The translations under genes and the position numbers were made by a program. The notes under the pieces are model-generated. The model did no database searches and was not told the origin of the DNA. It saw only the letters and a list, made by a program, of their open reading frames with translations. A stretch of DNA of 64,000 bases from NCBI GenBank assembly GCA_013407085.1, contig JACCGJ010004944.1, positions 126,045-190,044 of the forward strand, read 5' to 3'. The stretch is from Atriophallophorus winterbourni (lineage: Eukaryota; Platyhelminthes; Trematoda; Plagiorchiida; Microphallidae). Numbering within the stretch: the stretch's first letter is position 1; every line of letters begins with the position of its first letter. Shown here in pieces: positions 1 to 64,000 of the stretch.

Positions 1-1965
1 CCCTGAGGGACTCCGCTCGTGGCTTCAATTGTTCGAAAAGTTTCACCATCTATTCTGACTTTTACTTTGCGTCCAGACAGGTAACTTGTGAACCATGTTA
101 GTAGGTTTCCGATGACGCCAACATTCTGCAGCTTCTGAAGCAGTAAGGAGTGATTCACTCTGTCGAATGCTTTAGATATATCTAAGTAACCGGCATGGAC
201 GGAACCCCCTTGGTCTAGTGCTTGCGTCCAGTCATTTAGAGTCGTGAGCAAGTTAGACAGGCATGAATATGTTTTCCTAAATCCGTGTTGTGTGAAAGTT
301 ATTAGCTGACGGTTCTCGAGATGTTCAACAAGTCGTTCACACACCAGGCGTTCCAAAATTTTAGAAACCGCTGAAAGAAGCGTCACGGGGCGGTAATTCG
401 CCGGATCAGAACGACTGCCCCCTTTGTAGATTGGTGTGATAACACCGGTTTTCCATTGAGTTGGTACGGTTCCCGTATTCAATGAGTGCCTGAATAGACC
501 ACTTAGTGGGCCACAAAGCTCCAGCTCGCATGACTTCAGAACAGCGGGTGTTATTCCATCCTCTCCTGGTGATTTGCGAACGTTCAGCCGGCGTAGATGC
601 TTTCGCACAACCGTAGGATTTACCTCGATGTTGCTAAGGCATTCGACTTGTAGTGGGTGCGGCAAAGACGTCAGCGTTGACACGTTCTTTGGACAAAATA
701 CTTGCGAATAAAATGATATTAGGGTATCAGCTGTATCCTCGACATTATCAGTCAGTCCGTTCTCTGTCTGGATAGGAAATACACTTGGCTTAACCTTGGT
801 CGCGGTGTTAACGATGGTGTACAGCAACTTAGGATGTCGTTCCATCTGGTCGATCAGCTTCCAATGGTGATATTGCTTGTATTCTCGAATTAGAGACGTC
901 ACCTTGTTACGAAAACTACGAAAGTGTTCCCAAGATGCGTCTGTTCTTATTATTTTGTGTGCAGCCCATGCGGAATTTCGCATCGCTATCCACTTCCGAG
1001 TGCGGCTTCGGAGTTTGAAGCAAAATGTTCTTGATTTCCTTTTGGGAACACAGGTAAAATTGTCGTCTAGTTTTGTACCTATATAACTTAACAGACTAGA
1101 ACAATGAGTATCTGCATTCGTAAGATCGAGATGTTTTTCCTCCGTAATCGTAATGGCACCTCGAAGGCCGAAGTAATCGACTCTCCTGATGAACTTAACG
1201 TCGCCCGACGCCCTTCTGGCGTTGCACACGAATTCGAAGGACAACACAAGATGGTCACTTAGCCCCAAAGGACTATGATACTGCACTGACTCCACTGCTG
1301 TTGCTTCGGAGGTTGAAACCAGATCTAGAATTGATGATTCATTGAGGCCCCTTTGTCGAGTGAATGAATGGACATGGTTTTATAGGGGAGTGAAAGTGAT
1401 AATCTCACGGAATTTGTACTCAAGGGATTGCTGAGTATGCACACTTTTGGTGTAGAGATGTGGGAGGTTAAAATCACCCATTATTAACAATTGGCATCCT
1501 CTAAGATTTCCAGCGTTGCGCATCATTTGTAACAACGTTTCATTGTGGGCATCGGAAGAGTTGGGCGAGCGGTAGATCACACCAAGTATACAGTTCTCTC
1601 CAGTTTCCAAGCGAAGGCTACACCACATGGTGTCCTCTAGCTCAAACCTTGTGTCAGGTACAGCTGTGCATTGAAGACGTTCGTTATAATACAAAGCAAC
1701 TCCACCACCTGATCTTGAACGGTCTCGTCGAAGTAGGATCATGTTGGGAAGTGCCAGCTCGCAATCGTTCACCTGATCGTAAAACCATGTTTCGGTAACA
1801 GCAATGATGTCAGCAGAAAACTGAGCGTTAAAGTGAGACAATTCGGCGATTTTGTTCCGCAAGCACTGTGCATTTGTGTATAGGCATTTAACAGTGGTTT
1901 TCGTGTGTAGCGAGCCTATGCGGATGATGTTTGTATGTCCGACCCCCTGAGAGCCGGACCATGAT
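1..1965 (-). pseudogene. LINE ORF2: endonuclease plus reverse transcriptase (partial)
   Basis: Encodes an APE-type endonuclease followed by a reverse transcriptase; such proteins nick target DNA and copy the element RNA at the nick. Seen in the sequence: TETWF (endonuclease Glu, near 1780), VIYRSPNSS, MGDFNLPHL (near 1470) and LSDHLVLSFE (near 1245). The RT follows with NYRPV (near 400), QHGFRK (near 290), YLDISKAFDRVNH (near 190-150) and GVPQG at the edge (20-1). A TAA at 1380-1382 interrupts the frame just after the endonuclease core; the frame is otherwise open, so the element looks young. The catalytic YADD/FADD box lies beyond the window. The start is uncertain: the frame is open from upstream and overlaps the end of ORF1. 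Confidence 0.88.
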
Positions 1966-1969
1966 GTAC

Positions 1970-3549
1970 TCAGTCCGACTCGGTTTGAGCCGGACCCACT
2001 ACGTTTTTTGATGTATTGATTGCTTCCGTTTCGGTGGGAACGCTACCGTCTACCGCCCCCAGCCGCGAGTGTGTCTCACTCATTGGTTTGGGTGGGCTAA
2101 GTCTAACATCCTTGGGTAGTGTTCGTTTCTTTTTTGTCCATTCCGACCTTACTATTTCAGCCATAGCGCTGGTCAAGAACGTAATCTTCAGAGGTTTCGG
2201 TCCATCCCCCTTGTATTTTGGCGAAAAAGGAACTCGAAAAGTGTCCACAACAACGGCATTAGAAATATCGAGAGAACACGCAATGTAGCGCCATTGTTTG
2301 ACGTCGTGCTCTACCGTTTCCTGATTCGATGCTTTAGAAGTATTTTCTGGTACACCAAGTAGAACTATACTTCGCGATACCGTTTGTTCCCTGTCGTTCA
2401 AGCTGCCCTTCCTTTCCCACCATGGTACATCGGGATATATGCGGCAGTTGGAGTCGGAATCTGACTTGAGTAGGTATGCATTCAGCAATACGTTCTCGAT
2501 ATCAGCCTCGCATTTTAGTGTTACCTTGAGCAAGCGAGGTTGACCAATATGAGGTGAAGATGAATGGCGGGTTAGACGAGTCACCTTTTCTGCGTTTACA
2601 TGTTCAATTTTCATTAGGTGACAAAGTTCAGACCATTTATCGACATCATGTTTCTGTTTGCTATCAAACAGGCTTTCTTGGGACTCGCTGACATTCGTAC
2701 ATATCACGTTCAGCCTGTATGGGGTGTTCTTTTTTCGTATCGGAAAGTCAGGCGTTTTAGAATTAAAAACCTTTGTGGCTTGACTTTGTGAGTCGGGTAC
2801 AGCAGTTTTGGATTGTACAGCTGAGGTCGACCGTAACAGCATATCTCTGTAAGAATTTCCTACTTCTGTGGTCGTTTCAGCTGATTCCAAAACGGGAATA
2901 ACCCTGCTTTTCTGCTTTTTTGGCACACGAATAGCCTTAGTCTTAGATTCCTTCAACGGTGGTTCCGAAATCAATGTATTGATATGATGGTTTACATCAG
3001 TGATCACTTGCGTACTCACATGATTTACCAACATTTCTTCCACACGTCGAAGGCTCAACTCCAAACCGGCCATTCTATTTTCTATTTTTGATCCAAAAGT
3101 ATCGTTACAGTGCAATGATTTAGCTCTGCAACGAACACAGACATTGCATGCACCTGGAATCATTTCATTAATAATGCTATTGAGTCAGGGACTAAAGTAC
3201 GGTCGCATTTACCATGAATTTTACCCGTACACAGAAAACACGTTATTACTTCACGCGCCATGGGACTCACCGGCTGTTCGCATGCTTTGCACGTGACCTC
3301 GGGACAATTCTGCGTGTCGAGATTCGTCCTATCAGCTGGGCCGGCTGTGACCATTTTTGCGTTCGCCGGATCCAGGCACTTGGCAATGAGGTCAGGTTGG
3401 TCCGATGACGCTGTCACAGTTTGATTGATCGATTTTTTAGTCCGTATGTTGGTTCTTGTGATGCGGTCAAACATGTTAGTAGCCTGAATTGGGTTGTTCG
3501 GGTGGGACGGGTTTTTGTTCGACGGGTCGAGGTGGCTGTTTTGGAACAC
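1970..3549 (-). pseudogene. LINE ORF1 with PHD-like zinc finger, frameshifted
   Basis: ORF1 of element A, in two overlapping frames: 3549-3160 (129 codons) and 3163-1970 (397 codons). The first part ends in a Cys-rich stretch (CKAC, CFLC, then HGKC) and the second opens with CNVCVRC. Together they give the C4-H-C3 spacing of a PHD/RING-like finger, so the frame break falls inside the finger. A coiled-coil-like stretch (MAGLELSLRRVEEML) follows. CR1-type ORF1 proteins are thought to be RNA chaperones; that role is inferred here from position and the finger only. The two frames overlap as ATGA (3163-3160). This could be ordinary decay or a translational coupling signal; decay is simpler. Confidence 0.75.
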
Positions 3550-4906
3550 GTGATTTCGTCATGTATCAAATAATCCAATGTAACTCGTTAACTACACAAG
3601 CTAGAACACGAATACAAGTATCAAAATGCGTCGCTCGACGCGATCTTTGCAATGATAGCAAAAACCGTAGAATAGTTAGCGATTGAAAACATTTTGCGCG
3701 CGTGAGCAAACTGTGAAAATAACGCCGATATGATAACTTTGCTGCTAATCTGTTGACAAGAGCAAAACAAATAGATTCCGATAGATATGATCGAAGGTAG
3801 CACAGAATTTTTGGAATGAGAGAAATCCAAGCAGATTCGGCGAAGGTATGAGCAGAAGTGTCAGAGCAACAAAAAATGCGACTGCACAGTAGGAACCCAA
3901 ACTCGCTACCGAATGGGCTCCTGTCTCTACCATTAGAGCAGCTATTTAAAAGCGCGTTGGATCACTATTTGTCTTAGACAAATGGACCGATCATCGAAGT
4001 GAATTAGTGGTGTTCCTCAAATCTCATGGCTTGACTCGACAGCAGAATTTACCCATGTTTATTACTGTGATGAAGCCTAAACGGGATTTCATCCCTTCTG
4101 TTTTCGATTAAGAAGAAGGAGACTTCCAATGTAGAGGTACGTGGAAATGACAGTCAAACGTCTTTGATCACCTTATGAAAAACAAGACTTCTTCTTCATT
4201 GGGCGATCTTCTATTTCCCTCAGCGAATATGTTTGCGAATTCCGCATTGTATAGACCTTTGAATAATTCATCAATGGACCATTCTTCCAGAGAAAAATTT
4301 AAATATAAGATATACTTTGACGTTTGACATGACGGTCCCAGCAAAATCCACCCCAACAACATAAATGTTGCAAATAAACCGCGTTTGCCTCCTAACTGAT
4401 GTTTTAACGCCTAATGTGCTACAGGAACTGCACAACCTATCAGCATAGTTACAGGCCGATCACTAACATCAAGAAGTCAACGTTTTCAAATATTCAGGCC
4501 TTTTACGCAAGTACATTAATGAACATTTTGATACACGCTGTAAATTTTCCACTGTGTAAGCCTCTGCAATATGGATTGCGTGACTGTGGTCAAACGAGTG
4601 TATTTCAAAGTTTAAACGGGAACAAGTTAGTTTACGCTGATTACCAACGTTGTCAACGAATACTGCGCAGGACTTTTAGGCATCTTGTATTGTTCAACAA
4701 ATTCCTCAAGAATCAGAGTGTTATCAGAACTACCATTCAAGAAGGCCACAGCATTTATAGGCTCAGTTTGAGTCTCGATCATGTTGGGTATAATACCTGA
4801 GAACACTTTGACACTGAATGCTGTATGGCTGTAATAGCCTGATATTAATTCAGAAGAGTATGGTGTCGATTACCACAATTTTCGGCAAAGCACCAGGGCT
4901 TTTAGT
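3550..4906. other. intergenic DNA, nothing recognised
   Basis: Non-coding by inspection. Open frames here (for example 4414-4800 plus, 4168-4362 minus) have no recognisable domain and no convincing splice context. Confidence 0.4.
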
Positions 4907-5046
4907 TACCGTATTTTTCGGAATATACGGCGCACCGGATTATGAGACGCAGTATCAGTGAACGATCTGTTTTCTTATGGCTCACAGCAGATTTTTAATA
5001 CAAATCAGTGTTTGTATGAGCGACCTATAGTCCGAAAAATACGGTA
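4907..5046. mobile_element. 140-bp MITE-like inverted-repeat element
   Basis: Begins TACCGTATTTTTCGG and ends CCGAAAAATACGGTA, giving 15-bp perfect terminal inverted repeats that extend imperfectly inward (TACGGCGC on the left, GCGACCTATAGT on the right). The interior has no ORF. The flanking TA on each side may be a target duplication, which would fit a Tc1/mariner-like or related DNA transposase acting in trans. From memory, the terminal motif followed by GGCGCACCGGATTAT is familiar from MITEs scattered across distant animal phyla; this needs a database search. Confidence 0.8.
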
Positions 5047-5221
5047 CATGACACAGCGCCCTGAGATCGTCGCAGACAAGCAAAACAAATATAATTGCGC
5101 CAAGCGTCTTTCCGGAGCGACTTGACATCCGTTTCAATAAATTTTAGGACAAGTTTTTAACTCAAGGGTGGCCTTGCAAATACAACATATCAAGAATAAA
5201 ATACAACATATCCAAGAATAA

Positions 5222-5246
5222 AATTTATTTATTTATTTATTTATAC
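5222..5246. repeat. (ATTT)n microsatellite
   Basis: About six TTTA units in a row, just upstream of the open frame at 5316-5813. Confidence 0.85.
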
Positions 5247-5315
5247 TAGGCTTTATATCAGTAGTGGTAGAGAAAACCTTTCGTTTGTCAGTGGTTTGGA
5301 AATCACCCCTCGGAT

Positions 5316-5813
5316 TCAGGTATGCACGAGTCGATCGCTTATATGGGATTGAGCTGGTTGTTTCCAGCAAATGCCCAAATCTGCTACTTGCGACACAACT
5401 GGTGTAGAGTGATCAAACGTGATTCTATGACAATTCATGCTGATTTGATCCGTTGCATCAGCCCACTGACGCTGTGAAGCGGCATGTATGCACTTAACAA
5501 CGCCTTCAAATGTGGTTACACAATTAAAATGTGCATCACAACACACTTGCTTCAATCTTATTCGGAAATTTTCCATCTTCGAGGCGAGCTTCGGCAGATT
5601 ATCGGGAATGTTTCCAACCTGCGCTGCTTTACTAAACATCTTGTTCAATAACGAGCGTGCAACAATATGAGGCAGACAAAACATTTCCTTCAAAATCCTG
5701 CATGTCCTTTTATAACATTTTTTGGGCGACAACATCATACAAGCTTCAATAGTGTTTCGAACATTACCTCGGCAAATAATACAAGACGTACAACAAAGGC
5801 TGGCCAGAATCAC
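5316..5813 (-). CDS. hypothetical Cys-rich ORF, 165 codons
   Basis: An open frame with a high Cys content (CCTSCIIC near the N-terminus, then spaced single Cys and a VCCDAHFNC segment). The hydrophobic Cys-rich first residues could be a signal peptide remnant, and the even spacing of Cys with amphipathic stretches would fit a small secreted protein or one exon of one. No family was recognised and no flanking exons were identified. It may equally be a chance ORF. Confidence 0.25.
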   Translation of the reverse strand: MILASLCCTSCIICRGNVRNTIEACMMLSPKKCYKRTCRILKEMFCLPHIVARSLLNKMFSKAAQVGNIPDNLPKLASKMENFRIRLKQVCCDAHFNCVTTFEGVVKCIHAASQRQWADATDQISMNCHRITFDHSTPVVSQVADLGICWKQPAQSHISDRLVHT

Positions 5814-5859
5814 AAGTTTTTGATACTGTATAGCATTAAAATATTTTTATAAACATACA

Positions 5860-7540
5860 ATAGTTCACAGGATTAACATAAATGAAGATATCTTTACACT
5901 TGACAATGAAGAGGTATTGTGGTTCATTATATGTGTCACATTGACCACTTTCGATTCGATCTGTCGATCAACGGTACGAGCGAAAGAAACATCAGATATC
6001 TAGTCAACCGAGCTATCGTTTCTTTGGCTATCACTGAATCTCGCTTTCATTCAAGTTAAAGCATAGACGGCTCTCGTTTAGGATTAGGATTAGGACTACC
6101 TGTAGAAATATATAGAAATGCTACGTGAGGCTGAACAAACAATGTCATTATTACCACTGTGAACTTGCCTCTGTAGTAGATTGAGCAATTCAATAACGTC
6201 CCAAAAAAGGTAGGAAAAAACGCACAGAAAATTTAAGATGAATCGCGGTAGCCAAAACGTGTATGAAGTTACAGCGAAGCAATCACGGAACACGAGTCAA
6301 CGGAAATTGAATTAAGTTCAATCAATTTAAGGTACAGTAAAACAAAGTTGTTACACCTCTCTTTCGGGTTCAAACGTTCCAATTTTCTGGGCATCATTAA
6401 TTAATGCAAAACAGCAAATATAGAAAACAGAAACACAAAACGTCACCAACATTGGAATAGAATAGTGGAGTGGCACGAATTAACAAGTTTGATTCTCGTT
6501 CCATTAGGTTGACGTTCCAAAATGACCGTATATAATTGAGCACCTTAAATTTCCAATGGACCAAAACCTAGTTGAGTAGTGCATCGACCATAGTCGTTGG
6601 TTAACGAGCAGACAACCCGTTTCTTAATTTGACAAATTCAGAACAACCATTTGGATATACTACGGTATTATTAACAAGAAAAATAGACAACAACTATGGA
6701 CAAATCTCAACTGTACACTACACTCAAACATGATTGGTGAACGAAAACAATGCAGGGTAATCCACAGTAGCCAAAAGAACCTGGTCAGCTTAGCTGGATG
6801 ACTATAAGAGGGGGATGATAAAACCAGAAAGAATGAAATTTATTTAACAGAAAGTCATACACTTTCATTGTACGACCAAACGCGTAGTTCTGCTAAGAAG
6901 TCTGGTCAAAGGAGACTTCTGATCATCAATTGACATTCAAAATGTCCAAGCGGTCTCATTCGTTCCAGGCTGCAACATATTATCTCAGCAACCAGTCACC
7001 TAGCAGTCAGCTAGCCACTTGATCTGCATGAGTCGATTGTTGGTGGTGACCAGGGTAGTGCACAAGATAAACCGACCAGGACTTAGCCGATTCACGTCTC
7101 ACATGGTGTAAACGTGCTACCGGAGCCGCCTCACATGAAGTGAACGTGCTGCTAGCGGGAATCGCCCATCTGGCATGGTCTTATTACGGACCAAGTGGGA
7201 GCATACGTAGGCACATCCGTAAGCTTGACAACGAAGAACCAGATACTTCGAAAATATAGTCCCTGCTAATATTTTTCTGCACCTCCAGGGTTGATTGCAA
7301 ACGGCCTCGCCTGAAGAAAGCTGAGTGATGTGTAGTCCAGCTAGTAAGGACCTTGTCTAATAGGTTCCGTGCTAGAAAGTATGTGCTCATGGTTGGGGCT
7401 ACCGAGTTTGTTGGCGACAAGCGACAGTGATCCGTAGGTGGCATGCGCCACGGTTATGACAGTTCAAGGTGCATATGTACCTGAGGAGTGAGAAGAAGAA
7501 AATCTCTAGGCATGGGTTTAAGGTCACGAACGAGTTATAG
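5860..7540. other. intergenic DNA; possible retroelement LTR near 7000-7540
   Basis: No gene recognised. The part next to the gypsy pol fragment (about 7000-7540) lies where its 3' LTR should be. It contains a GC-richer unique stretch with an 86-codon frame (7444-7184 minus). I could not delimit TG...CA ends or a repeat, so the LTR call is inference only. Confidence 0.3.
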
Positions 7541-8471
7541 TCATGAGGTAAGTAAAACATGCACAGGCATATACCAAGTTATAATAACACATTGAATATG
7601 TACGACATAGTCAGCGAACCTTACGAGTTGCCGTTTCGCTCGCCTAGTTGTTGTTGTGGCAGGCGATGACTTAGCACAGTGTATATTAAGGGTTTTCACC
7701 GCTGGTGCTGTGGTTCGGGCTCGGTCTTGCGGATTAACTGACTCAACTGCATTGTCCATGAACGCCGGTTTGTCTTTGTAAATCGAGACCGTGTCGTGCC
7801 GACGGTTGCGGTCAAACACAACTGTTTTTCGCGACCACTGAATTAGGTTAAATGGTTCAGCATAAGGAAGGTGAAGAGGTAGCTTCACCATGTCGTAACT
7901 GAGAATGACATACTGGAAATGTGACAGCTCCTTCGGCACGTAGAATGGTTTTGCCTGAAGTCGCGGGGGTGGTGGGTGTAAACGACTGATATATTGCCTC
8001 AAGCGCGCCACGTAATGCCCATAGGCAAATGGTGATCCCCTGGCCATGGCGACATATTCACCATGTAATGCGATGGTAAGAACGAATGGTAATTCGGCGG
8101 TGGTGAATGAAATGGGAGGACAGTCGGTAGAACTTCGGTCAAGTCAGTATCTCCATGTGCCATTAATGCGGATTTGAGTTGCTGCGCAACCCTTCCACCA
8201 TACCATTTGCAGAAGGGTGGTAGAAAGTATTTCGTGGATGTTGGCAACCCAGGATGGCCAGCAATTTACTGACGGCGCCATCGAAATGGGAACCTGGGTC
8301 CGATGTAACGATATTCGGGCAACCGAACTGTGCCACCCAACATTCGGAGAATGCGTGCGCTAATGTATCAGAAGAGCAGTTGTAAAGCGGAACGGATTTG
8401 GGAAACCTGGTGATGATTAGTATCCCTAAGATAGTACATGGAGGCCCATTAAATACCAGGAGCTCACGCAT
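7541..8471 (-). pseudogene. Ty3/gypsy LTR retrotransposon integrase/pol C-terminus (degenerate)
   Basis: Fragment of a Ty3/gypsy polyprotein on the minus strand in three frames (8471-8163, 8247-7999, 8047-7541). The first holds the integrase core: TRFPKSVPLYN, then HAFSECWVAQFGCPNIVTSD (second catalytic Asp) and YHPSANGMVEG (catalytic Glu). The second holds ALMAHGDTDLTEVLPTVL. The third holds the C-terminal module (LPLHLPYAEPFNLI, DTVSIYKDKPAFMD) and a basic tail ending RFADYV. The first catalytic Asp and everything N-terminal are missing; homology stops near 8465. Frameshifts make it non-functional. The lineage could be CsRn1-like, as known in liver flukes, but this was not established. Confidence 0.85.
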
Positions 8472-11074
8472 TCAGATTAACTTCCTCAATGTCTATTACA
8501 CCATTATCAAAATACAGCAGGGATACGGGGGCCATGCATTTGTGTGGTGACAAATGCATATGAATAATATTTTGGTACACTGTTGCACTGTGAAAAAACA
8601 AAAGTTCCACGTACAACATTAGTCTGCTGAGTATATTTTTGTACAGGATTACTTTGTTCACAGATATTTTTCTCAGGTCTGTGGCGTTTTGTGTCGACAA
8701 ATACCTACCACGACCTTTGAAGTTACCGGAAATGTTTCCGATGCTAATTGTTAAACCTAGTTGACCTTGCACTTTACATGGACGCGCTATAACAGCCCAG
8801 ATGATTTCCCAGATTGCCATCAAACAATCTGCTACAGTAGCTGATTGATCAATAAATAATTTGGGCGATATTTTAACAGCATGAATGCTATCTTCGTCTG
8901 TATTGCAGAATTTTATAGGTATTTTCTAGAAATTAAGTTCGATGCTCAGCTTTCAAACGAAACTAATTTTGCATGATCATTAGAACATATTTTTTTCAGA
9001 TCGAATCTGTGTCACATTCAAATGATTTTAGGGGATTACAAAATCCAAAATAGACTTGCACATATCAGGTCCTTCTCGTTCTGTATAGAAAACATGCTAC
9101 AAGAAGCCCACAGCAATCATTGAGTTTGATAGCTCATGTTAGAATGACACAATACCGTTTCTAGACAAACTCATTTAAAGTTAAAAGTGTCACAATATAT
9201 CATATCCGAGCAGTTTGTCGATTTACCGCACTGACTGATCTGTGTATCAGTGTAACATAATGTGTATAAGGCGAACAATTAAAAAAACGTTGATGGTAAT
9301 TGGAGCTGTAGTTCTTATAAGAAACCAGATTATATCGTCTGATCAGCAATCTGCAGGAAAGAATCCAAAATATTCCGGAGATATGCTGCTGAAAGTACAG
9401 TGCAACTAAACCAAATATTCTTGTAACAAATCTGTCAGAGCTAAAAATTCTATATGCGAACAGGACAATAACGGCGTCAACTAGCTACATAAAAAAGAAA
9501 AGTTTCCATGTACGCTAAGATTGCTATATGATCTTGAAGATCCCTCGACCTGATCAGCTAGATTTTCAACAATGTTCCTCGTGTTTGCCTATACGCTGCT
9601 TTATGAAGTCATTTACTCTGTGGATCCCAGCGAACCAATACGAAGGAAAAATTAAGTTTACTTCAACCCTGCTTGCTCTTCTAATAAGTAGCATCTAGCA
9701 TCTATACACGATCATCCGGCAAAAGTTCGTGCAAGATTCGACGTTTGCATCACTTCGGTTTGTAACAACTCTTGAAGAAAACGTTTACTAATTCTGAGTC
9801 GACAACAATTTTAATAGGTCTAAAAAGTTTACATGGTGGTAGTTCGCGGTCTAAAAATACGCAGGACGACAAGTGAGTCAACGTGTAAAAATACATATTA
9901 AGCCCCGGAAAATTGGGTTGCTGAGTTCATTGCAAACAGAAAACAAGTGACACGTGAGCGCGTGCATTGCGAGACCACTGAGAGTTCGCTATTCAGGTTA
10001 AATCACACAATTTGAATGTATCGAAAACAAAGTAACATAGTTTCAAGCGTCTAACATGACTCACGCAAAATATATGTTCTGGGTTAACGTTTCCCTATAT
10101 TAAAATGTAGGGGCAAAATCATAATTTAGGAATTCATGTTGATAAATAATCCTGGTCACCGATTTATTCTTTGCTTGTTTTGGGTCCATGTGACGCAGTA
10201 TTTCAAAGTTTTTTGATAAACCCTTTGCTCTCATTATTATAAAATTGACATAAAGGGCATGATACTTTGACGCATAATTCCTAATAAAACCCTTCTGTAA
10301 ATGGTGTGCAAGCCAGAATACACCTTCCGTAAATATGCGCAAATATCCATTTTAAATCACATCGATGGTTTTTCTCTTACTTGACATGGGAAGCAATTTT
10401 CATACAATCTCCATAGCTGACTTTTTCGGTTCGCTGTATCCATCAGGAGAGGGAGTCTCAGAGTAGACAACCAGATCAGCTAACCGAGGTCCAAAACTCA
10501 AAGGAATCCAAATGTGCCATAAACTTAACCACTGATTCCAACAACATAGAATCCTGAAGCAAAAATTTTACTCTTTGATCGCCTAATTACACAATTGGAA
10601 TGACATCAAGAGACGCAGCCGCATTAGCTCTTTCAATTTGAGGTTATGACTACTTTAGTATAAACACATGCAACGTATCGATGGGATCCTCATCGGTAAG
10701 CACCGTTGTTAATGAGGTAAATTAATTTAAATCTTTAGGTTCTTAAAAAATTGAGCGGCGTTCTAATAAACGAGCTATGCATTAGCAGTCATTCACTTAA
10801 ACTTTCTAAGAAGCGATGTCGTCCATACTCCAAGTAACACTTTTTCAGCGTCCAGGTGGTGAAATTCTGAAAGTCTTTTAGAAGAACATATATCCCGCAG
10901 TTTCGTTACGAGATTCAAGAAGGAAGTGAACCTCAACTAGGTAAGTTATTTTCTGATTACTAAATGGAATTGCTATGTAAGATTAGGTAGATCAACGTAA
11001 CGAGTGTTATTTAGCGAAGAAATTAAATTAAATTCATGAATATACACGATTGAAGTTCATTGGATCCGTACTCT
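8472..11074. other. AT-rich intergenic DNA, nothing recognised
   Basis: No coding signal. The open frame at 8823-8464 minus (119 codons) abuts the gypsy fragment but shows no known motif; 10342-10100 minus is likewise unremarkable. Confidence 0.4.
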
Positions 11075-11310
11075 GCTGGTGAAGAGAAACCGCTTTTATA
11101 TTTTTCCAGCATCGGCTAGATACAATTCAGATAATCTCTTGGTAAAGCGATCATAAAAGATTTCAAACGCACAAAACTAAAAACGTTTTTAAAGGGGTGA
11201 GTGCTTTTATGCAGCTTTAAACCGAAAATAATTCTTGATGATCGTTTGGTTATTTGATGTATGCAAACTGCACTGAAGTGGAGTAAAATATTGGATAGCA
11301 AGCAGCAGAC
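11075..11310 (+). repeat. diverged copy of ACTGA-tailed repeat
   Basis: Matches 11430-11770 at several blocks in the same order: GCTGGTGAAGAGAAACCGC, then GGGGTGAGTGCTTTTATGCAGC, then CCGAAAATAATTCTTG, then GATCGTTTGGTT. It is heavily mutated. Confidence 0.55.
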
Positions 11311-11399
11311 TAGATAGGATATTGCTAGAAAAAATACTTATTTCCTATTAAGGGGGTAGTTATCTTTCATGAAGAAATTCATATCGTGCTGATAATAAT

Positions 11400-11772
11400 T
11401 TTGCCATTACCTTTTGAACAATTGAAATCCGGAGTTGCTGGTGAGAAGAAACTGCCTTTTCTTTTTCCCAAAAACGATTATTGCACGTTGCTGTCCTACT
11501 ACTATCCGGTACATCGCCTGGCACCGCGATTATCAGAGATTGCAAACAAAGAAAAAAGAAAATAACCTCTTTGCAGTGTATCGATTATCGCGCGGTCCTC
11601 CCTCAACTACATTCTCTTAGACCATCAGAGGTTCCACACAGAGAAAAAGGATTGACCCATTGGCGGTGGTGGGTGCTTTTTCCGCAGCTTTCACCGAAAG
11701 TAATTCTGGACGCTCGATTGGCTTGTCAGCCTTTTACTGTCCTGTGCCTATTGAACTGAACTTAACTGAACA
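11400..11772 (+). repeat. ACTGA-tailed short repeat, copy 2
   Basis: Non-coding unit ending in CTATTGAACTGAACTTAACTGAAC. It shares blocks with 11075-11310, with 21535-21645 (GGCGGGTGTTTTCAAGC... CCGAAAGAATCTG) and with 22560-22630 (CGATTGGCTCGTAAGCC, tail AACTGAACTGAACTGAAC). The pentamer tail suggests that it is the 3' end of a LINE or a SINE mobilised by one. Confidence 0.6.
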
Positions 11773-12191
11773 AATCTGCTCCGTAAGTTTCGAAGGCGCC
11801 CAGACACGCCACTAAAGAGTGTTTATCGTGTTGGCGTGTTAAATCGCAACAAAAGTGAGTCAAATCGCTCTCCGAAACCACTTTTAGTTGAATTTCTCTT
11901 GAAATCGGAACTTGACAAGTTTTTTGCAAGTTACATTGTCTTTAATAAAACAAACAAAGGGTAACACGGTTTTCGTGCCCGACGACAAGAGCGAATCCGA
12001 AAGTTTAAAGAATTCACGTTATGATGAAAATTATAATAAAATGCGCTTTTCTTCAAAAAAGGATAGTTCCTAATCAAGTATAGAAATCACGGGCGGTTCT
12101 GTGGATGGGAACGTTCCTCATCGAATTGACCTGAAATTCCACAGCTACTGATTAGCGACCTTCAAGGTACAGTAGGACTTTAGGACACGCA
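11773..12191. other. short non-coding stretch before CR1 B
   Basis: No ORF or repeat recognised. The last part may be ORF1 or 5' sequence of element B that is too decayed to read. Confidence 0.35.
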
Positions 12192-12551
12192 ATGCGACTT
12201 GACCCACTTAAGCAGCACACCATAAAACGTTCCGACTCCTCAGGTATTAAGCCCGAGCATCAGGCTGGACTAAGAAATAATATATCGCGAGACACCGTCG
12301 CCACAGTGATATACGGAAATTCATGTAGTATCCGAAATAATTGGTCTAAACTCTACATCCTAGTGCATAAGTTACGACCGCGTGTAATAGCATTGACCGA
12401 AACCTGGCTATCTGCAACTGATCATATTTCTGACGTAATTTGTAGCAGTTATTCTGTGGTCAGATGTAATAGACCAGGTGGACTCAACGTGGGTGGTGAT
12501 GCTATGCTTCGCAGGCTGTCTTCGAACTTCAGAATAGAGTGTTTGGCTTAG
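12192..12551 (+). pseudogene. LINE B endonuclease N-terminal fragment
   Basis: 119 codons holding SIRNNWSKLYILVHKLRPR and ALTETWLS, the N-terminal endonuclease motifs with the catalytic Glu. A stop at 12551 cuts it, and homologous protein continues in other frames to about 13040. Confidence 0.8.
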
Positions 12552-13337
12552 CACACACAACGTCCAACTTACCTTATGTCTCATTCAATCTTATGAGCAA
12601 TCAATGGTTATAGCATGCGCTAATATGAGCAATCAAGCAGGACCTCAGTTCATGCAAAATTTGCTTTAAAATCTCAGTTTGCTGGACACGCTTGGGCCCC
12701 AAGTTCTTATAGTTGGCGATTCGAACCTCCCACATATATCTTGGCCGAACCAGTGCTGTTCATCTGATAAAATATCTGAGAACGTCATAAAATGAACTCA
12801 GATGCATGTTCTGAGTCAACATGTAAATGAGCCAACAAGGCTCCGTCAGGGCTGCTTATCTTCGAGCCTGGATCACGTTATCTCTTTGAGCGAAGACATG
12901 GTTCGCCAGTAGATCATCTCAATCCACTAGGAAAAAGTGATCACGTTAGTACTCAGGTATGACAAACCTCCTCCGAAACAAAGGCGTAATTTCAATAGTG
13001 TAGACAGGGAAGTTGACTCACAGGAAGCTAAAAAGATTATATACTGATTAAATTCCATTCAATTCAATTCAATTTAAATAGTCTTAAGAGCACATAGCTT
13101 TACAAAAACCACACAATAATATAGCAACAACGAATAATATAACAAGAAAAATGGGATTTAGTTGCTCACTTAGGAGTTCAAGAATCAATGAAAAAACCAA
13201 AGGGCAGAAATTGCTTTCGATCGGTCGGATAACAAATGTAGGTGCATGGTGGTAATATGTATAGTTTTCTTCGATGCACAAGTTTAGGGTCAAAAAGGCA
13301 TCAAGGCTTCTCTTGAAAGTTTGCTGGTTTGGTGAGT

Positions 13338-13928
13338 TTACAACATTATCTGGCAGATTGTTCCAAGTAAAACAAACTCGCACGGCAAAAAATGTCTACT
13401 GAAGTTAAGTCTCGAGTGAGGGACAGTTAGAGTAAATGTGTGAGCTCTTGTAATATGCGAGCTCCGTAGGTTTAATAAGCATTGCAGAGGGTGATTTTCA
13501 GTATTTAAAATATTGTATACCAGAATCAAATCCTCTCGGAGACGACGATGTGGATAATCAAATAAATTTAGCGTTTTGATTCGCTCATTGTAGGGTTTCT
13601 GGCTGAGTCCGGTGACAAGTTTGGTAGCTCGATGATATATTCGATGCAAAGTCGCAAAATCTTTTTTAAGCCATGGCGACCATGCTTGAACTGCATATTC
13701 CATCGTGGGTCTGATGTACGTATTTATAATACAGGAAATTGTCTGTCTTGAGAACTTACCGAAAATGTTCTTTAGGAGTGACAGTTTCTGTGATGTTTTG
13801 CGATATACGTAGTAGCAGTGGCTCGACATCCCCAGGGTGTTGCTTATTAACACACCCAAGTCCTTTTGTTCCATGGTCCACGAGAGGCTGTGTTCCAAGG
13901 AAATACTGGTACTCCACATATTTGCCAA
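13338..13928 (-). pseudogene. LINE C RT thumb/C-terminal region
   Basis: 196 codons with EQKDLGVLISNTL, then YIRPTMEYAVQAWSPWLKKD, then RRLREDLILVYNIL, the C-terminal landmarks of CR1 reverse transcriptases. The last piece (FTWNNLPDNVVN) continues in 13383-13084 after a frameshift. Confidence 0.85.
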
Positions 13929-14205
13929 TGTTTAACATGTGACACTTTTGAAAATTGAAAAATATGCGATTTTTCAGGGAGCAAGCCTGGAGGTTGTCCA
14001 GATCCTTCTGGAGCTGTTCGCAGTCTTCCGACTTACTTATCTTCGACCACACTTTTATATTGTCCGCGAACAGTACGATCTTGCATTTGATGAGAGCCGG
14101 TATGTCATTAGCATAAAGCGCGAAGAGAATTGGGCCGAGGGCGGATCACTGAGGCACTCCACTTGTCACGGCTACCGATTTTGATAGAGCGCCCTCCACA
14201 AAGAC

Positions 14206-14439
14206 TTAAACAAGCCGGTCAGTCATGTAATTTTCTAGCCATGCTAACATACTGCCAGTGATACCACAACGTTCTAGCTTCTGCAGGAGAATACTGTGGT
14301 TTACAACGTCAAATGGTTTCGACATATCTAGGTAACATACATGGATGGTATCCCCAGCATCTACTGCTCGAGTCCAGTCGTCAAGGGTAAGAAGACGGTT
14401 TGTAAGGCAGGAGTATCCCTCACTAAAACCGTGTTGCAC
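14206..14439 (-). pseudogene. LINE C RT palm fragment
   Basis: 77 codons with QHGFSEGYSCLTNRLL and CYLDMSKPFDVVNHSILL, the RT block holding the first catalytic Asp. Confidence 0.8.
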
Positions 14440-15716
14440 TCCCGGAAATAACTTATTTTACTCAAGGTTTTTGCTGAGTTTGTTTGCAACGATCCTTTCA
14501 ATTACCTTGGATACGGCGGACAACAAAGTAACAGGTCTGTAATTTGCGGGCTCGGAACGCCTTTGAAAATCGGGGAGATTATACCAGATTTCCATTCAGT
14601 CGGTATGACACTTTGGGACAGCGATTCGCAAAATAACTGAGTTAGAGGTCCTTATAGAGATTGTGCAAAATGCTTGAGTATATTCGGGGTAATTTTATTA
14701 CAACCAGGGGATTTTCTGGGACTCAACGATACTAGAGTTCCCAGCACCTCTTCTTCGGTGATGGTTATTGTCTCCAATGGTAGAGGATGCGTTATTTCTG
14801 GATCCATTTGTATATCCACGCTTCCCTTTGGACAAAATGCTGCACCATATTAATTTACCGAAGCATCCGCGGCGTCAGCTGCATTTGGGGTCATTCCAGA
14901 GGGCGTCCGCAAGGCCGCAACTCGAGGTTTCACTGAACACTGAGTATTCGCAATCTGGTAAAAAAAAGCTTGGTTCTCCGTTTAATTGTAGACATTATGA
15001 CAGCTTAATACTGTATTTTGTCTTCAACAATAAGTTTAATGAACTGGTTTCTTAGTTTTCTAAAGGTCTATCATGGGGCATCGGTTGTTAACCGGCGATG
15101 GTTTCTCCAAGCCATATTTCGCAGTTTAATCCATTTCCGAGTGCGACTGCGGATTTCAAATTCGAATGCCTTTCCACACTGTTTTGGTACGAAAGCTGAG
15201 TTTGAGTTGATTCCCCGGTTAAGCTTGGTCAAAATGCTACACCACCGCTCTTTTACTCTTATGCCTTCAATTTGCCAATCGTTAATCAAACTTAGTGCGT
15301 TTGATAATTTAGATAGGCATACCTTTCTGATGATTTTTTGTATCGTTTGTTCGCTCTGCTCGACATAGTTAGTCAAAATTCAAGACCAAATGGTCGCTAG
15401 AACCTAGTGGACAATCGTATGTAATGTTTTCGACGGAGTCTTTTTCAGTTGGCAAGATAAGATCAAGCATTGAAGGTATATCTCTCCCTCTGTATCTGAT
15501 GATACAGCACAAAACTGGCAGCGAAGGTGCCACTGTCTGTCTACCTTGCAAGATAGGTTTTCTCAGTTTGTGCACGTCGAGCAACGCAACAAGCTAGAGT
15601 GGTGGACAACTGTGATGCCACGAGTGATTAGAACGCGGAACCGAGCCTAAATAACTTACGACGCTTCTCAGACAACAAGGTCCTGGACAAGGTGTAAAAT
15701 AGTCATAAATAATGCT

Positions 15717-16196
15717 GTGAGAATACAACGCAAGGCAAAAGGTGACTTCAAATCACGGTTGGCGCGCAATAAAAAGCAGTGCCAGAAGCGTTACTATAGT
15801 TATACACAATTCAAGGGCAAAACGCGCTATTGGATTGACAACCTCCAGCGGGGAAACGGACTCCAAATGGTCCCAGATTCAGAAAAGTCTTCGGCCTTTC
15901 TCAAACATTTACAGTATCTTCAGATGCTTGATCGCCAAATAGATCCGCTTAACATGCCAGTCTTTAAAATGCCTGATATCGTTACTCCACTCGAAAAGTT
16001 ATCCCTCACTGATGATGAGGTTAAACTTGCTCTTGTAGTTAATAAACCCCATAAATCTGCTGGCTCCGACTTTATTCACCCTCACATTATAAAGTTCCTG
16101 GTGCATATACTAGCAGAACCCGTGGGCCCTTTTTATAACGCTTCCTTAAAACATGGATATATTCAGAGTGTTTGGAAGCTGGCTGATGTGATTTAA
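15717..16196 (+). pseudogene. LINE B linker and RT N-terminus
   Basis: 159 codons spanning the endonuclease-RT linker and the start of the RT fingers (PHKSAGSDFIHPHIIKFL, then VWKLADVI, normally followed by PIHK-GG). It ends in a premature TAA. It is the direct continuation of 12192-13050 once element C is removed. Confidence 0.8.
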
Positions 16197-16441
16197 ATAC
16201 ATAAATGTGGCAGTCAATCCTCAGGTTGTAATTACAGACCAGTAAGTCTTACTAGCATCCTTTGCAAAATACTGGAGAAACGTATTGGGGATATGATCTG
16301 TCGCCGTCTAGTTGATTGTTCATTGCTGAACTCTTCTCAGCACGGCTTACTTAAAGGGAACTCGTGTCTAACACGCCTCTTGTGTTTCCTAAATTAGGTC
16401 ATCATGAAGCTACATAAAGGCCGACAAGTTGAAGTTTTTAC

Positions 16442-16726
16442 TTGGACTTCTGCAAGGTCTTTGTTTCGGAAATCCACAGATTGCTTGCAACCAAACTTGA
16501 TTATATGGGTATCGATGGTTGTCTGAAGCAATGGATTATAGGTTTCTTAAGCAATAGATTCTTTTGCGTCAGGATAGGCAGTATGTGTTTCTCGAAAGTA
16601 AAAGTTATTAGTGGATTGCCACAGGGTTTCGTACTCGGACCGCTACTTTTCCTTATTTTCATGGATGATCTGGCAGCATCTCTTAAGTGCCTCTACTATA
16701 TTTTGTCAAGTTTATCGTATCACTAA
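16442..16726 (+). pseudogene. LINE B RT palm fragment
   Basis: Contains MDFCKVFVS (from LDFSKAF, so the first catalytic Asp region is recognisable) and GLPQGFVLGPLLFLIFMDDL. The second catalytic pair is missing after a deletion, so the RT is dead. Confidence 0.8.
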
Positions 16727-17369
16727 ATGAACAGAATCTTCTTGAGGATATCGAAAAGGTCATCAAGTGGTTTGCTACAAAGGGTTAAACCAGTTAACTT
16801 CACTAAAAGCGATCTCTTTTCTAAAGTCGTAAAGAAGATCGAGGTTGCTGGACGGGATAGTATACTTGAGATAAATCATGTGCTGAAGTTCTTAACTGAC
16901 GTAAATAATTTTCAGAGGACTTTAAATGGGCTGATCAATGTGCAGCTGCTGCACAACGCGCTAGGAGCGATCTTTTTCGGCTTCCATCAGTTTTATCCTG
17001 CAAGTCCCCAGAGATTTTCATACCATAATTCAAAGCGGTCGTGAGACCGCATCTCGAGTATAGCGTTCAAGTATGGTCACCTTATTTGGAAAAAGATATT
17101 GCCAAGCTCAATGGTGTTTAACTTCTAGTTACGCCTATGAATGTATGGCAGAAATTTCGTATGAGGATCGATTGCTGAGTCTACATCTCTTCTCACTGAA
17201 AAGAAGGTGGCTACGAGAGGACCTGATTTTCACATTTTTAATTATTGAACATCGCGCCCGGTTTGAATTTTGTTTCAACGCTGCTAACTTTTTCGAAATT
17301 CATTAAATTTCTGATTCGTCGATTACATTAGCAAAATGATTCAAAATTCTTGACTTTTCCTTTTCTCTA

Positions 17370-18480
17370 GCTGCAACAAGAAGGTTTCCGAGGGTATAGA
17401 GTGTGACGTGTGCCTGCGTTGGGCTCATCCCAAATGCTCTGGACTGTCGTCAACACAATTTAAGGTTCATGTGGCCCATCGATGGCGCTGACTGCATGAA
17501 GTCCGTGGAAACTTTGGTTGAGGAGCGTAAGCGTCTTGATAAACGTAAGCATTCTCTTCCACGTCCGTCTCCGAAACCCAAAACGTTTGCCGAAGTAGCT
17601 AGGTCAGTGGTCCTGTCTACCTCCAGCCAGCATAACACTCATTTGAGATGACAGAAGGCGAAATCATCGCCATCCTCCTGTCCTCCAAAGGCTCCACGGA
17701 ACAAAATTAACGATAATCGGGGTGTTCACATTAGCCCGACTGAGCATGTTCGCGCTCTAGCTCAGGAATTCCACAATTTAGGAATAGTGGTTGCTGAGCT
17801 GCAAGCCAGAAACCAAGTTAGCTCAACACGGGCTAAACATGTTTCTTTTTCAACGCAAGATGGGCCTTTTATCCGAGAATCAAAGGCTCGTAAGAAAAGC
17901 GATCTGAGAAAGGTTATAGACCTACTCCATGCTTCAGGCATGAGACCGACTACTCTGCTGAAGCGAGTTCACGGGGTCGGGAAATATAGGGGTGACCCAA
18001 ATGACGCATCTAACAGATCGCCGAGGCCAATTGTAGTCGAATTCACAAAGTAAGTGATCACGACTACTTCCTTTTGAAAGCAGAGAAACTTAACTGTGTC
18101 GATGGAAAATGCATTGCGTAACCTGACACCCCGGCACACCTGAAAACTTCTAGCCCAATTAGAGCTAGAAAGTCAAAGTTAGCTGTAAATCGTAGCTCAC
18201 CAAATTCGCTCCCGAGGCGAAACTTAGAAAATTACAACAGTGTGGCGATGACGCTAACACAGAAGAATTATACTCCAACATTAAAAAGCGCCACTGTCGT
18301 GTTACGTCCTTTAGAGGATGAATCGTGGATGAGTTGTAGTGACCCAGGCCATGAAGATGAAACAAGATGCCAGGAGTTGTCGTCTGTTTCAAAAACGAAT
18401 GCTGTATCTCTTCATGAAATTCAGCCTTCAAAAAACGCGAAGCAGCCTCGGGCATTACGCCCGAGGACAATGAGCTCATA
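17370..18480 (+). pseudogene. LINE D ORF1 with PHD finger, frameshifted
   Basis: Opens with CNKKVSEGIECDVCLRWAHPKCSGLS (shown here only as a landmark at 17372-17450), a PHD-type finger whose last Cys pair is lost to a frameshift. It continues in other frames: RPSPKPKTFAEVARSVV (17403-17651), a basic helix-rich block (17787-18053, SDLRKVIDLLHA and RPIVVEF) and an S/T/P-rich tail (18242-18481). The layout matches ORF1 of element A. Confidence 0.75.
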
Positions 18481-18519
18481 GGTAGCCCTAACACCGGGAG
18501 TCTGGCCTCATATGTTAGT

Positions 18520-19506
18520 GCTGTTCTGTTCTATAGAAACACTTGTAGTATTAGAAATAAATGGGCTGAACTCCTCTGTAGAGTTGACGAGACCCACTAC
18601 AAAATCGTGGGTGTCACGGAATCATGGTTTTCTCATGATGACCACATACCAGCTTCATTCGCGGATAGGTTAAGCGCCGTAAGAAGCGATCGACCTCTGG
18701 GTAAGCTAGCAGGAGGTGCGTTGCTTCTTATTGATAACGCTATTCCCTTCGAGAAAATTATTTCTTTTTCTACAACGAATGCGCAGATAATATCTGCCAT
18801 GCTCATGCATGGATGCACGCGTATAATTGTAAGCTGCGTCCACCGTAGTCCGAGCACTAATTTGGAAGAAGATGCTCTTTTGCAAATTAAGCTCTCGTCC
18901 CTCCTAACCGTATCACCATGTATTGTAATCTTCGGCGATTTTAATCAACCCGAAATAAACTAAGAGTACCAAACCTCACATGCCCCAGGAGTCGCGAACG
19001 ATTTTCTGGACTGGCTGCACTCCCATGCACTTTACCAACACGTAAACGAACAAACTAGATTCCGAGAGGGTCAGTCTCCGTCTATTTTTGACCAAGTTAT
19101 TTCAACTTCTAAAAGCGGTATACAAAATTTGGTCTTACTGCCACCACTAGGAAAGAGCGACCACGTAGTTTTAGCCTGCGAGTTACTTCTGTCATTTGGT
19201 AAACCCCCACTTGAGATGTCTCGAAGCTTCCATAGGATCGACCCTGCTTCCCTATCACAGGCAGCAGTGCTACTCCGATGGCAAAACATTGACCATGTGG
19301 ATGGGATGTGGGGGCAGATCAAGAAAAACATCCTTCAACTTCAGGATCGATCGCTCCTCTCTTACCCGTTCGCAAAAAAGGTAAACCTCAATGGTTGTCA
19401 GCCTCAGTTTCCCGTAGCGTACGTCACCGCGACGCAAAATGGAGGCGTTATATGCTTACTCCCTTATGTGGGACCTAATCTCGTTACAAAGAAGCTCGAA
19501 ACATAG
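18520..19506 (+). pseudogene. LINE D endonuclease domain with in-frame stop
   Basis: Carries SIRNKWAEL, VTESWFS (catalytic Glu), CVHRSPS, IFGDFNQPE, DQVIS and GKSDHVVLACE, the ordered APE-endonuclease motifs. A TAA at 18961-18963 follows GDFNQPEIN. The frame continues in phase to about 19410, where a frameshift moves the linker (RSVRHRDAKWRR) into the RT frame; a second shift occurs near 19480. Confidence 0.85.
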
Positions 19507-19877
19507 CTGTTTCCAAGATACGTGCAGCAAAGATTTCTTTCGAAATAAGACTCGCTCAAAAGGCCCATACTCATACGAAAGGTTACTACAGCTACGTTCA
19601 ATCTAAAGGGTTAACACGAAAAGGTGTAGGTACCTTGAGAAGGGACGATAGCTCATCCGTCATTGCAAGCACTGAAAAGGCTCAATTGTTTTCCTCGCAT
19701 TTTCAAGGCGTACAACGCCGAGATTATAACTCGAACGCCTCTGCGCCATAACTTCAATGTGTACTCGCTGATCACCCCCTCTGCACTGACCTTACATTCG
19801 AGGTACACAATGTCGAGACTATATAGGCCAGCCTAGCTTACAACAAGTCGGCTGGGCCCGATAGCATCCATCCACGA

Positions 19878-21302
19878 ATGATCAGACTGCTAGCGCCTAT
19901 ATTAGCTGTGCCGATCACAGAACTTTTCACATCATCCCTCAGTCAGGGTACCCTTCCTTTGGACTGGAGAACAGCCGTTGTAGTGCCTATCCATAGGGGA
20001 GAAGCTTTCTCGACGGTCAAAAATTACCGCCCGGTTAGCCTCACTAGTGTACTATGTAAGGTTATGGAAAGATTGATCAGCGATGATATATGTGGATATC
20101 TAACCAAACACTCTCTTTCGAATGGCGCACAACACGGCTTCCTAAAAGGTAGGTCATGTCTGACAAATTTGTTGAGCTTTCTTAACGAGGTTACTAAGAG
20201 GATGGATGATGGCATAGCTGTAAAAGTCTTCTATCTCGACTTTAGTAAGGCTTTTGATTCAGTCAACCATAGGCTCTTGCTTCTCAAACTCTCAGCCATA
20301 GGAGTATTATGGAACCTTCCGGGCTGTAATCGAGCATTCCTTAGCGACCGTTCCTTTACTGTCAGGATGGATGAAACTTACTCCGCAAGTGCGCATGTAA
20401 CGAGTGGGGTTCCCCAGGGCTCAGTCTTGGGGCCGTTGCTGTTCCTCATCTTCATTGATAATCCAGCCAACCAACTGCGCTCACCTCGTTATATGTTTGC
20501 TGACGACGTTAAAATTGTCGGTAGGTCGGATAACTCCGATCTGATAAGTGACGTGGAAGCTGTAACAGCATGGGCGGGTACGTGGGACCTTCCCCTTAAC
20601 ATAGATAAGAGTCACTTGCTCTCTACACTGGCAGGAAACATGATTGTGTCTACGGCCTCATTTCACACGGAGTTCCGTAGGGTAAAGTCTACAAAGGACC
20701 TTGGAATCGTAGTCTCCGCAAACGTTAAGTGGGTTGAACAATGTGCTGCTGCAGCTCAAAGGGCCAGAAGGGAACTCTTTCGACTACGTTCAGCCCCAAC
20801 TTGCAGAAAAGCTGAGGTGCTATTGCCTCTCTACAAGGCAATAGTAAGGCCACATTTGGAATACTGTATCCAGGCTTGGAAGCCGTATTACCAGGAGGAT
20901 ATCGTGCAGCTAGAAAAGGTACAGAACCTGGCCACTCGCATGATCGAGGGGTTAGCATACACCAATTATGAAAATCGTCTATTAACACTAAGACTTTGCT
21001 CACTTAGGAGGAGGCAACTTAAGGGGGATCTTATAGAGACCTTTAAGGTTGTCAAAGAATTAAGTTGTCTCGAATTCGATGACTTCTTTCGGTTCTCTTC
21101 TTTGGTTGCTACACGAGGGCACAGTCTCAAGCTACGTAAACAGCACACCAGGCTCGAATCCAGAACGCACTTCTTTAGCATCCGTATAGTGAACGCGTGG
21201 AACTCACTTCCCGCAGAACAAATCATGGCAACGTCCGTAATTGCGTTCAAACATGGGCTGGACGAACGGTGGAATGTGCTTTTTCCCGGAGCATTACCCT
21301 AA
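19878..21302 (+). CDS. intact CR1-type reverse transcriptase ORF
   Basis: 474 codons without a stop. Domains in order: palm/fingers with NYRPVSLTSVLCKVMERL (about residue 50), QHGFLKGRSCLTNLLSFLNE (about 95), FYLDFSKAFDSVNHRLLLL (about 122, first catalytic Asp), SGVPQGSVLGPLLFLIFIDN (about 174) and MFADDVKIV (about 209, catalytic Asp pair), then the thumb and C-terminus (RPHLEYCIQAWKPYYQED, CSLRRRQLKGDLIETFK, RIVNAWNSLPAEQI). The frame extends upstream with an in-frame TAG at 19824-19826, so the ATG at 19878 is not the ancestral start. The RT could be enzymatically competent, but the element around it is broken. Confidence 0.9.
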   Translation: MIRLLAPILAVPITELFTSSLSQGTLPLDWRTAVVVPIHRGEAFSTVKNYRPVSLTSVLCKVMERLISDDICGYLTKHSLSNGAQHGFLKGRSCLTNLLSFLNEVTKRMDDGIAVKVFYLDFSKAFDSVNHRLLLLKLSAIGVLWNLPGCNRAFLSDRSFTVRMDETYSASAHVTSGVPQGSVLGPLLFLIFIDNPANQLRSPRYMFADDVKIVGRSDNSDLISDVEAVTAWAGTWDLPLNIDKSHLLSTLAGNMIVSTASFHTEFRRVKSTKDLGIVVSANVKWVEQCAAAAQRARRELFRLRSAPTCRKAEVLLPLYKAIVRPHLEYCIQAWKPYYQEDIVQLEKVQNLATRMIEGLAYTNYENRLLTLRLCSLRRRQLKGDLIETFKVVKELSCLEFDDFFRFSSLVATRGHSLKLRKQHTRLESRTHFFSIRIVNAWNSLPAEQIMATSVIAFKHGLDERWNVLFPGALP

Positions 21303-21534
21303 AGACTAAATCCCTCCATATATATGATGAAAAAAACACAAAATTATTCGAAAAACATTTTGAAACACAAAAAGAGTTTCTTTTTCATTTTTTCGTATTT
21401 GTGGAAATAAACTGCTGTCCATCGTCTTTTCATTCGATTGGACATGCAACATGCATAACTCTCTCACCTTTCGGTGATGAGACATCTTCCATCTTCCATT
21501 CACAGTTACACATGCCTGTGGTACTTACAAATCA

Positions 21535-21645
21535 ATCCTGGTAGTGGCGGGTGTTTTCAAGCACACCTCCGAAAGAATCTGAGCACTCGTTTCGACTTGG
21601 TCGACTATCGCCCTGTGATACTGATACTGATACTGATACTGATTG
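21535..21645 (+). repeat. ACTGA-tailed short repeat, copy 3
   Basis: Contains GTGGCGGGTGTTTTCAAGC, CCGAAAGAATCTGAGC and CGACTATCGCCC, matching 11565-11772, and ends in four ACTGAT units (21620-21645). Confidence 0.55.
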
Positions 21646-21912
21646 AAACCTTCAAAATCATTACAGGTTTCAGTACTATTCATCCAAGTAAAAAGTATGC
21701 TCTAACGCCAAGTGTGGGTACTCGAGGCCACCCTTTAAACTGGCTAAGCGACATATCAGGTCAAATGTACGTGAGAACATCTTTAGTTAAAAGATAGTAA
21801 ATTACTGGAATCGTCTTCGTGAAAAAGTTGTTTGTCCTACTTCGGTAGAGGGCCTCAAGAAGTCACTCGACTCTGTGTGGTCTTCTTTATTTTCTGATTT
21901 CTTACCGTAATT
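21640..21912 (+). pseudogene. CR1-like RT C-terminal fragment E
   Basis: Encodes IETFKIITGFSTI, then TRGHPLNWLSDISGQMYVRTS and, after a stop at 21796, VNYWNRLREKVVCPTSVEGLKKSLD. These are the last ~90 residues of a CR1-type ORF2, from a different copy than element D. Confidence 0.8.
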
Positions 21913-22103
21913 GAATAGTTGTTATGATCCTCATGTTGTCTTTGGAACGCACTAAAGCCTCTCATCACCTATTGATTAGGGGAGTTTTATGCTGCATTCC
22001 AGATTACTCTCATGTCTTCTCCTTTTTCTTTTTGATAGACGACAGGGGGTCAAGCCCTTGTAAGCCACATCTCTTTATATCAGCAACATAGTCCAGGAGA
22101 ACC

Positions 22104-22560
22104 TCAGTGGAAGAAATCCTGTCCAGTGTTGTTCAGCTTCGCCGTGATTACAGGCAATACCTTATCCAAAAGTTGATTGAATTGGTTTTCAGAGCTTGCT
22201 TGAATAACCTCTTCCGAAAACGCATTCCACAAGTTAACAATTCTTGTTGAGGGCGTGAATCCCTGTGGTAGGCGTAGTGTCCTTCGCTTTTGAGGCTTTA
22301 GAGCATGGCCACGGGTTCTTGAGCCCGTCACGAGACGGAAAAACTCGCGCAGCTCGTTACCATGAGCTCTCAGTAATATGCGACGCGTTAGCAGCAGGTC
22401 GTAGCGCACGCGCCGAATACTGATCGACATGAGGTTGAGGCGTTGAACTCTCTCCACATGAGGAATTGATTTCAATCCTTGTACTCGTTTCGTCGTCAAA
22501 AGATATTTGTGAAGATATTGTTTGACGTGGCAGACGCTCTACTGTGACATATCCCCTCAA
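22104..22560 (-). pseudogene. CR1-like RT C-terminal fragment F
   Basis: 131 codons on the minus strand with VERVQRLNLMSISIRRVRYDL, FRLVTGSRTRGHALKPQKRRT and STRIVNLWNAF. This is the C-terminal end of another CR1 ORF2. Its 5' side is truncated near 22500-22560, next to a short ACTGA-tailed repeat. Confidence 0.85.
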
Positions 22561-22630
22561 GAAATCTGTACTCACGATTGGCTCGTAAGCCACTTACGGT
22601 TCTGTTCTAACTGAACTGAACTGAACTGGA
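22560..22630 (+). repeat. ACTGA-tailed short repeat, copy 4 (3' end only)
   Basis: CGATTGGCTCGTAAGCC followed by TTCTGTTCTAACTGAACTGAACTGAACTG matches the 3' end of the unit at 11400-11772. Confidence 0.55.
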
Positions 22631-22708
22631 CGGCGTTTTTTTCAAAACCACTTTTCAAGGTCGTGTTGAATATACTAACCATGAGGATGTAAATATATTC
22701 TGTATTTC

Positions 22709-25700
22709 ATGGCATGCTTCATTGACAAAAGTAAGTTATTTTTTATTTTGGCGTATTTTTTGTCGTCATATTTATACTCATATCTTCTTTTCCAGAAGAT
22801 CCAGTTTCTACCTTGGAGGATATTTGTGTACGTTTTGTTAGCAAACATCTCCATGTGCTCTCATTCATCGATGTATCAAATGGCGAACCAAAACGCAGAT
22901 GGAGGTTCCCGTATAGCAGTTTCAGAATTCCTGCAAGGCCAGCGCAAAAGATCTTGCTGCAACTTTGCAAAAGGTGTACGTTGGATGATGAAAAAATGAT
23001 GTTGTTTTCCTCGGAATATGTTGAACTTATTTCTCCTGTTATTAAAGAATCCAGCGTCAGTGCTTCTTCTCTTCGAGTACTCAAAGACTTTCATTTAACC
23101 AATCTTTCTGCGATGAATTTGGTCAACGTCAATTTGAATGCTCTTGTTGGCTGTCTTGGAGAATGGACTGTTCGTAACTTAGTCAGCTTAAACGTTACCG
23201 GTACATCCATTCTCTGTGAAACTCATCTACCTATTTTGGTTGCTTTGGGTCGATTCAAACACTTACAAGTCCTGAACGTCAGTCGAACTGAATTCACTAC
23301 ATCTAGTCTTCAAATTGTGACGGAATATCTACCCAATTTGGAATATTTGAACATATCACGCACTCGCGTGACTGATATCCACCCTTTACTGGCAATGAAA
23401 GACCGCCTATCTGGATTGGTCATGCACCGTTTAGAACTTGAAGACAGGGAAGAAATCGAGAAATTATTGTCCGTTATTATTCAACTGCGAATGCTCCGAA
23501 TTTTGGACGTTTCTGAGAAGCCATGCCCGATGTGGACCAGACTAGATCTGATCGATAAGTTATGTTCGGAGACAACTTTGCCGCGTCTAACTCATATTGA
23601 TTTATCTGGGAATCAATTTGGAATGCAGTTGGAAGATGTGAGGTTTGTGTGTTGTTTTATAATACTTTTCAGGGCTCTAATTGAAAACCATCCTAACCTG
23701 ACATTTGCTGGATTCGCTTCCTGGTTATCCAGCCCCGAACCGGAATTAGAAGGGATCGCCAAATTAGCTACCAAGTATCCGAAAATTACCGTAAGTACTT
23801 TTGCTACGAACGATTATTTCTCGTTTTTCAAATCAATTTACGTGCAAAGTTACTAACCAGCCAAGTAAATAAATTCACACTGCACTCACATTTTCCAAAC
23901 TGTTTGAAGGAACGTAGACAAATGAACATAATGGATTAGTGGTGGTTTCAAAATCTACCTTCCGTTAAATTTTCCATAAAGCAATTTCACTTTGTCACGC
24001 CAATAATTTAAATGGGCCTGGCCCTCAATAATATTTTTAAGACGGCATTTTGTTCGTTTTCTTCTCGACACATTTTAAGCATCTGTTAGAAGAATTAACA
24101 GCATGCTATGAAACTTAAGAAAGTATGCGGACGACAGCTTGCAGGCCGAAAAGTACCACTCAGTAAGAGGTTTTAACCTTACGTACTATCGGCTAACTTA
24201 GATTTATATGAGCAAGATTTCATCAAAGCTTCGTAAGCTTCAATATCTTCAGTATACCACAGAAAATAAATAAGCCCATCATAATATAACAGTAGTCGTT
24301 CAACACATCGCATTTCTGGATTGCTAAGAAAGTTGATTCTCAGCAGATCATCACAGCTCGTTGCTCACCTCTAGAAATTGATTATAGGAATATATGTAAA
24401 TATTATAAGGTGCGTATATACAAGTAAAATAATCTGTGGCATATCGTAAATGGCTTTATCGTAGGCCATTGGTCAATTTTTTGAATTATGTTTTAGCTTC
24501 AAATTGTTTAGGACATAAACAAGTTGCGTTTGTAAGCCACTGTTTGGCACAAGCGACCTGTTCAGTCACATGTGCCCATACACATTTAGATGGGGTTAAA
24601 CCTATAACCATGAACAAAAATCCGTATTTGTATGCATTTCTACCACACATACACAACGACCGGTTTCGTGCTGTTTGCATTCATCAGGTAGGGATAGTAT
24701 GATCAGGATGCGCATGCGCCTGAAACAACGAAAGAATGGTAAACACGTGCTTGTAAGCCATTGTTTGATGAGGTTGGCACGACCGACCTCGTGAATGAAC
24801 AGGCTGGTCGTGCCAACCTTATCCAACAGTGATATGTATCTATGCACAAGCCTGGCCCAGGCAAAGTGCTGCATAGTCAGACACTGCACGTGGGCTAAGA
24901 TGCTGTCAGGTTGCACAGGCCTAGATAAATATGAAATGTAAATAGAAAAATAGAACAGCGGTAACACAATAGACTTAAATTGTGGATATATTTTGTGGGG
25001 TTTTCAAACACCTGTTTCTAAATTGTCTTTGACACAGTAAAAGCCTATTTCCAACTGTAATTAACACGCAAGCAAACTCCATCATACAATTGTACTAAGC
25101 CATTGAATAACCACCCCAACCATTTCCTTCAGGCTGTAACATACTGTTGGGATGATGTCTCAGTTTTAATAATGTAATACTAATCGCAAGTGTGCAAATA
25201 AATGTGTTTTTGGACACGAATGTTTTTGATTTCAACACCTATCGACGATTTAAAACGTAACGAAGCAACATCATCAATTCAGGAGATGTGAGAACGCAAC
25301 ACTTGCCTCGCACACACTGAGATTGTATCTGCAACACCGCCACCCGTAAAATACAGGTGTTGCTAAACAAGGATGTTGATTAGTTGTTGATCGAAATCAT
25401 AACTGTCCTGTTTGTCTGTGGCGCTGCGTCTCCTCTCACATTTTTGGTGTATGACTGCATTTTATCAATGCCCGTGTTTTTGTTGTATTGTCAAGTATCT
25501 GATATCCGAAAAGAGCTATCGAATTAAAACGTAGCGAAGTGAACTCCTGAATTATCCATGCCAGGCTGAACTATGAACCTAAAACTACTCTGGAGCTAGT
25601 GTGCTTTAAAACCGACTTGATACATGATGCTACTCTGCGTCGTCGAATGATGCGAAGATGTCGGGATTTCAAGTTTTCTTGAATAATACTATGCATCTAC

Positions 25701-28700
25701 GATTGCTTCAAGTTTATAGCAATATCATGTTAACAAAATAGAATCTTTTCAGCCTTTGCTACGGACAGTTGTGTTATCTGGTTCACTCGCTCAAAAGAAT
25801 GAGAACATTTGATATTCACCACATGTTATTCAATGTGGTAGACCAGCCTTGGACTATCAATTTTATTTTCGGGTTGTGTAGGCGAGTTAATCATAAGTGT
25901 AACTGTAAACCAATTAATCCATTCCCATTTTTGAAAGTTCCTTCGTCAAGTTTCTTTAGACACTATCTTTTATTTCCTCATCTTTCGGTATATTTGCTCA
26001 GATGCTTGGTGACCGCGGAGATCAGCTTCTGTTGAACACTTTAACTCGCTACAAAGATCGCGCGATCTATCTACAAAATGCACTCCATAATATATTCGGA
26101 GCAACTAGCAATCGGGAAGCACCGAAACCCGATCTTTTACACGTGAGTTTACTATCGTTTTGTTCTAAGAATGGTTGAGCTCGCTTTTGATTTATCACTT
26201 TCTACCCATTTACCATTCTTTGCTCCTCAAGCCTTAGTTCTTAACTTTCAAAACTGTTTAGATTCATAATCAATTAGTCAACCATTGTGTCGTTCACCAC
26301 AAAAAATAAGTTCAGTGGATCTGATCAACACAACGAGATAACAATCTACTGCAATCTCGCATCCACCGGTTTACGTGATTCGATACGTCAAGGACGCTGG
26401 CTAATCCATCGTTGGGCGCAACCGCACGTGGTCAAATGTAAAGTTTTGAGCGAAAGCAACATATCTGGACGAAAATCCAAGCATTATGTTTTATTTGATA
26501 ACAAACAGTTGTCTGAATTGTCTACCTTTGTCCTACCGGACTCAAGTTATCAAACAATCTTTGCACTCTTGGGTTATTATCTGAAGATCGACCCTTGTTC
26601 TTGTTTTTGTCCTAAACTAAATTTCCTGATCACATGAAGATTAAATTTACCTATTCACATATTTCACCAACCTTTCATCAAAATAAGGATGTCGTGTTTT
26701 CTACGTTATTGAGGCTCGTTTTTGCTCTCGTTATAAGAGACCCCCGTTTTATGTGTTAGTGGATGCATGAACATATAAGCAAAATTATGTAATGCCAACT
26801 ATCATTTTTGCGAAAACGAGCTAGTGCTATTCATTATCTACCGTTTGATCCTAGACAATGATTTTCACGTTCCCCAAAGTTTCACAATTGGCTATTCCGC
26901 AGGATTGCAAATTTTTAATTTAAGTGTTCCTTCTCACAAATGTACTCTATTCCCAGTGGAACGAGCTCAATCCATTTAAATCAAATTGGCTTCAAGTCAG
27001 TCACCCCTTTTCACTTGTTTCATTCAAGTGATTGCAGTTTCATTGGGCAAGGAAAGGTCACAAATGGCTATATAGATCTTGGAATCGATGTGTAGCGCTT
27101 TTAAAGAAGAAGAAAATGGTTTTATTCGTGTAGACGAAATTCCAGCCACCAAATTAATTTCACGAAAAATTAAGGGAAATGACGAAAAACCATTTACAGC
27201 TGGTTTCAAATTTTCACTCCCGTATTTAAATCGGAAACAACATTTGATTGATTAACCAGGTATTATTGAATAAGGAACGAAACATTGGATTCGAGTAGAG
27301 GAGAATGGACTGCTGGCAATAAGAGTCTTGTGCAACGTTTGTGCACCATCGGATGAAATGACTTTGATCAGTCTCGCTTTTATTGAATGGACGACCGATG
27401 ATCTTATTATTTATGTAGAATGTTGCATTAAATTTGTACTTCATACCGGAGTCGCACGTGTATGACAACGTCCGTTGCCGTTGCTGTTCTGTACTGCTGT
27501 TGTGTATGCTCATGGAAGTTCATTTACTCGTTTTGTAAGTCATTATACTTTTATACTAAATCATTGCTTTTAATCAGTTGATTTGTGATAATTATACGTT
27601 GATTCAATTTCAATAGATTCCTATGCCGCTTATCCTGATTATTTGGACTGTGTTAACTCGTTTGTTATTTTTAAACCATACCAGGAATCACGTCCACTTG
27701 CCTCTACTACGATGGTTTTAGCTCACTTCTTCATTCGAAATCATGTTGCAACAGATTTCCCTCGGTGATCAGGATTATTTGAACCATTTGTAACTATGTG
27801 TTCTCACTTTTCTCACTTAATCTAATAGCTTTTCCTTTTTCAGGCTGTGTTACGCGTCATGCGCTTACACATGCGCCGTATGGAGATGATTTTAGCCGGA
27901 ACTGCTGTGATATACAATCTGACACGGAGCGAACAAAATTGCCAACTACCTATCGAGCTGCTTAATCGTGCAATTCGAATGACGTTAACAGCTATGGAGA
28001 AATTCCCGACCAATCATCAGCTGCAGAAAAATTGTTTTCTAACACTGTGTAGCGATACTGTACTTTATCGTGCGGTATGTATTTTGATCGCTATTTCTTC
28101 GTGTTTTTTTAACTTGCGTATTTCCGATGCTAGTGTTATGTGTTACCTATTAATGCAGTTTCCTTAAATTTTTCAATGAATTTCTGCCCTATATATTATG
28201 AATGCTAGCATTCGCACTTCACAATTCACACGAGAATTGAAGAGAAGTTCATCAAGAAACGTCCACATTATGAAAGGGCGTATCGGGCATTAATCAAGCA
28301 TTCAGCATAAGCTGAACATGTGTTGAAACACTGGTCACAGTGTGGACTTTGTATAAGAGCACAAGCCTGATCCAGGCAAAGTGCCGCACAAAGACTGCAC
28401 GTGGGCTTAGATACTGTCAGGTTACCCAGGCCTAGACAGATATGAGGATGACTTTGACAGGGTAGATGTACTGCGGCGTACTATTAAGCCCTATTTTTGC
28501 ATGTGGAGGCAGTTGATATCTCTAAGCCTGGAACACTACCGGTTGAAAAGATAGACCGGGTTGCAAAAACTGAATTCACCAACCTATCAACGGGGTTATC
28601 GGGCTCCGAACTGGAAATTCCCAGAAAAGGGCGTATGAAACGCTTCGTCGGTCACCGGCCACCGATAGTTGCGAACCTCTCTCGCTCCACTGCCTTGTGG

Positions 28701-31700
28701 GTAAAGGCTCGGGGTGGGACCCCCTAAACGAAATCTCCCCTACTTCGGTGTAGGCAACCGGGTAGTATCATGCCTACGTTCAACGATGCCGATGACAACG
28801 CTTTGTACCCCCCTTCTCGCTTTGTACATCTCATTGTTTATGTTGAACGGCACTATATCTGTATCAGATTGTGCAAATATAATATAATAATACCGGATTG
28901 CAATCTCCACAATATGGCACTCGGTAAGGTAAAAGGTAAAATTCTGCATAATTTTTATTTAATTTTTAACCTAGTAAACTTTATGCACAATTGCCACACT
29001 TTTAGCCGTACACGTGAGAACCGCAGTGTCAATTGACCTCGTAAACATCTTGGAATTGCTTACCGTTTCTGTTAATCCAAGGTGGGAATATATATATATA
29101 TATATAGATTAATATATATATATAGATATATATATATATATATATATATTATATGCCATGTCTGTAAGTGCTCCTGGAATGTTGGAATGTTCGTCACTGT
29201 AAGGCGGTTAAAGCTAGCTCACCATTTTTTCGCAATGCGTTCCAAGACTGAACTTCCCAATAATCCGCTGAGTATTAGCGTCCGGTGCACATGTACGGGC
29301 ATTCCAATCACCAGCAATGATCAGCATGTCACGCCTATGGATTTGATCAGCGGCCTGCTGTAATTCTTCGTAGAATGAATCCTTGGATGCATCGTCAGTG
29401 AGCATGGTAGTCGCAGAGACCGCGTGTCGTTATTCTTTGGCTACCGGGACCGAGGAGCGTTCTGACGTTCCAGCATGAGATAAACAAAGGGGAGCGGGTG
29501 TTAGAGGACCCAGCTTGCTTTTCACTCCAGCCGCTGGGAGAGCATAAGGCGCATGACGCCGTAGCAGTAACGATATTTTGTAGTGATCCGCGAGTCATGA
29601 GGAGTATTGGGAATTTGGGTACAAAGCGGTGTCCCCAGCATTACTCGCCGTTTGTTCAAGTCAGCTTTTCTAGCTTTTGCACAACCAAGTGCGACCTGCA
29701 AAGCAGCAGGGAGTTGCCAGAATGAGGTGCTGTGCACCAACTAACCGTCCACGAGACTGCTCCAGATTTTTCTTCAGGTTTTTCTCCCGAAGCCTTTCCC
29801 GCGACCGGATATCTTGCAAAACAGCGGTTTAAAATCAGGGTTTTCCTTCCCCTAGATGAACTGCCCTCCCAGACTAACGAGTTCCATCTGCCCGAAGCAA
29901 ACTGGTTTTCAAGCACCAGTCACTCGCCCTCGCCCCTTCTCCTGTTGGTAGAAGCAGTTCAGTCGGGCACGGGGAGCCACTAATGCAGGCCAGGAGCTGG
30001 ACTTCGATGTCAGAGGCTGTTTGAGACGCGCGCCATATGTAAACATTTTATAGACAGTGGAAACTTATCCTCACTGTCACCTCCGGTAATGACAACCTGT
30101 GAAATATGTGACTTTGGGGACGACCGCAGTGAAAATTCAACCTGAAACTACTTTGTGAGCCTGTGAAATCGAATTTGAATTTATGTTTCTAATCTTTGTT
30201 TCCATCGCCTTATATATTTTGCCTGAAAATATATCTGGCTTTATCTCGTTCATTTCCTCTTTTTAAAAGACTTTCAACACAAGTCAGTGCTGCGAACTGG
30301 TGTTCAACAATCTGATTGCATTCGACGATGTTTACATGAAAAGGATGGGAGTTGCTATTATTTCAATCTTGGCTGCAGAGGTGAGTATGTGTGCTTTTCA
30401 GCGCAGTGCATGTTCATCGTGTTTTATAATTCGATGAACTTTGCGATGCATTCACACATAAAATCACAAACCGGAAGCCTAACAAATTTCACACAGTCCA
30501 TTTGCTTAAATATTGTGAATTCACCCAGGACTAGACACTTATATAATAAAAAATAATGACAGTGATATTCCAACGTGTGTTGTCTATGTTATACGTAAGT
30601 ACTCTAATATTGTAATCTACTCAAAGGGTGTGATGAAAATATGCGTATATGGATTCGGCACTATCGCACCGCTTTATGTTGCGCTTGTGCTAAACTATTG
30701 ACTAGTCTCACAGGACTGAACGAGAACTCCCGAAACAACCAAATTTCCTGGTAATATCTTTGCGGTGGCTTAAGTTAAACCTCTAAGCCTAGTCTTTGCT
30801 TCCTTGATAATAAGTTTGCAGGCAAGCGCGCTCATCCAGCCTTGGCTAAACCAGAAGTGAGTCTTTTCAAGCAGCTGTCCACCAGCCACCATCACACATA
30901 GAGCGCTCGGCGTGGTAACCATTCAGGTTTCATGCGCAGGACGTGCCCAAACCAGCGGAGACGACGTCGGTTAATGACTGTCTGAAGGCTAGTGCTGTTG
31001 CTTCCTAAGACACGACGCCGAAATACCGGGTGGCTTGTCAAAATACCTCAACGTTGGTGCTAGCTTGGTGGGCTCGGTTCTCCGGGAAAGGCGAAAAGTT
31101 CGGCGGTGGTGTCTTAGGAGGTGGTGGGTTTTCGCCTATAAAAAGACACAAAAATCCAATAATGTCATCACGACGAGCCGGATGTGACTCGCCGCATAAA
31201 AAGTCACTGCCCCTTGTCCTATTCAAGGACATTTTATGGTGCACAAGCGAAAACTGCAGTCACTAACCAAACAACGGGATTATGGGGCTCCGAACTGGTA
31301 GTTTTCGGAAAAGAGCATACGAACCGCTTCGTTGGTCACAGGCTCCCGTAGGTGCGAAACTCTCGTTCTACTGCCTTGTGGGTAAAGCCAATGCGCTAAA
31401 GGATCGGGGTGGGACCTCCTAATCCAAATTTCCCCTACTTCGGTCTAGGCAAGCGAGTATTATCACGCCTACGTTCAACGATGATGACAATGTCGCATAC
31501 ACTCACTACGAACGCTATCTTCGAGAGCTACTCTTCAGAAGTCTGGTTTGATGAGTGTGAACCATCACTTGCTGTGTTAATCTTATTTACAGCTCATTGG
31601 GTTATACTGTGTGCGATTTTACGGGAACAACCAGGGCTTCTTATAATGCAGATGAATTGCTAAAGCTCCAATGATACTTTCTAATATCACCATCCGCATG

Positions 31701-34700
31701 TGCGTTTTCCCTATGCCATTTTTCTCTCGACGCTGAATCTTTCATAGTTCTTGGTGGAGAATAATCTAATCTTTTATTATTGTTGACTACTTTACAGATC
31801 CCTACATCAAGCCTGTCTGAACTAGCCAAAGACCGTCGTCGTATACGCTGTCTTCTATTGTATGTGGCAGAAAAATGTTTGCTTGCTTCTGATGTTCTCG
31901 AAATGGGTCCAGAGCTCCCGGCATATCTAGCTCGTGTACGGTTGCGTGGCGAAGGGGCCCCGGTATTCGATACGACACTTCGATTCACCCTCTCTGCCTT
32001 GTGGAACTTGACGGATGAATGTCCCGAAGCGTGCGTTGGCTTCGTTGAAGAGGGAGGATTAAAGATTTACGAAAAGCTACTGAAGGTAAGCTTTTTTCTA
32101 TGCCAAATCAAGCACCTATGATCGTTCAATATCAACCACTTCGCTGTATACTAAATCATTGGTGTTCATCATCTTCAGTGGCAGAATTACGCCTTTAGCA
32201 TGTACCGAATGTTCAACTGCCATAAAACGATAGATAAAATAAAATTCTAAAAGATGGTTAAGCATGGGACTTAAACACCTACGGATTGTATAGGATAGTA
32301 AGCACAAACAAATTGGGATGAGGAGCTTGCACCTCAAATGTAACATGCATAGTGTTTGTAGTGTTTCTAACTTGCCCTCACTGTGTTTGAAGGTCTACAG
32401 ACGTCTTGTTTGTGACCTAATTTATGTTCGCGACTACAACACTGATTGTGACATGCTCAGCTTGCGTAAGTTTCGTTATTGTTTATTTCCCGTCATGGTT
32501 AACGTATTGCAACCTAATTGTCAGTTCTTTTTCATGGCACCTTGACACTAGCTTATTAGTTTTCGAGAATCCGTTCTATTTTTTATGCTAGAGTCGTGTA
32601 GTCTTCTGTCTTATTATCAATCATGTAATAAATCCTATGGTAACTCGCGTTACGAAGTAAAGCTGTGAGTCGTAATCGTTTTGAGCATTTGGTCAGTTGG
32701 AGGCGTCTATATTACCACCTCGTTACGTATGTTAGCACAAGCTGAACATAAGTAAAGTACACAGCATTAGATTTCACAGTTATTGTCCGAAACATAGCAT
32801 TCCGTCTGTACTATTAGTTCATGATGAAAATGTTAATAGCCGACTTTTCCTCGTCTTGTGGATGGCCCGGGAATCGAAATGATTGCAAAAGAACCTGGGC
32901 TGTCTGAAACGCTCTAAATATTGTAATTGAAAACATATTTATTATGCCGAAATGCTTCACCCCCTCTTTTCTTGTCATAGAAACTCCCAGCGAGTTCTTC
33001 CGAAATTATTTCTTCAAATCATGGTTTATTCGTGCGAGATTATGTATGATATGTTTCTATCTTATTTTATAAAAAGATCCCAAACTTTTGTGCAGTGAAA
33101 CTACAAAAATCAAGCCGCTTTTATAGGCGCTTGCTCTTCTGATTTTCCTGCTGGTTGTTGTTTGATACTTTATCGGGCTCCATACCTCTGATCTATGATG
33201 ATGATGATGATGATGAATTTAACGAGGATCTATTTCTGATTCTGTGATTATTTTTCTCTAAAATGGTGAAGTTACATCCCCATCTACTTCACCATTATAA
33301 GCAGTTCAACAAATAATAAAAAGCCTATTTCAAACCAGTGCTCGGTCTTGTGGCCAGGCCTTTATTATCATTTTATCATTCCTGGCCATTTATTCAAACG
33401 TTTACGCCAGCACATTGATTCTCGATTGTGCAACACTACCGGCGTAAAAACGTTTGGCTTTAACTGCGTTAGTGCCCTCGGTGTAAGCTGCAACGGCGAA
33501 CTTTTTACAATCACGGTACTCAAGTGCTATGAGGTGTGAAACAACAAAATATTTGTCAATGCTATTACCTTTTTTCTCGTTCCCTTATACAACTTGGAAG
33601 CGGAGTCTATCAATCATTTTTGAATTTTACTTCACTCCAAGGTTGTACTTTTATTTACAGTTTCGTTGATGGTCAAGTGATCCTAGTTAACGTGTCTAAA
33701 AGTAGGTTGACTACTAGTGTTGGAATCAAGAAAAAGTCGTTTACTATTAGGAGGGTATTCTTGCATTCACTACTTGCAAATCGACGTGATATTGAAATGG
33801 AATATTCGCGCGACTTATTCGAAGACTATTTGAAGCAAACGTTGCTTTGTTACTCAGCCACTTGATGTATCCATACATCGCTGCTTTTAGAAAGCATTGT
33901 ACACACTGGGTGGTAGCCTTAAGCATGCCATTCAAAAGTTGGTGATTGTTTATTATGACACGGCAATAGAGGTCATCATCCTGCTACCCTGTTTTTCTAT
34001 AGTTGGGCTACGTTTTGTAACTTTGTATTTCGAAGTTGATAAGAGCTTGAAGTCAGTGTGTATGTATAGTGTATGAAACCAGAAGCCTGGATCCATACAA
34101 AGTGCAGCACAGCCATAGACTGTGCGTGGGCTAAGATACTCTCGGGTTTCACAGGCCTAGGAACACTGGCGGTGAGAATTCAACGTGTTTCTGCGTACAA
34201 TTTAGTACCTTTAGAAAATCAATTTAGCTTGAAACCAGAACGAATATGTGCCATCAAGGAGCCTAATTTTAGTTATAAAAGACCGCATGAGCGCGCTTCG
34301 CTAGCTGAGATGCATAGTGTCTGAAGTATATATAAGTCCGCGGTAGATTGTCACAATCAGTTACCTAACGCAACTATCCATAACTGAATCTTTGGTAGTG
34401 ATGTACATATCGCGAAACAAGCTAACGTGCATTGTCTTCGCTTTCTATGTCACGTATTGTGGATGGGAAATCATCGTTTTCGTAACGCTGCTTTGTTTAG
34501 CATTCCTAACTTGTAATGGCTTCGTGGTAATGGTGCCTAAACTGTTACTTGACTCAAGCAAATGAACGCTTTTACTGCGAACGACCAGTTTCTCCAGTTT
34601 GCTTCCAATAGATCAGAATTTACAATGGCTATTTACTATCAATGATATGGCTCAAAATTGTGTTCTTTACTGGTCTTGTTTTAATAATCTTGTTACAGTC

Positions 34701-37514
34701 TTTAAGTAATCCTGTATGCTGTCAATGGAGTGGCTGGTAAAGCCGTAATGAAACATTGCAGTGAAAACCACAAGGAAACTGGTTTGCTGATGTCACTCTA
34801 CTTGTTCACAACACGTGATGAATTTATTTCGAGGTGTAGACGCCCCATTTCAATGTCCATGTGCCTAATCTTCGTCCTGTTCAGTAGCTTTATATATCCC
34901 ACCCTTCCCAATATTTTTTATGATTTCACCTTGTCATGGTTGTTTGGCAATTAAACACTCACTACTTGCTACCGATGATGATAACTTGACAACAGTGAGA
35001 ATTAGTAGAAACCTTATGGAGCCTCGCCCGACTTAACGCTCCTGTTTCCACTCCGTTGTGATTTAATCAATCTAATTTGTTGTTTGCTTACGCATGTTTA
35101 CTCTTTTATTGCAGCGTTTCGCTGATCAAGACGAAGACGTAAAAAATCATGTCTACACCAAGTGTTTGGGATTATTAGTAAGTCTGTGCCTCATTTCTCT
35201 CTCTTTGTTTATTTATTTCAACATTCTCCACCTTTTTTGTGTGGCGCAGGTATTCCATTGAACATATTACTCAAGCCCATTGATCTGTACGAATGAAACA
35301 ATTTTATTGTTATGGCAAAACATGTCTTCGTGTTTTAAAGTGCTTCGTGTGCACTAATGAATATGTGTAGCCACGTATTAATGACCAATTCTTATTATGT
35401 CTCTTACAGCCGCTCATTTAGGTTCATTGATCTTACTTTAATGTGAGGCTTCGCTCTTTGGAATCTTATTATATTCATAGAAACAATTTTACTTGAAAAA
35501 CGTCACTGTTCTCTGCTAGAAGTGTTCCTAACAAGTGTAAAACACTTACCCAGGACTTGAGCGGCTCTCTTCCAAATCTAACTCTATGTGATGTCAGTCT
35601 TGAATTGGTCGACAGCTTTGTTTACCTCGGCAGTTTTATCTCTGCTGACGGTAGTGTCGAGGACGAGATCTCACAGCGTGTACTCAAAGTAGGTTTAGCG
35701 TTTGCTAACCTACGCCATTTTGTAGTATCGACGCGATATTTCGCCCCATACTAAAGAGTCGTGCGTGCTACACTCCCCTATTGCTGTGAAACCTGATATA
35801 TCAGAGCGTAAGATGCCCATCGGCTTTCTGTTTTGGACACTCATTACCTGCGTAGGTTTGCTCGCATTCGGTGGCAGCATCGCGTCATAAATATAGCTCT
35901 TTGCAAGCGGGTGTCAGGACCAAGAGGCCACGGACTGAGAGAAATGCTTATGTTTGTTCGTTTGTGATGGTTGGGACATGTTTAGAAATGCATCATCAGT
36001 ACTTACCATATCGCGCCTTATTCGCAGAGCCTGGTGGAAGCTGGGATGAACAACCGTTTGGTCAGTCCATGAAGTGGCGCGTTGGGATGAAGAAACTTAC
36101 CGTAGCTCTAGACTTTGTGGGGTATATTCGTTTTGCTAATAGCTGGATGGAAACTTTACGAGATACGGCTGCAAGCCGAAGTCAGTAGCGCCAGTATATT
36201 TTATTATGTGTGTCATGATTTTTTATCCGATATTATTGTATTATATTTGATAAAAAAGAAAAATATCACAAAATTGCATGCTGTGAAACATTAAAAAACA
36301 AGCTGCTTTGTGTGCATTTGCTTTTGCCTAGTCCGCTTGCCCGCTTTCTTTTTTACGCGGTTGCTTATCTTCTTTTCCTGCTTCATATTGTTTGGCACTT
36401 TGTCTGACTCCATAACCGTGCTTCGTGATGATGATAATGAGAGTGTTCCTTCTATTTTTGATGTTAAACGTATTAAAGAAAGAGTTACCCTATCGTGAAT
36501 TCCAGTCAGCTGTACATTGATGGCGTCGCACAACATTACTGAGATCATTTGCTATATCACCATCTGAAAACGATTCACTGTAGTTAATAAGCATGGAATA
36601 CCGGTAAACCAGACATCCTACGGCCTTTCATTGGTTTAGCGTTATATCTCGCTGTTATTTAAAAGCAAAATAGTATGAAAACAGTGCCAAACGGGATGAA
36701 CTTATTCACGGGTAAAAGGCTAAACTTAGTATTGCATAGATCGAATATTCACTCTGTCGTTTACTCGAACTATGTCATGCACTCATTAAACGAATTATTG
36801 TGATATTCCTAGACATTGAAACATCATTCAATTCAATTTATCGCTAAATGTTTCGCAATTTAACTGTCGGTCAGCGCCTTAAGCCATGATTTTCTGTATT
36901 TGAAATGTGCCATTTTCATCATCGCATGACAGTTAAGGACTCGGTACTTGCTACTAGTGTAATGTTGTACATGATGGTGGTCTATCTACGGAATTAAAAC
37001 CCTTATTCCCACCGCCATGTGGAATCACATTAGCGAAAATCCTCAGCAAAATCCCTCGGGCGTACAATTTGCATGTCTCGCTCCTTTTATCAATACCCTG
37101 CTGCCTTGTGGGTGTAGAAAAGCTAGGGCGGTACACTAACAAACCGCCTAGTGTTTCGAGCGTCAACGCTAGTACCGCACAGCAATACACTACATGGCAA
37201 TGTCTCTCACACTTTTTGACCCACCAGTGGTTAATGCATCTATGGAACCAGTCTCACAAAGTACTATAATTTAGTCATTATGGCATGTGCTTCGTACCTA
37301 ACTGTAAACTACTTGCCAAAAATGTAGTAGGTCGCTCCTCTTTTTCTGTTTGCGATGTCAAACTGCATTTAAATGATACCTTTGTTTACCTCGGCAGTTA
37401 TATTTCATTTGGGGGGACGCTTTTTCATAGCGTCTATTTAAAGCACTATTGCAGTTACAATCTGTAATGATTATATATATATATATATATAATGATATAG
37501 ATGATATTATATAT

Positions 37515-37550
<36 letters not shown>

Positions 37551-40500
37551 ATCATTTAAAAATGAAAAAGTGCCACCCAGCAATGCACGAGAAAAAGAAA
37601 GAAAAAGGTGCAATATGAGGGGGGATTTTTTGTCCATTGTTCCACATGTCGATTTCTTGGGTTTTTTTGATATTTTTCACAAATTTGATTTATGGCGTGG
37701 ATGCAATTATTCTCTCCCGTGCCAAAGATCCAATGTCGAGCGTGTTACACTATTCTGTGGTTGAGAAACCTGATCGTTTTCTCTGCGGAATTGCTGGCAT
37801 TCTATGCCAGCATCGGCTTACTGATATAGAAGTCTGTCTTTAGGTGTAAGCTTCAAAGATCCACTAATAAAGAAATGCGGTTGTTTGTTCGTTAACGATG
37901 GATTGGACACGCTCTAAGAAAGTTTGCTCATCGTTAACCGTACTTGTGCTGGGCTGCAGAGCCTAGTAGCTTCTAAACGACCTTGCGACCAGTCAGAAAT
38001 AAACCAACGCCTTTCTTTAGATGTTTTTAATCAATAACTTGATTTTGAACGGTGAGCTTCTGTGTGGTTGCTGAACTCCATTTGAACATCTGATCAGCGA
38101 TGCCATCACCCATACATTGGATCTCCGAAGTGTGTAATGCGGAAAATTTAAACTCAAACCTTCCTGGTATTCTGTATATTAATAAACAATTGCACCTAAT
38201 GGAATGGTCACATTAATTGTAAGCTGTCATGAAGTTCAACAACGAGAATTGACATGCGAAGCTCGTAACCTCGCTCCCTTTGCTAGCAAATTAAGATTTG
38301 TTCTGTAACCCCCTGACCGGTAATCATTTTCATTCAATCGCACACTGCAATCTTGCTGTCATTATCACTTCCATTTACATTTGCAAGTTCTGACAAGCTG
38401 ACAGTCTCTCTGTATTCTAGGAGTTTAACTTTACCCTTCGAAATCAATTTGTACATACCACCTATCTCATTCGTCGCTGGATGCTGCGTACATTCTATGT
38501 TTGCTGAATTGTCTGTGTGCGTTTTGACTACAGTCCTCAGCTGGATTTTACTGAATTGGAGCCTCCTTTTGCAATCTTATTTCCGCTTTCCATTCCAATT
38601 GTCTACTATAGTGGCTAGTTACGCTTAAAGATGTCTGAAAACTGTATTCACTGGCGGTCTTGCTGTAAAGATCTTGGCGTGTTTGCTTAATCCTATATGT
38701 TGACGGGAAAGCAAGTCGTGATACTTGTCAGTGAAAGACGAAGGGGGCTATCATGTCGTTCTAATCGTTCTCGAAACCCGATTGGTTCATTTCAGGTGTA
38801 GGTAACCCATCCCATAGTTCCGTCCTTTCACATCTAGGATTTTATTGTGTTATGGTTGTATGACAGTTAAGCATTAAGTACTTGCTACTGGTTTAATGTT
38901 CTCCCTATTTGTAATGATTATAAATTGTCCACTGTTTCATTGACCACAATCCAGCTTACTTGCTACACATACCATGTGATTTGTAACCCAGTAACCAAAC
39001 GTATTCAATACATCCATTCGTTGTCGGCACTGATTGACACTTAGGCGAGTTTATGTATCAAAATTTCATGATTCCCACCATTATGTCTAATAATGCCACG
39101 ATGATGACTTTAAAGTATATATCGTCCAGTTGTTTCTCTTTATAACTTGGCTTGCATACTGCCCAACCATGTTATTTACTGTTTAATGAACGGCTGCGAT
39201 CGTTAAGTTTATTCTGTTTCACCCAATCCACTTTTCTTTCTACGTTGTAGAACAATGTCGCTGAAATCGATTGCACGCGTAAGAGCCTATTGATCCAAAC
39301 TCTCATGGACTTTTTCTTGTGAGTATCATTTTTTTCCACGTCTGAGCTTTTCTTCTTTTCCTCGCCGTTATATATATATATATATATATTCTATTTTTGT
39401 TCTCATCTTTCTAGGCCTGAGCATCCTGACAATATGTTGACCCACGTGCAGTCTATGATTGTTTGTCACTTTGCCTGGATCAGGCTTGTGCTTTCTTACC
39501 TATGATTGTCCGGCACTCTTCCTTGATCCGGCTTGCGATTTCATTCATACATATGTAAATTGAGATAGATATATAAATAACCAGATAGATAGATAGATAC
39601 GATAGATAGATAGATATATAGATAGATAGATATGTATGTATGAGAGCACAAGCCTGATCCAGGCAAAGTGCCGCACAGTCAGAGACTGCACGTGGGCTAA
39701 GATACCGTCAGGTTGCCCAGGCCTAGACAGATACGAGGAAGAAAAAAGAAAAGGAAATAGTAGTGAGACTCCAGCCTGTTTCAGTATGCAGTTCACTATC
39801 TCTGGCCAATCAATTTAGCACGGTGTTAGCCGCACAGCACAAAGTACTGCACGATTGCACATCCGTGCGATAGATAGATAGATAGAGTGCTAATTACAGT
39901 CTGTTTGCTCATTCTGTCACCGCTTTTACCCATTTCTTTCCCTCTTTAGCAAAACGCTACGGCACCCCAGCATTCAGATCAGCTATTTTGCTGCTGGTAT
40001 CGTTGCCCATTTATCTTGTCTCCCTAACGAAGTCTGGCTGGATGCTTTACAAACTTCCAAAGAGAGTTTTGTGAAAGCTTTGGTAAGCCGTTCATTTGTT
40101 TGTTATTTTACTAATCCCGATTCGAGAAGCCACTGACTTCGTGTATTTTTTGGTTTCTGTTGTCTATGCAGGAAATTTAAGACAACAATAGTGGTAGTGC
40201 GTTGTTCGAAGTGGGATTATAGCGTTGATTATCAGCGGAAAACGTATCAAACAATAAAATTTGTTGAATATTAAGCTCTTTCATCATCATCACAGACAGC
40301 ATTACATCGGTAGCGCGTACCGAATGCTTAACTGCCATACAACCATGAAAACGTAAAATCCTAAAAGATGGGGAAGGGTGGGACTTAAATAACTACGGAT
40401 TTGATAGAAGAGTAAACACAAACAAACTGGGATGAGGTGCCTACACCTCGAATGGAACATGCATTCAAACAAGTTTGGTGAGCGAGTAGAGCGACATCAG

Positions 40501-42071
40501 CATGGCAGCTTCCTTGCGTCTTTCACTGCCATGCATCATAACAAGCTTTTCTCGTCACTGCGCTTGACAACATACAAGGTTAAACAAACACTCCAAGAAG
40601 ATGCCTAGTGCAAGACCGCCATTGAACACGGTTTCGGGACATATCCTGAAGCGTAACTAGCCATTGTGATATCTGATCGCGGGAACACCAGCCTGGAAGA
40701 CGCGCTACACCGACTTTGGAAAGGTTACTAGTAAGGGTTTTTAACTGCTTATGCCATGTGACGGTTTGACCACCCCGAGATTTACGCCAATCGGGATGTG
40801 GCGTCGCAAAAAGAATCTGTTTCGGAAGTCCGTGGTCCGGCATCCGTAAAACGTGACCCAACCAGCGTAACCTATGCAGGTTGATTTGCTTCTCTATATC
40901 AACATTAAACAATTTAAATCACATTTAATTGCGAACGAAATAGCCATGATTTTTGATTGCTGAGAAATGTTGGAAGTCGTTCGAAATCACGCGGATTAAT
41001 GTGTAGAAAAAACCTTCTTAGTAAACAATCATGGGTACGAGGTACGTTAAATCTGCATCTGGTTCGTTCGATTTCGATCCACCATACCGATTTATCATAT
41101 TTTTCTCGTTACAGGGTCAAGCAGTCTGCGAATGGCAGCCGCCGCGATCTGAAATGGTAGCCTATCGTTCTTTCGCCCCGTTTCAACAGCTTGTGGGTCA
41201 TCCGGAAGCTTCTCTGGAAGTTCGTTTATGGGCTGTTTGGGCCATACATCAAATTCTGACGCGAAAAGGTAATTTTCAACATGTACAGTCTACGTCATTG
41301 ACCTTACTTTGTGGATTCATCAACTTTGAAACACACAGAGTTTATCAAAATCTTTACCTGGTATAGTAAATCGTAGATGTTAAGCAGCATCAGATTTCCA
41401 TTTTGTTTTATAGATGCGCTTATGAACTGGGTGTATAGACAAAATTATAGGCAACTTACCATTTAAATATTTGTTTATTCAGTGACGCCTTATATTCTGG
41501 CGATAGAATTGTCTCGCTACATGAAGCCGCCCCACCATAGTTTTTCATTATGTTTGGTATTCCTTCAGTATTTTAACACCGGTTTTTCTATTCAACACTT
41601 TGTTTAACCGTAAGTGGTTCCGCTGTGATTTCTTCTTTACTGTAACTCATTAAGCATTTACTTTTGAAATGTCGTAATCTCTTTTACAATGCAATCTTGA
41701 CATTTTCCCCTTTTTCAGAAGTTCGTTATGTTCCCATATTACGTAAATGCAATCTGCTTATGGTATTTTTACGTTACGTGACCGCTGTGGATGAAAACGT
41801 CTTGTGTGTGGATGCGGCTTCAAAAACATTTTCAGAACCATCATCCGAGATGGTCGTGGATAGCGGTTCCGATTTGGATATGGATGCCTCCTCTGATATC
41901 GCTTCTGTGCAACTGAGGTGTTCTGGTGATGATCTGCCCTCGGTACACCAAACGACTGTTGGTCTTCGTGCTTTTGTTGGTCCGGATCCCGCTCTGTTGT
42001 CTTGTGCGCGTCTTATTCGCACGATGGCCTTTGATATCTTGGATGCTGTCAATCGCCATAAGACCGACTGA
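22709..42071 (+). CDS. ZYG11B-like: ZYG11/ZER1-family protein, CUL2 E3 ligase substrate receptor (12 exons, ~842 aa)
   Basis: Exons: 22709-22730, 22796-23642, 23673-23790, 26002-26142, 27844-28074, 30270-30380, 31798-32085, 35115-35177, 39251-39318, 39950-40082, 41115-41268, 41719-42071. All junctions are GT-AG and the phases close without a stop. Residues about 70-300 are leucine-rich repeats ([38 protein letters not shown]). Armadillo-like repeats follow, with family signatures [47 protein letters not shown] and [11 protein letters not shown]...[10 protein letters not shown]. In animals, ZYG11B and ZER1 recruit N-terminal-glycine degrons to CUL2-Elongin B/C; that role is inferred by family. 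The start is a 22-nt first exon whose seven codons join cleanly to [13 protein letters not shown]. Oddity: an acidic Ser/Asp stretch (about residues 764-790) inside the last repeat, making it longer than the 744-766 aa human proteins. ZYG11 versus ZER1 is not resolved. Confidence 0.93.
23643..23672 (+). other. 30-nt micro-intron in the ZYG11-like gene
   Basis: GTTTGTGTG...ACTTTTCAG between GATGTGAG and GGCTCTAATT. Its length is a multiple of three and it has no stop, so retention would add [14 protein letters not shown] residues inside the last LRR. Removal restores the [10 protein letters not shown] continuity expected in the family. Confidence 0.75.
24480..24720 (-). repeat. dispersed repeat carrying a hammerhead-like motif (copy 1, ZYG11 intron 3)
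   Basis: Read on the minus strand, the unit runs from the hammerhead motif (24693-24652) into GTTTAACCCCAT about 100 bp downstream. The same order is seen on the plus strand at 46769-46900. It is antisense to the host gene. Confidence 0.65.
24652..24693 (-). ncRNA. hammerhead-ribozyme-like motif 1
   Basis: Minus strand, 5' to 3': stem I arm CCCTAC (24693-24688), core CTGATGA (24687-24681), stem II ATGC-AAACA-GCAC (24680-24668; TGC pairs with GCA), GAAA (24667-24664), stem III CCGG (24663-24660, self-complementary), cleavage UC (24659-24658), stem I arm GTTGTG (24657-24652). Core and cleavage triplet are intact; stem I pairs at four of six positions. This minimal-stem-III type is known from Penelope-like elements and retrozymes. 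Confidence 0.7.
24771..24819. repeat. 14-bp perfect stem-loop
   Basis: AGGTTGGCACGACC (24771-24784) and GGTCGTGCCAACCT (24806-24819) are exact inverted repeats with a 21-base spacer. It lies between the hammerhead repeat and a SINE copy, in an intron. Confidence 0.9.
24833..24937 (-). mobile_element. SINE-like repeat, copy 1 (3' part)
   Basis: On the minus strand this gives ...GGCCTGTGCAACCTGACAGC... AAGCCTGGCC family sequence ending at GCTTGTGCAT. It is diverged and truncated on its 5' side. Confidence 0.75.
28350..28447 (-). mobile_element. SINE-like repeat, copy 2 (3' part)
   Basis: Same family: plus-strand text GAGCACAAGCCTGATCCAGG to CAGGCCTAGACAGATATGAGG. The oldest ~130 bp at the 5' end are missing. 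It lies in ZYG11 intron 5. Confidence 0.8.
28590..28800 (+). repeat. LINE-derived repeat P, copy 1
   Basis: Shares with 31265-31495 the blocks CCGAACTGG, AACGCTTCGTCGGTCAC, CTGCCTTGTGGGTAAAG, GGGGTGGGACC, CCCCTACTTCGGT and GCCTACGTTCAACGATG. The reverse complement is at 43060-42950. It is probably a LINE untranslated or ORF1-end segment. Confidence 0.65.
29087..29153. repeat. (TA)n-rich microsatellite
   Basis: Alternating AT interrupted by GATTAA and GATA. The open frame across it (IYIYIY) is an artefact. Confidence 0.9.
29210..30060 (-). pseudogene. RTE-like LINE 5' region with endonuclease start
   Basis: Minus strand: a 5' untranslated-like block (30060-29700; the same sequence recurs at 43560-43150), then [17 protein letters not shown] (near 29490), the N-terminal endonuclease signature, then [19 protein letters not shown] (near 29320-29270) and [12 protein letters not shown]. 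It is broken by a frameshift near 29400. The element stops near 29200 beside the TA repeat. It belongs to a different LINE group than the CR1 copies. Confidence 0.78.
30830..31060 (-). pseudogene. RTE-like LINE RT C-terminal fragment
   Basis: The minus strand encodes [29 protein letters not shown], the characteristic C-terminal segment of RTE-type ORFs, followed by a stop. It lies in ZYG11 intron 6. Confidence 0.75.
31265..31495 (+). repeat. LINE-derived repeat P, copy 2
   Basis: Same blocks and order as 28590-28800, ending GTTCAACGATGATGACAATG. The GAT-rich end suggests a LINE 3' tail. Confidence 0.65.
32115..32360 (-). repeat. LINE 3'-end repeat Q (GATGAT tail), minus copy
   Basis: Minus-strand end ...TGGCAGTTGAACATTCGGTAC...GAAGATGATGAACACC matches 40470-40260 almost throughout, and matches plus-strand copies at 34690-34985, 36850-36962 and 38690-38905. 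Confidence 0.7.
33090..33230 (+). repeat. LINE 3'-end repeat with (GAT)n tail
   Basis: CTGGTTGTTGTTTGATACTTTATCGGGCTCCATACC then (GATGAT)n matches 36360-36445, which directly follows an RT fragment. It is therefore read as a LINE 3'UTR. Confidence 0.65.
34072..34166 (-). mobile_element. SINE-like repeat, copy 3 (3' part, diverged)
   Basis: Plus-strand text AGAAGCCTGGATCCATACAAAGTGC... GTGGGCTAAGATACTCTCGGGTTTCACAGGCCTAGG is a mutated family member. Confidence 0.75.
34690..34985 (+). repeat. LINE 3'-end repeat Q, plus copy
   Basis: AATCCTGTATGCTGTC... CATGGTTGTTTGGCAATTAAAC... CTTGCTACCGATGATGATAAC. Aligned by eye with 38690-38905 and with the reverse complement of 40470-40260. Confidence 0.6.
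35540..36450 (+). pseudogene. RTE-like LINE RT C-terminus and 3'UTR
   Basis: Encodes [20 protein letters not shown], then [19 protein letters not shown] (35600-35730), then after stops [22 protein letters not shown] and GHGLREML. This is the C-terminal third of an RTE-like ORF. Downstream it continues as 3'UTR to a GATGATGATAATGAG tail near 36445. Confidence 0.78.
36850..36962 (+). repeat. LINE 3'-end repeat Q, short copy
   Basis: ATGACAGTTAAGGACTCGGTACTTGCTACTAGTGTAATG matches the end of 38690-38905. Confidence 0.55.
37285..37990 (+). pseudogene. RTE-like LINE RT fragment interrupted by AT repeat
   Basis: [20 protein letters not shown] (37345-37410) parallels 35580-35640. After a palindromic AT tract (37475-37550) a further decayed piece, [11 protein letters not shown]... 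(37790 on), resembles the following RT segment. Confidence 0.6.
37475..37552. repeat. AT-rich palindromic microsatellite
   Basis: Three (TA)n runs separated by AATGATATAGATGATAT, in an intron of the ZYG11-like gene. Confidence 0.9.
38690..38905 (+). repeat. LINE 3'-end repeat Q, plus copy
   Basis: AATCCTATATGTTGACG... GTTATGGTTGTATGACAGTTAAGCATTAAGTACTTGCTACTGG. Same family as 34690-34985. Confidence 0.6.
39411..39500 (+). mobile_element. SINE-like repeat, copy 4 (3' part, with partial second unit)
   Basis: TCTAGGCCTGAGCATCCTGAC... CTGGATCAGGCTTGTGCTTTC, in the sense orientation of the element. A second shorter piece (CCGGCACTCTTCCTTGATCCGGCTTGCG, 39508-39538) follows, so two 3' ends lie in tandem. 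Confidence 0.75.
39565..39630. repeat. (GATA)n microsatellite
   Basis: GATA units that are duplicated on the far side of SINE copy 5 (39869-39888). Confidence 0.9.
39631..39868 (-). mobile_element. SINE-like repeat, copy 5 (full length)
   Basis: About 238 bp. On the minus strand it begins GCACGGATGTGCAATCGTGC and ends GCTTGTGCTCTCATACATACATA. It is inserted into a GATA repeat, with GATAGATAGATA on both sides as target duplication. It is one of the best full-length copies. Confidence 0.88.
40260..40912 (-). pseudogene. RTE-like LINE RT C-terminus plus 3'UTR and GATGAT tail
   Basis: 110 codons (40912-40580): [44 protein letters not shown]. The 3'UTR continues to repeat Q (40470-40260) and ends GATGATGATGAAAG near 40280-40275. 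This copy joins protein-coding end and 3' tail, so it identifies repeat Q as the 3'UTR of this LINE family. Confidence 0.85.
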
Positions 42072-42627
42072 CCGCGATTTGCTATTCTACCCCGGTCTTC
42101 ATCTTTTTGAGGTTTAACATTTTTCCGCTTTCTTTTGATTCTACTTTCAGATTATAATTCCACGTCCCTTGTTATTGACTTGTTCATCACACTCCGAAAT
42201 CGTTTTTGTGCTGCCGCGATTAGCCCTGCTGTGACGGCAGTCATTCTCCTGCACCGTCGGTTGTTCGAACCTATCCAAACGACATCACACATCCGTTTTA
42301 TGAATTGCAAACGTTACTATCAGAAACACTTAATGTTGACTTTTATTCTTTCCTGAAATACAACCAGGCCTTCTACCTATTTGGTTGTTCTTTTCTTTTA
42401 TAACCATAGGTATTTCGTCTTCATGGCTTAGTTGGACTGGTTATTTATGTTTATTTAACATGCTTCAATCGTTCTCAATTTTCCGTTGGATCTCGCGCTT
42501 AATTTCACAAGCTGAACATATTAACCTCAACCTGAGTGTTATTTTTCCCGTATTTTGATATACTTCCATCTTCACTTTGTTTCGCTAACATTGAATGTGA
42601 GACTTCCGCACTTGTATTACGTCAAGT

Positions 42628-42685
42628 AACCACAATCCGAAATCGTTTTTTGCGCTACCGCGATTAACCTTGCTGTGACGGGCAG
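42628..42685 (+). repeat. second copy of a ~55-bp segment (first at 42185-42240)
   Basis: CCGAAATCGTTTTTTGCGCTACCGCG... CTTGCTGTGACGGGCAG repeats CCGAAATCGTTTTTGTGCTGCCGCG... CCTGCTGTGACGGCAG, 440 bp apart, in direct orientation. The second copy runs straight into a SINE fragment. Confidence 0.8.
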
Positions 42686-42765
42686 TGCCGCACAGTCAGA
42701 GGCTGGACGTGGGCTAAGATACTGTCAGGTTGCCCAGGCCTACACAGATATGAGGAAGAACGTGT
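42686..42765 (-). mobile_element. SINE-like repeat, copy 6 (internal piece)
   Basis: Plus-strand text TGCCGCACAGTCAGAGGCTGG... CAGGCCTACACAGATATGAGGAAG. Unlike the others it lacks the 3' end and tail, so it did not arise by simple 5' truncation. Confidence 0.8.
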
Positions 42766-42949
42766 TATACTACTCTTCTGTACTATGGTTAATTTGGATA
42801 GTGATGTATTGTATATCGTGGCAATTTTTCACACGTTGAATACAGCTTACCGAATTTATATTTATTTTTACACAAGTCTTTACAGACGAAGTGCCAACAA
42901 GTATACCATGAAGAGGGTACATGATGAAAGAAAAATGTAGGTTCCATGG

Positions 42950-43560
42950 TTCTTGTTGAAGGCGACATACTACCCGGTTGCCAAGGCCGAAGTAGGGGGT
43001 TAGCTTAGGGGACCCCACCCGGAGCCTTTGACTCAAAAGTCTACCCGCAAGGCAGCGGTTTTTTCCTTCGTGAGAGCCGAGAGCGTGACCATTTTGAGGT
43101 TCTTGCGCCTCGTCTTGAAGTGCCTCGCCGATTGTTTGTTCGTACGCCTCTCGGAGCCTTTGCACGACCAGGTGCAACCTGCAAGGGCACCCCAACAAAA
43201 AGCAAGAGATTTTTCCTCAGGTTCACTACCGAAGCCTTTCCCGCATACCGGTATGCCGCAAGGCAGCGGAGGTTTGGAATCAGGGTTTTCACTTCCTTCC
43301 CTTAGATGGACTGCCCTCCCAGGCTGACGAGCTCCATCTACCCGGAGCAAACTGGTTTGAGGCGCCAGTCATCCGCCTTCGCCCCTTCTCCTGTCAGTAG
43401 AAGCAGTTCCGCCACGTGCAGGCCAGGAGCTGGGCTTTGGTTGTCAGAGGCTGTTTGAGACGCACGCCATATGGGAGCATTTTATAGACAGTGGGAGCTC
43501 ATCCCCACTGCCGCCCCCCGGCTGTGACAAACCTTGGAACCGAACATAGTATCTCAAGAG
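42950..43560 (-). mobile_element. RTE-like LINE 5' region joined to repeat P
   Basis: Minus strand: 43560-43150 matches the 5' block of the element at 30060-29700 (TCTATAAAATG... GTGCGTCTCAAACAGCCTCTGAC). 43060-42950 matches repeat P (GTGGGGTCCCCTAAGC, CTACTTCGGCC, GGCAACCGGGTAGTA). Where the other copy goes on into endonuclease, this one goes into repeat P, suggesting an internally deleted non-autonomous derivative. Confidence 0.65.
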
Positions 43561-43640
43561 CGTTTACTACCAGATAAAGTTACACCTTGGAGCGGTTAGA
43601 TGTGAGTCAGCAGACTCAGGTGATACGCAACTGATTACTG

Positions 43641-43680
43641 TATGGTATGGTATGGTATGAGAGCACAAGCCTGATCCAGC
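43641..43680 (-). mobile_element. 40-bp SINE stub with target-site duplication
   Basis: (TATGG)n plus GAGAGCACAAGCCTGATCCAGC, the extreme 3' end of the SINE on the minus strand. It is bounded on both sides by the same 13 bases, CAACTGATTACTG (43628-43640 and 43681-43693). Confidence 0.92.
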
Positions 43681-45484
43681 CAACTGATTACTGGGTCGCA
43701 ATGTTCAAAGAGCTGCGAATTAGAACTATCTTATCCATGATCGTATCAATAGAGGCATTAGATAATATTCAAGGTGCAAACTGCTCCTATTAGCCCATCA
43801 CTGGTAACACTATTGTTACTAAAAACACTTTCTTTTCACTTCAAGGACAGTACGGTTTTATCGTGCTTATTTAAAACATCTGGATACTCATACTCTTGAT
43901 ATGATTAATAGAACAACAGACCGCTTTACTGTAGTAGAACCCCCTTGCGACGATGAAATTCAACGGTAGCTAGAACAATCCTACTGCAGTCGTATTGTAT
44001 ATTAATACTTCAAAGATGGTTAAAAAAACAAGACTTTCTGATGTCGAAACGGTCACGTTATTTAATAATAATGAATGAGGATACTTCAATGATCCCCGAA
44101 GAATATCTCTTAGGTATTTCATTGACATACCGTTTCTCGAATTATCAAATGTGACTGCAAGCATTGCCCGATTGAATGTACCTGAATTCTCACTGCCTGC
44201 CTCAAGAGTAGCGTGTGTGTTAACGCCGAGCGACTCTCCGGAATACGCGAACTTATAAGCTGCCTTCCGAGGCTACTTGTACTCGTTGAATGATTTCTTC
44301 TTTGTTAGAATGTTCGCATTTCTACAACTTTTAATGCACTAAGGCTTTACACGGATTCGCTTCAATCTGTCACTTAATTTAGGACAGTAAGCTTGTCAAC
44401 CTGAATGGTTTTAAAGCACAGACCAAGGGTGCCTACTTACAAGAGCGGTTTCAGTCACTGATGGACCGCTTTTCGGCTGCACGCAAAGACTGAGTTGACC
44501 ATCATATGAATTGCATAAAGAAGACTAAATTCATCTTTATCTATTATCTACCATGGTCACACTTGAGCATTTCAGTGGGGAACAGCATATCACTTGGCAT
44601 ATCTCGATTCATGTTTTGCCGATAATCTTTCGATTGACACTAAGATCAATAATTTGATTGACTGTCAACTTGTTCCATTTGAATTTCTCTGTTTGGATTA
44701 ATCGCAAGATGACCGTGAGGATAAAAATTATTGTGCACACAATGTGTTTACTAAATACCCATTTCGTACACTAAATATGCTACGTGGTAGAGATTACTTG
44801 TCGACCGTTCACCTTAAAGGCATCGTTTGAAGCATAATGTTCAAGATGATGCTTCTCTAGTCTGCTGAATAATAGCTAAATTTGGACAAACGGCGCTTAT
44901 CAGTCGCTTACTGCATATCGCCGTAAAGTTGTAGATCTTGCTAATCTCGAATCATACTGTATAGTCATGTGAAACGTAAGGTAAAATTAATATGTGTTTG
45001 AGACGGACTTTCATCGTCAATGTCGATTGAAAATACCAACAACAACATATTCTTTCCTATGCTTTTAGTTCCAATATGACGGTGATCGCAAGTCAACCGA
45101 ATTTAGGTTAAATTTGCCACAAGCTAAACATGAATTTTTATCTATTGGTAATGCTCACATTTCCCTACTATCTATTATCCAAGCTAGCTTTCAAGGAAAT
45201 ACAGTTTCACGGTCTTGTCGTGCAAATCACTTGTTTTATTGATAACCTCTTTAAATGGTAGACAGCAAAATGCTCGTCCAAGATCGCTAACCACTTGATA
45301 TATGAATTTTTCTCGTCGACTTGACATATTTTATCTGCAGCCTCTAAGACCCTGCGACATTATGCTGACTCAGCTTTGTGCAGCCTACGTTTATTGCAAT
45401 CTTGCTTAGATATTATAACCTGGTTTTGCAAACGGTTATACTGTGCTGTAATACCTAGTTTTGTGTGCAAAACACTAACATTAC

Positions 45485-45686
45485 GTACCATGTGAGTATA
45501 CCTAAATTTAGTATATTATTCAGTTGCCCAAATATATTAGCCATGTTTACGTAGCGTTAATATATATATATATATATATACCACTGTACCATGTGAGTAT
45601 ACCTAAATTTAGTATATTATTCAGTTGCCCAAATATATTAGCCATGTTTACGTAGCGTTAATATATATATATATATATATACCACT
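45485..45686. repeat. perfect 101-bp tandem duplication
   Basis: 45485-45585 and 45586-45686 read identically, including a (TA)10 run at the same place in each. It is either very recent or an assembly artefact. Confidence 0.92.
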
Positions 45687-45873
45687 GTACCCTTTTTTTG
45701 TTTTCTTGCTGTTCTGCTATGTCACCAAGCTTACGTATCGACTAACTGAGCAATATGAAACGTTGATTTCTCCATCATGACCGCTAGTGCATTTTTATCA
45801 ATCTTGTTTAGTAAGCTATGCATTACTTGAACAAGTTTTATCTTTTCCTGAAACTATTTTTTCATCATTCAGC

Positions 45874-48800
45874 ATGTCTAGCGCTTCCAAAGGCCGTCGG
45901 ATTCCCGACACAGCTGAACTACTCAAAGTAAACTTTATTCCCTCTCGCATACGTTGCTTCAGATCGTCGAGACACATCCCGCATTCGCCACAGAAATTGA
46001 TCCTTCCAGTGATGACCCTTCCGTTGCAGCTTTACAAGCTCTGAAGTATGAATCTGAAAATCCGAACGGTACATCTTCGTCATACGATCTAATACCTGCT
46101 TACAGAAAATGCTTCCAGCTACAAAGAAGAAGGAAATTATTTTTATGCTCGTAAAGAGTTTTCTAAAGCGATCAATTCGTACACTGCTGGTCTGAATGCA
46201 AAACCTACTGACCCCAAACTGATTGCGTTCTTGTTGACAAATCGTGCCATCAGTCATTGGTATTTGCGTAAGTTTTCATTCTCTGCATTCAATTCACCTG
46301 ATCGGAATATACAGGAAATTATGGTTCCTGTCTGCGTGATTGCAAACAAGCTTTGACTTCACACAGCGGCCATCTAAAAGCATATTTAAAAGGTAACTTT
46401 TGCTATCAGATCGCTGTCAATTCTCACAGCCGTCGATGCTTGCCTTGCATTAAACAAAGTGGACGATTGTCTCGAACTCTGTGAGAAGGGACTGTCCCAC
46501 TTCCCGGAGTGTGAACGTTTGCTGGATGCACAACTCAAAGCTTTACGATTGCAAGCCAACTTGGACAAAGAGCTTGCTAAACGTGTAAATGAACGTGAGA
46601 AAGAAACAGACAAGAATGAGGCAACGTATAAAATTCTTCGCGTGAGTTTGAGACTTAGGTTAGTCCGCACATGGACGCTAAATTTCAATTTGCAAATGAG
46701 GATTTATCCTCTAATAATTGGGTTTGGCACAAAGTCAGATCGGCTTTCGAATGTCAGGTCACGGCTGCGCATACCTGATGAGCAGGAACAACCGCGTAAC
46801 CGGTCGTATGCATCCGTTCTGCTTTTCGAACGTCATATATTACTTATTAATAAAATCTGGCTACAAACAAATGTTAACCTTAACCCCATTAGTACTTTTA
46901 TGCATATACATCGATGTGCACACATACCGTATTATGCGAATCGACCACTTATCCTGGCCCTGCTTTCGTGACGTAATACCCATTAGGCTTACTAAAGGCT
47001 GTTTTGTAGCAAGGTAGAATCAGAGGTGGTAGGTTGACTGCTACATAGTCACGTTCCCTGTAGTGACTGTCACGCGTGGTTTGACGAAGCTATGTGAGAA
47101 GTGAAACGTTACCCAAAACTGCTCTAACCGAATGCACACAAATTTCTTTCCACTATGAATACACGATCGGTTTCAAACATATTCCAATAACTTGACGTTC
47201 AGTTATTGCGTTGAAATTTTCGGCTGTTCGTCGGTGCAGTCAGAAATATGACTATCCACATATTAATATTATAATCATACTAGCCATATTATGTTATCAA
47301 TAATTTTCACGTGTGATATGGATTCTACGAAAACATGCACATTCTCTCATTGCACTTCTGATGAAACCAAGCCGTGTTTAATTTACCTTTTCAGGAACGC
47401 GGCGTATGTATCGATTTGCAACTACCTCCAATCGATGTACCTTCAGCGGCTAACAAGCAATTCTACGTTGATGTTTCTAATCGGCTGCATTGGTCCGTCC
47501 TTTTTATGTATCCTGAATTCGGTCAAACTGATTTTCTACGTGACGTGGTGGAAACCACAAAGTGAGTGAATATCTGCGTTGGCTTACTTGGTCAACCTAT
47601 TCGTGTCACAAATGTTGTACTTTATTGCCGATATCAGTCCACTGTTCTTAAAACTATCCTGGACATTTTCTAAGTAAAAAGTAATTAAGTAAGTAAGTAA
47701 GTAATTTCATCTGCCGGATTTGCAGTTCATCTTCGTCTGCATGAGTGCATATATGTCCGAAGAAATTCGAGACGTTCAGTTTAAAAGTCACGCGTTCGTC
47801 TATGGTGCGCAAAGGGTGTCCTATCTTTGAATGGGCTGAAAATCCACCTCGCAGCTAATGCTCTGTAGGTCGCTGTAATGTTCTAAGTTAGCACAGTTCT
47901 CAACATGTAAGTGATCTATCGTTGTTATTAGTATTATCATGCGCTTGCAATGTTTATCTTTGATGGACATCGACCGAAGTAGATTGACAACAACAACAGT
48001 AGTGCGTAACATATCAGAATAATCCGCAGGAAAAATTAGAGTTGTTCAGGCGGTTCACTTTCAGTTAATATTTTTATATCTCTTGCAAAAAAGCATGTCT
48101 GAAATCATGAGCGCTGCCTTTGGAAAAGACCTTTTGCGTATGAGAAAAGAAGGCTGTTAGCACGGAGTCGTCTACCTTGAAGATGGGGCAATCAAAGCAC
48201 ACTGATGATACTCATTTTAGTGTATAAACCAGAGTTTTGAGTATTTTTCGGTTTGAGTACAAAATTTAAAATCGATCAGCAGGTGCCTACGTGTGCTTCT
48301 CAAAAGCGTTTAATACTTGCGTACTCACAGTGCAGGGCCCTAGTTAACTCACTACCACCTCGTTTTTTGCCCAGACATTGTCGCAATTTCGTTTTCCTCC
48401 TCGATTGTAACTTATACTTATAAAACACTTTTGCAAGTGTCGTTTAATCGCCGCGAATTCTGTGGTGAGTCGCTCCCCTTGGTTGGCTGACAGTAATTTT
48501 TCATGTCATTATTTATGGGCTGCCTGATTTTCAGCTAAGGTACTAGATTATGCATTTTTGTCCCCAAACTCTTCGTTTTGCTGTCGAATACTATTTCCGG
48601 AGTTCTAATCATAAAGCTTATGTTGCCTGCTTTTCGCGTAATTGCTGATTTCAGCACCCGACGCGTGTTTTAATTTGGACAGAAATTTTATGCTGTCGCG
48701 TGCTGAAATCAATTACTTTTCATGAAAACAACCAAGTAGAGCACGCATATTGTGGTTGCCTATTTCCTAAAATGTTTGCTGTATTTGCGGGAGTTATGTT

Positions 48801-51800
48801 TAAGAAACCGTTTTGTGTTACATGCATACGATTCTTGGACATTGCAATATCAGTTCACAAACCGCATTCATTCACCTACTTACAACATTTTTTCTTGTGT
48901 CCAGTTCATCCGAGCCCAGACGCAGTTCTGAAAACGCGATTTCAAGTTAGATAGCATGGCTTCTTTCGCTATGCATTAATTAGCTTCTCATCATTCAAAA
49001 AACATTTAAACCGTGCGATCAAAATATTACTGTCTACTGCGGTTCACAATGTGAAATGGTCTCGGTAACGATCAGATCTACATGCCCGACGAAATATATT
49101 GAAAAACTATTTACCTAACCATCCAATCAGCTGATTGGCATCCGTCAGTATATCGATTTTGAACGATCAGCTGGACTATTTTAAACGTCCCGTGTTACAG
49201 GACGAATTTCACGTGACACTAGTTGGAGGTTACTATTTGTGAGCTATGTGCACATGGTATAATTTACGTAATGAACCAGAATTCATCGATTTTGTTTTTC
49301 AGTAAATATTGAATAATGTAATCGGTTTTGTTTTGTTGCTAAGCCTAACGAATATATTCACGCATGTGAACTTAAGTACGGAGATTGCGTACAATTTTGA
49401 CTGGCGTCTGTGGTTAATAGTAAGAGTAATCTTTGAATTTAAATTGGAACAGGATTGATTGATGATTAAATGTTGACGAAATTAAAAAAAGTCCATCCGA
49501 TATACTCGAATAGTTTCGAAACTCTGGCGTCTTGTACTTGTAAATCGGTCTTTCTGACTGCTGTTTAAATCACGTTAAGGCTTATCAACGTATATGCTTG
49601 TGGCTCTTATGTTGTATTATATCATATACTTGATTACTAGTAGAAACGAATGTGTGATATGCTGACGAATGTTAGCAAAAATGTTTAAACAATGATTCGC
49701 AGAACGATCTCGTGCAAAGAACAGCAAGCTAATAAAGTGAACGGGTTCAGATTTTTGGAAAGTCAAACAGTTGCGAAAAAGGAAATATTTGGAAATCAAA
49801 CTTGCTGGTGTTATACGTTAGGTGATCAAGCACCCTAGAATGTTGTAGAAAATATTGTTAACGGTTTCACCATAGCGTCGTTTTATGTCAGTCTTATCTA
49901 AACGAAATAGTCGAATTGGACCTCTAGCGAGGCTGATGATTTTAACATAGAAGAATTGGTTATAACCAGTTTATTAGGATGATCAAAACTTCTTCTGAGA
50001 TTGACTGGGGGAGACTCTTTTTTTACAATTTTTAACAGTATCGACGCAGAAGTGTTTTTTTAATGTCTTAAATTTAAGGTGTGTAGTAAACTGATATATT
50101 ACAAAAGTATACACCTCTTTCGGTAACGCATTATCCAGAAAAGCAGCATTTATTCGGTTTATTTACAATAAGGTAACAACTGCCTGAATAGTTATAAACT
50201 GAATTATATAATAAAAAAAAACAATAGGAACTTATCGAAAAGGTTATGGGTCACCATTCGATTTACTGCTCAGACAACATTTAGTGACTGACGCTATGTT
50301 TTCCAGCCCATTTCTCAGTCTGAAAATACTATTCAATCTATCCGCACAAGAATTTATTGGTAATTCAATTGAATAATTATATCCGCTTGTTGTGTTTCCA
50401 ATCATCTGGAGCGAATCGGGTACATGATCTGGTGTTTCCTTTGAGGCTGCCTTAATTCCTCTTTTATATTTTGTGAAAAATTAATACTAGCTCAATATCA
50501 GTAACATTTTGGTTGAAAATTAAATCATCACCTGAGTTTAGTGCATTTAATCTCCAACACAAGATTCTACGAAGTATAAAATTACAATACGTCCATATAG
50601 AAATGCGCAAGGCCTAGCTATGTTAAGCCAAAGATTTCTCTCCTGACAATCTCTTTGCATCCGTCTTATGCTCGAACTTCACTTCCAGATAAAAAATATT
50701 CAATCTGCACGGATGTGCAATCGTGCAGTACTTAGTGCTGTGCGGCTAACATCGTGCTAAATTGATTGACCAGAGGCAGTGAGCTGCATGCTGAAACAGG
50801 CTGGAGTCTCGCTACTATTTCCTGTTCTTCTTCATCTTCCTCATATCTGTCTAGGCTTGGGCAACCTGACAGTATCTTCGCCCACGTGCAGTCTCTGACT
50901 GTGCGACACAGCCTGGATCAGGATTGTGCTCTCATACCATACCATACCTGCACAGAGGTAAAGTCAACGTCTTAAAAGAAACGAGTTGCGTTAAAACTTT
51001 TGAAAATGTTCTAGATATATAGAGATTCATATTTAATAGCATATTTTTATTGGACACAAAAGGTAAAAGTAAGTCACGACTAAAAACGTTACTTTACAAT
51101 GGCTTGTCTTGAAATCAAGAAATTGGATGAATATCGTCATCCTATTATAACGAAACGAGGTCAAAAAGCGTTACTGATTTTACAGTTCATTACGTTGTGC
51201 GTTGACATACGATCCAACGTTAACCACACTTATTCCCAAACCTCACCACGCAAAACAACGCTATTTTTCAAATTGTTATTACGAAACTAACCAATGAAAC
51301 GCGTTCATCTTTTCTCGGTGAATCTCTTTTGCCGCGGAGAAATTTTTGTGTTTCCGCGCCGATTTTAACTTCGAGCTGATTTGTCAGACCCTCGCCGTTA
51401 TACTTGCTCTGCAGGTTATCGGAGAGCTCTTGATTTGTATGCTTCCCTTGAGCATTTTGTCAATATTCGTATGAGGTTATCAGCTGGCCATGATAAATTT
51501 GTTTACTTCGGTTTCATCTTTGAACCATCTAGTATTGTGCTAATTTCTACATTAGATCTGAGCATATGTATGGTATGGTATGAAAGCACAAGCCTAACCC
51601 AGGCAAAGTGCCGCACAGCGAGAGACTGCATGTAGGCTAAGATACCGTCAGGTTGCCCAGGCCTAGACAGATATAAAAGAAATAGAAAAGAAATGGTAGT
51701 GAGACTCCAGCGTGTTTCAACATGCAGCTCAATACCGGTGGCCAATCAATTTAGCACGATGTTAGCCGCACAGCACATAAATGCTGTACGATTGAACATC

Positions 51801-52833
51801 TGAGCATATGACAAATAAATGAGGCGGACATGAAGCCACGTTTCTACTTTCCATTGGCGCCTCATCACTAAACGTAAATGGTTAATAACTGTTAAACGGG
51901 GACAGCCGTATAACTGCTGCAATTACCGTTACAATTTAACATTGATGTATATAATTAGTATAAAAGTGCAACAGCAGCAGAGAGAAGAAAATGACACCTA
52001 TCCTGAGGATAAGAACGTGTACTTTCAGACATTTGTCTCAATTTAAAAAGTTTCTACAATCCTGCCGTTTATGTTGACCATATTCCACACCAAATTGGAG
52101 GCCATTGAAGACTAGAACATAATTCACGAATTGGAACGATTTTTCTAACTATTTTACAATTATAGATAGACTAAGTCTGGTTTTCAATCATATATTCATC
52201 CGAATGGTTTTCTAAATCTTACATTTTTCCTCGCTGAATGCTGCAAGATCCAATACGTTTTTGACGTGAATCTCTTTTCTTCTCGTTTATTTGTTGATTT
52301 TCGTTGCTTCTGTTAGGCTGAAATCTTGTTTGTCAATGGTCTTCGACGTAAATCAACCTGCGCCGTCCTGGGATCCTCAACGATTGTATACGTGTGATGC
52401 CATTGAGGTTCGTATATTCGTTTTAACGCAAATGCAATTAGCACTAATCTCTACCTTACAAAGTATTGCTCCAATCGGTCAGATAGATGCTGAAGTAAAT
52501 TCTGACCAATGTATTGTGGTCGGCACCTCCGATGATTTTGCTGAAAAACTTTCAAAACCCTTGCTTTTCTTCCCGTCGTAGATATTCTACGAAAATGCCT
52601 TGGTATCGGGCCAACTTGTCAAAGTTCTTCCAACAGTGACGTTGCGGCAGTTGACAAAATATAAAACGTATGTGATATGATCCTTTGTACATTCAGTGTT
52701 TCGTTTGGGGTTTTATTTTCGTGCTCCTTTTCATTGTTTCAGATTCTCAGTCAGAAGGGATTTGATGATTATGTTGCACGTGGTCTCGAAAAAGTCAGAG
52801 AAATTCTACGAACGTTGGACCAGAGAACTATGA
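45874..52833 (+). CDS. TTC4: TTC4, TPR co-chaperone of HSP90/HSP70 (9 exons, ~348 aa)
   Basis: Exons: 45874-45927, 45963-46068, 46106-46267, 46315-46392, 46430-46641, 47395-47561, 52317-52407, 52582-52667, 52743-52833. Phases close throughout and end at a TGA. Residues 19-53 hold the pre-TPR segment (FATEIDPSSDD). TPRs follow (YKEEGNYFYARKEFSKAINS, LTNRAISHWYLRNYGSCLRD, LALNKVDDCLELCEKGL), then a charged helix (LAKRVNEREKETDKNEATYK) and the C-terminal TTC4/Cns1 domain (WSVLFMYPEFGQTDF, VNQPAPSWDPQRLYTCDAIE, KVLPTVTLRQL, KKSEKFYERWTREL). In other eukaryotes TTC4 (yeast Cns1) binds HSP90 and supports translation factors. The start could lie upstream, since the frame is open back to 45787. The donor after 52407 (GTTCGT) is weak. 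It is slightly shorter than the 387-aa human protein. One small exon between 47561 and 52317 could be missing. Confidence 0.92.
45928..46429 (+). other. cluster of four micro-introns in TTC4
   Basis: Introns 45928-45962 (35 nt), 46069-46105 (37 nt), 46268-46314 (47 nt) and 46393-46429 (37 nt), all GT-AG. Later introns of the same gene reach 4.75 kb. Short 5' introns are a known feature of schistosome and other fluke genes. Confidence 0.85.
46720..47030 (+). repeat. dispersed repeat carrying a hammerhead-like motif (copy 2, TTC4 intron 5)
   Basis: Same family as 24480-24720 in opposite orientation: hammerhead, then ACAAACAAATGTTAACC and TTAACCCCATTAG downstream. It is in sense orientation within the intron. 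Confidence 0.65.
46769..46811 (+). ncRNA. hammerhead-ribozyme-like motif 2 (best pairing)
   Basis: Stem I arm GCATAC (46769-46774), core CTGATGA (46775-46781), stem II GCAG-GAACAA-CCGC (46782-46795; three pairs and one A-C mismatch), GTAA (46796-46799, one change from GAAA), stem III CCGG (46800-46803), cleavage UC (46804-46805), stem I arm GTATGC (46806-46811), an exact complement of the first arm. The GAAA change probably abolishes or lowers self-cleavage. Confidence 0.8.
47075..47117 (+). ncRNA. degenerate hammerhead-like motif 4
   Basis: TTGACGA (47081-47087, C to T at the first core base), variable stem II to 47102, GAAAC (47103-47107), GTTA then CCCAAA. It matches 59282-59327 in order and sequence; stem I retains about three pairs. 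Confidence 0.5.
47685..47706. repeat. (AAGT)n microsatellite
   Basis: Four to five AAGT units in TTC4 intron 6. Confidence 0.85.
50711..50947 (+). mobile_element. SINE-like repeat, copy 7 (full length)
   Basis: Runs from GGATGTGCAATCGTGCAGTAC to CTCATACCATACCATAC, with CTGCAC on both sides (50705-50710, 50948-50953). It is sense-oriented in TTC4 intron 6. Confidence 0.88.
51569..51797 (-). mobile_element. SINE-like repeat, copy 8 (full length, 13-bp target duplication)
   Basis: 229 bp, flanked by ATCTGAGCATATG at 51556-51568 and 51798-51810. The minus strand begins GTTCAATCGTACAGC and ends CTTTCATACCATACCATA. Confidence 0.92.
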
Positions 52834-54310
52834 AAATATCGTTGTAAATTTTGCCTGTAAAGTGACTTTTGTTACCGGATTAATCGTTCTTGGTTGTTTT
52901 ACCTGTTTGAATTTGGGTTATATTATTTGTCCATGCGTCTGTTTTTCAGGGGACGTCGCAGAAAGAGTCGGTTCATAACCGTTGACCAAAGTAATAGTAC
53001 CAGTAATGCACTTCAAATTTAGAGTCCAAATCCGTTCGCTCCCGCTGCTTTTAGTAGGTTGTTCCATGCAGTCGAGGCTCATCAGAACCCCTTCATTTCC
53101 AAAAATGTCTGTTAGCATACCAGTGTCCGGTAATCGCCTCTTGCAGGGTAGCCAAGTCGACCTTCAGCCTTTTTGGCTCATTGTTGATCACATCGGATTT
53201 TCTCACGCCTCTGATATTCGAGACGTCGTCATGAAATCCTGGAAGCATGGACCGGACATTCCAGGTTCCCAGTTTCAGAACTGACCTATGTTGTTTAGTA
53301 ATTCGTTTCGCTGGTGCGGAAAAATACAGTCTGCTTGTCGGTTGATTCCTAAACCCCAAGCACCCAATGAGGATAGCAGACCGTAGTTAAAAACATCCAG
53401 ATCAAGAGGTTTCCCCACCTCATAAGTACAAGCAGGAACAAACCGCTGGTGGGGTGATGCATCTGCGTATATTTTAATAACTTTAATTCAGGATCGTACT
53501 TTTAGAGTTGATGTGTTTATGAAGCAGCTGAAGTGTTGGCACGTGTTAGAATATACCGGCAGCTGCCTACCTATTTGAAACCCGTTTGGAGTTGGGAACG
53601 GCTCTGAAGTGGATAACTTCACCGCACGAACGACTCTATCGCCTACACCATGTTGACCGACTTACACCAAGAAAGGTTTAGTATGCCCTTACATAAGGAT
53701 AGTAAAGCGATGTGGATAAAAGCAACCGAAATATATTTGAAAAAAAACGATTCGAATAGGAAATTTTCTAAAAAATGATATGTGTGGGCGATGAGATATG
53801 AAAGATAAAGCAGCTGTAAAAACAACAATGAGATAAGACAAACAAATGAAGATAAATCAGAATTGAAAACGTCACAGCATCCGTGAAATGTTATAACCGC
53901 GAATCCGAACTAGAGCATAAGCTCTGCATTGTTCCTTTCACGTCGTGGCTGAAATGTAATAAGAAGTATAGAAGGCTGGCAAACGTGTTTTATGTATACT
54001 ATTGTAACAACTAACTACATCAGACGATAGATAAAATATCATTTCGCGCGAAATGTAATGCAATTACGAAAAACATCTCTTCAATTGTGAAGTAATGCCT
54101 GAACGATTGCGTTAAATATTTAGGTTCATACAATCGTGACAGACATTCCGTGGGGCGTTGATGATCACTAGAAGGTTTCAAAGGTTGGGCGTGAAAAGCG
54201 TCATATACATGAAAGACACAAAGAAGCAGTCGTCGTGGCCCAGTACTTCTTAAATATGAACACATTTGAATGATATAAATATAAAGTGATGTGTTGCTCA
54301 CATCCCCCGA
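52834..54310. other. intergenic region between TTC4 and the FERM gene
   Basis: Contains a LINE endonuclease fragment (53460-52918). The rest is AT-rich with no recognisable coding exon. A terminal exon of the FERM gene may lie near 54250-54200 but could not be proved. Confidence 0.45.
52918..53460 (-). pseudogene. RTE-like LINE 5' end: endonuclease N-terminus
   Basis: Minus strand: a 5'UTR-like stretch (53460-53360), then VLKLGTWNVRSMLPGFHDD, RKSDVINNEPKRLKVDLATLQE, and in another frame DTGMLTDIFGN and SERIWTLNLKCITGTITLVNGYEPTLSA. These are the first ~130 residues of an endonuclease of a third LINE group (LKLGTWNVR type). It is cut at both sides and frameshifted. Confidence 0.82.
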
Positions 54311-54317
54311 AATTACA

Positions 54318-54359
54318 CTTCACTGCCAGTTTCTGGCTGTCTGCCGTCATCAGGTGGAG
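54318..54359 (-). ncRNA. hammerhead-ribozyme-like motif 3
   Basis: Minus strand: CTCCAC (54359-54354), CTGATGA (54353-54347), stem II CGGC-AGACA-GCCA (54346-54334; GGC pairs with GCC), GAAA (54333-54330), CTGG (54329-54326), CA (54325-54324, where UC/UA is expected), GTGAAG (54323-54318). The stem I arms pair at five of six positions. A relative with a ruined core lies at 55735-55810. Confidence 0.65.
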
Positions 54360-54730
54360 GCATTAAGATTAGGTTCAGTGAGCCTTGATATAAATGTACA
54401 TTTGAACGAGGTTTTGGCATTTCGACGCATCACACTCGCGCTTTTCTGAACTGCGGTGCTTCATAGCACCGCGTCTATCCGCAAATTATTTTGTCATGGC
54501 TATGAACGAGTACTTATTCTGTCTCAATCTCAACATTCTGTGATATGATTAGAATTTTGTAGGTTTGTACGACAGATAAACGCGTTGTACGCATCAGTGT
54601 GTGCTAGCAATGTAATACTGACCTTGATGATAATGATGTTGTTATTGTAGGCATAACGGGAATGCTACGAATAGAAGAATACTAACAAACAAATCGATTA
54701 CCCCGAAATAACATAGTTGCATGAACTCAC

Positions 54731-57700
54731 AGCAAGAGTGAATAGCTTGGAACTGTTTCGTTTATAATGAGTTGTGCCACTTGATCGATCTACTCTGTAA
54801 GCGTCATTATCCGGATTATAAATTTCTTCCACTGCATTATCGTCGTACTCCAACGAAGCTTCCAAATCTACATCCTCTTCTTCGTCATCATAATTTTGCC
54901 TAAATTCGTTCGTTTGATGGTTGTTTTGCTTCGTTACATCGTATTCTTTGAGCATGATACCCCCAAGAGCAGGGACACCGCCAGGAGGTTTGCGCGTTCC
55001 GGAAAAATCACGTCCGCCGACAAACGATTGATTCCTGTCGTGTGGTGAGTAAGGATCTTGTGGGGAAACCGCATACACAGGTGATTGAGGGTGAAAGTTC
55101 GATCGACGCGGATGAACGGATCGAGGAGATAGTGCTTTCGCCGTTGGTCCACTGAGTACGGAAGCACTTAGATAGGAGTCTTGATCACGATTTGAGGAAT
55201 TCACTTCATAAGCTTGATTCACGTAATCATGCGTTTGAGAGTCATTGCTATGATTGCTTCGATGCCGAACGGAACTGGTATACTTTGAATCAGATCGTCC
55301 GGACGTCTGATGAGAACTACGTGGGGTTGTCGAATATAATTGAGTGGTGGAATTGAACTGTCGCTGAACGGGTGTAAACGGAATTCGTAATGTGATGCCA
55401 ATAGCAATTAGACTGCTTAAAGATTAATTACATTACATAACAATGTGAGGCGAGCTTGCTATGATACATGACAGTAAAATACGCGGTGCTACCAATCGTT
55501 CGAAACGTTTGTTTATATATGCACTTGAGCTTGTTTGCCTGTTTATCTATCTGAAGTAAACTGTACAAGATTGGATTAAATTTATCAGGTGGAGAGAGCA
55601 ATATTATGTTCAGTGTGCCTCGAAACAGTGAGAAAGTGGTAGACAAAGTTTTCAGCATGTTCAAATAGAGAATCACAAAGTGAATCCGGATCAAGCGCTC
55701 AAGACATTAAAATTGAAGAACGTAGTGTGCTTCGCCCACACATTTTATCTACACACCACAACTAGTTTCTAGTTGCTTGCCTCCGTTAGGCGGAGACAGT
55801 AAGATTATATCAGAATGCTATCAACATTTGGTCAAAGTTCGAACAACTGTAGGGATTATAACGCGGAGTTTAAGATGGTGAAGTTGGTCTTGGATGACCT
55901 AATAAAATAGGCTAAAATCAAGTTGTTGTTGGCCTCCTTCGGTCGATGTCGATCATGGATGTACATCACAATCATGTTTTACAGCTTTTTGAATGACTAA
56001 ACAGTCCGATTAGGGAGGAACAATCTCTCTTCGCAGCGTTTGCAAAGGTAGGCAGAACTCGGTCGTTGGGCGTCAGTTGCATGCCGGCGGCGTGATCTGC
56101 GTTCAGCAGCCAAGAGCTGTATCTGCTCCTCCCCGGCTTGCAGACGACGCTTTACACAATGCCTCCAAAGTGAGCGGTCAAGAGCCAGTTCTTCCCAGCT
56201 CGCGGGGTCAATGTCAAGAGCTTTCATATCTCTTTTGCAAGCATCCTTGTACCGCAAGTGCGGTCTGCCCAATGGTCGACTTCCTAATTGCAACTCACCA
56301 TAGAGTAGATCTTTCGGCGGTACGAACACAAACACAATGAAATCAGGTAGAGCAGAGAAAAAACAACGCACCACCGGAGGAGCCGTCGAACCAGCTCTAG
56401 ACGAGACATTATCCCGTTCTTGTGTCCGCCCCACTGTCATATCACGTGGGTGAGCACGATTTAATGTATGAATACTCGAAGCTGCAACCAAAAGTAGAAA
56501 AGGCATTATTCGTATTATCGAAGTTTCAGGTTTGGAATGTTTTGCAGACAGTTTGAAGCAATGTATTTCACACGGTGTGCGCAACTCACTAGCACTTATT
56601 TTGTTTCAAGCCCAATATTCCGTGATAAGTTTAGAATTTTCGCTAGGTTTGTTTGGTAGTTAAGCAGTTCGTAATGATTACTGATTAAACGATATATTGG
56701 TGCCGATTGCGAGCACGGGAATAAGTAGGATTCTGAAGATTTCACTCGCATCTGAAGGTAAAAATTGCTGGTCTTAAAGGGACTTCGTTATTTTCAACTA
56801 TAATCATACGAGATAATCTGGAAAAGCTTAAAGACGCCATTCACAAATTGCAACAATGTCTGGGAACATGTAAAAGATATCCTCATAGTGGATTTGCGCG
56901 TGATAACGCGGAAATAGCAGTCCCGACTGAAACCACTGCCAATCCTGTCTAGGATGAATAGGTAATAACAAATTTATAATCTTTTAGTAGAAGATACCAT
57001 TAAGTGTCTACAATAAATGACGGTCGTGGAAAATTCGCTATTTACTGACAATAAATATCAAAATAGTGTACTGAAAAGAACCGAGCTTGCGGTGGTGTAT
57101 AAAGCACATAGCATCTCGTAAAATGATGTCTTGCAAAGCACACCCGAAATGTATGGTTAAATCCGAAGGCAGTATAATGTGAGATTCAAATTGATATCAA
57201 CTAGAAAGATTTAGCGATGGATTTTCTTAACAAAGTATTTATAAATGACATTTCAGAAGTGATGGGGTCCAGTTAGCGAACATCATCATGCAAGTACGTG
57301 TTGGTGCGTTGGTTCAGATTCGTTTATACGAAATCTGTTTAGAACTAAAGAAAATGTTTGCATCCAATCGAAACATACAGGACTAGATCGGTTAGGACAC
57401 CCAAAGTATGGATATTTCTCGGAAGCGATAACATTTACTATTAGAATGTCATCTGCGGACACCTAAAATTGTAATTTATCATCGGCATCTGAAACTGTCC
57501 GAGAGGCTGAATGCAATAGTTGCTCATAATTGAAATAAATCATTGAGAAATCAAAAATCCAGCACAATGGTCTGATTTGACAAAGCTAATCGAAAATGAC
57601 TGTTTAAAAAGAAACTGTTATTATGATAATTATTATTGCTTCGAGCGGAGAGAGATCAAAAACCCATTTGAACTTGCTATTTCTATGCTGAGGGGTAGGT

Positions 57701-60700
57701 TGGTTGAGGCATTTATATAATCACCGTCATCGACAGCGAACAAGACGCGGTATGGCAAAAAATGAGAGGGCATCCACATACTATTACTTAACTAATCCAA
57801 GAATCGGCGTTTCTTTCAGCTCTTGGACCTTTGGTCTTAACACCCGTCTACAGATATTTTTGTGAGCAACAAGCTACTGCAAACAGTTCTATGCAAACAA
57901 CAAGTGCCAAACCAAGAAGGCCGACCATAGTGTCCCACTCGGAAAGACCAGGCTTCGCAACCATATGATATGGTATGAAAGCACAAGCCTGACTCAGGCA
58001 AAGCGCCACACAGTCAGAGACTGCACCATAGAAAGGTATAGCATACAAGCAGGTGCCTCACATTTGCACAATGGTGCGATTGCAACCAAAAGGGTGAAGT
58101 GAAAATCCAAAAATGAGAACACACAAACTCGTGAATCCATGTACGATAGGCACAGAGCTTAAAATGACAACTTACACTTGTTTAATCCTAACGGTACGCT
58201 TGCTGTTTTTCGTTTTGTCAGCGATCGATCAAAATGTGGATGTGGTCGGTTGATGTTCATGGTGCGGTATTGGAAAAACGTGTGTCCGGTGAAGTTGAAG
58301 TTTGACCGCAGAACTGCTGACGGGCCAACGGAACGAGCTTCTTTCAAACGGAAGAACGCATGATGTTCCACTGCCGCTTTCCATAAACGGTTGGCCAGGT
58401 GATGATTTAGCAAACGGAAACCAATGATGGTCTCGACCGGCTCAGACTAAAGAGCAGGGAAATAAAGCATTCAAACTACCAGCTATTAAATACTTGAATG
58501 CAATATTACTGTAACAAAATAAAATCCAAGCAGTTTAAGATGGTATCAATAGTGCAGTAAACGCAGACACTGGCTCCATGGAGATGTGTTGATTTAAAAA
58601 TTTATTCAATAGAGAAAGTTCGAATGAATCGATTAGAGAAGCTTTTATTAGCCCATCGATTCTGAGACAGGCTTCCCGAGACTAAGGATGACAATACAAA
58701 CACAGATGAGTTTTAAATTGAATTTACCTGGCCAATCCTAAGTTACCGAAGGTAAACAGGCGAGATCCAAATCAATTGATGCCCCTTGCATGCTGTGCAA
58801 TCCTTTAATTGCTCATTGTGTATGCAGGTGCGTCCAACGTCCATCAACCGATAAGCCAACTTGCGTAGTGCGTATTCACACTAGGCGTCACGCTAATCTT
58901 CCTCCGCTACATAATCGGATGCCATATTGTGGAGATATTCACACAAGCTTTGGTTATTTCAAGCGCCTCAGTGTGAAGTCTTTTCTTATAAGGTTTCACA
59001 CCTCGTCTTATCACTCCCACGCTAAGATCCACGCTGCGACATGTGGCTAAAACGTGTTCGGCAACAGCTGAATCCCGGAATTGCGGGGTTGCTTTAAATA
59101 CTATTTAAGCGAGTGTTCTGAACACGTGGCGTGATAGCAGGACAACACTACGGACCGTTGTGATCAACTTTGTGAATATTTAGAAGGGTGAGTAGTCACA
59201 AACACAAAACGTTCTAGCGATTTTCAGACGCGTATCTCAACTGTTTTCACCGTGAACCTGACCTTACTACTTACTGACACATTTGGGCTGGTGAAGCTTC
59301 TTTGTCAGAAACAAAACGTTATCCAAAATCTTCTCTAACCTCTTGCTTTCAAATTTATTTTCATATGATTCTCCGATCGGTCTAAAACATTGTCGAACTT
59401 ATTTATGAAAATTAAAAGAGTTCATCAAGCTTTGTATTACCTCTCTGCTGAGACTAATTGCGCGGATGATTACCCCTAGTTTTGTTGACAAGAAGCGGAT
59501 AATGTGATAAGATTTCACCCACTGGACAGGGTGCTAGGCTGACAACGTTGTTTTTTACTTACGTCGGAACTGGTTTAACGCTGGGTAAGGTTTAAGCACA
59601 CTTTCCTCAATGTGTAACTACGGCAGGTATCGAACTAGGAATCTTTATAATTACGAACTAAGAATCTCTCTAAAGACAGCACCCATTGGCAAAAGGTTGA
59701 CGTGGACGATTTCATAAACTAAATGTAAAATCCACGTTACTTTACAAACGTGCAACTATAAAAAATTATGGAAATGCCGTGAAGACTACATCAAATTTAA
59801 TTTCTGTAAGATTCGAAAAGATAGCTGATTAACACGATGTACGAGCACACCTGTGACCGGTTTCAGAGAAGGCCCGAGATGAAATGGAAGTTTTAACAGC
59901 TTCAAAACTATTTAATGGCTACGAATTTCATTGGAAAGTTGGTGGGAACCTCATGCAGAAATTTACACAGCGGATTTCAGATATCTTAATGACAATGTGG
60001 ATGCAGTCCGTTACCATTGGGACACAATGTCGCGTGGTTTCATTAATTAAATTAAAGACTGAAAGATAACACGTCCTGGTATGAATGATCCGCACAAGAC
60101 GATCGAATAGAATTGAGGACAAACGATATTGTAGCGATAATGAATACGACCATCAGCGATTAGAACCCGAGAAAAAACGTATTCCGTATAACCTAATACA
60201 GAAGACCGCAGGTGCATTTTGTTTTATGCTGTTCTCAGTCCAGTTACCCTGCGACGCAACCACCCTGGCTTGTCGTTAAGTGAATTGTGTATCGATGATT
60301 CCAGCGATGCGCACATGCATCGCAACTATTGAACATGCGGGCGGCGTATAATTTGCTCATGTAACTATCAGGACAAACTATCCAGCGCAGATCGATTAAC
60401 GGTGGGTGAACGTCTGCACAGAGCGGTAATCTAAGATACCGGGACGTTCGAGTATAAGCACACAAACAAAGATCGAACAGTTCTGTGATAAAGTGAAACC
60501 AACGATCATGTTATGCAAATATGTTGTAAAACGTGCACATATAGCAGATAAATATGACATGGATTTTAAACATGCACGACCCGTGCACTAGTGCGAGTAT
60601 GTGATAAACGGTTGGAATACAGAAAGGTTTGCGATTATAGCGTAACGGATTACAAATTCATGAGCAGCAATGCACATACTTTGGGTATCGTTCGCATAAT

Positions 60701-62842
60701 CACTTGAAATTATTCGTCGTATTTACCAAAAGAGGACATAGCTGCAAGTTATCCTCATTAGACCGAGAACATTGGCAAGAACTCCAAGAGTACCAGAGAC
60801 AATCCGCAAAGTAGGAATAAGTTAACTAGCGATGAGAGTATTCAAACCAACTCTGCTTGTGCTCGTCATGATTGTATCTGGAATGTGATAATACTAGATC
60901 ACAAAACGATGAAGTGCATATACTGGCAAACAGGTCTGGTACACAATGCAAATAATGCGTCTGTCCTGACTGTGAGTAGTTTTGTGTGAATCACAAAAAG
61001 CACGAATCAATGGGCCATGAAGGCCGTGTCAATAGGATAAATATTTGTATTACATATCATCAGTGTTGGGGCATGATGTGAATTCGCAAAAACTGCCGCA
61101 AAACTTCGAAGGGCACCTCAGAAATGCACCAAAACATCAAACTTTACGCAGAAAACGTAGGTTTTCATTCAACCAAATTTAACCCAACAACTCACATTAT
61201 CAGGGCGAATTTTCAGATAGAAGTTGTTCTTTTTGTAAGATATCCTCAGCACCTTGGGCCAAGCAAATCTGCCAATACGTAAGCGATCTCGATAGATCAC
61301 GATGCCATGAAAACCAACACCCAGATAAATCTCCACATTATCTGTATCACGGACTGGGTGTAAATCGATGCCATAGAGTTCCAAGCGTTTAGCGGTTTCT
61401 AAATATTTGATGTCCGCTTGATTTGGTTTCATTCCGCTGAAGAGACAGTAAAAAAGATTTAAAACGATCAATTACTTCATGGAAAGCTCATAATTTTGGA
61501 CTACAGAGTACGATGATAAAAAGACGGGGATCAACATCTTAAAAGCAATGAAGTGGTGTAAAAGCCGAGCACTAGTTGGATATTCATTCGCCATCATATA
61601 TATATATATATATATGCCATACAGCCATGCTACAATAAAATAAATAGAATGGGGGTTGAAACTTGAAATGACGGTAATAAATTGAACAACAGTGGAGAAA
61701 TTATATATCCTTGTTGCATACCATTGCCTATAATAGTTGATTGGTATGCTATTATACACCGTATCACGCGCTGTGGAGCTGCTAGGTCTACGATCGGTTT
61801 ACGGATGGCGTACGTGGGACCGGACCTGGCTTAGAATCTGCGCGGAACTCGCTTCTGACCGCCGAGCGTGGGTGGCTGCAATCCGTGATATCAACGAAGC
61901 CGACTCATCCTCCAGTAGGAGATAGTCGCAGAAAAGTAAAAGTGAGTTAGATTAAAGGTGTTCCAAAACTTGTTTGGCCCGAGGAAGGATTAAAAGGAAT
62001 TGTACGAGCAACGTAGAAAGTGCCTGGTAGGAAGTCTTGGCGTGATCAACTTCTTCCTCTAAATCTATTTCTTGTAAGGACAAGCGACAAAACCTCAATA
62101 GGGTAGAGTAGTTTTCTAAGGTGATTGTTACTGTGCTTTAATAATCACTATACTTATGCATGCAGATATACGCGATTTTAGAAGACTAGCTTTGGGTTCA
62201 CGATACGTTAGGCTTCCAATAGCTTCAGGTTGGTACCCTATGACACTGGACCCCACGGCAGTCTGCTAGTGCAATTGGATAGTTTTACTTGTCATTGTAA
62301 TATGCGGGCCCGGATGCTACAATGTTGCTTTAATCCAACAAGAAACTTTAGGTTTCTCGACCTTTAGATGTATGTATGTTGAAAACGAGTCTAGCTGACC
62401 ACTATCAATCAACCTTTCAGATATTAGTGATTCTATTGTTGCCGAAGGAAAACGCGGTATAGCTTCATTGGTCAGATAGGTGCAAAAGGCATCGCAAATC
62501 GTTTGTAAATTAGATTCGTTCTATGAAAGAACACTTACACATGTGTTTTGTGAAGCTCGGCAATTTTCTGGAGTAACTGCGGTGTTGGTGATGGGACAAA
62601 TTCGAATTCCTTCAAATACTCAATCGAATTTCCATGTTCCCATTCGTCATAATCACCGAGTTCGGCCTGAACCATAAACGAACCGAGTAGAGCTTGGGTG
62701 ACCCAAGAACAGGGCAATTTGCCGGTGTAGATATCCTGGCGAACCTGTAGTGTTAGCTGATAGCGCGTAATGTCTTCTTGTAACAGCGTTGGTTCGGGAG
62801 GATAAAACTTCACTTGAAAGGAGAATAGCCACTCCTCGCCAT
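54731..62842 (-). CDS. band 4.1/coracle-type FERM and FERM-adjacent domain protein (partial, 5 exons found)
   Basis: Exons in transcript order: 62842-62539, 61436-61196, 58446-58176, 56481-56372 and 55363-54731; phases join without stops (~519 codons). The first two encode FERM F2 and F3 ([45 protein letters not shown], then [35 protein letters not shown]). The third ends F3 and carries the FERM-adjacent region ([36 protein letters not shown]). The last two are Ser/Asn/Pro-rich and acidic ([18 protein letters not shown]). Band 4.1 proteins link membrane proteins to spectrin-actin and, in flies (coracle), to septate junctions. F1, the start codon and the true 3' end were not found. The donor of the fourth exon could be three bases further upstream (56375). 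Confidence 0.85.
55735..55810 (-). repeat. diverged relative of the hammerhead repeat at 54318-54390
   Basis: CTAGTTTCTAGTTGCTTGCCTCCGTTAGGCGGAGACAGTAAGATTA aligns with CCAGTTTCTGGCTGTCTGCCGTCATCAGGTGGAGGCATTAAGATTA at 54326-54370 (both plus-strand text). GAAA is retained, but the CTGATGA core is lost. Confidence 0.6.
55997..56320 (-). pseudogene. LINE ORF C-terminal fragment in FERM gene intron
   Basis: [20 protein letters not shown], then [20 protein letters not shown], then [11 protein letters not shown]. This is the C-terminal Cys-motif segment typical of RTE/CR1-group ORFs. It starts just after a host exon, which gives a misleading 195-codon open frame (56584-55997) that fuses host exon, intron and LINE. 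Confidence 0.85.
57969..58025 (-). mobile_element. SINE-like repeat, copy 9 (3' end only)
   Basis: ATGGTATGAAAGCACAAGCC... CAGTCAGAGACTGCA, 5'-truncated, with ACCATA on both sides as a possible short target duplication. Confidence 0.8.
59282..59327 (+). ncRNA. degenerate hammerhead-like motif 5
   Basis: Stem I arm TTTGGG (59282-59287), CTGGTGA (59288-59294, one change), stem II GCTTCT...AGAAAC (to 59312), AAAA (GAAA with one change), CGTTA, stem I arm TCCAAA (59322-59327). All six stem I positions pair, one as G-T. Same type as 47075-47117. Confidence 0.55.
61597..61616. repeat. (TA)n microsatellite
   Basis: About ten TA units within a FERM gene intron. Confidence 0.9.
61745..61960 (+). pseudogene. 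LINE ORF C-terminal fragment
   Basis: [20 protein letters not shown] followed by [13 protein letters not shown] resembles the C-terminal ELA-DR-W motif of RTE-like ORFs. It is short, on the plus strand, inside an intron of the minus-strand FERM gene. Confidence 0.55.
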
Positions 62843-63753
62843 CTGGATGGAATATGTGGCGAAATGGTCAACAAAGCAGAATCGACGGAAAAAGGTCGTT
62901 AAGCAATCATCGCACTCGAACAGTATTAGTACATGTTGGTATTGATTGTATCAGGTTGCATTATACCGATCGCTTAGTAAACAACATCAAGGTTATACAA
63001 ACATCAAGCTCGAAGATTGAGCACATTGGTAGATATGATAAAATTATTAACGTGAATCATTCAGTATAATTGAATGTAGTACTTGGAAAAATAACTATGT
63101 TTAAGTGACGTGCAGTGAAATTCGGATGGGAGCACTTTTGTAAAGAAAATAGTCTAAATGTCGTCAATTAAAATAGACATCACACACAAACAGTAAAATG
63201 GAAGATAGCAGATTAACAGTTGTCTAGAAAGCAATCAGCTTGATTGACACTTGAAAATCGCGTGTCCTTAAGATTAATCAACGGCATTATACTTCACTAA
63301 AGCGAAGACAACTGTTCGGGTAAGCAATAAAATAAGTATGGAAAAAGAATGCAGCTGTCTGATAGAATGCAATGTACAACATGATCACGGTCAAGAATCA
63401 GATGCTTTGGATTAGAGCCGGTTATAATTGGGAAGAGATAACTATCATTAGAGATTATCTAAGTAAACTTTTCAACTGATATCGGTTGTTGATATCACAA
63501 CTGTGAAAGTGTGTAGCAATTTGTCTTACGCATATGCTAAATTGTCACCGAGTAAACTACCAATGAGGAGTGGAGGCAGTTTTGCTGAAACTAATACATC
63601 CTTCAATTCCTGTTTAAGTTTGGGCAATTGGGCAGTATGTAAGTACAGCAGACCTTTAGAGTTCGAATTTCTTTGATGACGAAGGGAAAACAGGAAAATA
63701 GAAAAAGTTCAAAAATAACTGTTTTACGAACGTGATAAGTTATGCAATATTAC
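62843..63753. other. probable 5' intron of the FERM gene
   Basis: No exon for FERM lobe F1 was recognised. The acceptor AG at 62844-62843 implies that an upstream exon lies in or beyond this stretch. Confidence 0.45.
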
Positions 63754-63946
63754 TGTTAGGAGGGTAACCTCCGAATGTATAATATGTAATAGTTGACAGT
63801 TTACATAAAACCTCTTTTCCCTTTTCAGCTTGCCATTGGTGCCTTTGTGCTTCAGCAATAAATTTCCATTCAAATCACTCGTGCTTCCGTCCGAAACAGT
63901 CTCTTTGCGAATCTAGAGTTTTTCCCGTGACTGAGAAAACATAACA
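63754..63946 (+). mobile_element. LTR of an LTR retrotransposon entering the right edge
   Basis: Begins TGTTAGGAGGGTAACC and ends ...ACATAACA (TG...CA), with a polyadenylation signal AATAAA near 63860. It is followed directly by ATTTGGCGACGCG, in the position of a tRNA primer-binding site. The second LTR would lie outside the window, so the boundaries rest on motifs only. Confidence 0.6.
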
Positions 63947-63947
63947 A

Positions 63948-63966
63948 TTTGGCGACGCGTTATTAG
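63948..63966 (+). other. candidate primer-binding site
   Basis: TTTGGCGACGCGTTATTAG follows the LTR end by one base. TGG-GAC starts are typical of tRNA-primed LTR elements; which tRNA is used was not determined. Confidence 0.45.
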
Positions 63967-63976
63967 TGAACCCACA

Positions 63977-64000
63977 ATGGATATACCAGTAGAAGATGCA
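63977..64000 (+). CDS. probable gag start (8 codons in window)
   Basis: ATG followed by DIPVEDA and open to the window end. It is called gag only from its position 30 bp after the LTR. Confidence 0.45.

Follow-up and report, generated by a model that had tools for sequence, protein, structure and literature searches.

In all likelihood, the hammerhead-like motif in an intron of the TTC4 gene is a decayed type I hammerhead ribozyme, sitting in an old, 5′-truncated non-LTR retrozyme (i.e., a short non-coding retroelement) that would have arrived there by the cycle proposed at the end of this text. Judged by its DNA features, the family to which this copy belongs is best filed among the metazoan non-LTR retrozymes, a known kind of element. 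It is one of at least four hammerhead families found, as tandem arrays and as dispersed copies, in the 537 Mb assembly of the source animal.

Within the window (the whole stretch of 64,000 nucleotides analysed), positions 46769-46811 (+) read GCATAC-CTGATGA-GCAG-GAACAA-CCGC-GTA-A-CCGG-T-C-GTATGC, and direct reading recovers there every hammerhead element listed in the initial annotation. The two stem I arms are exact complements, and stem I is prolonged beyond an internal loop by ACGG pairing with CCGT; helix III consists of an A-U pair closing the CCGG, and the triplet is GTC, with cleavage presumably falling after C46805 (Table 1). The copy departs from a type I core at a single place, GTAA, whose T we take to be hammerhead position 13 (A13 changed to U). 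This change, together with the mismatch in stem II, predicts that the copy should be inactive, and the TTC4 transcript should therefore stay uncut by it. That this is a dead copy, as had been proposed, is indeed most likely. Of 52 distinct relatives selected by BLAST similarity, 51 carry GAAA. When copies are folded singly, the full hammerhead is not the minimum-energy structure in any of the four tried; for the window copy the minimum is -22.4 against -5.5 for the core hammerhead (a figure that leaves out the outer stem I). As to its type, the earlier assignment to the minimal hammerheads of Penelope-like elements (PLEs) and retrozymes holds for the second half only: a retrozyme fits, whilst the extended stem I with an internal loop, the one-pair helix III and the palindromic tetraloop suit a minimal Penelope hammerhead poorly; a type I ribozyme whose loop is a CCGG palindrome is the better match.

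Table 1. Coordinates of the TTC4 intron, the retrozyme copies and the parts of the intronic hammerhead (window positions).
Feature	Position	Strand	Basis
TTC4 intron, GTGAGT ... TTTTCAG	46642..47394	+	exon frames, Cns1 6hft match, named TTC4 relatives
5′-truncated single copy of the ~307 bp 'GCGG' retrozyme unit	46649..46871	+	BLAST to L002 unit, 84%; unit positions 70-303
Stem I outer 5′ arm, ACGG	46761..46764	+	sequence; pairs across internal loop
Stem I 5′ arm, GCATAC	46769..46774	+	sequence, family covariation
Catalytic core, CTGATGA	46775..46781	+	sequence, family alignment
Stem-loop II, GCAG-GAACAA-CCGC	46782..46795	+	sequence; four positions, third pair an A.C mismatch
GTAA where GAAA is expected (position 13 changed)	46796..46799	+	sequence
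Palindromic CCGG loop of helix III	46800..46803	+	sequence, family covariation
U16.1 and C17	46804..46805	+	sequence and homology to hammerheads
Stem I 3′ arm, GTATGC	46806..46811	+	sequence, family covariation
Stem I outer 3′ arm, CCGT	46814..46817	+	sequence, consensus fold
Second hammerhead copy (~233 bp family), with intact CTGATGA..GAAA core and damaged stems	24637..24709	-	R1
~233 bp family retrozyme sequence around the second copy, 77%	24516..24789	-	unit alignment
Inverted piece beside the second copy	24796-24831	+	unit alignment
Possible third, very diverged hammerhead copy	54301..54375	-	R1, 13.8 bits, E 0.18

Of the 207 residues encoded by the exons flanking the intron, 3-206 align with yeast Cns1 (6hft); two other TPR proteins score higher, their best stretches covering the TPR part only. 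In Pfam, the TPR repeats exceed the cut-off, and the wheel domain of Cns1/TTC4 is a weak match that stays below it (E 0.066). The closest named TTC4 is that of Paragonimus westermani (66%), and TTC4 proteins of other flukes match as well (17 proteins in all), which identifies the host gene as TTC4 and marks the genome as trematode-like. Together with the exon frames and the relatives elsewhere in the genome, these homologues bear out the original placement of the hammerhead, within a repeat and inside a TTC4 intron. The retrozyme copy starts 7 nt into the intron, in sense orientation, and has at least 123 matches in the genome, itself included (the best 40 of 1,364 first-look candidates were scored); among the matches listed, the closest other copies of near-full length are 88% identical to it, and two partial ones 90%. 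By sequence similarity, it is an old member of a large repeat set. No target duplication is visible around it, the flanks sharing 3 bp only.

Further repeats surround this copy. The next one in the same intron (46939-47188, +) also occurs in L001 (two copies), in L004 and in G000:C10830 (where L071 and L101 are one place). Its copies elsewhere, of the form TTGGT-CTGACGA-A-GCTTCTG..AAG-(T/C)-GAAA-CGTT-ACC, resemble a minimal hammerhead whose palindrome is ACGU, except that the core is followed by an additional A; the copy in the window reads TTGACGA, the L004 copy sits in a long inverted repeat, and Rfam lists no hammerhead for this repeat in L001 or L004. Upstream of the TTC4 exons, positions 45485-45691 are a perfect 101 bp tandem duplication (TRF 100% match, 2.0 copies), which is either a recent event or an effect of assembly. 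Another, dispersed repeat recurs at 24865-24941, 28376-28452, 34101-34177, 39667-39743, 42684-42760 and 51607-51683, and inverted at 39394-39502 and 50835-50913; its copy at 39667 contains GACTGCACGTGGGCTAAGATAC, and those at 39394-39502 and 39635-39743 face each other.

A further, diverged hammerhead copy and possibly yet another are annotated in the window, both on the minus strand. The one at 24709-24637 scores 26.7 bits (E 5.5e-5) with R1, a covariance model built from the family alignment described below without this copy, and 22.8 bits with Rfam Hammerhead_1, below its cut-off of 34; it has at least 67 genome matches, itself included. The possible third, at 54375-54301, resembles the L034 motif by eye.

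The abundance of these sequences in the genome is high. The pattern CTGATGAGN12CGNAAC has 4,296 matches against 3 for its reverse, and the pattern of the ~233 bp family 4,181 against none; their loops differ by one base, so the two are mutually exclusive at any site and sum to 8,477 exact matches. Tandem arrays of the window copy's family, whose unit measures 307-309 bp, lie with a period of about 306 bp in C4805, C4214, C3943 and C1429, and tandem units of the 257 bp and ~233 bp families in C117 and C129, respectively; units of 232-309 bp were viewed whole. The window copy's family thus includes tandem repeats within 150-450 bp carrying a type I hammerhead, the window copy itself being single and truncated.

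The stems support a hammerhead identity for the families. In an alignment (A1) of 69 of the 89 distinct rows, window copy included, 93.1% of the cells of helices I-III are paired, against 76.3% after shuffling, and the covariation is 0.406, against 0.153 when shuffled and 0.016-0.082 when slid. Of the 20 rows outside A1, some contain indels or are near-duplicates, one is the second window copy and others have broken pairs (e.g., a changed CCGG in a row of L009 and a broken stem I in one of L061); the choice of rows mattered little, since a wider set of 84 of the 89 still has 956 of 1,043 cells paired (91.7%). Because the pattern used to gather most rows dictates the core and the initial pair of stem II, only the remaining stem pairs count as evidence. 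Stems I and II vary on both sides between families (e.g., C-G and G-C; G-C and U-A), which is also where much of the covariation falls. In A1, double changes occur in 8 pairs, against 6.6 in the shuffles (26 of 500 as high), and there are 16 pair types, against 15.2 (196 of 500 as high); both counts barely exceed the shuffles, because the independent events are few. The general architecture is that of type I, i.e., three helices open at helix I, with covariation, where helix III proper amounts to one or two pairs and the palindrome. In the consensus fold of A1, three pairs (columns 12-14 with 64-66) make up the outer part of stem I, in a register slightly shifted from the ACGG/CCGT of the window copy; RNAalifold on A1 does not choose the hammerhead helix III and adds non-hammerhead pairs.

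The core is retained too. In the similarity-selected set of 52 distinct copies, chosen independently of the core and with more than one unit taken from some arrays, CTGANGA, GAA and ACCGGTH are all retained in 46; position 17 carries U in 36 copies and C in the other 16. Conservation of the core is modestly above that of the rest of the unit (0.988 versus 0.959; 4 of 119 shifted positions are as high). The initial annotation had proposed to look among genome-wide copies for covarying stems and for a consensus with CTGANGA and GAAA; the relatives do carry CTGATGA and GAAA, their stems covary, and its reading withstood this check. A family with active members is plausible given these intact cores. 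Rfam HH9 reaches 45.2 bits in L002, of the GCGG family to which the window copy belongs (cut-off 52), and Hammerhead_1 34.9 bits in L118, of the ~233 bp family, above its cut-off of 34. The 73.5 bits that R1 gives to the window copy are circular, as this copy is part of the model.

For the 307 bp family, 43 loci were aligned to the unit in 53 blocks; a few of these are cut by the end of a sequence stretch, and the minus-strand block of L112 is a cross-match to the other, ~233 bp family. The 3′ ends fall at unit 301-309 in 27 blocks and at 142-149 in 15 (42 of 53 together), both A-rich places, whilst the starts are spread across the unit. For the ~233 bp family (44 loci, 51 ends and 55 starts), 26 ends lie at unit 31-44 and six at 149-153, again A/T-rich; eight others (unit 7-11) and three (unit 229) are probably alignment breaks. 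Its starts concentrate at unit 157-175 (19 of 55) and at 92 (six). In 11 of the 44 loci (within L123-L162) the insert is only 105-126 bp long around the hammerhead and extends from unit 145-171 to unit 33-44; we offer no explanation for this favoured 5′ end.

Words of at least 8 bp were looked for up to about 20 nt from each junction, whether or not they abut it. In the 307 bp family, 12 of 29 inserts share such a word between their two junctions, against a mean of 0.17 when junctions are re-paired, and in the ~233 bp family 11 of 23 do, against 0.33; no more than two arose in any of 500 re-pairings in each family. The 29 are what is left of the 43 loci after excluding seven with inverted pieces, three arrays or mixed loci (L016, L104, L112) and four with a near-identical partner (L021, L060, L106, L110), and since L017 and L058 have a common upstream flank, 12 of 29 becomes 11 of 28 when counted as independent. 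The 23, out of 44, exclude ten inverted loci, three arrays and eight with broken alignments or junctions out of view. Target duplications longer than 4 bp, as in known retrozymes, are thus present in both families. Neighbouring pieces on opposite strands, no more than 75 bp apart, are present at 7 of the 43 loci of the first family and 10 of the 44 of the second, the second window copy being among the latter. Taken together, the duplicated targets, the clustering of 3′ ends and the inverted pieces suggest that the elements spread by reverse transcription. On the other hand, a 5′ end exactly at the cleavage site was seen in only one of 53 blocks (L014) and one of 55 starts (L143); insert 5′ ends do not coincide with the cleavage site, so cutting by the ribozyme left no clear mark on the boundaries. 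Inserts continue across that site (unit 236/237), therefore the template would have been uncut or already circularised.

Mere chance resemblance in unrelated intron sequence could be suspected from the Rfam scores. At E up to 10, Rfam lists six sites over the 64 kb, the motif not among them, and no family reaches its gathering score in the window; even with 1.6 kb searched, HH9 (RF02275) gives the motif 21.9 bits (E 0.018). The probability of such coincidence is nevertheless negligible, as had been argued at the outset: a descriptor allowing one core mismatch finds nothing in the window except 46769-46811 and has one match in total in 60 dinucleotide-shuffled windows, both strands counted, and over 223 bp the copy shares homology with a repeat of high copy number whose cores are intact. 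The DNA similarity shared with relatives over those 223 bp settles the identity of the motif, and a chance match was rejected on these two grounds. A working ribozyme adopted by TTC4 to regulate its splicing, as proposed for intronic hammerheads of amniotes, has in its favor the sense orientation, the position so close to the intron start and the full complementarity of the stem I arms. We regard it as very improbable and set it aside, for the core is broken at position 13, a stem II pair is lost as well, and the copy has diverged by at least about 12% from the near-full-length copies among the matches listed, as would a neutral old insert.

Less improbable, yet still unlikely, is that the motif is the terminal hammerhead of a PLE, i.e., a fragment of an autonomous element instead of a non-autonomous retrozyme. 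PLEs do bear hammerheads (PMC6155905), and the genome holds at least 17 remnants of GIY-YIG coding sequence (the best 150 of 1,370 candidates were scored). However, head-to-tail units of 232-309 bp leave no room for the coding region of a PLE, Rfam shows no hammerhead in the two of these 17 places searched (L121 and L122), and PLE hammerheads are usually minimal, lacking helix III and tertiary contacts (PMC6155905), unlike those of this family. In L121 the GIY-YIG frames lie near reverse transcriptase frames of Gypsy-type appearance, in two opposite copies, as in nested or composite elements. The L121 frame itself we take to be PLE-like by its GIY-YIG motif. On the evidence here, with 2 of the 17 GIY-YIG places examined, the family is not one of PLE minimal hammerheads. 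A somewhat stronger competitor, although we consider it rather unlikely too, is that the element is a hammerhead-bearing SINE of tRNA origin, comparable to schistosome Sm-alpha, and that its tandem arrays are secondary satellites. SINEs of the Sm-alpha type carry tRNA-like A and B boxes. In the mostly dispersed family with stem II GCTC/GAGC, a B box (at least 9 of 11 places) lies upstream in 27 of 33 copies, against 3 of 33 in controls with one shuffle per copy, and an A box (at least 10 of 12) in 15 against 7, somewhat above control; in the 257 bp family a B box (9 of 11) is present in 17 of 20 copies against none of 20. The window copy's own GCGG family speaks against it, its B box being weak (at least 9 of 11 in 3 of 35 copies, against 1 of 35) and its A box not above control (score 10 in 1 of 35, against 6 of 35). 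The GCGG family thus shows no clear pair of the boxes that mark Sm-alpha, and the B box is seen in other families.

The retrozyme reading, in turn, agrees with what has been described in other animals. Metazoan non-LTR retrozymes carry type I hammerheads in tandem repeats of 150-450 bp, of low GC and in thousands of copies, with several families per genome, coexist with PLEs, and have target duplications which, when present, exceed 4 bp (PMC7229834); platyhelminths are named among their hosts (Cervera and de la Pena 2020, PMC7229834). The DNA features listed in that source match those of the families here; the clustered 3′ ends and frequent inverted pieces are an addition, insert boundaries not being analysed in the sections of PMC7229834 consulted. 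The satellite hammerheads of newt and axolotl (HHR_Amex1) resemble the window family in their single-pair helix III and palindromic tetraloop (PMC7229834), and differ from it in host, stems and unit; hammerheads built in this way are reported to cleave better as dimers (PMC6155905). With the minimal hammerheads of PLEs (PMC6155905, PMC7229834) the family shares a weak helix III, but it has an extended helix I with an internal loop, and no link to GIY-YIG coding in the two loci examined. Closer in host are the SINE-like hammerhead elements Sm-alpha and Sj-alpha of schistosomes (PMC6155905, PMC8490949). Likened by description, these are non-autonomous trematode elements with a type I hammerhead, and one family here has an upstream B box as they do, whereas the window family is without a clear one. 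They were reportedly described by Ferbeyre in 1998 and by Laha in 2000. Among the open-licence papers listed, titles and abstract openings hold no report of a hammerhead in flukes other than schistosomes, which does not prove its absence.

The cycle that we propose for these retrozymes would start with transcription of tandem copies, whose hammerheads may cut the transcript into units. A host ligase could then circularise the units, as suggested by animal retrozymes (PMC7229834), and the reverse transcriptase of an autonomous element would copy the RNA at a nicked target, starting, if the insert ends are a guide, from a small number of A/T-rich sites in the unit. Such insertion would duplicate about 8-15 bp of the target, truncate or invert the 5′ end and, at times, bring in more than one unit. 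This way, the TTC4 copy would have been inserted and would have later lost position 13 and the stem II pair. We infer the circle and the enzyme; the boundary features are observed. As to the machinery, we tentatively suggest that a LINE-like or PLE enzyme carries out target-primed and twin-primed reverse transcription of RNA that is either circular or multimeric and uncut, with internal sites of the circle as starts, because two families show 3′ ends confined largely to a few A/T-rich sites, 5′ truncation, duplications of about 8-15 bp, frequent inversions and read-through of the cleavage site. PLEs are considered a strong candidate source of the enzyme and LINEs are also named, the matter being left open in PMC7229834. 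Here, the window has LINE-like open frames with RVT_1 reverse transcriptase domains at 6-1379 (-) and 19827-21299 (+), and since both these and GIY-YIG remnants exist, either a LINE or a PLE could be the source.

In its own right, the copy in the TTC4 intron is of little functional interest. The boundaries of its relatives, however, bear on the question of which machinery mobilises animal retrozymes, and this trematode genome adds at least four hammerhead families, with insertions sufficient to study how ribozyme RNA may return into DNA.
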